From positions 80,369,093-80,433,092 of the forward strand of contig OW388289.1 in NCBI GenBank assembly GCA_936450465.1: DNA of 64,000 nt, read 5' to 3'. Below the pieces are notes generated by a model, which saw only the letters and a program-made list of their open reading frames with translations, was not told the DNA's origin and searched no databases. A program made the position numbers and the translations under genes. This DNA comes from Gibbula magus (taxonomy: Eukaryota > Mollusca > Gastropoda > Trochida > Trochidae). This document shows positions 1 through 64,000 of the stretch, one piece after another; the stretch's first letter is position 1, and each line of letters begins with the position of its first letter.

Positions 1-37
1 ACAAATGCTAAAAATGAAATTCCTTGACTAAAACTTC

Positions 38-415
38 TCAAAGTAAAAGCATATAACTTATGGCAGTTAATTGTTTAAACAACTGAGCAAAAACATATAT
101 AGACATAGCACAACTTGACAAAATTACTCTTGCAGCACAAGAACGTTGTGAGGAAAGTGATGCAGAAAATGACAAATGGGTGAATGCATATGGAATCCCA
201 ATGGTAAATGACAGAAGCTGCATTATGCAGTATATTCCAGCTGTCATCTTGGGTGGCAAACAGGACAAGATGGTTTTTGGAGAAACACGTTGAATCCATC
301 TGTCTCCAAATATCTTCCTCCCTTGCCCAAATGTACTGCTAATGTCTTCCATGATGGCGTAAACACCATCGGTGTAAATATTAAACAAAGCTTGTTGAAA
401 TCTGAGGTATGACAT
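38..415 (-). other. open reading frame of unknown status
   Basis: A 125-codon open frame starts MSYLRFQQALF on the minus strand. The plus strand of the same segment (about 86-293) also stays open for nearly 70 codons, ending GGKQDKMVFGETR. Both read as plausible protein, neither matches a family I know, and only one could be real. It may be a terminal exon, an old coding repeat, or chance. Confidence 0.15.
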
Positions 416-3400
416 TTGCTGTTATGCTCTTGCTAATGGCTGGAAATAGTTTTTTCTATGGTTTAGCACCAGAGGTTGGTTAACTGTTAAACTGTGTTTG
501 TGATTCACTGTTAAATTACTCTGCAGACTTAATTTAAATTAAGATTTCCAAAACATCTTCCTTTGGGATTTGTTTGAGAAACACATCTTAAGCCTAATGG
601 TTATACATGCCAGTTGTATTATCTTCAAAATGAAATGAAATGGATACTCTGTCTTTAAATGTTAAGATTTAATACTCCTGTGGATGACTGGAAACGCTGT
701 GGAGAAAGTTTCATGTTTATATGTTTTCAAGACAAAGAGCTGCCATATGACTTCAAGATGTTTTATTTACTCTGCAAACAACAACAGCCTAAATGACAAT
801 TAAAGATAAAAACTGTCCAAGCAGCAAAGTAATTCTGGAAGTAATTCAGAAACAGAGAAGCATCTGGGAGAGTGGAAGGCAAGGAGATGGACAACACATT
901 TGTGGGAATTCATTGCTGAAAGGAAATTAAAACTCAATTTAAAAAAGGTGTCTGACAATGGAATTTTGATTTGAAATTGTTTGTACAAACCATGACACCG
1001 TATGAGATCTTCTTTAACATGTTTCATGACAGTATTTTTGTCTGTTGTTAAAACTAATATCCTAAATGTTTAGTTAAAAGCTCATGTTTTGATAAATGTT
1101 GTTAAAATCATTTTCCCCACATGTGCTTCAATAAATATTCTACTATATAGTTGATTTTAATTTGTTCAAATGGCATGTTTTAGTTAATAGAATTCATTTA
1201 TTTACAGAATCATTCAACCATCAACGACACATTTATCACAAATTAAAATTGGAACCAATAAACCCTTCATCAACATCGACATTCAACCTTATCTCCTGAA
1301 TTGACACTCTTTCATTGTCCATTTATCTGATTCTGAAATAAGAAACATGCCCTTACTAGATCAATGAGGAGTAAACTCATCAATTACCATCTCTACAACA
1401 ATCTCCTGAAAAAAATCCTGCTCAATCAGGGTAACCACAAGGCTAGTTCAATCTGCTGATCCTCTGCTCAGCTTTCGCCTCATATCACTTTGTAAATAAC
1501 CAGCCAGTTAAATGATTTAAAACAGAACAATATTGGCATTGCCTAGATGAGAGGATGTATGAGCTTCCATTAAATTTTAAATCACAACATGTCAATTGAC
1601 GACAAGATACACTATAAATAGTGATGAGTTATTAACCGTCAATTATACGAGTCAAAAACAGAGCACAGGATCTGGATATTGTAGTAGCCTTGTGGATACA
1701 AATACCATGGTGGAAGGATCTCTACCAAATTGCAGTCAAGGGAACAGAAGACAATCACAATATTTTTTAAATAAATTTTAATTGCTCAATCTCAAAACAA
1801 CAAAAATAGATCCATTGACTCTGTAGCTCGTAAGGATTTGCAAGATTTATTATTCAAGATTTTGAAGATATGAACAAAATCTTTCTCAAGTAATACATTT
1901 AATCATCTATTGTCAAAATATCTTAAATGGCAATAAAATAGTTAAACAGCAAAAACTCATTTGTGTGCTCTCCTAAACACCATACAATAATCATCTACCC
2001 TACTGTACCATCCCCTCCCAAGTTCAATACACATCTCTTTTATGCAATACTCAGATCACAGAAAGGTCAGCTTTGATTATGCAAGAATGACAGTTGTGTT
2101 TCATGCCACTGAAACAAAAGTTAATATACTCAAGAGAACATAAGCTTTATTTTGCTTAATTTTGGTGCTACAATCATACAATTGGGTGTATTTTAAACTC
2201 ACAAGACATTCTTTATGATTATCCACAACATTTCATCACAGCTCAAAGATGGTGAACCACTTCGTTTTGCACCTGTTGTCATGCCCTTAATTTTGCGAGT
2301 TGGGTAATGAAATTTACAAATCTTAGTAATACTAAGTTAGTATCCATCCAAAAAGATCATATTTCCAAAATTTTAGTTTTTAGCATTACTGGTTCATGAG
2401 AAATTGTTAAAAGATATTGAGGGGGGATCAGGACAAAATGAAAACGATTTAGTCTCCATGTAACAAAGAAGTTGTTTTGAAAACTTCAGCTTCCTATGTC
2501 AACTGGATAAGTTGTTTAAAGGTTTCACTGATAATACCTTCCCCGCCATTTTTGAGGAGGTTCTGGACCAAATGTCCAAAATTTGTCCCCCCATACCCCC
2601 ATTTTTTGAAAGGGGGGTCCCACCTGGATCCACCACTGAGGATTGTTCTGTTGGGAGTGTAAGTTGAATAATGACTCGATACCCTTGTATAATGCCAATA
2701 AAATCTACTCGGCTTTAGTTTATATCCCATAACTGCCAGTGACCAGGGCATTATTAACTACACATACACTAATATTCTCAGGGTTATCCATCAAATCATG
2801 GAACGACCAAAAGAACAAGTGAGAGAAATAAGATACAAAAATCTAACAAATTCCATTCAATCAAGCGTACCAATGGCACATCTTATGATTGATGGAAACA
2901 GGACAAGAAATGGGAATATTTAGGATTCCGACGCACACCTGGGTCAGGTTAACGATGATCATTCTCACCTGGCCGGGGCTCCACACACATCTAATGGCAT
3001 CAATCAGGGGCAAAAACATACGCTGATAATGCACACCGACTGCATACTATTATCTGCACATGTGCACCATATATGTAACCCAGATTGCCGAGATAATTAG
3101 ACAGACCCCTTCGATTCATTACTTCTCTGCATACTACATCACCCCAACTATGTTAATTAAGACAACAGGAACTGTTTCCTACCAACTTGAGTTCATGTAT
3201 TCTTTTTACATTTTTCCTAGTTTTTATACAGGTTCATTAAGTAAATACATGCAGGTTTAGTTAGATTGGACCAACAGGAACCCGTAACTACCAGCATGAA
3301 TGTATCATATTTTCATATTTTAAAACATTCTTGTTACTCAAATTCAGTTGAACTTCAGATAAAGCAATTAATTTTATTAAAATGGGGATTGTTTAGCTAT

Positions 3401-6400
3401 AAAATAAGAAGTAGTACTTTTGATGATGATTCGCTCTCTTAAAATGTTAATTTTAACAAAAGACGCCACCATTCAACAAAATCACATTTTATTGAGTTAT
3501 TGACTAACCGGGTAATAATGAAAACAATTATATTTTGATCATAAAATTTAATTAATAGCTGTAAAACATCAAAAAATGGCGATATAGAATTAATATTTAG
3601 CCCTATAAAAAATATCATTTGGCTCATTTGTAGTTACAAGATATAAAACTGGAGAAAGAACACAACCTTGGTGATTGAAAATAACTATACAGATTGTTTA
3701 AGATTTATTGCTGTTATATCAAGCCTGTTTCACATTCCCTTAATCATTATTTCTCCCCATCACTTCCTCATAAACCAAACCGTACCTGGCTCCTCGCAAA
3801 AAGTAAGTCCGCTTTTTCCAAGATTCTTTTGGGGTCCTTTTAATATTTCATAAACATTCTAAATAAGTCAGTCTAAATCCACAATTCATTTCTTAATGTT
3901 GAAGAAAAACATTCTATAAAAGCAATATATTCTATCCTTGACAGGGTTATAAGATAAATATACATCAAATTAATGCTTCACAAATGTCACACTGCTATCA
4001 ACATTAACATACATGTAGATTCTAGCAAGTATCTTATTAACTAAGACATGCAATATGTCAGATCTACATTTGTTTTTTATCACGATATGTACAGTATGAC
4101 ATGCCTCAGAAGAATTATGTTTTCACGGATCAAAGGTTATACTTAATAACACAATTAGAAGTAAAAGTAGATATATAATATATGTTGATTACAGAATTGA
4201 GTCAGTCATTGCCTACTTAAACACCTGTCTCTCTTTAATTCACAGTGATATTACACACTTGCATGCATGCTGGCACTAAATTACTACTAAGTATCATATT
4301 TCTATGCATTTCATGTAATTAACTTATTACTGTAAATATGCTTCCTGCAGTTATATAATGACTCCTGGGTGGTCCATAACATGTCACATGACCTTGAAAG
4401 CATGTGAACATTTACTACTTTGATATTTTGTGTGTCAGTTATGCAAATTAGGTTTAATGAATAAATTTGCATGTTTTTAATCTTGTTTTTAATTTTGCAG
4501 TTAAACATAAGTGGTAATGAAGTGTGATCACAAAGTATATAAGAAAAATATGTTTAGTATAAAAAAAATATTAATGAATAATTAATTGATAAAATTACTG
4601 AATTAATCAAAAGCCTTTTATTAACAAGGATGCTTCTATCGGAGTATTCGCCATTTTGTTTAAAAGATGTAAAAAGGTTTTACACAGGGTTTTAAACATT
4701 TATATATACACAAAAAGACAAGAAAAAGGAGAGAAAAATTGCATGCATTGGAACTAGAAGGTGTTTTTACTCATAAAAACAGATGTCTCCCCCTTCCCCA
4801 AATTCAATTTCAGTTATTACTCTTCTAAAAGACAAAGTCCAAATTGTTTACATGGAAACAGAAAAAAATTAAATTAAAAAAGTTCCAACACCCAAACGGC
4901 ACATCTACATGATATCGGGAGGTAGTGAACCAAATTTGGTGAGGATAGGTCAAGTAGATTTAGAGGTATGCTACAGAAACAATGGGAACGCCAACTGAAA
5001 CTCAACCAAAAACAATATGTCTCCCGACCATTTTGGAGTGTGGAGTTTAAAGTATCAAAAACAAAGAAACCTTCCCCGCAATTCTGTAGCATTCCACCAA
5101 GGACGTATATCCATCTACTTCCTTGATTCCACTAACTGATCTAGCCCTAAGATCAATCATAGCCAATGTTAAATATGGGCTTACATTACCATTGATTCTT
5201 AGGCTAAGATCTGTTAGTGGAACGGCCCCCAGGACCAAGCATACAATTCTACTATTTGTTCAAATGTATTGAAGTATTATGATATATCAGTATATGGATT
5301 AAACAAAACTAAGACTAGATTAACTTAATATTGCAGACTTAACCTTACTATAACCTTACCAATGTCTGTGCTATATATTCTGGTATATTGTACCTTTAGT
5401 CAGTGACCAATTTTGGAGTATTACCGTTGCACTGGAAATGTGATTCTTGTAAATTTGCCACTAAATTATGAGAATGTTTTTGTATTCGGTGATTCAAAAG
5501 TTATATTGTGAAGAATCTTTTAGGAAATTAGCCACAATAATAATCAGTTAAGTGTCAATAAAGCCTGGCATAAAAGTATTTAAACTTTAAAAAATAAGAA
5601 ATATATTTCAAATACAACTTAAATAACTTAAAACTTCTTTCCTTAAGACAAGGCAACAACAGATTCTGCCAACGCTATAATCCATAACAGTCTTAAATTC
5701 AATCTTGAATTTTAAACGTTAAAAAATTGATGATTGATTCTCCAAATAAGGGCAGGGCTAAAACGGTCACGGAAGAATAAAATCAAATTTGAGTGCTGTA
5801 ACCGTGGTGATAGAGCTTGCATGGAGAAAGCAGAAAACAATTCAATCAAATTCCCATTCAGCTTGGAGAAGACGAGGGCAGTTCTAACATTGGGGCACTT
5901 TTGCCGATTAACAGTCCAAAGTCTGAGTCACTCTGCGTAGTATCCGCTATGCAATGTTGAAAATCGACTTTCAGCGCACAATGGATGAATCAGAGGTCTT
6001 AAAAAATTGTTTTACAGTGTGAAGAATATTTCTTCTTATGAACGTAGTAATTAGTTAGTGGTCTTTAATCTAATGAAGATGTCTTGGAGTTGAAGTAATT
6101 CCAGACTGATGACGTCTGCTATGGGAGCAGCCATATTGGTTTTAAAGTAATTGACTGACAAGCAATCAACCCATAGGGGAATGAAAGCACATCCAAGATA
6201 TTCTTCATGTGTACACATGCAAATAGAGCTGTGCATATGCTGATTTGTCTTCGCTATAGTTCATCAGTTTGCCTGGTTTGTTCAGTTTTTACAGTTCCCA
6301 AATTAAAAACTTGGGGGACATAGCTTGTATTTGATTTTGGTGCTGGTCATATTAATTTATTTAAGTCAACAAAATGTGGAAATTTTGGAGATTAACATTT

Positions 6401-7999
6401 CTAATCTTCTGAATAAATTATGATGCTTAGATTAAATTTTGTCTCATAAATGAGAATGTTAATTTTTTCACTTTAATGAAGTTTTTATGTTTAAAAACAT
6501 AATTTACAAAGGTGATATTATAGATAAACTAAAAGTTTTAGTGTAAGTTACCTCCAATAATATCAAGTCGCAAAAATACACAAATGTGGGGAATAGTTTT
6601 TTTTAAAAAGTCTCAGTAATCTAGACTTGCTCCCGTTCTGATTCTACTTAAGGGAGTGAATGACACTAATGAAATATCAGTTTCATAATTACAGTTAAAA
6701 TTAGAGACCCATCTAATTGAAGTCAATCATTTCTTGTCCTGCACTATGACTGGGTATTACTAGGAGACATTTATACAGTTTAGTTATCTATTTTAAAATG
6801 ATTGTATCGTTTGACACTTAAATTTGTTCAATTTGACAAGTTACAAACAATGTCATATGTTACTAAAGTAGAGTAAAATATCGGAAATATATTTTTATAA
6901 TTATTTTGGAGAAAAATGGTCAGTTTTACAACATTATCATCCAATCCTTTACTAAAATAGAATAAACTATTAATTTCAAATAGCAACATTGACAAACTGG
7001 ACTTTTAATCTCTGATATGAAATTTTCAGCAAAAGAATTGAAATTTTCTGTGACAGTACTGGAGAGCACGCTTCAGAAAGAAAAGATATATCAGAGGTTT
7101 CTTTTTATTTTATCTTAATCTTGTTTTAAATTTCAAGGCTTTTATGTTACTTCAGGATCTGGTTGGTAGATTGCCTCTCTGAATACACAGTCATATATGA
7201 AACTCCAAGCCAGACACAATAAAAGTAAGAAAATCGTAGCAATATTTAACCGTCAATGGCATAAATAAAACAATTTATAAACAAACAAATTGTGAGTTTT
7301 ATGAATGAAACGACAAGGCTGTTATATCAAATACTTACAAAATTCATCAATGTTAATAAACTTGCATTTTGACAATTTATTCTTTGCCTACAGTAGCTCA
7401 CTTAATTAATACTTGGAAAAGATCATAAACTTTCTTTTAGTATTATTGTAAAGAAAGCATATATTAAACAATGTGATACCCCAATTTCTCTACAATGGCA
7501 GTTCCAAAGAAGAGTTGAGATAATATTCATACTTTTTAAAATCCATTAAATTTTTTTTAACATCAATTACATCTTCAGTAACAATATGGCATTCTAAAAA
7601 ATAAAACATGCAAAAACCAATTTAGTCAAATAACAAACTGATCAAAAACAAATAATGTATTATTGTTTTTATCATGTCAAGGGAAATTCCACTGAAGCAT
7701 CATATTGTAATGTTTTTTCAACAATAGTGTAAGTACCAAATTGGTTCAGTTTACAATGAATGCAATATGTTACAATCACATGATCCAACTTAAAAAATCT
7801 TGTTAGATCCATCATTATTGTGTTTTCAATAACAGAGGTTACAACAACAATTTTTTTTTTGAATTTTCCCTTGTGTTTTTTTTATGTCAAACTTGTAAAT
7901 TTGAGGAACTCTTAAGGAAAATAATATCTTTTTAAACAAAATATCTACAACATGTTATATGAAGAAGATTTCATATTCCAGTTTAAAGAATTAAAACAG

Positions 8000-8022
8000 T
8001 ATATATATATATATATATATAT
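8000..8022. repeat. (AT)n microsatellite
   Basis: About eleven perfect alternating T-A dinucleotides. Shorter runs of the same kind occur at about 40311-40322 and 59691-59711. Confidence 0.9.
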
Positions 8023-8723
8023 TTGATTTTCAAAAGAGTACATTTAATTGATCACATTCAAGTATAAACCTTTTTTCCATAAATTACTTTTTGAATGTTT
8101 TCTAATGTTTGAAACTTTCTTAAATACTAAAACATTGTTGGTTTATGCTTTAAATTCATAAAAAGTCTTTTAATAATTCATTTACCGGTAAAAATTTAAC
8201 ATTTTGAAGATATTTCTTTCAAATTATACCAGAGTTTACCCAAAAACTATCCATAACCTTTCAATATGACTGACATAACCAATACAAAAGATATCTAATA
8301 TTTCATCACAGAGGATAATAAAGAAATCTTCTGTCAAAATCTTCAGTTTCAATTTCCTAACTTCATTTTAATGTGAAGAAAGTTAAATGACAGGCTTGCA
8401 TGCTTAAAATGAAATTACATTTTATTCCCCAAATTTAGAACAAAATGCATAAAATGACAGCTGACTTTAAGAAACTTCATTTATGATTGTATCGTTCTCA
8501 TTCTGGGCTTGAAATCAGCAAATATCAACCCTTTGTAGCAAATGTCAGTGATTTTCTCATTAATGTTAAAGGCCCTTAGACAGATCATTGAAATTCTAAT
8601 TAGTTCTTGTGACACATGTTACAATAGCCCGGACAAAAGCTATTGTTCTTCCATCTACTGCAGGACTTGATAGAACTGCTGCCTCGGCAAGTTGAGATCA
8701 GATAGAGCTGTGAGCATCGCTGA

Positions 8724-8765
8724 GGGGATTAAGGGAGGGGAGTGGGGTGGGGGGAAGGTAGGGGG
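8724..8765 (+). other. G-rich tract with G-quadruplex potential
   Basis: Five or more runs of three to six G separated by one to four bases (GGGG, GGG, GGGG, GGGG, GGGGGG, GGGGG). This satisfies the usual G3+ loop rule for a plus-strand quadruplex, in otherwise AT-rich DNA. Confidence 0.6.
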
Positions 8766-8905
8766 ATGTATACCTTAGTTTCCTACAAACTCCACAGGGT
8801 GATCTGATAGGGCTACACACTACATACTATATTACTGTCTCCATTACAGAACCTGGAGGGGTGGAGTCATATATAAACTCATTACGATTACCATATTACC
8901 ATTAA

Positions 8906-8990
8906 CATGTGAGGTCTCAATGGCTGAATGGATAAGCCTTTCAATATTCAGTGGTTACAATTGGTGCCTTCCTCAAAGGGGTTGAAATCC
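8906..8990 (+). repeat. tRNA-like SINE head (degenerate)
   Basis: TGGCTGAATGGATAAGC resembles a tRNA A box, and GGGGTTGAAATCC about 50 bases later resembles a B box. There is no clean acceptor stem, so a SINE remnant is more likely than a working tRNA gene. Confidence 0.4.
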
Positions 8991-8999
8991 TGTAATGAA

Positions 9000-11900
9000 A
9001 ATGGTCAGAAAATATACAATTTGTTTTAATGCAGATGGTGTGAACAAAGCAGTTTGCATTAGTGCAGATGGTAGGATCCTTACAAGATAAAGCCCATGAT
9101 CTCAAACCCATTCAGGAGATATACCGGCAATCTTCACCAACCCTCCCCACCCCTTACTCGATCCTGTCCATTCTGCTCAATGGCTGCCTGCCAGCCAGCC
9201 AATTGCTGGTTCTAATATCATTTAATGGCAAATATGGCCAGCAGGCCCGCCTGGCCTGTTAGATTTTTGATAAACTAACTGTCTAAACATTGATGGGCTC
9301 AGCACATTCTGAGAAGGGCTGGTCAATTTTTGTAACCACAAGCCCTGCACAGCTAATAATGATGAAAGTGTATTTCTTACACTGGTCTATTATAAAATTG
9401 AATCTTGAATCTTCGTTCACAGAGTCGAGGTAGAGGTAGAGGGAAGGAATCCTACACCTATGTCCTTCATCCTGTTTCACATTCCTAAGCTCTGATGATT
9501 TAGGATGAACACACACTTAAATTATTACAATTTAATTTGTCATATAAATTTAAGTTGTAATTAAGGTCTGTGGGATGAGTTAGAGTAGATCTATAGTTGT
9601 TAGGGTATGTATCTCTCACTAAACCATGGTGAAGTGAGAGAGCATATATTCGAACTTCCTATAAAAACCTAATACTGCTTAATGTGAACTAAAGGTTAAT
9701 AAAAGTTTTAATTTTTATATCATGCACAACCTTTTTTTGCTTCAATCTATCTACTTGCTATATGTACTTACCGTAGTATACAAACCTACAAGTAGGCTTA
9801 ATCTAGTTATGTCACTCAACAAATGCCATGATGAATACCAACATAAACTTACCGGTAGATGTCTCAATTTTCATAGTTTATGCTGCATATTGATTAGCTA
9901 AAAAAACAACCCAGTTCCAAGTTACTCAATGTTATATAGGAAGCAGCAAGAAGCAAATCAGGGTTTCAACCCAAAGGTGATAAGAAAACCAGTCATCCAT
10001 AAAATTAACCAATCAGTGAGCTCGAAATAATTTGCTGCCATCTGCCTTGTTTGTGCGGTGTTGCTGTGTCCAGGTTTATCATCCATGGCATAATATACGA
10101 GGAAATAACTTGTTTCTCACACTCAATTTCACCTGGTTGATGGGAACAACCTTCGTGAGACCCGTAGCCCGTGTATAATACATACAGCTAATAGCTTGCT
10201 ATGCCCCTTTAACCTCACTCCTCAGCTAATACCTTGTAAATATGCTTATGTGACACAAACGAGAACCAAAAGCTTGAAAGAAGCTAAATTTAGATGCACT
10301 TTTAAAAGATAATTTGATAAATCTAATTCTGTACCAAAATTGTGAAATGAAACTGTCGAATAAATATTGCTTATGGCTATAAACTTGTCCAATATATTAT
10401 AAAAAATATCTATAACATGTTACTGATAATTACCAAAATTTCATGCTTTTTATCAAAATGTGAAAATGGTTTGGCAGAATTTTACAAACATAACTTACTT
10501 CATACACGTAGAAAGGTATCATATCCAAAAATTTGTTTTTTTATGGATAGGTCTGAAAATCTCCATTCAACAATATATTACAATGCAACAATGTTTCTAT
10601 CTCGGACTCACCGAGTATTAGCCCTTGAAATTGATAAGTAAACAAAAGCAGTGTATGATATAAGCTTGACAAGTAGCTAGTACAAGAAAGTTAATTTGTC
10701 AATTTAAATGGTAAAATTAAAGAAAATCCTCTAAAAGTGACTACACGGACCCAAGAGATACCAGATTCTGGACCTTATTTCATATACTGCATATCTTTAT
10801 GTCACAACACTTAAAATATTCTCTTTTTAAAAACTAGATTTTTACCTAGGACCCATATAACATCAAACACTAGTAATGATAAATTTCTTATTCATCAAAG
10901 GATGAAATATATAATAAACTCAATTAACGTAAATCATATCTGTCAAATCCGTCGTAAATTTTTAACAAGTTCACACCTGCTATCAACTATTCTATGAGTT
11001 AAGAGTTCAGTAAGCATGACACAGGAAGAATTGGAGGTTAAAATCATCATCTTTGTATCTCCATACTGAAGAGTTCCCATGATTGCCTCCATATTTCATC
11101 CCAATTAGACCCTGGTTACGATTCGCCGACAGTGTAAAGCTAAATCAGAAATTATGATGGCTATAAATGATATTTCTTACATTCTATAGATATCTGGGTG
11201 GCTAGGCCTAAAAGGACATACGCTGTTGTTAGTGGAGAATGGGTAAGGGACTTACAATAATGTTGATGTTGAATGGCGAAGGTATTTTTGTAACCCAGCA
11301 ACGCAATTAAAAAGTGATTAGATGTCTCGTCTTAAGTGAAGAATGAAATAGCTAAATAATGCCCTCATTCTTCATAAAGATGTCATTTTGTATTGCACAA
11401 AGATTGTCAAAAAATCCAATTTATGAATTCACACATACATGTAAAAAGGATTTACAATTTCAAAATTTCACTGTAGTTAATACAATTCAAATTTGAAGGT
11501 TATTGTGATATTGGGTAGTTGCTAAATAATTCATAAAAATAGCTATGTATAGAAAGTAAGAGCATTTATGCAAGCATTCAATAAGTTCACTATTTTATTT
11601 TTGTTTTGTTTTTAAAAATGTTTTACACTATTTACAAATTATAGCATAAGTTGTACTTAGTACTTATTTATTTCTTCATCAGAAATAAGTTGCAGCAAAG
11701 CCATCTAATTGTTTCAAAATAAAGCTCATTTAATCATCACTTTATAAACTTCTCTGTTCAAAAATTTTGCTTTTCAGGAAGTTAGAATCAGTCTAGCCTT
11801 AAAAAAAAAATAAAAACCTGAAATGATGAGGTACAATCATAACGAAGTTTACAAAATATGGATATTTCATTTCTAAACTGCAGCCGTACAGCATAAATTC

Positions 11901-12870
11901 TCAAATTCCTATTTAAAAGACCTTAGGCAGCATATAAATAGTTTTTATTGCACTTAAACATAAACATAACACAAACTTCACACAGTAAGACATTTAAGAA
12001 AATATTCACATAAAACCGCTCAGTGCAGTAATATTCTACGCAAGCTTATACCACGGGTATTACACATAAATATGGAAAACACAATGTCAGTCCAAGTACT
12101 TTGTGTTTTACAACTTTCAAGCTGGGATCATAAATAGCTCGGTATTTCAATTTGGAGATTCCAGATTCACATTAGTTAAAGCCAATAGCACAGACCTGCT
12201 CCCCAGGACATCACTCAAACCAGACCATAAAACACTAACCTTGCTCCGGGGAATGGAAACTGAGAGACCACACAGGCGGTGGGTACATGCTGTGGGTGGA
12301 TGGGACTGAATGATGGAGCTACCCAGGGAGATAAACAGGGTGGGGTCACAAGTGGGGTCGGGTAATACGGAATTAAACATTGATTGACTTATCATTGAGT
12401 TTATAGTAGAAATGAATTATGTAGATGCAGTGAGCTTCTTTTAATAAGAATCACGTTAAAAGGGCTAGTTCAAGCAGCAAGGAGTTACTTCATTACTGCC
12501 TTCGAGGAGATGCTGGAATAGTCCATTTTAATTAACAGGGGGGGGGGGGAATAAAATAAATGTGTATCTTTTAACATGCACTTGAGCTTTGACTTGACGT
12601 TTTTGTCTTTAAAACAAGATTAATATCAGTTCATTAAGCTTTAAATAATACAATGTATAAGGTTGAGAAATTAAAGTTTTCCAAAAGTAGTTCACTGCTG
12701 TCAGAAGGTTAACAAATCTACCGGTATATTTATCCACATTTGCCAAGGAGTTTGCTCACAAGACATCACCTGAGGAGTGCCTTCTACTATTAGATGCCAA
12801 GGAATCGCTGAATCAATGTTATATGATCAATACTTTGTATTAATTTTTTTATTGGGAAATACATTAACTT
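9000..12870. other. AT-rich noncoding stretch
   Basis: Nothing with recognisable coding potential. A GC-richer patch at about 12140-12400 is open on both strands (68 and 82 codons), but no motif was recognised. A run of twelve G lies at 12538-12549. Confidence 0.45.
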
Positions 12871-12879
12871 TTGAGAGGA

Positions 12880-13035
12880 TATGGGGGCTTTCATTATGGG
12901 CCAAATAGTCACACATTTGCAATTTACAATCTCCATTAGTAAGTGAGTCTGTACACAAAATTTCAGCTTTGAAGGACTTTTCTTTCTGGAGAAAAAGACA
13001 AAGAACCATGGGCTTTGTAGCTCATCAGGGTTTGC
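12880..13035 (+). repeat. fragment of the TAGCTCATCAGG repeat family
   Basis: One diverged core unit (ACAATCTCCATTAG..GAGTCTGTACACAAAATTTC) is followed by the family's left end, CCATGGGCTTTGTAGCTC. The order is rearranged compared with the full copies at 16.7, 45.6 and 56.6 kb. Confidence 0.6.
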
Positions 13036-13039
13036 ATGT

Positions 13040-14570
13040 TTTATTGCCTTAGGGTTGAAAATCTTTGAATGAATACACTAATGATAGAATTGTCAAATCT
13101 AAATTCACCAAAATAATACCTTGATAGAACTCTCCCTTTAAAGGTATAAACACTAAAACTGCTAATATTATAATGCATGTCATTAGATACTTTGATAAGG
13201 TAAGTTAGACCCATAGGTGGATTTAACATAGGAATCATAATTGAATATAGTAATCTCATCCTTGTTACTGTCCTAATAAATGCATTGGATTTTACATATA
13301 CAGTGTTTGTTAAATTTCATCTTTTTTCAGTATATGAATTAATTTCATGGTTTTAAAATCCAACAGTCTATGAGCTATGTTTGTTTTAAATATCAAAATG
13401 CTTCACAAATGAAATATTAAACCATAGCAAAGCGATAAAAAAAAATATTATGTCATGTTTCAAGTAATTTTAAATCTTAACAACAACCAAAGTCTAAGGT
13501 CTTATTGCAACGAAGAAGTTGACTTTCTATAGATTATGGTTTCCCTTCTCTTACCAACTTCTAAAAATGCCAAAAGAAGATTATAATTCTTATTGGCAAT
13601 GAGCTAGTTCTGAGCAAAGGGAGAGAACTCAATTCATTGACTTGCACTATGCGAGTAGCGCATAACAGTCTACAAGTTGTCTTAGAACATGCTATGTCTT
13701 TCAAAATGGAGAATTGACACAAAAAACTTCCAAATCAAAGTTATGTCAACATTTTTCAAAAACAAATGTTAAGGACCTACAGCAAATGGAAGGTTTTCAG
13801 TTTAATTTGTCTTTAGAGCCTAAAACACAAAGCAAGATTTTATTCATAAAGCATCAGTTAAAAACATCAATAATACTGTTATGAATTACGATAATTGATA
13901 AATATTCTAACTGTAAATTTACCAAAATAAACTAAATCAGTACATTCATTTAAAAAATAGTCATTCAAAACAGCCCAAAATGTAAAGTACAAACAACATC
14001 CTTGAAATTTAACCAGATTAAAAATGTTAAAAACTTTAAATTAAACTAGGATTACTTACATTCAAAAGGATCGCACAATAAATGAAAATACAGAGATTAT
14101 CTTTTCAGCAGTAAATCCCTAATCCAGAATCTCAAATGTTGAATCTAATATCCAACAGGGTAACTTTATCCTTTTATGTCGCCAAATCCTATTACGAGGA
14201 CAGAGCTCCCAATCTAGAACGTACATACAAAGGGCTAGTTACCTTTTCCCTGCTTTTGATGTACAAACATTAATCACTATAATCATGAAAGTAATGCTAT
14301 TTCTATGTGCTACCTGTCTGTATCACATTGCTATATTTTGCACTAAATCAATTTTTATACGTAAGGAGACAAAAGAGTTGTTTAAGAATCTTAATCTCTT
14401 GCCTGAACACTGATGAAATAACAAAATAAGGCCGATAGTCATTTACATCTGGCCAATTTGTTAACACCTTTAACGAGATTGTTCAGACATGTAAGTAATT
14501 TAAGAGATCAATGACCTGCTTCAATATAATGGACAAAGAATTTTAAAAACTCATCTTATACCAATATAAA
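13040..14570. other. AT-rich noncoding stretch
   Basis: No gene, RNA or mobile element recognised. Confidence 0.45.
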
Positions 14571-14574
14571 CAAG

Positions 14575-15140
14575 TAGTTGTCGCTAAGGTGACATGATCC
14601 CCCGCCGTAAATTAATACTTCAAAATTGAAAAATAACGTCAAGATCAGCAAAATCGACTGTCGAACATGTCGAAAACTTCAAAGTTCCACTTAGACCTTG
14701 AGAAAAATGTCAAGGTCACCAAAATCTAATCAGCTCGTCGTCTTCCCTAGGAGGTGCTTTGTGTAAGATATGATGAAAATCCGGTGAATGGTTCTTGAGA
14801 TATACTGCTGACAAGCTTTACATGTCGAAAAATTCAAAGTTCCACTGTGACCTTGAGAATAATTTCAAGGTCACCAAAATCTAATCAGCTCCTTGTCTTT
14901 CCTTGGAGAAGCTATGTGTAAGATATGAAGAGAATCCAGGGAATGGTTCTTGAGATATCCTGCTGACAAGGATAAATGACAAAGTCTCGTTGTGACCTTG
15001 AAATGAAGGTCAAGGTCAAAAACCTCTGTAGGAACACTACTCTCCTTATGATGAACCCATGTACAAAATAAGAAAAGAATCCAGTGAATACTATTTGAGT
15101 TATTCCATTTCGTACGGATGGACGGATGGACGCAGCCTAA
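14575..15140. repeat. core-repeat element with ACGG-type end (pearl-like)
   Basis: Two to three diverged tandem units of about 156 bp share 'CAAGGTCACCAAAATCTAAT', then GAGATAT and CTGCTGACAAG. The array ends in a GGATGGACGGATGGACG microsatellite at about 15117-15132. The start has CCCCCGCC at about 14600. The layout matches the other elements here, though terminal hairpins are less clear. It carries many GACCTTGA/AGGTCA half-sites. Confidence 0.6.
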
Positions 15141-15246
15141 TACTATATAATACTATAATAAATTTTAGTATCAATTTAACACTTCAGATGTTGAATTATT
15201 AAGTGTCAAGTCAGTATTTATACAGATTTACGGTAAGATATTTCTA

Positions 15247-15315
15247 TACTTTCATGTAAGTGAAAATATATGTTTTTCTTCAATCATATGGATAAGAGCC
15301 TACCAATTATTGATC
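15247..15315 (+). repeat. dispersed duplicate, copy 1
   Basis: A segment of about 68 bp beginning ACTTTCATGTAAG and containing TCAATCATATGGATAAGA recurs almost unchanged at 19407-19478 on the same strand. Neither copy has clear terminal repeats. Confidence 0.75.
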
Positions 15316-15851
15316 TGCCTATTTTTTATCTTGAACATCAACTGTCATCTGTAATAGAGTATTGAAAGAAACTCTACAAGTTTGAAATTTTCAAAATATA
15401 AGGTGACTGTTATGCAAAACATGAATAACAATATATCATATAAATAATTTTCAGTATTGTTTACAACAATAATTCACAGACCAGCTAACAATGTTCAACA
15501 TCAGTCTTATGACATGTTTTATTGATTTTTTTATTCCATAAAAATTATCAATATTCAGTAAAATGACCAAATAATGAAATAAAAAATGGCGTCATGTCAT
15601 AAGATTGCAGCAGGAATTATAGTTAAAATCTTTCAACTCTCTATGATCATCATATAGATGCATGGTATATTCTTATAAACAAATCATTCGGATTTAAAGA
15701 ATTATATAAAAGAAACCCTAATTAGTATGTATAGAGAAAAATCTTCAAACGCCAAAGCCATGTTACAAGCATCTAACATCGCAATTAGGTGTGGCGGTAT
15801 CTACAGTATGTTCCAACACCTGCTAATTATGGCCGATACCCTGGGAGAAAG

Positions 15852-15930
15852 AACATGTATTACCAATAGCTAAGTACATGTATTACCCATAGCTTAAGTA
15901 CACGTATTACCCATTATTACCCATAGCTTC
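15852..15930 (+). repeat. short tandem repeat, ~25-bp unit
   Basis: Three imperfect copies of ACATGTATTACCCATAGCTT, with an additional partial ATTACCC unit. Confidence 0.7.
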
Positions 15931-15934
15931 TGGT

Positions 15935-16660
15935 AATTGCTCTTCAGCTGCAGGTGCGTGGTTTACGGGAAGGTATTGAAATATATACGCTACACTCAGG
16001 GTAAAACTCTCGTAAACTCTCTGAACCAAGACAACACTGGGCGTCCATTTTGGCTATAATGACAGTGTTCGGGTAAACAGCCAAACACAATCATGTAATC
16101 ACATCATGCATATTTTCTTAAATTTCAACAAAAATGGTTTAAGGGTACCCACAAACATGGTTGTATTGCATGATAACTTCTGCTCAATTTAAGATTGAAA
16201 AGATCAAATTGTTAATGTCGTTATTTTGTTATGACTTTCTGAGTAGTGAAGATTTATTTGAATGTTAAACTAGAACAGTGGATAATTGTAAATTGTATTG
16301 AAACTGTATTTCTAATCATACTCTTAAATATTCTTAGTTGAAATTTCACATGTGTAAGAATTATAAAAGACTGATGGTATGAAAGCATTTTTAATACAGT
16401 AGGTCAACGACAAGAAGTGGATAAGGGTCGGCAGTTGTGGATCCAATGGTGGGTTGTCAACTTTTGAAAAAGAAAAAGAAAATCCTGGATCCGTACGTTC
16501 ACTTGCTTGGAACCCCTCGAGGAGAGAGAGTCACTTAAATAAACACCAAATCAAAATATTCTTGTTCACATCAAGACATTCAATACATGCTGCTGTTGGA
16601 ATGGTAGGTTCATGTTTCAAAAAAAATTAATTCAATTTTCATCTTCATACAGAAAGAAGA
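15935..16660. other. noncoding stretch
   Basis: No feature recognised between the short tandem repeat and the 16.7-kb element. Confidence 0.45.
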
Positions 16661-16667
16661 AAAATTG

Positions 16668-17572
16668 AGCCATGGTCTCTGTAGCTCATCAGGATTTCAT
16701 TGATTTATTATAGGTTGAATATCTAAGTTACCCCAAGTAATATATTGTTAACAAGCAAAAAATAGGTTTTTAAATCATGACCCCTGTGACCCACATTTGG
16801 AGTAACAGGGTCACCAATCAATCCTACAATTAAGAATCACCTTTGACCAAAAAGTCTCTACACAACATTTCACCTTTCTAGAGCTTTACATACTTGAGAT
16901 AGAGATGAAAATAGGTTTTTGGGTTGTGACCCGTGACCTAGATTGGGGTCACAGGGTCACAAAATCTACAATTTTAAATCCCCATTGGCCAAGGAATCTG
17001 CACACAACTTTTCAGCTCTCTAGACCGTTTGGAACTGGAGAAGAAGATGAAAATAGGTTTTAAAGGATGTGACCCCATTTGGGGTCACGGGGTCACAAAA
17101 TCTACAATTTAGAATCTCCATTGGCCAAGGAGTCTGCACACAACTTTTCAGCTCTCTAGACCTTTTGAAACTGGAGAAGAAGATGAAAATAGGTTTTTAA
17201 GGATGTGACCCTTGTGACCCCATTTGGGGTCACGAAATCTACAATTTAGAATCCCCAGTTGCCAAGGAGTCTGCACACAACTTTTCAGCTCTCTAGACCT
17301 TTTGAAACTGGAGAAGAAGATGAAAATAGGTTTTTAAGGATGTGACCCCTGTGACCCCATTTGGGGTCATGGGGTCACAAAATCTACAATTTAGAATTCC
17401 CATTAGCCAAGGAGTCTGCGCATAAAATTTCCGCTCTGTGGAGTCATTGGTTCTGGAGAAGAAGTCGAAAAAGCGAAAAGTTTACGGATGGACAGATGGA
17501 TGGACGGACGCCGGACACCATAATGCCATGCCATAAGCCTATCGGGCCTTCAGGCCTGATGAGCTAAAATTA
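16668..17572 (+). mobile_element. TAGCTCATCAGG-family element, copy 1 (Helitron-like, nonautonomous)
   Basis: The left end reads GAGCCATGG..CTGTAGCTCATCAGG and the right end CCTGATGAGCTA, so the tips form a 12-bp inverted match. Inside are four or five tandem cores of about 136-145 bp (GGGGTCAC, CTACAATTTAGAATCCCCAT, CCAAGGAGTCTGCACACAAC, GGAGAAGAAGATGAAAATAG). Next comes a GGACAGATGGATGGACGGACG-type microsatellite, then a hairpin GGCCTTCAGGCC just before the right tip. No protein is encoded; the 68-codon open frame is repeat sequence. Confidence 0.8.
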
Positions 17573-17767
17573 GAGAAGAAATACACATTAAGAAAAGCTA
17601 ATCTGATAAGATACTAATGGAGGAATGGAAACTAATGGACACAGATTTGGTGTTCATTTTTAACAATATAAAACATATATGTTGAATTACTATAGAATGG
17701 TTATATGTACCGGGTAACATACATTGGCCGATTTGTCACATTGTTTTGTTTGTACATTTTTTGAAAA

Positions 17768-18978
17768 CAAGTGTAGAAGCGAGCAAAGCTCACATACCCC
17801 CGCTTCCCGCTTAGGTTAAAGAAGTTTCAAATAAGCAAATTATAAACCTGTGGCTATTGATTAACATATCAATACAGTTTGATGAAGTGGATCACATAGC
17901 TTCAGATGTTTCTACATAACATTGGAAGATGTAAGCTATATAATTAAGGTCCAGTTGTCAAAAGGCACATCTAGGGATCATGGTTGACATGTGTTTTAAG
18001 TTTGGTGGTGCTTTCAAATGTAGTACAGGAGATATGCTTAGGACAAACTGACTTCTACATAGTCACTGTTGAAGTCATGTTTCCATAGCAACCATCCAAA
18101 AATAGCATTTGCATATTGGTCTTACCCTCAAAAGACACATCTAGGGATCATGGTTAACCTCTGTATCAAGTTAAGTGAAGCTGACATGCATAGTATGGGA
18201 GATATGGTCCGGACAACATGACTTCTCTATAGAGTCCCTGTTTACGTTTTCATGGAAACCGCAAAAAATAAAATTCAGATATAGGTCTTACCCTCAAAAG
18301 GCACAACTAGAGATCCTGTTTGACATGCGTATCAAGTTTGATGAAGCTAGCATGCATAGTTTTGGAGATCTGCTCCGCACAAAATGACTTCCTCAAAGAG
18401 TCGCTTTTTAGTCACTTTTCCATGGAAACCGCAAAAATTAAAATTCAGAAATAGTTCTAACCCTCAAAAGGCACAACTAGGGATCATGGTTGACATTTGT
18501 ATGAAGTTTGATGAAGCTAGCATGCATAGTTTTGGAGATCTGCTCTGCACAAAATGACTTCCTCAAAGAGTCACTTTTTAGTACTTTTTAGTCACGTTTC
18601 CATGGAAACCGCAAAAATTAAAATTCAGAAATAGTTCTAACCCTCAAAAGGCACAACTAGGGATCATGGTTGACATGTGAATGAAGTTTGATGAAGCTAG
18701 CATGCATAGTTTTGGAGATCTGCTCCGCACAAAATGACTTCCTCAAAGTCATTTTTTAGTCACGTTTCCATGGAAACCGAAATAAATGAAATTCAGAAAT
18801 AGTTCTAACCCTCAAAAGGCACAACTAGGGATCATGGTTGACATTTGTATGAAGTTTGGTGATGCTAGCATGTATAGTTTGGGAGATCTGCTCCGCACAA
18901 AGTTTTGGGACGGACAGACAGACGGACAGAAAGAATGAACGCTATATACCCCAGCTTACGCTGTAAGGCGGGGGTATA
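17768..18978 (-). mobile_element. TATACCCC...CTTG element (HINE/pearl-like), copy 1
   Basis: Read on the minus strand it begins TATACCCCCGC, with a hairpin whose arms are TATACCCC and GGGGTATA. A GTCCGTCTGTCTGTCCG microsatellite follows, then about five core units of about 165-180 bp marked by AAAAGGCACA(A/T)CTAGGGA. It ends GGGGGTATGTGAGC-TTT-GCTCGC plus 11 bases to CTTG. The flanking base is T on both sides. The cores are homologous to the 171-bp cores at 25598-26150. Confidence 0.8.
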
Positions 18979-19406
18979 ATTATAACAAGATATACATTTG
19001 CTTAGTCCAATTCCATGACTGTAAACATCACAACTAAGGGACATCACACAGTCTAGATTTCACTGCGTAAGGCTAGTCATATCTGAATACATAATGACAT
19101 TATAGGGCATTATAGAGTAATAGACTTCATCTAACTGTGTTATTCAAATGTATAAATAAAACTCACTTTTGACAATTAGTGAAACAAATTAACACAGGAC
19201 CTTCCTTTTCATAACGTCGTACAAATTAGTTTATTTGGCCAAAATGTTGTCTGGAGGTAAATAAAAGAAAGAATCAACTTTGCTCAACCATAGATGAAAA
19301 GTGTTCTTTAAGGTAACCAAAACAGGCAAAGAACTGATCTCATAATCATAATTTTACACTTTCATTTTTAGTTTGATGGTAAAATCTGGAAACCTTTTTA
19401 ATTGGG
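18979..19406. other. noncoding stretch
   Basis: AT-rich sequence between two repeats; nothing recognised. Confidence 0.4.
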
Positions 19407-19478
19407 AGGGATACTTTCATGTAAGGGAAATATATGTTTTTCTTCAATCATATGGATAAGATCCTACCAATTATTTTT
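19407..19478 (+). repeat. dispersed duplicate, copy 2
   Basis: Near-identical to 15247-15315, with few substitutions. It lies 4.2 kb away in the same orientation. The 90-codon open frame overlapping it has no known motif. Confidence 0.75.
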
Positions 19479-19679
19479 AAAAAAAAATAATTGCTTCCTG
19501 TTATCAATTCCATTTATATGGTTAAATCATTTATTCTTTATGTTTTGCATGAAAAGGATACATCAAATATTTTCAATAAAAAATCTGAATTTTTGGCTTG
19601 TTGACAGTAACCGCAATACATTAACAAAACGAACAGTTTCTATTGACTACTGGCTATTGCAGAGTATAGGGTAAATGTG

Positions 19680-20338
19680 ATGGACCCCCAAGTGAACCTC
19701 CCTGACAGCTATGAAGCAGCTCCTCCTTACATGTGCCAAGACTCCCCTGCATCACGCAGATGCTATGGCTCACTTTGTTGGACTGTCATATTGTGATTGA
19801 AATTAATGTACATATACATATAAAATATAATGTAATTTTGTGATTGCTGCTATTGTGACTGCTATGTTTGTATGTATCTTTATTATGAGATATATGGTAT
19901 GTGCAACATGTATTAAAGTGATGTTTTAGATATATTTGTAATGTAATATATTTCAACATGTAAAAAATTATGTTTTAGATATACGTTTGTAATGTATAAC
20001 ATTTCAACATGTAATAAAGCGCTTTAGTCTAGGTCAACATGTAACATTGTAATAAAGTTTGAAATGTTTGAAATATATATTTGAAGTATACTATTAAATG
20101 TAATTATAATGATCTATGTAAAGGTGTCAATAAAGCGCTATGTTTGAAATTTATATCGTAAATATGAAATGTAATGTAGGGCCTATAATGGACTATGTGA
20201 TTAACATATATTCAACTGTTATGTAGTAAAATTACTAGTTTAATTTCTTGATAAGACCCTGTACAGGCCCATTCTTTAACCATCTGATATGCCTCACTTT
20301 TTCTGTGCCTCTGAACAATAAATAATGAGACATTGAGA
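19680..20338 (+). other. AT-rich segment with recurring AATAAAG(C) motifs
   Basis: A short GC-richer stretch (about 19683-19795) is followed by a diverged tandem zone. Variants of TTTGTAATGTA, TTTCAACATGTAA and (C)AATAAAGCGCT recur at about 19910, 20010, 20050 and 20130. It looks like a 3'-tail or transposon-end region, but no coding sequence was identified upstream. Confidence 0.4.
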
Positions 20339-20366
20339 CCCCCCCCCCCCCCCCCCCCCCCCCCCC
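20339..20366 (+). repeat. poly-C homopolymer, 28 bases
   Basis: Twenty-eight uninterrupted C. Length at such tracts is often an assembly or sequencing uncertainty. Confidence 0.9.
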
Positions 20367-20394
20367 AAAATTAACAAGTATCTAGAGTCTATAA

Positions 20395-20425
20395 CCAAGG
20401 ACGTATATCACATCTAATTCCTTGC
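20395..20425 (+). repeat. short dispersed motif shared with 5095-5125
   Basis: ACCAAGGACGTATATC followed by CATCTA and TTCCTTG occurs in both places with one substitution and a one-base gap. It is probably the tip of an old dispersed repeat. Confidence 0.5.
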
Positions 20426-20429
20426 TATA

Positions 20430-23400
20430 ACAAATATTCTTTGTGGAAAATCACAAAGAGAATAATAAAAAGAATATTACATTCACAAATGGAGCCTTCT
20501 CTTCCCAGTACTTGGTAGAAACTATTACAGTTACCAAAGTAGCTGGACAAGATACAAGAAATATAGCTAAGAACCTCTAAACTTTGGTATATTTTGTATA
20601 CTTTGTAACCTTGATAATTTACAAATGTAGGCCCATATCTAGTTTACACACTGAAACTATATCTGTACCTATCTTTATACAATAAGAAAGCAAATATAAT
20701 TGAACACAGATGTAAATGAGGATACATTTTTTTAGTCTTATTTCATTCTTATGTACTTTTCTTTAGATTCTGAAATTATTTAGTCAAAGGGAAATAACTC
20801 GTGTTGACTAAGAAAGGGAGACAACTTTTCAACAACTTCCTCTTCACCTGTTATGACTCTGAGGTGACAAAACAAACTAAAATCATTACGGAGGAATTAC
20901 ATTCAACCAAACAGGTAGACTAAGCTTTTATTTTTGTCACACAGATTCCGAACAAGTAGATGAAAATGTTTCTGAATATAATGTTGCATAATTTATAAGA
21001 TATAAGTCTATTATGAAACGAAAATATATGCCAAGAAAATTTTACGAAAGACAAGTATTGACATTTTGTTTTGATTTCTCTTTGGTTTATTTGTCATCAA
21101 AAATGTTATTTTATTTCCTTATAGTATTATTATTATCAAGCAGTTATAGTTTTTCCTTTTAGTATTGTTTAAAAATCGCATTTTAGTACAAAACATCTTT
21201 GCATATATAATTCCTTTGATTAGAAGATTAAATCTAGCTAATGACATCATAAGATGTTATAAATAGCGCTTTCTTATTTTATTAAAAATGATAAAAAGAT
21301 CAATACTTTTTTAATTTTGCAAGAATGAAAATTACAATAAAGATTCAAAAGGTTTGTAACTGAGTGTATGATGATAGAGTGTGTCATAAAATATATTTTT
21401 CAAGAGATAAAAAGATGTTGTTTGTGTAAGTAATAAGTATTTAGCATTGTGAATCTCATTTTACAAGCATTTGGATACGTTGGCTTAGGGTCACGAACTT
21501 CGGCCGCTCGAGGGTATCTCAACATATCATGAATTTGGGCCTTTTTATTGTTTTCGGCGATTGGTAATCATGCATAATTTTTCAAAAACGAGCAGAAAGT
21601 CAGAAGTCAAATGCAAGTCGTTTTTCATGGGGTGATGTATCGTAACTCAACCTGGGAAAAAACTTTCAACTATGGATATCAGGAAGGCAAGAGTATCGAG
21701 AAATATATATTACGGTAGATATAAAAATTTCTTAATACTTTATTTCACTCCTCAATAAAGCTTAAGCACAAAATACTGAGTCGCTTTTCAATTTTATTTT
21801 CTATCGTCTGCCAGCTGACAATGTTTATCAGCGTGATATCACGTGATTGGTCATGTGAGATGCCGCTTCATTAACAAAATATGGCAGGAATTTACAGTCA
21901 TGCTTATTAATTAACTGATCTGATCTGATCTGATGAAATGTATTTTTCTCAAGAATGACAGATGATTACCTCTATGTATATTGTATATCGGAATCAATTG
22001 AGCATAAAATTGAGACAATATACACTTGCAATTGATAATTAGAGATTTTAATTCACCCATTTTAACACAAGATCCGGAATTAGGTGGGCGATTCATTTTG
22101 AAAATGCTTACTGAGGCCTGACTGTGATAAGCGACAGACAGGGCCGGCTAGACAGCTACTCCGCCGAGTCTCGTTACGTAATTAATGATGATTATCACTG
22201 CCGCTAAATGAATTTATGAGGTGTATTACATCGCCAAAAAGACATGTTTATGTAATAATTGTGTAATTGTCAGCTGCGGAATTACCTAGTTGGATATCTA
22301 AACATTCGATATATGGGAAATTTAAGTTAGTTTATTGAAAATTTCTTTGTGAAATTAACAATCAAAATGTTGCGAAATTATGTTGAATTATGACTATCAG
22401 CGATAATGAGCTTCCTCCAGATACGTCACAGAAGTCATCCCTTCATGGGGGCCACACCCCCGCAGACTTTCATTCTGGTCCCCTGGGCTAAATTAGGCGT
22501 TTTAAAAAAAACATCTATCCTTTAAGGAATGACCTTGATATCAATTATATAATGTCTACAGACAGGGATAATGTATCAGCGAGAGAAGTGTGATTTGATA
22601 ACTTCATGAGCAGTGTAAATGATAAGTTTGAATTTCTTCCACATTAGTGTTCAACATTTCCATATTTGACAATTTTATTTAACTGCTAAATAACAAGACA
22701 ATGCGCTTTTGTCTCTTTGGATAATCGTTATAACGGTACACTGTTATTTGGCGTAGAACCACCGAAAAAACAGCTGACGTAATGCACAGGATGCCAATAT
22801 GGGTAATTCTTGTAATGGCAGACTCTCCCAGCTGATGATGCCGATGGAATCATAAATCATATCAGTGAGTTACGCAGATTGATGTGAATGAAAATATTTG
22901 TTTTATGTTAACACAATAAAACTTTTATGGCAATGATTCTTACATCGCCGAAAACAACTGAAACTATGATATCATGACTTCAAAATCTAGTAGCAGAATT
23001 TCTTATAAATGTACTTAAACTTCTGTTGGGATTATACCGGGTAACTACATATCTGTTATAAAAAAGGACCCATGGAAAAAAAACAAATTAATCTGTCACC
23101 AAAACTGATATCATAAATTTAAATATGGAGTTTTATCGCCAAGTCAAGCGTCTGCCAACTTGGTTTATTGCATTACCAGAAATGAAAAAAAAATCTTTAT
23201 TTTTTCTAATTTTACATCTTTATGATAAAACTTATAAATTGAAAGACTATCCAAACAGTAACAAAGATTTGATCGTTAAACTAATCAACAATATCCTTAT
23301 ATACTGTTGTGAAATTGTCCCCACTCGTCGATGAATGGCTTCACTTCTCATTGATTTTATTTTTCTACGAATGTGTGATATTCTTTATCAAATTCTCAAA

Positions 23401-23658
23401 TATTAAGTAATAAAAATGTGACCCTCAGTAATATATTTCAGCTACATTGTGTTTTGATCATTTATTAACATATAAGATATTTGTGTTAATGGGAATATCC
23501 TCTCGACTTTAGCTTCTGCTAAAATAATATCCTGATAGAACCCTCTCTTTAAACCGTACAATATTACCATAGTTACAAACATTGGCTGCACACAAAAACA
23601 TTGAATGGGAAGGCTTTGATAATGACGTTTAACAGATTTTATATTTAGCTACCATCAA
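20430..23658. other. noncoding stretch, possible regulatory islands
   Basis: No gene recognised. Around 22130-22480 and 22730-22880 base composition is more even, and TAAT-rich and bHLH-like (CAGCTG) words cluster, as in conserved noncoding elements. Only comparison with a related genome could show constraint. Confidence 0.35.
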
Positions 23659-24065
23659 ATCAATAGTCATCCTCGGTTACCCATGGTTTTATATATGCTC
23701 CGTTACTCTCCACTATATCACCCATGGGAAACCTTATCAGGAAAATCTGTACTCAAGTTACCAGCCCTTGGCCGGCGTGAGCCAATCAAACTGCTACGCA
23801 GCTTGGACCTGCGAGCCAATGACAATTCATATCACTTCGTTTCAAAGCAAGCGAGGTCATTGTGTTAGCCATTCGTCACCGGTTATCTCCCTTGAACATT
23901 TCCGTCTTATCCCATTGAGCATTTTCTTTGGTTACTGACTTCGTCACGCTGGCCAAGGGCGGGTAATTTGAGTACAGATTCCCCTGATAAGGTTTCCCAT
24001 GGGTGATATAGTAGAGAGTAACGGAGCATATATAAAACCATGGGTAACCGAGGATGATCAATAGT
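23659..24065. mobile_element. MITE with long terminal inverted repeats and 9-bp target duplication
   Basis: Element body 23668-24056 (389 bp). The left arm 23668-23780 and right arm 23943-24056 are reverse complements with about six differences in 113 bases; tips are CATCCTCGGTTACCCATGG. It is flanked by an exact direct repeat, ATCAATAGT, at 23659-23667 and 24057-24065. Nine-bp duplications with long TIRs are typical of Mutator-superfamily elements. The 162-bp interior is GC-richer and encodes no transposase, so it is nonautonomous. It ends 126 bp (duplication) or 135 bp (body) before the PGPEP1 ATG and may overlap its promoter or 5' UTR. Confidence 0.88.
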
Positions 24066-24191
24066 AGATGTAGGCCTATTTCAAATAAAAGTATTTTAAG
24101 TTGTTTCATGTAAATGTTGGTATTGTACAAAATGTATTTGTAATTTTGTATCAATCTTTCAGAATTACATCATCAGTAGACACAAAAGAAA

Positions 24192-24225
24192 ATGCCTTCC
24201 ACCAAGAGAACTGTCCTAGTTACAG
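24192..24225 (+). CDS. PGPEP1: PGPEP1 exon 1 (start codon)
   Basis: Encodes the first 11 residues (MPSTKRTVLVT) and one base of Gly12. The donor is GTAGGG at 24226. The preceding bases AAGAAA put the ATG in a favourable context. No upstream in-frame coding was recognised. Confidence 0.88.
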
Positions 24226-27200
24226 GTAGGGAAAGTGTTGGGTGATGATGAACTTATGCTTATTGAATAGTTTCATTGTGTTTGTCCTTAAATCATTATC
24301 TCATTAATGGATAGTCATCTTCATGACTATAGCAAATGTAAAGTTTATATGTACGTCCACGAATTTGGTCTCCCTTGTTTTTCCAATATATAGTGTCATG
24401 GAGTCATTTGCCTGAAAGGACTGTATGTGTAAAAATAATCTCTTAGTTGATGAACTCGGCACAACACCGATTCCTTTTCAGTTTTCCCTATTCTTTCTAA
24501 ACCGTAAATTATACATTTTACTCTTAACAATATGATTGACTTGTCACCGAGTCACCATTATGTTGTTAAAGTTAAAGTACCAGATCGATCAAATTCTTTG
24601 CAAGCAGCAATGGCATCTTTGCATTTATGTGTTTTCTCTAAAATTTTCTGTTATAAGTTTTGAATTTGACACCAAAGATAGATGGTCAAAAAGGTTGTCA
24701 GGTATTATTTATCCACCATTTTGTTTGTTATTTGAGAGAATGAATATGAAGAAGAAAAGATTTTGAAGCCAAATCAAAACTGATGCACACATTATGAATG
24801 AACATCACTATGCATTCTGGCCAAGCTGTTACAGAACCCTTCTGTATTGTAACGCCATTAATTGCTAATTTATTTGAAAGAATTTGAGTATTGATACGTT
24901 TGCAATATCGTGAAATGGCATGTCTGTTGTTTGCAGGGTTCGGTCCGTTTGGTTGTCACAAAGTGAATGCAAGCTGGGTGGCGGTACAGGAACTGGACAA
25001 GCTTGGTCTCGGAGACGACATAGATCTGATAACCACCGAGCTTGCGGTCGAGTATGACACCGTCTCAAATGCAATACCTGAGCTCTGGAAGAAACATTCC
25101 CCAGTGGTGAGCACAATGGTTATGATCTTCATGATTTAAATAGGGGTGAAACGGCTCTCAGTTCACTGAGTTCAGTGCACTGTGCATCAAAGTGTATATT
25201 CAGTTTCGACTGCATACCATACTTGTTAATTATACCCCTGTTACGAAGTAAGCGGGGGTATAAAGCGGTTATTCCGTCCGTCCTTCCGTCCGTCCGTCCT
25301 TCTGTCCGGTCAATTTTCTCAAAAACCGTCAAAGGTACATCAAACAAACTTTGTACAGATGTTAACCATGTTCTTCCGAGCGCGCACAGACAATTTTTGG
25401 ACTAGTTTATTGTGTTCAATGGGGACAAGTTTTCTCGGATACTGTTCAACCTAGGTGGATGAAATTTTGGTTGTGAGTACTCATGACCATACTCTTTATC
25501 GAGTTCGAAAACCAGTTCCGAAATATTATTTTTATACCCCCGCTACGAAGTAGTCAGGGGTATATAGCGCTCAGCGCGTCCGTCCGTCTGTCCGGAACAC
25601 TTTTGGTTCCGCTCATAACTCAAATACTACTTGTTCAATTGTTATGAAACTTTATACATGTACACTTTATGGTCCCTAGATGTGCCTTTTCTATGTTTCC
25701 CTCAGATTCCATGATTATTTTTTCAGATTTTCCACTTTTAAGCGTTTTTGTGTGCGTGTCTATGGTCACACTTTTGGTTCCGCTCATAACTCAAATACTA
25801 CTTGTTCAATTGTTATGAAACTTTATACATGTACACTTTATGGTCCCTAGATGTGCCTTTTCTATGTTTCACTCAGATTCCATGATTATTTTTTCAGATT
25901 TTCCACTTTTAAGCGTCTTTGTGTGCGCGTCTATGCTTACACTTTTGGTTCCGCTCATAACTCAAATACTACTTGTTCAATTGTTATGAAACTTTATACA
26001 TGTACACTTTATGGTCCCTAGATGTGCCTTTTCTATGTTTCACTCAGATTCCATGATTATTTTTTCAGATTTTCCACTTTTAAGCGTCTTTGTGTGCGCG
26101 TCTATGGTCACACTTTTGGTTCCGCTCATAACTCAAATACTACTTGTTTCCAAGAAGGTATTAACACCTCATATACATAGCTTCTTTCTTATAAATCTGG
26201 TAAATGATTTTGACATGTTCACATTCAAGGTCAAAGGTCAAGGTCATGAGTGCTTTAATTACTACAATAATCCTTGTAAACATGATAACTTCAAACGTTT
26301 TTGTGCTGTCAGGCTCTTATTTGGTATATATCAACTATGGAGATAGACCAAGATTTGAAAAAGTTTTCGCTTAAATCTGTCAAAGGTCAAGGTCACAGCA
26401 AGGTCACAACTTAAGCATGCTATTGTGAATATGACTTATGTTAACAATGAACACTTTGAGTCATTGCATGATTGTTATACACAATGAAAAGTAATCAGTG
26501 ATGGTGTGACCTTGAAGGTCTAAGGTCATGGTCAAGGTCATGAGATATTGGTTCAGGCCATGTTAATCCTTTGATCCAATTTTGAAATCAGAAATAGGTT
26601 TTAAGAACAAACTTGTGAAAAGTGAACCCAGTGATGATTCAGTGATGAACTAACTTGAATAATGAAAAAATTTTGGTCCAAAAAAAATCCCATTTTATTT
26701 ATGCTGAGGAGAAGGCGGAACAGGGAAAGGCGAGACCCAAAGTTTCGGAGCTGCTCTGCTTTTGCGGTGTCCCGCAATCGCTCTTCTAGTTGTTCAAATG
26801 TTACGAAACCACTTTGACTTTAACTTCTAAAACATGCTTAGAGGTGTAATACTTACTCTGCTTTAATAATATATGTTATGGTCTTTTCATACAAAAGTTT
26901 AAACATTGATACCCTTTTGCTATTTTCAAACATTTCTCTTTGTCCAATGTTAATGTAAAAGCGGGGGTATCATGAGTGAGCTTTGCTCACTAATTCTCTT
27001 GTTTACGGAGTTATGGCCCTTGAAACCGAAATTGAACTTGTACCAGAAGAACTGTGATGCTCCAATGGGGACAAGTTTTCTCAGAAACTATTACATCTAG
27101 GTGAATGAAATTTAATATGGAGGTAGTCCAGATGATACTCTTCATCGAGTTCGAAAACCAGTTCCGAAATATTATTTTTCACGGAGTTATGGCCCTTGAA

Positions 27201-30200
27201 TTCGAAATTGAACTTAGTACCAAAAGAACTGTGAAGCTCCAATGGGGACAAGTTTTCTTGGAAACTGTTACATCTAGGTGAATGAAATTTAATATGGAGG
27301 TAGTCCAGATGATGCTCTTCATCGAGTTCAAAAACCAGTTCCGAAATGTTATTTTTTACGGAGTAAAGGCCCTTGAATCCGAAATTGAAGTTGGTACCAA
27401 AAGAACTGTGATGCTCCAATGGGGACAAGTTTTCTCGGAAACTATTACATCTAGGTGAATGAAATTTAATATGGAGGTAGTCCAGATGATACTCTTCATC
27501 GAGTTCACAGTCCAGTTCAGAAATATTATTACGGAGTTATGAAGCCCTTGAATCTGTAATTGAACTTGGTACAAATTACCGGTGTGATGCCCTAATGGGA
27601 AAAATTAAGTTACCGTACCTGAAAAATATTACATCTGGGTGAATGAAATTTGTAATAACAGTCAGTTGCTAAAATTATTTTGGACAATATTATGATGCTT
27701 GAAGCTGTTTTTTAAACATAGTAACCTTCACATCTATAATTTTCAATGGACGGATAGCGGATGGCGGGGGTATGTGAGCCATGCTCACTTTTTTCTTGTT
27801 TCATGACTTGTTATTAATATTTTCTTTTTTACATTCATTAGACTTTCTTTTCAAGAAAAAATGTGTTTTGTTGTGACTTTAGTTAAAAAAAATTTTATCT
27901 GAACCGAATCGAAAATGTAGTGATCTGAGGTTTTTGTACAGCAATAATTACTGAACCGTTCATTGATTGGTTGATGTCTGATCTCTCTCTACTGTGATAT
28001 TTTTTTGACGAAACTTTTGTGGACTAAATGTTTGGGTATGTAGAGTCACTAACAATAAGTCTTTCCCCAAACCATAAGATACAGATTGCAGAAAAGTTAA
28101 TGTGTGTTACAGAATTCGGTGAGCAGTTGGAGAGTGTTTGGTGGCTCATGCTATTTTGTGTGATGTTTTGGGTATGCATGTTGTCATATGATAATAGCAA
28201 CATGAACAGACATAAGTACATTACAGTCCTTGATACAAATATCGAGGAACCTTCGTTGACTCTAAGTTAAACTGGAAGTCTAACACTGAAGCTTTGTACA
28301 ACAAATGCCAGCAGCGTCTCCATCTCATGCGCAAACTCAGATCGTTCAATGTTAACCCGTCTGTCATGTCTTCTTTTTATGTAGCATTTATCCAAAGCAT
28401 TTTAACATTTTCATTTCATTGTTGGTACGGGTCTCTCTCAGTTCATCTGAAATCTAAAGTGAACAAAATTGTAAACATTGCAAGTAAAATCGCTGGGGTC
28501 AAATTTGAATGTTTAACAGAAATATATGAGCGGCAAATCTTAAATCAAGCTGTTAAAATCATATCTGACCCAACACATTATTTACATTCGGAATATCACA
28601 TCCTCCCTTCAGGCCACTGCTACAAAGTTCCAGTTTTGAAAACTAAGGGAGCCCGTACATCATTTGTACCAAACACAATATCTCTTTTAAATACACGTGT
28701 AAATACTTAAAGTTATATGTCAATAGAATGATATGATGTATTTGTATCCCTGTTTGTTTTTGTTTTTTTTAGCTCTGTTGATGTAAAGCAAATTCCTGAG
28801 AAGGCAATAAAGTATTATTATTATTATTATTATTGATCACTAACTTCTAAAACATTCAGTACCTTTTTATGCACATGGATATATGCATAAAAGGATTAGA
28901 TAGTCATGAAGGGGAGGGTTCTTTCGGGGTATTTTTTGTGGAAACGAAATTCCAGGGCATATCCCTGTTAACACATATATGTTATTAATACATGATTAAA
29001 ACACAGTCAAATTGAAAGATACTGATGGAGGTAATAGTTCGATGACTTTATATTTCATTTAATACTTGATAAACACAAGCGTACATTTGTTGAAAAATGA
29101 CATAAACAACAATGAGAACTGAAGCCATTCATCGACGCTGCGAGGTCGAAAACTTCGCTACAGCATATAACAGCAAAATGTTTATAAGTTTTATGACATG
29201 TTATGTGTTACTATGTGAATACTCTATCAGTGTATGTCTTTAGTTTTTTAATTGCAAAATAAGGTACAATATAGCGTGTTTTCATTTCACGTAATGCAAA
29301 GAGATCTAAGATGGTGACAGAACCCTCCCTTTATGCCACTGACTATACGTATATATGCAATAAGGTGGACGTTTATTAATATTGTTATATTTGGCATCAC
29401 GCCATCTCAGGGATTAAAACTAGCTTCAAACATATGGTAGCCTGAAGGCCTAGTCCTTTTGATTTTTACTAGCCCAATACAAGTATCACTAGCCCGTATC
29501 TCCCAGTAATCTAACAATTATAACTTATGTTTGAACTACAATGGCAAGTATTTTCCCTACTTCAATCATTCACATCTGATACCATTGTTGCTGATAAAAA
29601 CAAGAATGTCTACTCATACTTTGACTATTCATAATGATCAGAATTTTTCAATGGCCCACAGGGCTAGTAGAAGCTAACATTTACTAGCCCGGTGTCATTT
29701 TTTACTAGCCCTGCGCTATCTGCATTACGGCAGTACAAATTCAAAGCCACATCTTCAGAGTCATTTGTCAGCCCTGACTGTACAAACTTATCCATTAGGC
29801 CACAGAGACCCTGACAAAAACAAGGTCCATCAACTGGTAGTTGCACCATTATTACATTCAATACCCATGTAATAGATGTACAGGAATTTAGTAGTCAGGA
29901 TTCAAGTTTTAGAAACCAAAATACACCAAGTCCTGTTGCAACCCTAAATAGCAAACCTGACCCACTTTCCAGTTGGTGGTCCACGTTGGGGTGTCTGGTA
30001 TTGCTACAGAGCTTACCTTGGAGCAACAAGCGCACAACGACGGATACGACAAACATGACATCAACGGCACATGTCCCTCAACACGATGCTGTGTAGACGG
30101 TGCGGACAACAGCATCACGTCCCAGATAGACATGCAGTATGTGTGCCAGGAGGTCAACAACGCAGGCATCAGTGTCAAGGCTGTTGTCTCTCATGATGCT

Positions 30201-30871
30201 GGGAGGTAGGGTACTCAACAATTGTCTCTGGAAACCTTTCAGAATGAAATATCAACATATGAATAAACTGGATGAATTAGAAATACTTCTGTGAAATCTT
30301 GAGGGTAAAAGGTTGAATCGATGTTATTGTGCTTCTAACTGTTGGCAAGAATATTTCAGGATCCATTCATTAGCTTCAAACATGTAAGGAACCATTTCTG
30401 TATTTCAGTTAGCAAAAGAGGTTTTTTATGGAAACTAGTCAATTTAAACTTATACGTGCATGGCTAGTTAATTAAATTTCACATTTTGGGTACACAAAAC
30501 AACTATCTTTGAACTATAAGACTTTTGAAAATCAGGATCTTGTGGAATTCTAAGGCATGCAACTGAACAAAAGCATTGTAGTTCAGATATTGAGATGTTT
30601 TAGGATGGTTAAAAGGTTATATTTCTACTATTGATATGTACACAAGAGTTATTTCTATGTGTATGAACAATATGATCGCTTCATTCTCTTGATAAAATTG
30701 TTCTGTCTTGTCAGGTACCTGTGTGATTTTGTGTTTTTCACTTCGCTGCACATCGACCGATGCCGTGCTGCCTTCGTCCACGTGCCTCCGCTCAATGCCC
30801 CCTATACGTCACGTGAGCTTGCTGAGGGGCTCCAACATGCCATCCTTGCCATGCTCAAGCAACTGTCTTGA
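24192..30871 (+). CDS. PGPEP1: pyroglutamyl-peptidase I (peptidase family C15), complete, 4 exons
   Basis: Join 24192-24225, 24937-25106, 29973-30205 and 30715-30871: 594 nt, 197 residues plus stop. The enzyme is a cytosolic cysteine peptidase that removes N-terminal pyroglutamate from peptides. The protein aligns without gaps to vertebrate PGPEP1 over about 172 residues. Visible marks are the N-terminal VTGFGPFG loop (residues 10-17), VNASW (21-25), the LVVHVGVSG strand (69-77), catalytic Glu85 (codon 30021-30023), Cys149 in DAGRYLCDF (codon 30722-30724) and His168 in AFVHVPPL (codon 30779-30781). All introns are GT-AG and exon phases agree. The start is chosen because the ATG sits in an AAAATG context 11 codons before TGFGPFG, as in the family. 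The C terminus is about 12 residues shorter than the human protein (209 aa). A MITE ends 135 bp upstream; intron 2 is swollen to 4.9 kb by transposons. Identity is close to certain; expression is untested. Confidence 0.95.
24937..25106 (+). CDS. PGPEP1: PGPEP1 exon 2 (substrate-loop region)
   Basis: Acceptor TTTGCAG just before 24937, donor GTGAGC at 25107. Encodes residues 12-68, including GFGPFG, VNASWVAVQEL and the PELWKKHSP end. Using this donor gives phase 0 and joins directly to LVVHVGVSG in exon 3. Confidence 0.95.
25533..27001 (+). mobile_element. nested TATACCCC...CTTG element (inner copy)
   Basis: 1469 bp inserted in a T tract of the outer element's core. The start reads TATACCCCCGCTACGAAGTAG. 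A short CGTCCGTCCGTCTGTCC follows, then 3.3 tandem copies of a 171-bp core (from 25598, 25769, 25940, 26111). A unique 3' part rich in AGGTCA words follows. The end reads AGCGGGGGTAT..GTGAGC-TTT-GCTCAC plus ten bases to CTTG. Removing it restores the 177-bp periodicity of the outer array exactly. It encodes no protein. Confidence 0.85.
25598..26150 (+). repeat. 171-bp core tandem repeat, ~3.3 copies
   Basis: Units start CACTTTTGGTTCCGCTCATA at 25598, 25769, 25940 and 26111, with very high identity. On the minus strand each contains AAAAGGCACATCTAGGGA, which links them to the cores of the 17.8-19.0 kb element. Confidence 0.92.
28230..28840 (+). mobile_element. truncated non-LTR retrotransposon: C-terminal end of reverse transcriptase ORF and 3' tail
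   Basis: In frame from about 28240, the sequence reads GTFVDSKLNWKSNTEALYNK, then CQQRLHLMRKLRSFNV, FIQSILTFSFHCWYGSLS, LNQAVKIISDPTHYLHSEY and LPSGHCYKVPVLKT, stopping at 28710. This arrangement is the post-catalytic C terminus of LINE-type reverse transcriptases common in fish and molluscs. The 3' region has AATAAAG and a (TTA)n tail to about 28837, as in LINEs that end in a microsatellite. Catalytic motifs are absent, so this is a 5'-truncated dead copy. The clade (CR1/L2/Rex1-like) is not settled. Confidence 0.8.
29405..29861 (-). pseudogene. degenerate coding-like sequence of unknown family
   Basis: An open stretch on the minus strand reads GPCFCQGLCGLMDKFVQSGL, SEDVALNL and NADSAGLVKNDTGLVNV, then is broken by several stops and at least one frame change. 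A further readable piece follows (GLVKIKRTRPSGYHMFEASF). Repeated GLV codons give the recurring DNA word ACTAGCCC. It looks like a decayed coding repeat or transposon piece in PGPEP1 intron 2; the family was not identified. Confidence 0.35.
29973..30205 (+). CDS. PGPEP1: PGPEP1 exon 3 (catalytic Glu85)
   Basis: Acceptor TTTCCAG before 29973, donor GTAGGG at 30206. Encodes residues 69-145 and two bases of Arg146: LVVHVGVSG, Glu85 in the LTLEQ segment, a Cys-rich stretch (Cys102, Cys107, Cys108) and the DAGR approach to the catalytic cysteine. Confidence 0.95.
30715..30871 (+). CDS. PGPEP1: PGPEP1 exon 4 (catalytic Cys149 and His168, stop)
   Basis: Acceptor CTTGTCAG before 30715; stop TGA at 30869-30871. 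Encodes YLCDF with the nucleophile Cys149, then AAFVHVPPL with His168, and an amphipathic C-terminal helix ending LKQLS. Confidence 0.95.
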
Positions 30872-32856
30872 CCTCGGTCTGACCTAGCATCCTCATTGAT
30901 ATTTACACAAACTGTTGAGCATAATTCCCAAAATTGCAATAAGTGAACGCTCAGCACGTGTCTCAATCATGCACGTCACTTACCAATCAAAAACAGTATC
31001 AGCACTGTGTCAAATCTTATTTCAATTTGACCAAACCACATTTTTGATCTAAGAACACTTTGTTTGAACGTGTGCCCAAATGAACCTTGACATTAAACAT
31101 CGAGTGAGAGTGCTTCCTATTGAAGTACAGTGCATTTTCTGTGTAACCATTGGTTGTCACGAACAACAGAATGTCATCTCTTCTATGTTTGCCCGAAAAT
31201 TTTATTTCTCTTCATAATGTTGATAGATGAAGTAATGGTTGAATTTTCTGTTGATTTAGAATAGGTTCTTTCTATTTCATTCATTTTTTTACACTGGGCA
31301 ATTGTTCCCTAAAAGTGTTCTTAGATTGATATATGTGTGTGATGTGATTTTGATTTTGATTTTGATTGGAATTGCATTTCTATCAAGATTCTGTATTACG
31401 ACATGAGGTAAATAGTAGTATCCATATTCAATGTTTGTATAAAATGAAATTCCATTGATGTTGCACACAAAATTTGTAATCAATTATGTACAATTGTTAG
31501 ATGTTTCCTTACACAAGAATTAGATGTGAAACTTTGCACTTTTCAGTATAGTTCCAAGATATGTTGGACGCAGAATGGCTGCTGATCATAGAAGCTGAAC
31601 TTAAAATTTGAAAAAGGGAGTATTTGTTATTGCAAATTATCTGTTTGATGATTCTTTACATTTGAGCATATTGTCATCCGTTCAACGTGTTCAGATAATC
31701 TTCTCAATAGTCATATCTACACTTGTGTTACTCCACAATTTTGTACTGTTTTAAAGTTTTCCACATTTCTAATTGTAGTTAGCATTGTTAGCATTGTCTG
31801 AGTTACAGGGGGGAAAAGAATCCAAATGATATATGTCGCATTTATAACCGACTTCTGTTTGTTAGGGCATAAATTAATCTAATTCAATTGTGAAGTTGTA
31901 AAGTTTGAAACGTCATAATCAGAAATTGACTTTTGTATAAATATTTTACATCATATTTATGATCCTTTTGACTGAACAACTTTGATACTTCTGTGAAGTT
32001 TATGGCATTACCCATATCTACGTTATTTCTATGTCTGATTATCAAGCAATACTTTGTATACCTCAACACACTTCATTGGGAAAACTCATTGAAGATGACT
32101 CATTACATTCTCTCTTTCAAAGGTATAAACATTTACAATGATATTGGTTATCAGCATCGTAGAAATCAGAAACATACCAGTTGGTGAAATAAACTATATT
32201 CACTTCATGACAGTTCCATGGCGTTGACCATTCTCCCTTCACAGGTTACTCAACTCATTTCCTTCACACATACCTCTGACACAAGTGGAGCATTTCTCAG
32301 CTAGAAATAGAGTGTCCTGGTTGGTTGCAATCTAGTTAGATGTGCAATCGGTCAAGTTTCAAACTGAACATTTGTTCTGTTCCCATAACTGTATGGAAGA
32401 TTAGAGTCCCTCCTGCTGAGTGATGTGCACATTTCTTGTACAAGCACTGAAGTCAGTTGGAGATGTAAAATGATATTTGATTGGATAGAAATAAGGATGT
32501 TATAAATGTTGCAAACTTTCACTACTAGGGGATAAGTTGAATATTGTGAAAATGGCCAACTTGTAATGGAGGTTATGTTGGAAGGAATGACTAGAGTAAC
32601 CTCTGTGGGAAGAGAATGGGTGTGAAACTATTCTAACTGTATTACAGACACTTGAACAATTCAACAAAGTTGCTCAAATGTCATCAACGACATCAGTCTG
32701 AATAGAAGCTTTTTCTTACAAGTTTTTGTGATCAATAGATGAGAGTTGTTTTGTTTACCTTCAACATGAGTCCCGAACATCTCGGATTCAAGGCATGTTT
32801 TATGCATGTATTATGCATGTATTATGCATTTTAGTCTCTTTGTACATTGTGTACAT
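30872..32856 (+). other. downstream region of PGPEP1, likely including its 3' UTR
   Basis: No other gene recognised. Open frames up to 65 codons lack motifs. A short (GATTTT)n run is at about 31346-31366. Confidence 0.45.
31092..32193 (+). promoter_or_regulatory. possible PGPEP1 polyadenylation signals
   Basis: ATTAAA at 31092-31097 and AATAAA at 32188-32193 are the most plausible 3'-end signals I noticed after the stop codon. In AT-rich DNA such hexamers are common by chance, so the true 3' end is not decided by sequence alone. Confidence 0.25.
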
Positions 32857-33880
32857 GATACTTATTGTGTGGAATTGTGATACTTGTTTTTGGTAGGTTC
32901 ACGATAATTATTGTGGTAGGTTCATAAGAGTTAATGTGGTAGGTTCATGATAATTAATTTGGTAGGTTCATAAGAGTTAATTTGGTTGGTTCATAAGAGT
33001 TAATGTGGTTGGTTCATGATAATTATTGTGGTAGGTTCATAAGAGTTAATGTGGTAGGTCATAATAATCGTGATAGGTTCATAAGAGTTAATGTAGTTGG
33101 TTCATGATAATTATTGTGGTAGGTTCATAAGAGTTAATGTGGTAGGTTCATGATAATTATTGTGGTAGGTTCATAAGAGTTAATGTGGTTGGTTCATAAG
33201 AGTTAATGTGGTAGGTTCATGATAATTATTGTGGTAGGTTCATAAGAGTTAATGTGGTAGGTTCATGATAATTATTGTGGTAAGTTCATAAGAGTTAATG
33301 TGGTAGGTTCATGATAATTATTGTGGTAGGTTCATAAGAGTTAATGTGGTTGGTTCATGATAATTATTGTGGTAGGTTCATAAGAGTTAATGTGGTAGGT
33401 TCATGATAATTATTTTGGTAGGTTCATAAGAGTTAATGTGGTTGGTTCATAAGAGTTAATGTGGTTGGTTCATGATAATTATTGTGGTAGGTTCATAAGA
33501 GTTAATGTGGTAGGTTCATGATAATTATTGTGGTAGGTTCATAATAGTTAATGTGGTAGGTTCATAAGAGTTAATGTGGTTGGTTCATAAGAGTTAATGT
33601 GGTAGGTTCACGATAATTATTTTGGTAGGTTCATAAGAGTTAATGTGGTTGGTTCATGATACTTATTGTGGTAGGTTCATGATAATTATTTTGGTAGGTT
33701 CATAAGAGTTAATGTGGTTGGTTCATGATAATTATTTTGGTAGGTTCATAAGAGTTAATGTGGTAGGTTCATGATACTTATTGTGGTAGGTTCATGATAA
33801 TTATTGTGGTAGGTTCATAAGAGTTAATATGGTTGGTTCATGATAATTATTGTGGTAGGTTCATGATACTTATTGTGTGT
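32857..33880 (+). repeat. 23-bp minisatellite, about 42 units of two alternating types
   Basis: Type A is AGGTTCATAAGAGTTAATG+TGGT and type B is AGGTTCATGATAATTATTG+TGGT. They mostly alternate (46-bp higher-order unit), with some A-A doublets and one short unit near 33057. Variants GGTTGG, ACGATAA and GATACTT are scattered. The flanks at 32857 and 33862 both read CATGATACTTATTGTGTG, suggesting the array grew from a single seed unit. Because 23 is not a multiple of three, and stops recur, it is noncoding. Confidence 0.95.
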
Positions 33881-35560
33881 CACACAGTCATAATGATATG
33901 TAGGAACATGTTCAGAATGGTCCAGGTCAAATAAACACGTGACATGAAATGTAAGTTGCTCTTGTAAATTATATAGTACTGAATAAGGAGCTATGAACTT
34001 AAGTTAGGCTCAGCAGTAACCGTATGTGTCCAGATACACCCAAGGATGCAGTCATGAAGACTGATATAAATATATTAGCTTTAAATAAGTGAAAGAGAGA
34101 GGCACTTAAACATAACTGAAGTCGTTCCACATAAGTTTACACATGTATAGTTTATTTTCGGGCGATGTTTGGCACCCTTCATCTCACTAAACGTCACTTT
34201 ATAATAAACTTTGTGTAAAGTTTGACACAACTTCAATTTCATTTTGTAGTGCCCCCCTCTTTGATAAAGATACCTGTAGCAACAAAATTTACCACATTAA
34301 TTTTTTTTTCTTTTAGGTTAATTTTTCTGTTTAAAACAATGCAAAAATACTAAAATACTTTATTGTATTTTTTACAGCTTTTATTTTACCATTTACAGCT
34401 ATTTTTCACTTACCGGTATTTCAAACCAGTTTCTCGGCAAACAAGGAAGCCTCTAACATATGTTTGCCATTCTGAATATGTCCCTAGTGTTCAGTAATTA
34501 CCAGATGTCGTTCATCATTGTGTTTTGAGACCATCTTGTAAATGTGCAGTTTTAATGTGATGTTTATGAACATGTGTTCATGTCAGCAAAAACTAGTCAG
34601 AAATCCATATCAAAAACACATTGTCTGTCAGATATATTTTTGTCGTTATTCATCTTACTCCACGAGTCCATAGAACAATGTCAATGTATTTATTCAGATG
34701 GTCCATCTGAAAGTTCAGTCCCAAACTTCATTGTGTGGTCCGTCTTTTAGATGAAATCCTCTTCTATTTTTTCTATGGAACATTTTGGTGTTGGTTTGAA
34801 TTTTTTAGCCTTTTTGTAGTAATTTTACAAAATTTTAATGTGTACAAAAGACTGCTTTTAATTGTATATCAACTATCAGTTTCATATTTTATCAAATATT
34901 CAAAGAATTTCATTAACTTACTATCATGATCAGATTTCCACTTGTTGATTCATGATTGTATTATTGTCACTTACGTAAGAACAACACAACAGAGACAGAC
35001 GGTGTGAAAATTGGTGATGTGATGTAAAAGTATGTAGAGTGTTTATTACATTAGAGATTGTTACCAGAAGAAGTATGTCATATGACTTTTATGAAACTAT
35101 TGTGAATATTTGTACTGACTGAGTGAGAGCACAAACACAAACCTGCACAAATTTTGAGAAAGTCATATGACACACATTCGATTTCTTAATTACCAGTTCT
35201 GTTCCATTTGAATTACTTCAAAATATTCAGAATATTACCCACTTCTCTTGCAACGACAAGCTACAAAGACGTCATGAACAACTGCTTTATAGTGTTCCAG
35301 AAGACAAAATATGCAAACTTGTGCCGAAAATTATTGCTTGGAAAACGTGGTGTGTGCACATGTGCAAAAATGGTAACAATGACATGTTATGATATTGAAA
35401 AGTGAATGCATAAATCAATGCTACGTCGCACATTCTTCCAGATGTGTTAGAACTGAGCTGTTTTGGATTCCACTTGATGCTTCAGAAGTTGAGAAGAAAA
35501 GATCCTCAAAACCAGAACAAATAAATTCTTGTGTCGTGCTATTAAAAATGAAGAGAGATA
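33881..35560. other. noncoding stretch
   Basis: No gene or repeat recognised; AT-rich. Confidence 0.45.
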
Positions 35561-35566
35561 AATGAA

Positions 35567-35690
35567 TAATGAAATAATTAGGATATATATAGCGCACATA
35601 TCCACGCAGAATGCATTCGTTCTTGATGAAATAATTAGGATATATAGCACAAGTATCCACGCAGAATGCATTCTAAAGGCGCTTCATCAT
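35567..35690 (+). repeat. tandem duplication of a ~53-bp AGCGC/GGCGCT repeat piece
   Basis: GATGAAATAATTAGGATATA, then AGC(G)CACA.ATCCACGCAG and AATGCATTC, occur twice back to back. The second copy continues into AAAGGCGCTTCATCAT. The same word order, in reverse, is seen at 52023-52101, so this is part of a dispersed family. Confidence 0.65.
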
Positions 35691-37278
35691 CCTGGTCAAC
35701 ACATCCTGCCAATTACAGTGCTTGGAGGTCACCTCCAAATTAACGTTCACCAGGTACCCATTTGTAGTGCTGGGCGACAGAGGCACACTTTGAATAAAGT
35801 CTCTTGCTGCTCAACTCTGAGAAGACCCCGAGCTTGACTCTTCAACTGTCAAGAGAGTGAAGAGACTCTTGTATATTGAAGTAGATCTTTTAGCTCCACT
35901 TATTCCGCAATTGCAGTCATAATGACAAGATCGTTGGCTAAAGTATCCAATTTGGTCCTTCTTTAAGAAGGAAAAAGGTTTGCATGATAAGAGTAATGGT
36001 TTATTGTTGTCTTACCCTTTTTATCCTCTATAATATGAACAGCTTTACTTATGGTAAACATAGTATTATATCTTCTTATTGAACTGTCTTTGTTGAACTG
36101 TCAATAATCTTTGTTTCTTATTTTAACATTTGAATTTGGATTGACCTTCAAAATGGGACCTGAATGTTAAAAATTACCACAATTAAGTCTCTGATGACCT
36201 AGAAACATCAATGTCTAATAAATAAAAACTTCTTAGACTTGTAGTTCTGAAGATGTGCAGAAGCTCAGTAAGAAACATCTGATTTGTTTTCTATGTGATG
36301 TTCTTATGGTTTTTGTTTTTATTTATACTATTGTTTCCTTTCTATGGCATAAATGTATTATTTATCTCTCAGTTGAAATAAGTACCGTAATAATTACCAA
36401 GAAAATTAAGATGACCAATGCTAAAGAACACCGTTCATATTGTTTGATTTATGAGAAATGGACACTTTTGTCCAATCGTTCAAGAGTTATTTTAATTCTT
36501 TTGTCATTGTATTGAAATTTGTTTATAATTGTCTTTAAAAATGTATAACAAATGATCGTTATTATATCTGAAAGAACCACTATGAATATATTCTTTAAGA
36601 TCATTGTTATGAAGACCAAAATTGGAACGTCAATTTCACTGTACATTGCACCCAATTCTGTAAATGTCACAATGCAGCAATGTAAGATCGCAAATCATCT
36701 CTTTATGATTCTGAAAATGATGCAACACTGATCACTGGAGATTTGTCCATATAACTGTTATCTGTGTGTACAATCAGAACTGTTACAATATTCTATGTCA
36801 CACATGTATCTGGTGCCGTGATTACAATACACGATTTTACAACTGTGGCAGCGTTTGTTGGTTTGTACCTCATCAGGAGTATAGGCCAGATGGGCTTATT
36901 GTCCATCTGTCATCTGGCACATATTGACATTTTTGACTTCCCATCCAGAACTGCTGTAACTCAGAAGCTGCAATTTTGTTGGGGGTTACCTTGTACCTAG
37001 GGGATCAGAGATTGTTCATTGTACATCACTCAAATATGGACGTGACAGGTATTATCTCTAAGATATTTAAACGACTTCTTATTTTGAGAATAACTTTGTT
37101 GTATGGAGAATAAGATTTGTAAATTTTGTTGTTCTATTCCCCAAAATAAGGGCATGACAAGGGAGCAGTTTGAAGTGGTTTACAGATTTTAATGATAACA
37201 TGTTAAAAAGTCTGTCATGAGTTTTCAACAACACCCAACTGTATGTCTGTAGCAGCAAAATATAGCTTATTCTCACTG

Positions 37279-37313
37279 GTATAAATGCCGGAGCTTGGCA
37301 ACGGCATTTATAC
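37279..37313. repeat. perfect 12-bp inverted repeat (hairpin)
   Basis: GTATAAATGCCG and CGGCATTTATAC separated by 11 bases. No U tract follows and no gene abuts it, so its role is unknown. Confidence 0.75.
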
Positions 37314-40300
37314 TACAGTTTAACTTGCACCTTTCAAACCGTCTATAAGCCAGTGAACAAACACATTATGAAATCTATTTCTTAAGAAGTGTCTGGAATC
37401 AAGGATTTAGAAATCTAGTTTCAGACTGTAACATGTAAAGAAGACAAAACAATAAATAAAGTGAAAATAATTTTCTTTATTGCCATATCTCAGAAAAAAA
37501 CTGTAAAGTTGAGAACAGTAGAACTGGGAGAATGATACCAACAGCAGTTGAACAGAGAACAAGAAGGTTGAACAATCGAACAGGTCCTGCAGGATGGTGA
37601 TATGGTCAATGCAGGTAACACAATCTTAATACTTAAACAAATGACCCAAATGATGGTTAAACTCAGATCGTAGAGAATTTAAATTGTTGAATTACTTGGT
37701 GCTAAACCATTCCCAATTGGCTGAGTTACAGCAATGATGGTCAATGATGTCATCCTAGCTCTATTTCGGAATACCTTAAACCTACAGAGAAAGCAATGTT
37801 TTAACCCCTTACTTGCTGAATGCATTCCTGAATGCCTGGATTGCAGCAATATTAACCTGTTAAAGGTCAATCTAGTTAAAACTTGATGTAATGTTGTAGG
37901 TCTGTATTGTAATAACAGACTTATGGGACGTATAACATTAGATCTAGTTTTAAGTAGATGAATTACAGGTGTTCATCCAGGTGGACTAATTAGGTATGTC
38001 TTAACCTTGTAGATCAAGGGTTAACATCCCTTCATGGAGAGGGTAAGGTGTGTAGATGTAGGAGATGAGCAATATGGAATCTAGAGAAGGTGAAACATTA
38101 CCGACATGAGTGACGGATAAATTATACTATTTTAGAGCCAGGACAACCAGAATATTTTTGCAAAGACAAAATATATCAGATTTTTGTGCATTTGGCAATA
38201 TATACATGATAATACATGATCAAAATAGTAAATTTGCAACTAATGGCTTTAAATATTTTTCATGAAAAGTACTAATTGTACTTACTGTGATAGCCCTCAA
38301 ATTCTGTCTCTGCAGACATACCCTGGTAATACCTTCTATCTGCTGGTGGCAAATATACTACTCACAATTTGTGAAGGATCACAAAATCTTTATTTGAAAA
38401 AAGACTTACGATGCGAAATGGTCCGATAAAAAAAATCCTGGATATACAATTCATGCCATTTCCATAGTGAACAATAAAGTTATGTTAATTATGTGTTGAA
38501 TAAGAAATTTGATCCAATCTCGTTTTGAGTAGTACAGGTTGGACATCACAGGGAGCTGATTAAAGCAGGTTATCATTATATTGACTTTATATAAAACCTC
38601 TGCACAATGAAGTTATCAATGTAGTGAAAAGATGAGATGATCGGCTGGGTTCCCATGAAATGTGTATGATGCATACCACTTCAGACAGCGATGACCGAGC
38701 TTATTGTTGCGCGACCCACTCTGTGACTGATATGTAGCACAGCCTAAAGTCTGAAGTTATTTTGAACATAACTCTGTGGATAGTTGCAAGATAGTGTTTG
38801 ACCGACTTACTTGTAAGCAATAACTAACAGTTCAAAGGATGCGAGCTCAGCCTTGGTGAAATATCATTGTAGGAGAGAGTTAAGAATTACTAGTATTTAG
38901 TATTACACAGTACAATATGATATGTTAGCTTTTATCAAAATATAATGTTATCATTTTGGGCATTAATAAAGTACAACAAAATACACGAGGTTGCAAAGTT
39001 GTTCTAAAAAATATTGTCCCAACTTATTAGAAAATGGTACAAAATAGTATATACTACATAAAATAACAAAAGGAAGCTTCATTGTATTGGAAATAAAAAC
39101 AACTCAATAAATGAAATAAATCATATGTAATAAAATACAGGCTTTCCAAAATGAAATGTGCATAGCAATGATCATTACTAAACTACTTTAGATTATCTAT
39201 AACTACTATACCAGACTCTTAAACGTTGGACTGTCATAATTTTAAGGATTTGTCGTGGAAACATTGACACAACATAAAACCATATCCACATGAATACAAT
39301 CTCATCAAATTGAGATCACATTAAATGATATCGATCGATCGAAATAATATTTAATTAGAAAACATGTTCCATGATATTTGATCACTTCCAAGTGTCTTGA
39401 TCACACAATCGGTTCCTACCTTGCAGCTTGACCAAACTATTCTTCAATTCTTTGCAGTGTCTCTATTGGGAATGAGTTATCTCCCTTTCATAATATATCA
39501 AATGAAAATGCATGTGCATTTCCATGGGAATTTATCACAATAAAATGTCATGTTTACCCCAGATAAAAAAAAGTCATCCTCATCATCAAAATCACTTAAA
39601 AGTGGGAAAACGGATTTAATAAGTTCAGAATTTTGTTACAATGAAATCACGTTCTGCATTCAATAAAGTACATTCACTAGTTTGTAAGTTGAACAAAAGG
39701 ACATGCTTATTACAGCTTGTTTCTTGGATCAATATCATTGACGCACGAGATCTGGGTTTATCAGAATGGCATGAATATAATGTCAAATGGACAAATCTCC
39801 TTTACTTCATTATTTTAAAGACAACTGACTAAGAAAATGAAGCATTCTAATTCAAGCGAAGAACAGAGGAGGAGTCAGGGAGAGGTTTTCTTTCTCTTAT
39901 TGTTAATTGTGAACATGGAGGTGCATGAGTGTACAACATTTCACCGTTACTCTTACACTTCACATGGTTAAACATCTACAAGAAGCGAATTAATAAGAAT
40001 ATTTTCTTTTCGCATGTCATGTTTGTCTAACAATCTAATTAAACAAAGTGAAAATACTCTTCTAGACCTACTGACATGGTTTACAGTTCAACTCATCTTG
40101 TATTAGATGGAAGCTTTTAATTAAGCCCTTTAAGATATAACTATGAAGTTGTTCAATTACCATAAATAAAATCTAGACAACAGGCTCAGTCTTTCAAATT
40201 TAACTCACTGTATTAGATTAAACATATATACAGCCGGTCAGCCATGCCATAAGACCTAAAATATGCAGTGATTACAGCTTTGCACCTTAATCAGGTTTGT

Positions 40301-43300
40301 ATGTGTGTGTATATATATATATCTACTTTGAAATGGGTACATTGCATGAACACACAGGTAGGTCAACAAAACATATTGTTCTATCATTATGACATTTTAA
40401 CTCATAATATGTGTTGTCTCTTATGATTGCTGAAATATAGCTATGTGCATACAAACATCACTAGACTTCAAATAGTTTAGTCAATTCATATATACCATTT
40501 TATTAGTCTAAATAAGGAAACAGTATTCGGTTTATAAAACCTATTTCATAACAAATACTTTCAAGCAGTTTTCTAAAGTGACAGAGGAAAGCCACATAAA
40601 GAATATTTCAAAATGCACCAAAGTTTTTCAACATCACAAATCTGCTTGTATTAATCAGAAAGTTATGATGGTAATTACTCATCTACGGACATTTCTTTCA
40701 TCAAAAGTGGCGCTTAGAAGAGAGGAGGGAAAGAAACAAGGGTAGACATACAAACAAAATGTATTTGGTTGCCATAGAAATCATATCTCCATGACAACAC
40801 AACATTCATTATAATAAATCTTTGTACATAGACCTTCCTGACACTTGAGAATGTTGCAAGTATGTTTAAAAATATTATAGAGATAAATAACAATGTATAC
40901 ATATATATATATCATATATTTGCATATGTAACAAGGGGAGGAAGCCACTTGCGTGCTTGATGCAGTAGCTGGTCCCTTTACACAAAACAGTTAGTCAAGA
41001 TGGACCCTACCGAGTTGACAATACAAACAATAAGCCACATATCTGCCAGCGGAATCTTACCCTTGGTTTCTTATCTTCATGTACTTTTTTTATAGTAATA
41101 TATTTCATTTCAAGTCAATTTAAATAGTAATCTTTTTCTTCCAAAAAATTAAATTTTTAAAAATTGCATTATTTTCAAATTAATTATTGTCTCTAAATCA
41201 ACTCTGATCCCAGCCTGCAAATATACAGCTTTTACAACATGTACACAATCATTGACTGCTACCAAAGTACAGAAAATGTACAAGCAAATTTTACACAGCT
41301 AAATGCATACAGTTATAGTTGTTTGCAGGATGTATCTGCTGATTGGGATGCAAATTACTGCAACAAAGTAAACATTGTGATTTTACTTCTGAATAAAAGT
41401 TTGTTTTAACGTCCAAAGCAATATTCAAATTCAGATTTGATTTGATGTTTAGCACATTTTCAACAAACCAATTTGTAATGTTCATTATTCATTAAATCAA
41501 AATAAATGACTTTGATTAATCTAATTTATTGAAATTGGATTAAGGTCAAAATGTTAACGATTAAACAAGTGGTTTCGTTTACTTGTTTATTACTTTTCAA
41601 AATTGTCACATCAAAGAAGCATATTGTTTATAAGGCAGATACACAAAATATATTTACAAATATTTTCCAGTTTATCCTCCCACGTCTCATTAACATACAA
41701 ACATTTCATGTGATTTGGCACTTTTCACTTGTAGAAAAATTCACTGAAATATTTTAGGTGAATGTCAACTCCACAAATTATGACAAATCATTGTTTACTT
41801 ACATATACAACCATGTTTACTTGCAAATTTGCTTCAAACAAGAAATATACAACTAGCAATGTGATGACGTTATATTACAATTACAATATGTTGTATGTAT
41901 GACATTACAATATTATGTCAATATAAATGCACGACTAAATTATGTTGAGTTCTGATCAGACCTTTTCAGCATGAATAGTTGCCATTCAACCAAGCTTTTG
42001 TCGGACACCTGAGTAGGGAAGTGAATCTCGACAACTGTTCATTTGTATTTGCAGAGAGGAATATGTTAGAGCATACTTTCCATATGAATGAAAGTTTTTT
42101 ATTTGATGATTGTATGCAAATGAGCACCATCTTAATTAAATTAAGGTAAAATGTCATACTCTGTACATCCCAGTCTAAGTTGGACATTAGATTGTAAATT
42201 GTTATGCTGTTTCTGTAAAGATAAGGAATATCAATAAAATCACGTCTTCTAACATAAGGAAATTCATGCTTAAAACAACCAAAGCAGATGTCACTATTTG
42301 TTGTATATTTACAAATTGCTACAAAGTATTATGCACTATTAAACTAGTATTTAAAATTTCGACAATATTCATCGAACATGACACCGTCTACCAAGGAAAG
42401 ATAACTTGACTAGCAACTAAAGACAGTTTTGATTGCATACTCCCCATGCTATTGAGAAGGAAAATGAAGAAATATAGATAAATATCTTGAGTCTTTTGGG
42501 CACTAATTTACTTTAAGAGTTCTCGTTTAGAATTATTTGTGAAAATGTTGACTGAAAATCAATAGAAAATACACTTCAGGTGTTCCTGCTTTTCAACACT
42601 TCAATCACGACAACTTTGGATTTAACATTAACACATTCATATGAATGATCATTTACAGAAAAAATTATTTTAGATAACAGCACTCACAATGCACAATGAA
42701 CAAGACGTAAGAATTATTGTAAGATCCCGTTTCATCTTTGGTCAGATAAGAATTTTGTTTCTGGAAAGTCAGAGTAAAGGTTAACAACAAGAGTAAACAT
42801 TTCCAATCATCATACCCGTATGTATTCTCTCACATACTGTCCAACATAAATCAAAGGATCATATCGTTCAGAAAATTAAAAAATAAAATTGTATGGATAC
42901 AGTAATTTAGATTCAAATGTTCTAATGGTTTTACCTATTTAGATTCCTTTCTGTCACAAAAGTTTTCATTTGATAAATCTGAAGAAAATAATGATAGTCA
43001 TAATGAAAATTATAGCACTTAAATTATAAGGATGCTTGTTTATTTAGAAAAAAAGATGTATTGTGTATATAGAATAAAATAAATAATGTAATTTAATGCC
43101 TCAAAATACTGTACTTATCTAATCATCAGTAAAATACATCAAACTACTATCAAAATTGATTTTATAATAATGATCGTGTAAATGTGAATCCTAAATTATG
43201 ACAACATTGATATCACAAGCGTGATGAAAGTACAGAGAAACTGCATGACAAAAGCAACCATTGAACCAGTATCTCTTTATATTATGGACATTTCTTGTTG

Positions 43301-43615
43301 TATACACTGCTGCCTTGATAGTAAGATCCCACAGAACAGAAGATATCATCATCCACAACATGGTAATTCTAACAATAACAAAAAAGGATTGAACTTCACC
43401 AATTAAACATTGAATCCAACAAAACATACAAGTTGTAATATGGAACAAAACAAGGTAAAAACCAATATACAAGAATAAAGTATTCGTTTTGAAATCAATC
43501 GACTAAACGAAACAACACCTCTTTTTTACCCAGTCAATGTAATAACAATGTTGTTTGGTTCATGACATATTTACAATTGAACCCCAACAAATTCTATGTA
43601 CATTTATATACAACA

Positions 43616-43621
43616 TTTATT
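43616..43621 (-). promoter_or_regulatory. possible ATP8B polyadenylation signal
   Basis: AATAAA on the minus strand (TTTATT on plus), about 1.3 kb past the stop codon. Another lies at 43039-43044. Neither can be preferred from sequence alone. Confidence 0.2.
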
Positions 43622-44958
43622 ATTCATCAATTATGCATGTGATATGTAGGGGAGGACAGAGTTAGTTGAGCAACCATATTTACTGGAATCCTAACAGCGA
43701 TCATTTGACCAATTGCACCATAGTTGGAAGGTCATGTAATGTCACTTGCTTTCCTATCATAGCTGATGCTATTCCCAGCACTGTCAAGATGTGAGGGAGA
43801 AATTAGTTAAAATCTTAATCTAAAGTTAAAATCAAAGTGGATTTCGCTAAATCAGGCATGTTTGCCAATCCTTTTGAATAAAATATGTTTAAACCAAACC
43901 AGGCATGTTGCTTATTATATATACAGTCTGGTGTATACACACCTGTCTTCATTTTTTCTGATGCATACATATTAAAGTAATCTTACAAGTTTACTACTGA
44001 AATCTTTGCAGGAGTTTTTTCACTTTTTCTGTTCGTATATAAATGAATAATTGGGTATGATCTGCAACTTTGTTCACTGGTGCATCACATGATCAGCTCA
44101 CATTCAATTATTCAGTTGGAGAATATGAGAGATGAACTTGACTGCTTTAGATTACTTGTATTAATATTTGTTCAAAAGCCTCTCAAAATGCAAACATGCA
44201 TCCAATCAAGATTATACGAGTGTATTATATATGATCCATGCATTGGCCAAACCATCTTAACATATTTTAAGAATTATACATTTGTAATAAAAAACAATTC
44301 GCTCAGTTAACCCAGCCCTCCCCTAACATACAGTTGAAATAAAGCGGGGTGAATATTTCTGAAATGAAATACATTTCTACTTCTGTGGCGGAAGTTTTCA
44401 GCATCATTTAATGATTTGTATGTCCATCACCACAATTTGTGATGAAAAATAAAAGAATAAAATAAAGAAATTTTGAAATGAAAGTTCCAATGGAAATTGT
44501 AAGTTAAACTGTCTCAAAGTACATCAGGTTATCACAACTGAATTATGAATTTTGCATTTTCAATTCATTGAAAATATTGAATGTTAGTGTTCATGTTAAA
44601 TCTCAGGTGCCAAATAAATAATCTTGTATTGGAACACTATCTGATGTTCAATGTCTCATGTTCAATTTCAAGAATATAACATGAAATAAATACTTATCAT
44701 TTCAATTATAAAAGTGAACCATTCATCTTATTTTCTATCATTTGTAGAGAGTTCACATCGGAAAGTGATGCCATGCACAAGGACAAGGGCGGGTAACTCT
44801 CATCTCTCTCCTGCTAGTCCCCCAGCATGGCAGTGTCTACGTGCAGCACCAACTATGAAATCCTTCAGCTGAGTTTGCTTGTTAGTAACAAGTGCACAGT
44901 AAAACATAAATCAGGACTGTTCCCTCTAAAATAAATTCTTTTCCAGGAATATCACATA

Positions 44959-45492
44959 TCACAGCTTTTCAACAAAGATTATGTTGTCATTTAAGCCATG
45001 TGCCCTCGGGGGTGGGGCCTTATGGCTCTCGTGTCGAGTTATTTTAGTCAAGGTAACAGGTTCTTTAACACGATCACGCATGTTGATTCCACTGGTGATG
45101 AGGTTGCCGAAACCTTCTTGGTGAGCGAAGGCGTAACCAGATCGTAAGGACCTTGTACTTCGCCGCATGGTGGATTGTCTGCGTATGTTGAGATCGCGTG
45201 ATCTGGACTTGACTTTGCGCATCCTCTGTCTGAGGCGCACCTTGTCCACCAGGGAGGGTTTGATGTTGGTCTGGTAGAAGCGGTAGGCGACAATGGGCAG
45301 GATCAGGATTGTACACGTCAGGATTAGACTGAACCAGAACATGGCGGACGAAAAGACCTCGAAGGCGACGCCCACATACGTGTACTTGATTCCCTCTGAG
45401 TAGAAGGCGAGCAGAAAGCAGAAGTAGTAGATGACGCTGCCCCACACCACGAAGTGATTGAATCCTGTCCAGTAGGACGTGTCAAGTGCGCA
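44959..45492 (-). CDS. ATP8B: ATP8B last exon: TM9-TM10 and cytosolic tail
   Basis: Encodes [20 protein letters not shown]9, TM10 ([19 protein letters not shown]) and a basic cytosolic tail. The tail has a run of Arg/Ser, then [13 protein letters not shown] and a divergent end finishing FVEKL. Stop TGA at 44961-44959. The exon is noticeably GC-richer than its surroundings. Confidence 0.95.
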   Translation of the reverse strand, partial: CALDTSYWTGFNHFVVWGSVIYYFCFLLAFYSEGIKYTYVGVAFEVFSSAMFWFSLILTCTILILPIVAYRFYQTNIKPSLVDKVRLRQRMRKVKSRSRDLNIRRQSTMRRSTRSLRSGYAFAHQEGFGNLITSGINMRDRVKEPVTLTKITRHESHKAPPPRAHGLNDNIIFVEKL

Positions 45493-48400
45493 CTGAAATG
45501 TTAGAGAAGACATTTTTATGAGACAAATACTAAATCGTTGAAATACATTTTACACTTGTCAACGCAACTCTTGCAATACATTACTTCTGAACTAATATTG
45601 ATCAATTAAAGCGAACGGGTCATGAGAGCCAAAAACCCGAAAAATAGAGCCATGTGCTCTGTAGCACATCAGGCTTAATATACATTCACTAATTCAAAAT
45701 GTCAACTTTAAAGAGCACATAAAATCTTAAGATGAAATAGCTTTTCAGATCATGATGTCTGTGACCTATATTTGGGGTCGCAGGATCACAAAATCTACAA
45801 TTTACAATCCTCATTGGCCAAAGAGTCTGCACACGACTTTTCAGCTCTCTAGACCTTTTGGAACTGGAGAAGAAGATGAAAATAGGTTTTGGGGATTGTG
45901 ACCCCTGTGACCCCATTTGAGGTCACAAGGTCATGAAATCTACAATTTAGTATCCCCATTAGCCAAGGAGTCTGCAAACAACTTTTCAGCTCTCCAGACC
46001 ATTTGGAACTGAAGAAGATGAAAATAGGTTTTTGGGGTCGTGACCCCTGTGACCCCATTTGAGGTCACGGGGTCATGAAATCTACAATTTAGAATCCCCA
46101 TTAGCCAAGGAGTCTGCACACACAATGTCAGCTCTCTAGACCTTTTGGAACTCGAGAAGAAGATGAAAATAGGTTTTTGGGGTTGTGACCCCTGTGACCC
46201 CATTTGAGGTCCCGGGATCCCGAAATCTACCATTTAGAATCCCCATTAGCCAAGGAGTCTGCACAAAAAATTTCAGCTCCCTAGACCAGGTTGTTCTTGA
46301 GAAGAAGATGAAAATGCGAAAAGTTTACAGACGGACGGACGGACGGATGCCGGACACCATGCAATGCCATAAGCCCATCTGGCCTTAAAGGCTAGATGAG
46401 CTAAAAATCAAAAGGAATCAAATGAATATAAATAATATTTTCCTTTTAAAGTCTACGATAACAAGACTTTTTAGAGCCTTTTTATCTTTTTGGTTTACTT
46501 GTTTTTGAAGAAAATTGCCACAAATAATATGTTTCCGTGCTTCTGGGTGACATTGTGACACTGTAACTTAGCATGACATGTTCACTGACATGCTTTTGAT
46601 AAAGTTCAACTTTCATCATCCCAGACTAGAGACTCACCCTGAGATTAACAGCTACAACTAAGATAGAGGAGACGACACAGCCGAAGGACTGGTGGTCGCT
46701 CTCAGACATGCCATCTGGCCCGATGGCGACGTTGAAGGCCCCGTACGGTATGAAGAAGAGAATAAGTGAGGTGACGATGCCCTCCAGACCGCTGTACATG
46801 AACATCTTCTTGTTGAACAGCGAGTCTTTCAAGCCTGGCGTGTACAGCTTGGGGTAGCGGAGGGAGTAGTCATCGTTCACGTCCTGGCAACAGGAGAATA
46901 GTTGGTAACCCCTTACAGTAATATACTCTGTATACCTACATAAGCTGACTGCCAATCCTATTTACTCCATTATGCTTTGTCTCTAGCTATAGATTGAGCA
47001 GGTAAAGGGTTAACTTTGTGGACAACATCTTGGTTCTGTTTAATACTATATGTAATGCTTGGAAATAAGAGGACAATTCTTTATGGATTTTCAAATTCTG
47101 AACATTTTAGTATAGTTTTTCATACCATTTTCCAGGAATGTACTCCATCTTCATGGAGACATGTCACTGCCCTTTTTATTTAAATATATTGCTATTTGTG
47201 GTTGCGCAGCATATTGGTTTATAAAATTCTGAAGGATTGAGAAAAAGTACTGCAAATTAAACATAAGGTGCTGTTTCAGTCAAGATTGATATCCTCCCTA
47301 TTTACTCTTTGACAACGAAAAGAGATTTGTCATTTTGAAATCAAGTAAAAATGTTTGGTGAGTTTACCTGGTCAAATATGCCCAGAACGAGGACAGGTAG
47401 TGAGGTGTAGAATACATTGTATAGTGTGATGAAGTACGGGTCGTACAGGGTCTGAAACATACACAACACTCTTGCAGACAATTTGTACCTTATTATTGAC
47501 AACACAACTGTAAAATCTTGCAAACTTATGATGAATACTCTTGATGCAGAAACAACCATGAGTAGTACAACATTTGAAAATACAGTAGAATTTATGATTT
47601 TGATGAAGTGGTACCCCAAAAAAATTAATTTCAACTTTTACACTTTAATGTCCTCATTACAACCCTGACCTTGCGGGTAATGAGTGGACACTCAACCAAC
47701 TGAACTACATGCATGGTTTAAATAAAATCTGTAAATTCAACAAAATTTAATATCCAAACTAAGACTCATTCCACTGACCTGTGCTGAGAAACCACAGAAG
47801 AAGGCATACCAGAAGTGGCACAGTGTGAATGCAAAGTTTTTGTAGAAGAAGTATCGGAGGAACTTGCACATGCGGAGGTAGGACCAGCGTCCGTGGACCA
47901 GAAGCAGTCTCTCCAGGTAGCGGAACTGAGCCATGGAGAAGTCACTTGCTAGTACCGCCTGCATTCCCTCCTGCCCACTGATACCGACACCGATGTGGGC
48001 CGCTGGTAGGAAGAGAAGATCACGTTAGTAGTTGAATCATAACACAGAATTGTACAATTGATGGACGATATGTTTGCATAGCCTCCTTGATAGGATGTGA
48101 GGTTATATTGGGTTTTATGCTTATTTCAAGTATATATTTTCACTATTATCACTAAAACAGAAGATGTCCATTGTGGTTATAAAACTCAATCAACAGGATA
48201 ACGTTGCCAAGCCCTCATGGGTTTACAGTGAGTATGTAAGTGATTTACTGCTTAATGCCTCTTGGGCAATATTGCAATCTTTAGTGGTCAGATTGAGGAT
48301 CCACTCCTGTTAAACATATTGACTAAACTAATTACCCAACAAATTCATTCTTATTTTCTGAACCCATAACTTGAAAGAATACCAAAACAGTTTTAAATGC

Positions 48401-51400
48401 CATTAATGAGCTTACAACTTGCTTTGAATTGTAGAACTTTGAAAATATGGTTTGAACTCAATACATTATACCTTTTTGCTGTAAATTACTAAGCTCAAAT
48501 TGTTACTAACTTTTAATCATGCTGACATCATTAGCCCCGTCCCCGATGGCGAGAGTGACAGATTTCTTGTGTTTCTTGATGAGATCAACAACAAGAGCCT
48601 TCTGTAGCGGAGTGACCCGGCAGCAGATGACTGCTCGACACTGGGAACCCAGATCCAGGAACAACATCTCCAGCTCAGGCTTCAGTGCATACGCCTGCAA
48701 TTCATACAACAAAATCTTGTTGGACCACAACTTAAACAATACTGTCAAGTAATCTTGAAGGGCAGTACAATTCTTCTCTTATTTATAACTTATTTCAAAG
48801 TTCAATTTGTATCAAATGATATATATAAATAAAGATGTAAATTAGACATGAGTTGTGGTGTCACCATGGACAAGTTACTTTATTCAAATTTACCAAGCAG
48901 TAGAAATGGGTACCTGGTGATGGTTGTGTTGGAGGTGATTAGAGGTTTAAAGTCACTTTCAAGATTATTTAACTTTTATTACAGCAGATAGTATTATTGC
49001 AGGGAGAAAGCCAGCAACACCATTGAAGCTATGTACTGCGATTCCAGATAAAATCAGAAGAAGAGCTGTCCACTGTAATAACTCACCAAGCTATGTCCAT
49101 TGATGACCACAGCAAACTCTCCGTATTCATCTGATATGTGCACATTCCCATTTGCTCCATTATAGACTGCGTTCTGGACACCAGCGGTGCCGTTGGCTAT
49201 GATGACTCCATCTGACGGCTTGTGGTTCTTCATCTTGGCAATGTCATCGAGTGCTTTACGTAGTTGGGCCTCCACCTCCTCTGGGGAGTCTGCGTTGATG
49301 ATGAACGGTTCCTCCATCTCTTCCGTCAGCAAACGGCATGAGTACCCGATGTTGATAGCAGTTTCTATATGGAAAGGAGGATTGTTTAATCAAATATGTT
49401 ATCTACATTTATGTATAATATTCTTACATGTGGGATAACACTACTTTCATTAGTACAAATTCTTGTACTTTTTTGGGTGGGATCCCTTGCGGGATTCGAT
49501 CCCATAACCTCAGAGTAAGGCAACTAACACTAGCAGCTAACCACATGATCTGTCGAGGCCTGGTGGTCAAATTTATATTGTTATTTGTTCACTATCTAAA
49601 TGGCATGTATTTCTAATACATTTATGTACCTTCTGTGTCCCTTCTAGAGGACATTTGAAGTTTGCAGGATAAAAAGGTTAGGTGAAATGATTTTGGTTTA
49701 AACATTGCTTTCAAGATATGCATTCTGTAATACATACAGCTATACATGATAACATGACATACCCTGTTTGTCTCCTGTGAGTACCCAGATCTTGATGCCA
49801 GCAAGGGCGAGGTTAGCGATTGCCTCCGGAACCCCGTCCTGTAACTTGTCCTCAATGGCGGACGCTCCAATCAGCGTCAAGTTCTGCTCGATCTCCTCAT
49901 AAAGCTCATCTAGCTTATCATCTCGGTTGTCTAGTGATGTGCTGCAGAGAGAAGTAGGTATTACTTACTGGGTCCTTACTGACAAAGTAAGTACAAGACC
50001 TACTGTCATTGAGCAAAGTCAAGGATCAAGTAACAGCCAATACAGAATATCAAAGAGTCACCATTTACAATAGTTATGTTACAGGGCCCACTTGAACAAA
50101 TCCCTTTTAGGCTAAGGTGATCTTAAGGGAATGTTATCACTATGGGCACCCAGAGTCTGAGGGAGTTTTGTGAAAGTGGGTCTGAGGTCTGTTAGCTTGG
50201 AATAACCCTTTGACCGATGGTCAATACAAGGGACTATTGACAATTGTCTACAAAAGATAAATGACAACTTATTAGTGTACACTTGCCTTGCTTCATGATG
50301 TTTTGTTTTCCACTGTTTGTAGTACGCTTCATCGATCACCTTCGAAGCAACACAAAGTGTTCGCAAACCAATTTGGGCAAACTCCTGTAACAAGGAATCA
50401 AATAGTCCATATCATAAGAACATATGAATTTGATAGTAAGAACAATAAGGAGCAAAATCCTTCATTCATCCGTATTAGTTAACAAATCTGTAATCCCAAG
50501 ATTGCTGACATTTTTTACCAATGACTGATAAAAAAGAAATCAACTGAAAGTCAGATGTTTTGCTTCTTTATTGAACACAAATTTAAAAACTGATTTTTCT
50601 AACAAAATGAGCTCTTTGATTGAATGCAAAAACATGTTGTCAGTCCATGACTAACTGACTGTTTCCCCTCCTGATTGTGTGTAAAAACCAACCTACATTT
50701 CTTAGTAAATGTAAAGCGAGGTGCTAAGATTGATCTTAACATTTATTTTCCTTTGTGCTTCAACTTTGCAGCAAATAAGAGAATATCATATGTCACTGAA
50801 ATTCCTCCTACTCTACTCACATTGAGATGATGTGATACAATTTCCTTCATATTGGAACATGAGGGGTCCAGTCGCTCAAAGATCACAGAGTCAGCCCCCT
50901 TACAGTACAAGCGTATGATTCCGTCCTTCTTCACTATCACCTGCAAAAACAATAGCCTATCTAAAAACATGGTCTCACATCTGTCTCAAGCCATAAGTCT
51001 TTTTTCTGTCTTCTTCTGGCTATAAGATGAATACAACATTGTAAATATATGATTGTTTGGTTATTGGAGAGAAGTTGAAAAAAACACACTGAAGATTATA
51101 TATTGTTATGAAAATCATTTCAAAGTAATTGTTTGAGAGTGAAAGAAGAGTCATAAAATCACTCATTCCCATCAGATAAGCAATATATTTTCAGGTTTTC
51201 AAAAGACACTTGTCAAATAATAGAACTTGATGATAGGATCATTTGAAAAAAAGATGGTCTTGAAATATTCATGATTCCTATCTTACAGTATGTTCATGAT
51301 CTGACGAGACATACCGACATCCTCTTTCGCACATTGTTGAAGTCGAGGATACAGAGCAGGTCATACACTTCCTCCTTCCCGTGCACTTCAGCTGTGATCG

Positions 51401-54400
51401 TGTTGGGTGTCCGCGACTGCGAAAAATAGCGACAGTGAGAACATTACATCCTCATGAAATCAAAGATATATTTTCTAGGTAAAGTTTAATGTCGTTAAAG
51501 TTGTACTTCTGTGTGTTCTTTTAATATTTAACATATGTTAAGGACACATGCAAGTCAGGAATGGTGCTTTTCAAACCAGCCATAAGACAAAACAAGATTT
51601 GCTCATGTATAGAATCTTGTACGTAACTCAAATCTGCATTCATTCAGTGTCCCAGAATTATGAGCGTTTTTATGATACATGTAAGCTATGACAAAGAACC
51701 AAATGCTTGCTGGTATACTCTTTTAGATAATAAGATCATATTCCGTTTTGCAGTCCTGTGGCCAAGACTAATATCTATGGAGACATATAAATGTCCTTGT
51801 GGAAAGCTTATTGAAATGTACACAAATAATATATGTATGGATTTTCTTTTCCTTGTACCTTGAAGACATATCCGAATGTACTGGCCGCGGACACGAGCGC
51901 TCCTTCATCTGGGGACTGGGCCTGGTACTCCAACTGGCCTGCAATACATGGCAAACATTTGCTGACTAAATGTTCCCCCCGTTTAGTTGCAATTAAACCC
52001 TTAATACCAGGGTAATAATGTGAATTTATAGCGCCACTGAGCATCTTGACGGTGGATACTAGGCGCTCTATAAATGAATTATTATTAATTATTATTAAAC
52101 ATCTCACCATGATTTACCAATTCAAAGATATAAATTGCTAAAATGAGTTAATGCTTAACATTACTTTAGCAATGTTGCAGCCAATAGCAGTGAGGATACA
52201 CATAGACAAAAGAAAATATTTAATAAACATTTTGGCACTACAAATTCAAAGCTTTGACAAATATTCTTGCTTTCAAATTTCTGCTTAAAGATGGAGCACC
52301 TGATCCCAATCCATGTCATCATGAATAAAATATGTTCAATAATCTCTTCACTTAAAGTCTGAATTATTAACAAATCAACTCAATGTCTTCACTTAGAGTC
52401 TCCCACAAACACAGACTGATTTCCACCTACCATTGGACTTGGTTTCAGGCATGACTGTGTGACAGAGGGACAGGAGACGGAAGAACTCGTCCACATCGCG
52501 GTTCCCGATTCTCGCTTGCTCCAACAGACGAGGGTCGTAAAACGCAAAGTTCTTCTCAGCATACTTGTTGTCACTGAAGTCAACTCTCGGAGTTAGCTGG
52601 AAAAAGATTACAATCATCAAAGATCATATGGATTCAAATAAAAAAAAAACACCGTTGAATTAATGGATGAAATAGAAATAGAATATTGATATTTCCTGAG
52701 CATGAGCGTGGCATATACGGATATTTAGGCACGAGTGATGTTGACATGGAATGACCATGATTCATGAAATGAAATAGAAACAAATATTTAAAGAACTACT
52801 TTCAAGTAAAGGCTTGCTCCCCGCTGTCGTCACATTTAGAATGCAACGTCCGAGACGAAACCAGCATCAAAACTTTGTTTATGACATCACCATGAAAAAG
52901 TGATATTTTGTAAAATATCCAATCAACGATGATGACTAACCTCTGTGATTTCCTGTGGGTTCCCATAGTCGTCCACGAGATCTCCGTACGACTTGCCCCC
53001 TATAGAAGCCTTGTTAAATGTCATGATGTTCTGTAATGTAATAATTTGAGAATGTCATGGTTTTTCATTGCTAATAATTTCACAAAGTTGCGTAATAAAT
53101 AATGTCTTTCAAGAAACATGAAATGATAGACCATGACTTGGATATAAACACTGTACAATCTTTTTAGACATTTTTGCGTTGAAATGTAATACCAACACCA
53201 ATTCTCATGATCATTATGACATATGACATTTATAAAGTCACTGTCATGGTATTCAAAAGAAAATTGTTCACAAATTATCATCAATACAATGGTGTGTACC
53301 CACCTGTGTGAGAGTGCCGGTTTTGTCCGAGAAGATGTACTCGATCTGTCCTAGCTCCTCATTGAGTGTGGTGGTCCGAGCTTTGGCCGGCATATCCTTC
53401 TTCTCATAGTACATGTTCACATCCCAGTTGATCCACAGACTGTTCACCAGACGGATTATCTCCACGCTGCAACATTATAATAGTTCCTTAGTAAAGGGAG
53501 GTGAATTTGAATTTTATATCTTGATAGCTAGAATCATTGCAAGGAGAAAGCCTGCAACTTAGTTGTGATTATGCACTGCAGTGAAACCTTAGAGAGCTTT
53601 GACTGTAAATCGTAAATCATGGATGGTTCTGTCCTGTATGTTGATGTAGCATTGCATCCAACGATAAATGCATATTCTATACAGGTCTACCGTTGTAGAC
53701 ACGGCCTTGCTGGCATTTGAATCGAAGAAAGTCAACTATCGCAAAACCAAACCCAACCCCTCTAACTAACCAGATAACTGTAATTTAATTTTATTTATTA
53801 TGTAGTAAATACACTAATTTCTTGTTTATACTATTGAATTTCAAATTGGTCAACATGTCACACTCATTTCTAAAATAGATATCATTTGTGCAAGATTCAG
53901 AGAATACTAAAAGTTGTCCTGTTAAATACCATATTTATGAAACAATTAAGTGGTTTACTATTTAACAAACAAAAGCAATTTAGACACAAACACCATTTAC
54001 AAGTTTCATAAATATGACAGCAAATGAGACCAATATTTTATTTTTACTAGCTCATTCAAATCATGCTAAATTGCACGAAAATTGCTGATCTGACGCTCAC
54101 TTGTTAGTAGGTCATACACCTGCATCTGTGGCGCTGACATTGTGATTTTAACCATTATGAAGTCACACATGCATTGTTATTACATAATGTGTAATAAAAC
54201 AGTAATAAGTAATAAGAAGCAATACTGAACTACAACTGTCCTTATCCTACCTCATGTAAGAATGTCGATCTATGATTGGTCCACGTGACCCTGAACAAAT
54301 AACCATATTCACCCTCACAGAGGTGGATAAATGTCACCGAGGGTGATAAATGCCTTATACCCCGCTACCGATATAAAGCGTGCGTCCACGTCAGTAAGTC

Positions 54401-57400
54401 CATGTCACGTGATACCAGTTTGTTTTGACTCTGACCCAGATTTGTTGCTTCTTTGAGTAAACGATGTTCGAGCAATTATGTTTGTTTTTAATGATATTTT
54501 GAGACATTCGGTAGGATAAATACGTTATAACATTCAGTGGAGGTTTACATCGTGAATTATAAGACCCTTATTATTTTTTATTCTACTCGCCTCCGGCTCG
54601 TAGAATAAAAAATAATGCGGGTCTTATAATTCACGATGTAAACCTCCACTGAATGTTATAACTTATAATATACCATAACCATCAGGCATATGGCTCGGTA
54701 CACTACATAACGATGTCATTGCATACAGCAAGTCTGACTGAATGTTATTCTGTGTAGTATCTACAAGAGGAATGGATCTTCCCACCTGACGTAGAGAGAG
54801 ATAGGCACCACAGTGTTGAGGATGATGAGATAGGAGAAGAAGACGAGGATGGCGATGGTTGCGGAACCACGTTCCTGTTCATCGTTAACGAATGACTCCC
54901 ACGGCAGGTAGGTCTGGAAGTCGTAGCCGAACACTCCCTCCCATACCCCGCACGCTATTGTTGTGATCAGGCACATCGTTAACAAGAAACAGATAATCTG
55001 AAAGAGAAACCAGTTTGGAAATTTATTTCATTGAATTTTGCTTAATTCAGGGAAATATTTTCCACACTTCATTTAGTTCATGCTCTTTCATCACTTCACA
55101 ACAAGGCATCAAGGTATTATGTTATTTTGCTATTACCAATAATAAAGTGAATTTTCCAAGGTAGGCTTAACAACTATCATGAAATACCATTGACAATCAA
55201 GAGTCATCTAGTTGTCAAATTAAAGCGCACAAAGAATTTCTCCAGTAAAAGTGTTAAACCAAGTCCAAATACTTTCTACACACCCCTATGATGAGGACGT
55301 TGAGAAGCCGATCAATGTGTGTTCGTTTGAAGATGGCCTTGCCACTGTTCATCATCAGTTTGGTGTCGCGGCCAGCAAAGATGACAAGTCCGTAGCACCA
55401 CTGAGTATTGCGAAGCACGCACCCCCTCAAGAGGACCTTGTCATTATCCAGGGAATAGGTATCACCCTTCCATGTCATCTTGCCCTCAAACTTGCTCAAC
55501 CGGATGTTAGGGGCTTCGCATAATATCTCAGCTGGAAGAGATGAAAGTATTGCAGGTTACATTTTCTTCTTCATTTTATGTTTTATTTCTAACTTACATA
55601 CCACTGAAGCTGCTAATAATACTGTAATCTGCTTCATTGGTGGATAAAGGGAGAGTTTGAAGGGTGATTTTCTGGGCCATTCCGAGAGATTTATGAGTAT
55701 GTGACTTTATTCAAAATATGCCTCTGTTCACCGAGCGGTACAATTGTGTATCTGGAAGAGGTTGTGGTGAACCTTCTAGTGACATGAATGTCAGCTTTGG
55801 TTAGACCATCGCCGCTAATGGCTGCAATATAAACAATAACTCACTCAATTCGGTTAGACCCTTAAAACCCTTCATTATTGTTAATTTTCAAAGATTTATT
55901 AGCACATGTGTTAATGAGTTGTAATTCCTGTAAATGGGTTACTCAAAGTTGTTTGGAACTGATTGATTGAGAAGCTGAAGTGTTAACACTAACAGCACTT
56001 GCTGTATATATTCAATCTCAACCTGCATGTACAAAGCTGATTTCACACCTATCATATCACAGATTGTAGCTTCACTGAATAATCATGTATGTTTTTTTAC
56101 CAAAATTGCCAAACAAATAAAGATATAATTTCAGAATATATTACCATTTTTTCGCGGGTATAAGACCAAGGGGCCTCGGCAAATATTATATCTTGAAAAT
56201 ATGAGGGTGCATGGGCTTTTTGTCAGGAGAGACCCCAACTGAGATGAAAATTCAGACCAAATCGACTCAATCCAAGATGAAGACTCGTAACTATAATAGG
56301 CTACATCATGTTGTTTAGGATATTGTTTTGATGTATTACATGATATTTATTTATGTTTATATATGGTAATTTAATTTATATAATGCACTAATACATCGTC
56401 TTTGTTTTTCAGGAGACTAGCTACAATCGGCGAAGCCTCGAGTTATTGTTTCTGTGAAATTTGTATGGCCTTTGAGTTTAAAATTGTGTGCCATGAATAA
56501 AAACAATACCAGTATACAAATTAACTAGGAAAGAATGATAACAACATTCAAAGTTCAATACTTTAAAAAATAGAGCCATGGGCTCTGTAGTTCATCAGAG
56601 TTTATTTTGTTTGATGATGAAGACAGAAATATGTTGTCTCAATATAATGTACAATCCCTAACCCTGACAAATCTTATTCTTGAAATTGAGAGAGAGCACT
56701 GAGCAAGGTCAACACATAGGAGATTATGCAATATTCTGACCCCTTGGCTCTGGTTACAAGCCAGCTGTGTTTTTTGTGTTTTACCGCCAAATTATGTAAT
56801 AGACTCTTGCTTGCACTAAACACTGGCAGCACTGATCTAACTGTATAAGGCTTAAAGAGAACAGGCAATGTGATGAATCTCATGGTACATAGTACAATTT
56901 AGAATCACCTTGGCTAAACAATCTCTGTTCTAAGCCTTGTCATCCAAACATCTAAACATTCTGAACAAAATATTCCTTCTAGTTTGTTCTTGATGAAAAC
57001 AGGATTTTAGGTAATGGCCTGTGAGGCCCTTATTTGGGGCCACAGCTTCACCAAATCTACAATTTAGAATCTCCATTGGCTAAAGACTCTTTACACAACA
57101 TGACAACCTTCTAGGTCTTATCCTGGAGAAGAAGATGAAAATAATCTTATCTTATCATTTCATCACCAGTCATATGCAGTTCACATATTTCATGTAAAAT
57201 AAAAGAATTCTTAACTCCTCTTCAATTTAGTCCTTTATGACTTGTCACAATTTTCAGTTCATAGGCTATTCAATAGTTCTCATTTCACATTGATTACATC
57301 AATTTGACAAACATGTCCACAATGTAGATTGTTATCTCAAGTCGACATACATTTCAAATAAAGTGAATGAAGTGCACATAAAATATCAGTTCAAAATTCA

Positions 57401-60400
57401 TTTTCAAAGGTTTTTAAGGCTGTGGCCCATATTGGGAGTCACAGGGTCACCAAATTTACAAGTTAGAATCCCCATTAGCTAAAGATTTTGCATACAATAT
57501 TACAGCCTTTTAGGTCTTTTTCATCTGGAGAAAAAGATGAAACAGGATTTTAGGTTATGACCCCTGTGGCCCTTATTTGGGGTCACCGGGTCACCAAATC
57601 TACATTTAGAATCTCCATTGGCTAAAGACTCTTTACACAACAGGACAGACTTCTAGGTCTTTTCATTCTGGAGAAGAAGATGAAAATAATCTTATCTTAT
57701 CATTTCATCACCAGTCATATGCAGTTCACATATTTCATGTAAAATAAAAGAATTCTTAACTCCTCTTCAATTTAGTCCTTTATGCCTTGTCACAATTTTC
57801 AGTTCATAGGCTATTCAATAGTTCTCATTTCACATTGATTAAATCAATTTGACAAACATGTCCACAATGTAGATTGTTATCTCAAGTCGACATATATTTC
57901 AAATCATTGTGATTGAAGTGTCATAAATTATCAGTTCAAAATTCATTTTCAAAGGGTTTTTTAGGCTGTGGCCCATATTTGGGGTCACAGGGTCACCAAA
58001 TTTACAAGTTTGAATCCCCATTGGCTAAAGAGTTTGCATACAATATTACAGCCTTCTAGATCTTTTTGTTCCGGAGAAAAAGATGAAAACAGGATTTTAG
58101 GTAATGGCCTGTGAGGCCCTTATTTGGGGCCACAGCTTCACCAAATCTACAATTTAGAATCTTTATTGGCTAAAGACTCATTACACAACATGACAACCTT
58201 CTAGGTCTTTTCGTTCTGGAGAAGAAGATGAAAATAATCTTATCTTATCATTTCATCACCAGTCATATGCAGTTCACATATCTCATGTAAAATAAAAGAA
58301 TTCTTAACTCCTCTTCAATTTAGTCCTTTATGACTTGTCACAATTTTCAGTTCATAGGCTATTCAATAGTTCTCATTTCACATTGATTACATCAATTTGA
58401 CAAACATATCCACAATGTAGATTGTTATCTCAAGTCGACATACATTTCAAATAAAGTGAATGAAGTGTCATAAAATATCAGTTCAAAATTCATTTTCAAA
58501 GGGTTTTTTTTAGGCTGTGGCCCATATTTGGGGTCACAGGGTCACCAAATTTACAAGTTTGAATCCCCATTGGCTAAAGAGTTTGCATACAATATTACAG
58601 CCTTCTAGATCTTTTTGTTCCGGAGAAAAAGATGAAAACAGGATTTTAGGTAATGGCCTGTGAGGCCCTTATTTGGGGCCACAGCTTCACCAAATCTACA
58701 ATTTAGAATCTCCATTGGCTAAAGACTCATTACACAACATGACAACCTTCTAGGTCTTTTCGTTCTGGAGAAGAAGATGAAAATAATCTTATCTTATCAT
58801 TTCATCACCAGTCATATGCAGTTCACATATCTCATGTAAAATAAAAGAATTCGAAACTCCTCTTCAATTTAGTCCTTTATGACTTGTCACAATTTTCAGT
58901 TCATAGGCTATTCAATAGTTCTCATTTCACATTGATTACATCAATTTGACAAACATGTCCACAATGTAGATTGTTATCTCAAGTCGACATACATTTCAAA
59001 TAAAGTGAATGAAGTGCACATAAAATATCAGTTCAAAATTCATTTTCAAAGGTTTTTTAGGCTGTGGCCCATATTTGGGGTCACAGGGTCACCAAATTTA
59101 CAAGTTAGAATCCCCATTGGCTAAAGAGTTTGCATACAATATAACAGCCTTCTAGATCTTTTTGTTCCGGAGAAAAAGATGAAAACAGGATTTTAGGTAA
59201 TGGCCTGTGAGGCCCTTATTTGGGGTCACAGGGTCACCAAATCTACAATTTAGAATCCCAATTGGCCAAGGAGTCTGTACATATAATTTCAGCTCTCTGG
59301 AGTCATTGGTTCTGGAGAAGAAGATGAAAATAGCTTTTAAGGTTATGACCCCTGGGGCCCTTATTTGGGGTCACAGGGTCACCAAATCTACAATTTAGAA
59401 TCCCCATTGGCCAAGGAGTCTGTACATAAAATTTCAGCTCTCTAGAGTCATTGGTTCTGGAGAAGAAGTCGAAAAAGTGAAAAGTTTACGGACGGACGGA
59501 TGGACGGACGCCATCCCATGCCATAAGCCCATCAGGCCTTTCAGGCCTGATGAGCTAAAAAGCGACAAGGTTTATGGAACTGAAACTGGAACTACTTCAT
59601 TTTTGCAAAACATACATGACGTTTCTTATACAATACATGTATGTACTTGCTCCTTCACCAAGTGGATTGTAGAGAAAGCAAAATTGGGTAATATATATAT
59701 ATATATATATATTCAAATGGTAGTTGAAAGAATAACTAACGCCGATTTCCTCCTACATGTTTCAACTTTATCCTGAAGGAGGTTTACATTACGGTGTATA
59801 TATATATATCTATACATTAATGCACATCTAAGATGTTAATAACTGAGTTTCCCAACAAGCAAATATTCTGATGTTCACAAGTTATTATCAAGAAACACTA
59901 TGTGTTTATTATATCTCCTCTCCGCTATTTATATTACTTAGTTATTACTTGGCTCATATAAAACAATTAATGGTATATTATATATAGTAACATGGCAACA
60001 AATTTCCATAATCAACACCTATAAGCAGGTTTCTGTGTCACTGAAAACATAATAGTCAATAACTTCATCAACCTATGTAATTTTTGCACATAGCCTAGTT
60101 GCTGTCACCCTTTAGTTCAGAGTGTTAGCTTCTTTCAATATTTTGGTCACCATGGTTCATAATGTCTAGAAGGTAAAAGATTGGAAGCATGTTCACAGTA
60201 ATAGGACAGAAATTTGATTTTCATCATCATACTCGCATAAACATTATTCCTGGAGACTCAACAATGGAGGCAAGATTCACTTTAAGAGAAAAGGTTAAAG
60301 TAATGTATGGCTCAATCATGGTTTGCTAAAGCTCAACCTATTAGCTATCCCAAAGCTAAGAGAGGTGTGACTTAGGAGACCTAAGGTCACTTACCATCAA

Positions 60401-63400
60401 AGTTAGACATCTTCTGGTGATCGTCATGCATGGCGGCGGTTTCTGGCAGGGCTTGTTTCACCTTCAGATTGGTCTCTCTGCAATGGTTCCAATATCAGAA
60501 ATAAGCTTGGAATGAATCGGACAGTAAGTGCAATTTTCATCAAAACAAATGGCCACATTTTATATCAGTAATTCCTGAAGCAAAAGCTGTTTGTAGAGAT
60601 ATTTGAGTGAACTGTCATAAAACATGCAGATTGTACTCTGAAGGGCATCATTGATTAAAAAACAACATATACATCATTAACAAAATACTCCTCATTCTAA
60701 GAACACAGTTTTGATTCTTAGGTAATGTATCAAATAAGATGAAATGTTGAACCTTCCTGACTTTAAAAAGACAGAACAGTTATATTAATATTTTCAATCT
60801 GCTTGACAGAATAAGAGCTTAAACATTGTCATAGTCAAACTTTCAAGCGAGTCATTCTACAAGAAATGGCACACCCGACCGTTCACAAATTAAATCATTA
60901 ACTAGAGATGAACGAGTGGTTAGATACAGAAATGGCAGAAAGGTTACCCATCCAACTCTGCAGTCTCAATGTAGCACAAACTGTTGGGTTCACTGGTGGA
61001 CAGGAGGAACAGGTCAGCCTGCAACATGCAACAGGGGATTAAAGGGAGGGTTCTATCGGAGGATCCGCCATTTTTTTTGGTACATTACACACAAGAAGAA
61101 TCTGTGTATGTTTACTAATTATGTAATAATAAAACATATATATTGATAGATAATCCACAAATTATTACGGCATTAAAATGATCAACAATGTCTTGTCCAT
61201 TTAAACCTATTGTTTAATATGCTATTTTAGCTGCTTCAGATCTGACAAATTGCAAAGACAAAAACAACTTCATTAAAAAAAAAAAAAGAGCAATGAAGCT
61301 ACTTATAGGTTCTTTAACTAAAGACTATGCTTCAGCATGACATGGCATTGCAGATGAAATATATTCTTACAATTCATGAAAGATGGTGACCTCTCTTTAA
61401 GAAAGGCTTTAGCCGGGTAAAACTATCCGTTTTTGTTAATCCACCAGGTACAATATAAGGATGAGATGAGTCATTTCTAGATTCAAGGTGTGGTGATGTG
61501 ATTGGGACTTAGCATTGCTTTAAAGAGTATTTCACTTATCACAGCAGCGATTATAACTGCAGGGAGAAAGCCTGCAACACAAATGTGGCTATGCATTTGG
61601 GTGAAACCTACAAGCTACTCGCAAACTATGGATGGTACTCCACTGAAATTCAGTGCAGCATTGCACCCAAACCCTTCTGTGTGAAGAAGTTGTGCAGCAA
61701 AGTTGCCAAGCCCCTGCCTGAATTCGAACCCCAGACCTCTTAATCAAAAGCCAAACTAACTAACCACTGTGCTATCCCCGCCCCCTAGATCAGAGCAGAT
61801 AGCATCACAGGGAGGGGGAGCATGCAATACCATTACTGCTATGTGTTATAGTGAATACTGCAAGTGTTGGCTGGAACTAGAGTTCGATGGCTGACACTAC
61901 CATGAAGTACAATGATTCATTCCACCTGAGCCTAATTGCAAAAGTTCTCTGCACGAAAAAAAAAAGGAGCCTTTGGTGTCGGTAAAGAGGAGACAGAAGG
62001 TACAGACATGAGTTTATCAAAAGGGTGACCTTAAAGGGAAAAAAAACATGCACAGAGAAGAGAACCAATTGTTCAAAGAGGTCGGGATAGGTCTAAGATG
62101 GAGCTCAAGGGAATCTTTATGATGCTGTTGATTGATTAGATAAATGAATTTGACAACAAAGGAACTTGTTTTTGCTAATCCATTAACATTTCATTTTAAA
62201 TTCAGAAGTGTAGATGCAAAAATATTACTCAAAAACAACATTTTATTATGAAATTATCATTTGACCTGTTTTGTACATATTTAGCCTTGAAACTATAATT
62301 GGATAAAGAAAGCAGTATCCTTGGGCTAATTAAATAGCTTGTCACATTTCCTGTTTGGGCGTCTTCACAAAGTTACTCATTTCACATTTTTAAGCAAGTT
62401 TCCAAAAATAACCCTACTTAGAAAGTATTGCTAGGCTCAGCAATAAATACTTGACAGCATGTCACACGAACTGATTCCTTCCTGCAAACAACGCTTCCTT
62501 CCTGAGGAAAGTTACTTGAGAAAAATAATGTAATTTGATTCCATTGACTGTCGCATTAATGTCACATTAGAGGTACTTGTTCAAAAATCACTGTTGCTGG
62601 CATTTGACTGTGATCAAATATTCATGAGTGATTGTGTCTGTTCCCTCGTATAACTGCCAATCCAATAACCCGGGCGATCAGTGTAAGCTCAGATATCTGA
62701 GTATATATTAACAGTTAGTTTCCTGCATGAATAAAAATAGATGGATAGAGCGGAAGAAAAGAAATACAGAGGTGCAGAAACTGTGAAAATTTAGACAGAT
62801 ATAAAAACCAAGACTATGTTCATGATATGACAGACATGAGAGATACAGAGAATGACAGATTGACAGAGAGAAATGTGACAGCCACAAATAGTGAGTGAGG
62901 GAGAAATGTGAGGTAAACAAAGAGCGATATAGAGAGAAATGTGAGACACAATGATTGAGGGAGAAATGTAAGAGAAACAGAGTGATTGAGGGAGAAATGT
63001 GAGATAAACAAAGAGCGATATAGAGAGAAATGTGAGACACAATGATTGAGGGAGAAATGTAAGAGAAACAGAGTGATTGAGGGAGAAATGTGACTGACAG
63101 AAAGTGAGACTAGTGAGAGTGAGAGAACACATACAGCAATGACTGACAGAGAGTGAGAGACAAAAAGTCGCAGGAGAGAAAGAGAGAAACACACAGACTG
63201 AAAAATAGGAAGAGGCAGTGAGACAAACAGAAAGACAGATGCAGAGACAAATTGATAGACAGACTAAAGGATACAGAGGAACAGAGATTACAGGACAGAA
63301 AGAAAGACAGATTGATAAAGCAACAAATTTAATGCAGAGAAATGAATGTAAATACAAAGCCACAATCAAAGGAAAACATACAAATCAACCTTAATTTTAT

Positions 63401-63623
63401 TAACAGTATGAATATATTACCAATGGATAAATTGAGAGACAGACATAACTCATTCTGAGTGCAAACCACTAAATAAAGATATACTCACAGCAACAAAGTC
63501 ATTGTTTTTAAGGCGAATAATGTCCCCGACAGCAACGGTGTGCCACCTTGCAGAGATGATTTTCCCATCTCGTAGAACATCGGACTTCCTGTTGTTTACC
63601 TGGGCATCGCTTCTGTGTCTTTT
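44959..63623 (-). CDS. ATP8B: P4-ATPase phospholipid flippase, ATP8B family (5' end outside window), 19 exons
   Basis: A membrane pump that moves phospholipids from the outer to the cytosolic leaflet, normally as a heterodimer with a CDC50-type subunit. The nineteen exons sum to 3297 nt, exactly 1098 codons plus stop. Actuator-domain DGET is at residues 68-71 of the fragment, the TM4 motif PISL follows in exon 54786-54997, and phospho-Asp in DKTGT is residue 297 (codon 53325-53327). The KGAD nucleotide-binding motif is in 50821-50940, TGDK in 49763-49941 and [11 protein letters not shown] in 48511-48694. TM3-TM10 are recognisable. The C-tail keeps [13 protein letters not shown], typical of ATP8B1/2/4-type proteins and placed like the family's autoinhibitory motif. 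TM1, TM2 and the first 100 or so residues lie beyond 64000. Orthology to one vertebrate paralogue cannot be assigned. Introns range from about 180 bp to 4.9 kb and are rich in repeats. Confidence 0.95.
45645..46405 (+). mobile_element. TAGCTCATCAGG-family element, copy 2 (in last ATP8B intron)
   Basis: The left end has hairpin AGAGC-CATGT-GCTCT and TGTAGCACATCAGG. Four to five core units (CCAAGGAGTCTGCA.ACA) follow, then GACGGACGGACGGATG, and the end hairpin CATCTGGCCT-TAA-AGGCTAGATG before AGCTAAAA. It lies between the TM8 and TM9 exons. Open frames here are repeat artefacts. Confidence 0.82.
46638..46883 (-). CDS. ATP8B: ATP8B exon: TM7-TM8
   Basis: Encodes [20 protein letters not shown], the TM7 stretch [18 protein letters not shown] and the start of TM8 ([13 protein letters not shown]), eighty-two codons in phase 0. 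Acceptor TGCCAG, donor GTGAGT. Confidence 0.94.
47368..47451 (-). CDS. ATP8B: ATP8B exon: TM6
   Basis: Encodes [20 protein letters not shown] then LVLGIFDQ, twenty-eight codons in phase 0. [11 protein letters not shown] is a conserved TM6 signature. Acceptor TTTCAG, donor GTAAAC. Confidence 0.95.
47655..47720 (-). repeat. tRNA-like SINE remnant
   Basis: The minus strand reads TAGTTCAGTTGGTTGAGTG, a tRNA A-box-like run. About 30 bases later a weak B-box-like GGTCAGGGTTGTAAT follows. It is intronic in ATP8B. Confidence 0.4.
47779..48002 (-). CDS. ATP8B: ATP8B exon: TM5
   Basis: Encodes [40 protein letters not shown] and the TM5 stretch [19 protein letters not shown]. Acceptor TACCAG, donor GTCAGT. 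Confidence 0.96.
48511..48694 (-). CDS. ATP8B: ATP8B exon: GDGANDVSM
   Basis: Encodes [34 protein letters not shown] and [15 protein letters not shown], ending one base into Thr. GDGAND coordinates magnesium at the phosphorylation site. Acceptor TTGCAG, donor GTTAGT. Confidence 0.96.
48975..49055 (-). repeat. SINE tail fragment
   Basis: GCAGGGAGAAAGCC.GCAACAC and GCTATG.A.TG match the body of the SINE at 61530-61790. The tRNA-like head is missing. Confidence 0.5.
49087..49364 (-). CDS. ATP8B: ATP8B exon: P-domain insert
   Basis: Encodes [17 protein letters not shown], a divergent linker rich in Asn and Gly, then [12 protein letters not shown]. The linker between LLTEEM and VVINGHSL varies in length across ATP8B proteins, which fits its low recognisability. 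Acceptor ATATAG, donor GTGAGT. Confidence 0.92.
49485..49570 (-). repeat. tRNA-derived SINE head
   Basis: The minus strand has GTGGTTAGCTGCTAG (A box) and GGGATCGAATCCC (B box, 49491-49503) at tRNA-like spacing. It is intronic in ATP8B. No paired acceptor stem was found, so it is not called a tRNA gene. Confidence 0.55.
49763..49941 (-). CDS. ATP8B: ATP8B exon: TGDK motif
   Basis: Encodes [37 protein letters not shown] and [15 protein letters not shown] is a hinge and ATP-contact motif of P-type pumps. Acceptor CTGCAG, donor GTATGT. Confidence 0.95.
50287..50384 (-). CDS. ATP8B: ATP8B exon: GLRTL, with GC donor
   Basis: Encodes [20 protein letters not shown] and [12 protein letters not shown] plus two bases. 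Acceptor TTACAG. The donor reads AG|GCAAGT, a GC-type site. A GT four bases further into the intron would add five bases and run into a stop eight codons into the next exon, so frame continuity supports the GC donor. Confidence 0.88.
50821..50940 (-). CDS. ATP8B: ATP8B exon: KGAD motif
   Basis: Encodes [20 protein letters not shown] through EIVSHHLN, forty codons in phase 0. KGAD lines the ATP site. Acceptor TTGCAG, donor GTGAGT. Confidence 0.94.
51315..51416 (-). CDS. ATP8B: ATP8B exon: N-domain, [11 protein letters not shown]
   Basis: Encodes [20 protein letters not shown] and [14 protein letters not shown], thirty-four codons in phase 0. Acceptor TCGCAG, donor GTATGT. Confidence 0.94.
51859..51938 (-). 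CDS. ATP8B: ATP8B exon: [12 protein letters not shown]
   Basis: Completes Gly, then encodes [20 protein letters not shown] and FGYVFK in phase 0. The SPDE(G/A)ALV motif is a P4-ATPase signature. Acceptor TTGCAG, donor GTACAA. Confidence 0.94.
52023..52101 (-). repeat. TATAGCGCC/GGCGCTCTATA repeat piece with (ATT)n
   Basis: Imperfect inverted tips TTTATAGCGCC and GGCGCTCTATAAA enclose GTATCCACC (minus strand), and an (ATT)n run adjoins. It resembles the 35567-35690 repeat in word order. Confidence 0.5.
52431..52596 (-). CDS. ATP8B: ATP8B exon: N-domain, [11 protein letters not shown]
   Basis: Encodes [21 protein letters not shown] and [15 protein letters not shown], ending in TKSN plus one base. 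Acceptor TTCCAG, donor GTAGGT. Strong match to the ATP8B nucleotide-binding domain. Confidence 0.94.
52941..53030 (-). CDS. ATP8B: ATP8B exon: start of nucleotide-binding domain
   Basis: Encodes [20 protein letters not shown] and ends NPQEITE in phase 0, thirty codons. NIMTFNKC-like sequence always follows DKTGTLTQ in this family. Acceptor TTACAG, donor GTTAGT. Confidence 0.93.
53304..53466 (-). CDS. ATP8B: ATP8B exon: phosphorylation site DKTGT
   Basis: Encodes [30 protein letters not shown] and [11 protein letters not shown]. The catalytic aspartate codon is 53325-53327. Acceptor TTGCAG, donor GTGGGT. Confidence 0.97.
53530..53770 (-). repeat. tRNA-derived SINE, decayed copy
   Basis: Shares GGAGAAAGCCTGCAAC, ATGGATGGT and GTAGCATTGCA.CCAA with the 61530-61790 copy, in the same order. 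The B-box region is weak (TTTGAATCG). It lies in the intron between the TM4 and DKTGT exons. Confidence 0.55.
54524..54662. mobile_element. 139-bp near-perfect palindrome (foldback element)
   Basis: GTTATAACATTCAGTGGAGG at the left tip is mirrored exactly at the right tip. Arms of about 60 bp differ at two positions, around a short GC-rich centre (CGCCTCCGGCTCG). It is intronic in ATP8B. No target duplication is obvious. A second small inverted pair (CACCCTC/GAGGGTG, about 54317-54350) lies upstream and may belong to the same larger insertion. Confidence 0.85.
54786..54997 (-). CDS. ATP8B: ATP8B exon: TM3-TM4 with PISL motif
   Basis: Encodes the rest of TM3, the lumenal loop with YLPWESF, and TM4 with [12 protein letters not shown]. 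The PISL isoleucine lies on the lipid path in this family. Acceptor TTTCAG, donor GTGGGA. Confidence 0.95.
55284..55531 (-). CDS. ATP8B: ATP8B exon: actuator domain end to TM3
   Basis: Encodes [30 protein letters not shown] and [20 protein letters not shown], then the start of TM3 (LLNVLIIG). Acceptor TTCCAG, donor GTGTGT. The LRGC.LRNT and VIFAG motifs are typical of class-1 P4-ATPases. Confidence 0.95.
56569..59562 (+). mobile_element. TAGCTCATCAGG-family element, copy 3, expanded (ATP8B intron)
   Basis: The left end has hairpin AGAGCC-ATG-GGCTCT and CTGTAGTTCATCAG. The right end has GGACGGACGGATGGACGG, hairpin CATCAGGCCT-TTC-AGGCCTGATG and AGCTAAAA. Between them, the cores have been reorganised into a higher-order tandem array. 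At nearly 3 kb it is about four times the length of copy 2. Confidence 0.82.
56990..59205 (+). repeat. ~547-bp higher-order tandem repeat, about 4 copies
   Basis: The marker CACCAGTCATATGCAG starts at 57164, 57709, 58257 and 58806, periods 545-549. Each unit has two core repeats plus a roughly 280-bp segment absent from the other copies of the family in this window. Units differ at only a few positions. Confidence 0.92.
60395..60477 (-). CDS. ATP8B: ATP8B exon: ETN of the DGET loop
   Basis: Begins with the third base of Gly followed by [13 protein letters not shown] and ends MSNFD plus one base. Acceptor TTGCAG, donor GTAAGT. The glutamate of DGET, needed for dephosphorylation in P4-ATPases, is encoded here. 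Confidence 0.93.
60948..61018 (-). CDS. ATP8B: ATP8B exon: ETAELDG segment
   Basis: Encodes [23 protein letters not shown] plus two bases of Gly. Acceptor TTGCAG, donor GTAACC. The Asp-Gly of the DGET dephosphorylation loop is split across this junction. Confidence 0.93.
61530..61790 (-). mobile_element. tRNA-derived SINE
   Basis: The minus strand starts GGGGGCGGGGATAGCACAG, with A box TAGCACAGTGGTTA (61761-61774) and B box GGTTCGAATTC (61720-61730), about 40 bases apart. A unique body ends CTTTCTCCCTGCAGTTATAA. Related bodies occur at 53530-53770 and 48975-49055. It lies in a 2.5-kb ATP8B intron and is transcribed in the same direction as the gene. Confidence 0.75.
62780..63330 (+). repeat. 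purine-rich tract with 91-bp tandem duplication
   Basis: About 550 bp of mostly A and G on the plus strand, built from GAGGGAGAAATGTGA and GACAGA words. GAG(G/A)TAAACAAAGAGCGATA occurs at 62910 and 63001, giving a 91-bp near-identical direct repeat. Long minus-strand open frames (up to 192 codons, Leu/Ser/Phe-rich) are by-products of this composition. Confidence 0.85.
63489..63623 (-). CDS. ATP8B: ATP8B exon: start of actuator domain
   Basis: Encodes 45 residues in phase 0 ([13 protein letters not shown] to [13 protein letters not shown]), which match the actuator domain just after TM2. Acceptor GTAG at 63627-63624, donor GTGAGT from 63488. This is the most N-terminal exon visible. Confidence 0.9.
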
Positions 63624-64000
63624 CTACATCACAAACAGTCATTGATATAGAAATTATTCAACTAAAACTTATTCATTTTAACTAAATTGTATTTAAATAC
63701 TTACAAAGAAGATACTACTTTAAAATGCTTAGATACAATGATCTTTCATAAAAAAATTAATTTCAAATACTTTTTACATAAAAACCTATCACATTATTGC
63801 AAATATTTCCATAAGACAACATTTGATATAAGGTAAAAATAAATAACTATTCAACCCAACTTAATTTCTCATATAGGTTTATAAAACACTAACACAGTAT
63901 CAAAACATTATCTTAATGTAGCCCACCAACAGTAAACAGTCCAGATAACGCATCTCATTGCGTAAGAAAAACAGAAAATCAATAGCCAAAAACAAGCCTG
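63624..64000 (-). other. upstream ATP8B intron, running off the window
   Basis: AT-rich sequence between the first visible exon and the window edge. I see no further coding exon here. The exons for TM1 and TM2 must lie beyond 64000. Confidence 0.6.

What the first reader, a model, noticed from the sequence alone, without database searches (positions are those of the whole stretch)
25231..27798. Nested insertion shows the exact ends and the T|T target of a Helitron-like family
The outer element's 177-bp core periodicity (25421, then 27067, 27244, 27421) is interrupted by 1469 bp at 25533-27001. Removing that length restores exactly 177. The insert begins TATACCCC and ends CTTG inside a T run, without a convincing target duplication. 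All three copies in this window have T on both sides, a 5' hairpin at the TATACCCC tip, and a 3' hairpin (GTGAGC-NNN-GCTCAC) ten or eleven bases before CTTG. Seen directly: ends, hairpins, period. Inference: rolling-circle (Helitron2/Helentron-type) movement of a nonautonomous 'pearl'-like family.
Basis: partly seen in the sequence, partly recalled or inferred. Interest (0 to 1): 0.75.

Follow-up and report, generated by a model that had tools for sequence, protein, structure and literature searches.

The report
Nested nonautonomous Helentron transposons, bivalve-like genome
A short jumping gene without its own enzyme sits inside a relative of itself; copies across the genome show its exact ends, a recurring five-letter landing site, and decayed enzyme-coding relatives that end in the same way, which suggests which element moved it.

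Summary
A 1469-bp element (25533-27001) lies inside the 177-bp core array of a related element (25231-27798); a third relative is at 17768-18978 (minus strand). All three show the anatomy published for nonautonomous Helentrons (HINEs), the kind described in oysters. The 30 best-scoring inner-family copies, at 25 distinct sites, all start TATACCCC and end CTTG. Against paralogous empty sites there is no target duplication beyond T: one T is gained at two sites, none at a third, and a fourth lies in an unstable T run.

Two results go further. First, 32 of 32 distinct 5' flanks have T at -4 and 31 of 32 have T at -1, so the target looks like T-W-D-T^T, not merely T|T. Second, three decayed loci coding for Rep/Pif1 helicase/endonuclease parts end in the same 3' tip. 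One 967-bp copy joins the inner family's 5' tip and core to 346 bp of such a locus's 3' end at 98% identity. Oyster work could not link its HINEs to an autonomous element (PMC7492417).

Not shown: a 5' tip beside a coding locus, an intact partner, or transposition itself.

The parts
25533..27001 (+). Inner nonautonomous Helentron (HINE), 1469 bp
   Evidence: 30 of 30 fetched copies start and end at the same bases
25529..25532 (+). 5' target tetranucleotide TTTT, host side of the inner insertion (host = outer element)
25533..25564 (+). Inner 5' tip and hairpin (TATACCCC...GGGGTATA)
   Evidence: z -3.43
25577..25595 (+). GTCC/GTCT microsatellite of the inner element
   Evidence: D6
25597..26148 (+). 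Inner core tandem repeats, 171 bp x 3.2
26961..26970 (+). 3' subterminal repeat GCGGGGGTAT, inverse of positions 2-11 of the 5' tip
26976..26990 (+). Inner 3' hairpin GTGAGC-TTT-GCTCAC
   Evidence: z -3.86
25231..25532 (+). Outer HINE, left part (5' tip, hairpin, start of core)
25231..25262 (+). Outer 5' hairpin
   Evidence: z -2.94
25273..25308 (+). TCCG microsatellite of the outer element
27002..27798 (+). Outer HINE, right part (177-bp core repeats, 3' tip)
27774..27788 (+). Outer 3' hairpin GTGAGC-CAT-GCTCAC
   Evidence: z -4.20
17768..18978 (-). Third HINE of the same kind, 1211 bp, 170-bp core repeats (array 17958-18901)
18945..18978 (-). Third element's 5' hairpin
   Evidence: z -3.01
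17779..17793 (-). Third element's 3' hairpin, one mismatch
   Evidence: z -2.67

Best explanation
The inner, outer and third elements are nonautonomous Helentrons (HINEs): noncoding DNA between a 5' hairpin tip and a 3' hairpin tip, filled with a short tandem array. A Rep/Pif1-helicase/endonuclease protein made by an autonomous Helentron with the same tips is taken to nick at the tips, peel off one strand from the 5' end, stop past the 3' hairpin at CTTG, and join the copy into a target reading T-W-D-T^T. This leaves no duplication beyond zero or one T (one site in a T run is unclear). The inner copy landed this way in a T run inside the core array of the outer copy. Shown: ends, hairpins, target letters, empty sites, and the 3' tip shared with three helicase/endonuclease loci. 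Inferred: the enzyme's action, strand order and rolling-circle replication.
For: Ends fixed in 30 of 30 fetched copies at 25 distinct sites. Copies 97.8-99.7% identical pairwise, median 98.8%. 2330 exact 3' tips and 966 exact inner-type 5' tips genome-wide, reversed controls 0. Empty sites: 36 of 37 host-repeat matches read ACTAG-TTT-CAAATG where the six filled copies read ACTAG-T|..|TTT-CAAATG. In the outer core, of the first 100 listed of 1105 matches 96 have 6 letters and 4 have 5 by my count, against 7 T in the window. Target: -4 T 32/32, -3 A or T 32/32, -1 T 31/32, +1 T 35/35; T at -4 of a TT in the window is 33-34%, of a TTT 33-36%. The tetramer does not follow element relatedness (permutation p 0.64 and 0.60), so it looks host-given. 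Coding loci: L073 carries PIF1 (1.6e-22) and Exo_endo_phos (1.1e-6) on the element strand and ends in the inner 3' tip, 42 bp at 97.6%. The two other loci with a coding match over 900 bp end in it too, followed by T. A 967-bp copy has the inner 5' tip and core and then matches the 3' end of the C1 coding locus over 348 bp (346 of the element, two flanking T) at 98.3%. The Helentron Rep motif RGSPH is in 29 of 30 fetched Rep loci.
Against: No 5' tip was seen beside a Rep/helicase locus: 0 of 14 listed Rep matches on C1 and on C2 up to 49.3 Mb lie within 15 kb of a listed strict 5' tip (compared by eye). The three coding loci with the tip are broken by stops. In the C1 locus the listed Rep matches lie 9.0 and 13.9 kb from the tip, with repeated blocks between. 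Seven shorter coding matches (about 220-320 bp, 73-75%) came without a tip piece. A different Rep class examined over 16.6 kb has no such tips. Two relatives of the tip-bearing clade (C3:51.31 Mb, C9:32.40 Mb) have no exact tip of that type within 15 kb; tips with one mismatch were counted but not listed. Site (c) gains no T and site (d) about two, and at both a middle base of the target tetramer differs between filled copy and paralog. The target letters come from best-scoring copies that passed a tip filter. Transposition itself was not observed.
Confidence: 0.9

Rival explanations
1. The three tip-bearing helicase/endonuclease loci are not the helper. HINEs of this family are moved in trans by another, intact Helentron of the genome that tolerates these tips.
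For: The fetched HINE copies look young (median pairwise identity 98.8%), while the three coding loci with the tip carry stops. Dozens of Rep loci with open frames of about 2300-2900 aa exist.
Against: The one long-open-frame class examined has no such tips within 16.6 kb. The composite copy L074 matches the 3' end of the C1 coding locus over 348 bp at 98.3%, so that lineage was active recently.
Confidence: 0.35
2. A MITE or other cut-and-paste DNA transposon with subterminal repeats, as pearl was first classed (PMC7492417, passage).
For: Short, noncoding, with inverted repeats at both ends.
Against: The repeats are asymmetric (terminal at 5', about 30 bp from the end at 3'), there is a further hairpin at the 3' end, no duplication beyond T at four sites, and the 3' tip occurs on helicase/endonuclease loci.
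Confidence: 0.03
3. The apparent insertion is a duplication or recombination artefact of satellite-like arrays rather than transposition.
For: The host is a tandem array, and arrays do recombine.
Against: The same unit with the same ends occurs at 25 distinct flanks in 30 fetched copies, and the sibling units give the uninterrupted sequence.
Confidence: 0.01

Closest known systems
Cg_HINE elements of Crassostrea gigas (PMC7492417; passages and section 7 read)
   Same: Left part with subTIR, complementary inverted repeat and GTCY/GTCC/GTCK microsatellite; central satellite-like repeats; right part with subTIR and palindrome; T-rich target, TT suggested, no TSD
   Different: Sequence identity to Cg_HINE not tested (supplements not open to me). 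Here coding loci with the same 3' tip are found, where that paper could relate none of 10 autonomous elements to its HINEs, and the target looks narrower than TT
DINE-1 and HINE-Mo (PMC4067079; passages and section 6 read)
   Same: subTIR, 3' stem loop, T-rich target, variable number of flanking Ts at paralogous empty sites, Rep/helicase/endonuclease partner; 5' inverted repeat in DINE-1
   Different: HINE-Mo subTIRs lie about 2-4 nt inside the 5' end; here -4 to -2 belong to the host at the one clean site. In what I read they report T-rich preference, not a fixed T at -4
Pearl (CvA, CvE, CvG), DTC84, MgE of bivalves (as described in PMC7492417 and PMC11136912; original papers not read)
   Same: Bivalve elements with central tandem repeats (pearl: up to six of about 160 bp), classed as HINE-like
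   Different: Sequence relatedness not tested
Autonomous Helentrons (PMC4067079, passages)
   Same: Rep motif RGSPH in 29 of 30 fetched Rep loci, and PIF1 helicase plus C-terminal endonuclease/exonuclease/phosphatase domain in L073
   Different: The tip-bearing copies here are decayed and their 5' ends were not reached

Membership tests
HINE (nonautonomous Helentron) | Subterminal inverted repeats, the 3' one followed by a palindrome | tested here: met
   Inner and third: ATACCCCCGC versus GCGGGGGTAT, 10 bp; outer only 7 bp (ATACCCC versus GGGGTAT) before a mismatch
HINE (nonautonomous Helentron) | Inverted repeat next to the 5' subTIR | tested here: met
   5' hairpins of all three elements, z -2.94 to -3.43
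HINE (nonautonomous Helentron) | 3' palindrome or stem loop | tested here: met
   z -2.67 to -4.20; 2330 exact pattern matches genome-wide
HINE (nonautonomous Helentron) | Insertion in T-rich DNA between T and T, no TSD | tested here: met
   zero to about two extra Ts, no longer duplication
HINE (nonautonomous Helentron) | Microsatellite and central tandem repeats | tested here: met
HINE (nonautonomous Helentron) | Shares both ends with an autonomous Helentron | tested here: inconclusive
   3' end met at three coding loci; 5' end not reached, linked only through composite copy L074
Autonomous Helentron (loci C1, C11, C16) | Helentron-type Rep motif, PIF1 helicase, endonuclease | tested here: inconclusive
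   Helicase and endonuclease met for C1 and by similarity for C11 and C16. Rep matches adjoin C11 and C16, but their motif letters were not fetched
Pearl (bivalve HINE family) | Sequence similarity to pearl ends or core | not tested
   No pearl sequence was at hand
Canonical Helitron | 5' TC, 3' CTRR, insertion between A and T | tested here: not met
   5' TATA, 3' CTTG, T on both sides in 29 of 30 fetched copies, one with 5' G; the canonical definition is recalled

The most novel reading that the evidence does not exclude
Helentrons of this kind do not merely prefer T|T: they read a fixed-spacing host motif T-W-D-T^T on the 5' side, the way single-strand transposons of bacteria (IS608, IS91; recalled) read a short flanking target. 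The helper of these bivalve-type HINEs is the small Rep/helicase/endonuclease clade represented by C1:60.16, C11:12.90 and C16:45.60 Mb.
Probability: 0.5. Interest if true: 0.6.

Novelty: new member of a known kind. Interest (0 to 1): 0.45.

Why it matters
HINEs with satellite-like cores spread tandem repeats through bivalve genomes; Helitrons are given as 8.7-12.6% of four oyster genomes (PMC11136912, passage). Which element supplies the enzyme was left unresolved for C. gigas (PMC7492417). Here the 3' tip and a recent composite point to a specific clade of coding elements, which is directly testable. A fixed T at -4 would mean that target choice is sequence-read rather than a loose taste for T runs, which matters for how Helentron Rep or its endonuclease joins DNA.

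Tried and rejected
Class-C Rep element (L072+L024+L071, 16.6 kb of adjoining genome): one stray TATACCCC near its far end without hairpin, no tips that fit, so not the helper. Strict 5' tip near Rep loci: none of 14 by eye. Exact ATGA-type 3' tip near C3:51.31 and C9:32.40 Mb: none (one-mismatch tips not listed). Element length as a multiple of 171: only 9 of 27 paired copies fall within 0.15 of an integer, so length does not vary by whole cores alone; 8 of 35 5' tips found no inner-type 3' partner within 6 kb. Tips in viral contigs: 0. Host exon guess at 24939-25106: no Pfam and no PDB match. Collecting copies of the outer family failed because the server did not answer. Papers: looked for target letters of Helentrons; I saw only their listings and opened nothing new from them.

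Considered and rejected: reading -4 to -1 as part of the element. At the clean site the empty sequence already holds TAG, and the tetramer does not follow element relatedness. Sites (c) and (d), where a middle base differs from the paralogs, leave some room for it.
Full report
What is there. The window is C1:80369093-80433092 of a 1.47-Gb genome, bivalve-like by its content (the nearest named relatives of the enzyme piece, at 50% identity, are from Mytilus coruscus; the species is not known to me). The finding's coordinates are exact. The inner element is 25533-27001; the outer element is 25231-27798 with the inner one inside its 177-bp core array; a third relative lies at 17768-18978, minus strand. 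The three cores differ (171, 177, 170 bp) while the tips are alike.

Ends. Search with the inner element scored 40 of 2818 candidates and cut the 30 best, the window copy included. All 30 start TATACCCC and end TTCTCTTG; 29 have T before (L054 has G) and 30 have T after. They lie at 25 distinct flanks because six copies share one host repeat. Pairwise identity is 97.8-99.7%, median 98.8%. These are the best-scoring copies, not a random sample, so they lean to young ones. The strict 3' tip pattern has 2330 exact matches in the genome, reversed control 0; the strict inner 5' tip has 966, control 0. On C1 below 64.9 Mb, 27 of 35 listed 5' tips have an inner-type 3' tip within 6 kb, at 568 to 3691 bp.

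Empty sites. (a) Outer core: of the first 100 listed of 1105 matches, by my count, 96 have six letters between ATTA and ACGG and 4 have five; the window's filled unit has seven T. (b) A dispersed host repeat: 36 of 37 matches read TTT and one GTT between ACTAG and CAAATG; the six filled copies read T|..|TTT. Both gain one T. (c) A 145-bp array that holds copy L053: in the 100 listed of 296 matches, 98 have the length of the rejoined flanks and two are one shorter, by eye (the letters of the last 24 were withheld); the rejoined flanks differ from paralogs by one base in the tetramer. (d) L056 against one diverged paralog: about two more T in a T run, one base differing. No longer duplication occurs at any of the four. 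This agrees with PMC4067079, which reports no target modification but a variable number of Ts.

Target. Taking all held sequences that pass a tip filter, 32 distinct 5' flanks have T at -4 in 32, A or T at -3 in 32, no C at -2, and T at -1 in 31; at -5 and -6 T is 11 and 9 of 32. Tetramers: TAAT 10, TTTT 10, TTAT 5, TTGT 2, TAGT 2, TATT 2, TTTG 1. Two of the 32 (L057 and the L060 group) are the same host position, so 31 are independent at most. Copies whose 5' tip failed the filter, such as L004, were not counted. Among TT dinucleotides of the window, T at -4 is 33-34%. The outer and third window elements and the composite L074 are among the 32. The tetramer does not follow element relatedness among 25 copies (p 0.64 and 0.60), and at site (b) the empty sequence already holds TAG, so I read it as host target, T-W-D-T^T. 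PMC7492417 and PMC4067079, in the parts I read, give T-rich or TT. L057 and the L060 group carry 98.5-98.8% identical inserts in host flanks only 71-72% identical over 140-168 bp, which looks like two separate insertions at one position.

The enzyme. The Rep family PF14214 has 151 matches in the genome, and 29 of 30 fetched ones carry the Helentron motif RGSPH; the other reads RGWPH with a stop beside it. On C1 up to 64.9 Mb, one listed 3' tip lies 9.0 kb and 13.9 kb downstream of two of seven Rep matches, on the same strand. The 4 kb before it (L073) encode, in pieces broken by stops, PIF1 helicase (1.6e-22), Pif1 2B (1.8e-5) and Exo_endo_phos (1.1e-6), and end in the inner tip, 42 bp at 97.6%. 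That locus was chosen for its tip. Two others were found by coding similarity, C11:12.90 and C16:45.60 Mb (DNA 77-81%), the only other matches over 900 bp; both have the tip about 300 bp beyond the match, followed by T. Seven shorter coding matches came without a tip piece. Rep matches adjoin C11 and C16. By arithmetic from 2330 tips, a same-strand tip within 700 bp has a chance near 6e-4 per locus. Protein search shows three more relatives at 54-57% (C3:51.31, C9:32.40, C11:13.74 Mb), one of them, C3, with an open frame of 1549 aa; the rest are partial at 63% or less, or 42% or less. C3 and C9 have no exact tip of this type nearby (one-mismatch tips not listed); C11:13.74 lies beyond the list.

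The link. C1:24952888-24953854 (in L074) has the inner 5' tip, microsatellite and 171-bp cores, then matches the 3' end of the C1 coding locus over 348 bp, two of them flanking T, at 98.3%. Further places share 107-330 bp of that end region, not all reaching the last base. So the inner family's 5' end and this lineage's 3' end travel together.

Mechanism. Rolling-circle movement by Rep, with helicase peeling and the 3' hairpin as stop signal, follows from the known biology of Helitrons (recalled) and from the single-strand reasoning in PMC4067079. None of it was observed here. I put 0.9 on HINE, about 0.6 on the C1/C11/C16 clade as helper, and 0.6 on the five-letter target.

Papers. PMC7492417: passages and section 7. 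PMC4067079: passages and section 6. PMC11136912 and PMC10294476: passages. Others: search listings only. That I know of no bivalve HINE tied to an autonomous element rests on PMC7492417 and on the listings, which cover open papers only.

Noticed in passing
L057 and L060, L061, L063, L064, L068, L070: Nearly identical inserts at the same position of host repeats that are only 71-72% alike: two separate insertions at one spot, or gene conversion.
   Followed up: partly
L062, 5' flank: The flank resembles a decayed 3' end of a related element (GCTTGGCTCACCAATT), suggesting head-to-tail neighbours; one search also shows close repeated copies at C7:51.415-51.418 Mb.
   Followed up: no
window 16785-17437, 45770-46315, 57420-59475: Dispersed arrays of a related 136-145-bp unit; copy L053 of the inner family is inserted in such an array elsewhere.
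   Followed up: partly
window 24939-25106: Looks like an exon of pyroglutamyl-peptidase I followed by a splice donor (recalled resemblance); Pfam and PDB searches found nothing. If right, the outer element may lie in an intron.
   Followed up: partly
window 54356: A lone TATACCCC start (TATACCCCGCTACC...) without the hairpin and without a 3' tip that the scans picked up.
   Followed up: no
C3:4485861, C17:65525384, C17:4568842, C18:42147840, C6:45520519: Five dispersed places hold a similar 250-residue helicase/endonuclease piece (55-56% to L073): perhaps a captured or truncated, multiplied fragment.
   Followed up: no
C1:60164056, 60167528, 60172445: A 94-bp block recurs at these places beside duplicated Rep matches 4.9 kb apart, and at many other genome sites.
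   Followed up: no
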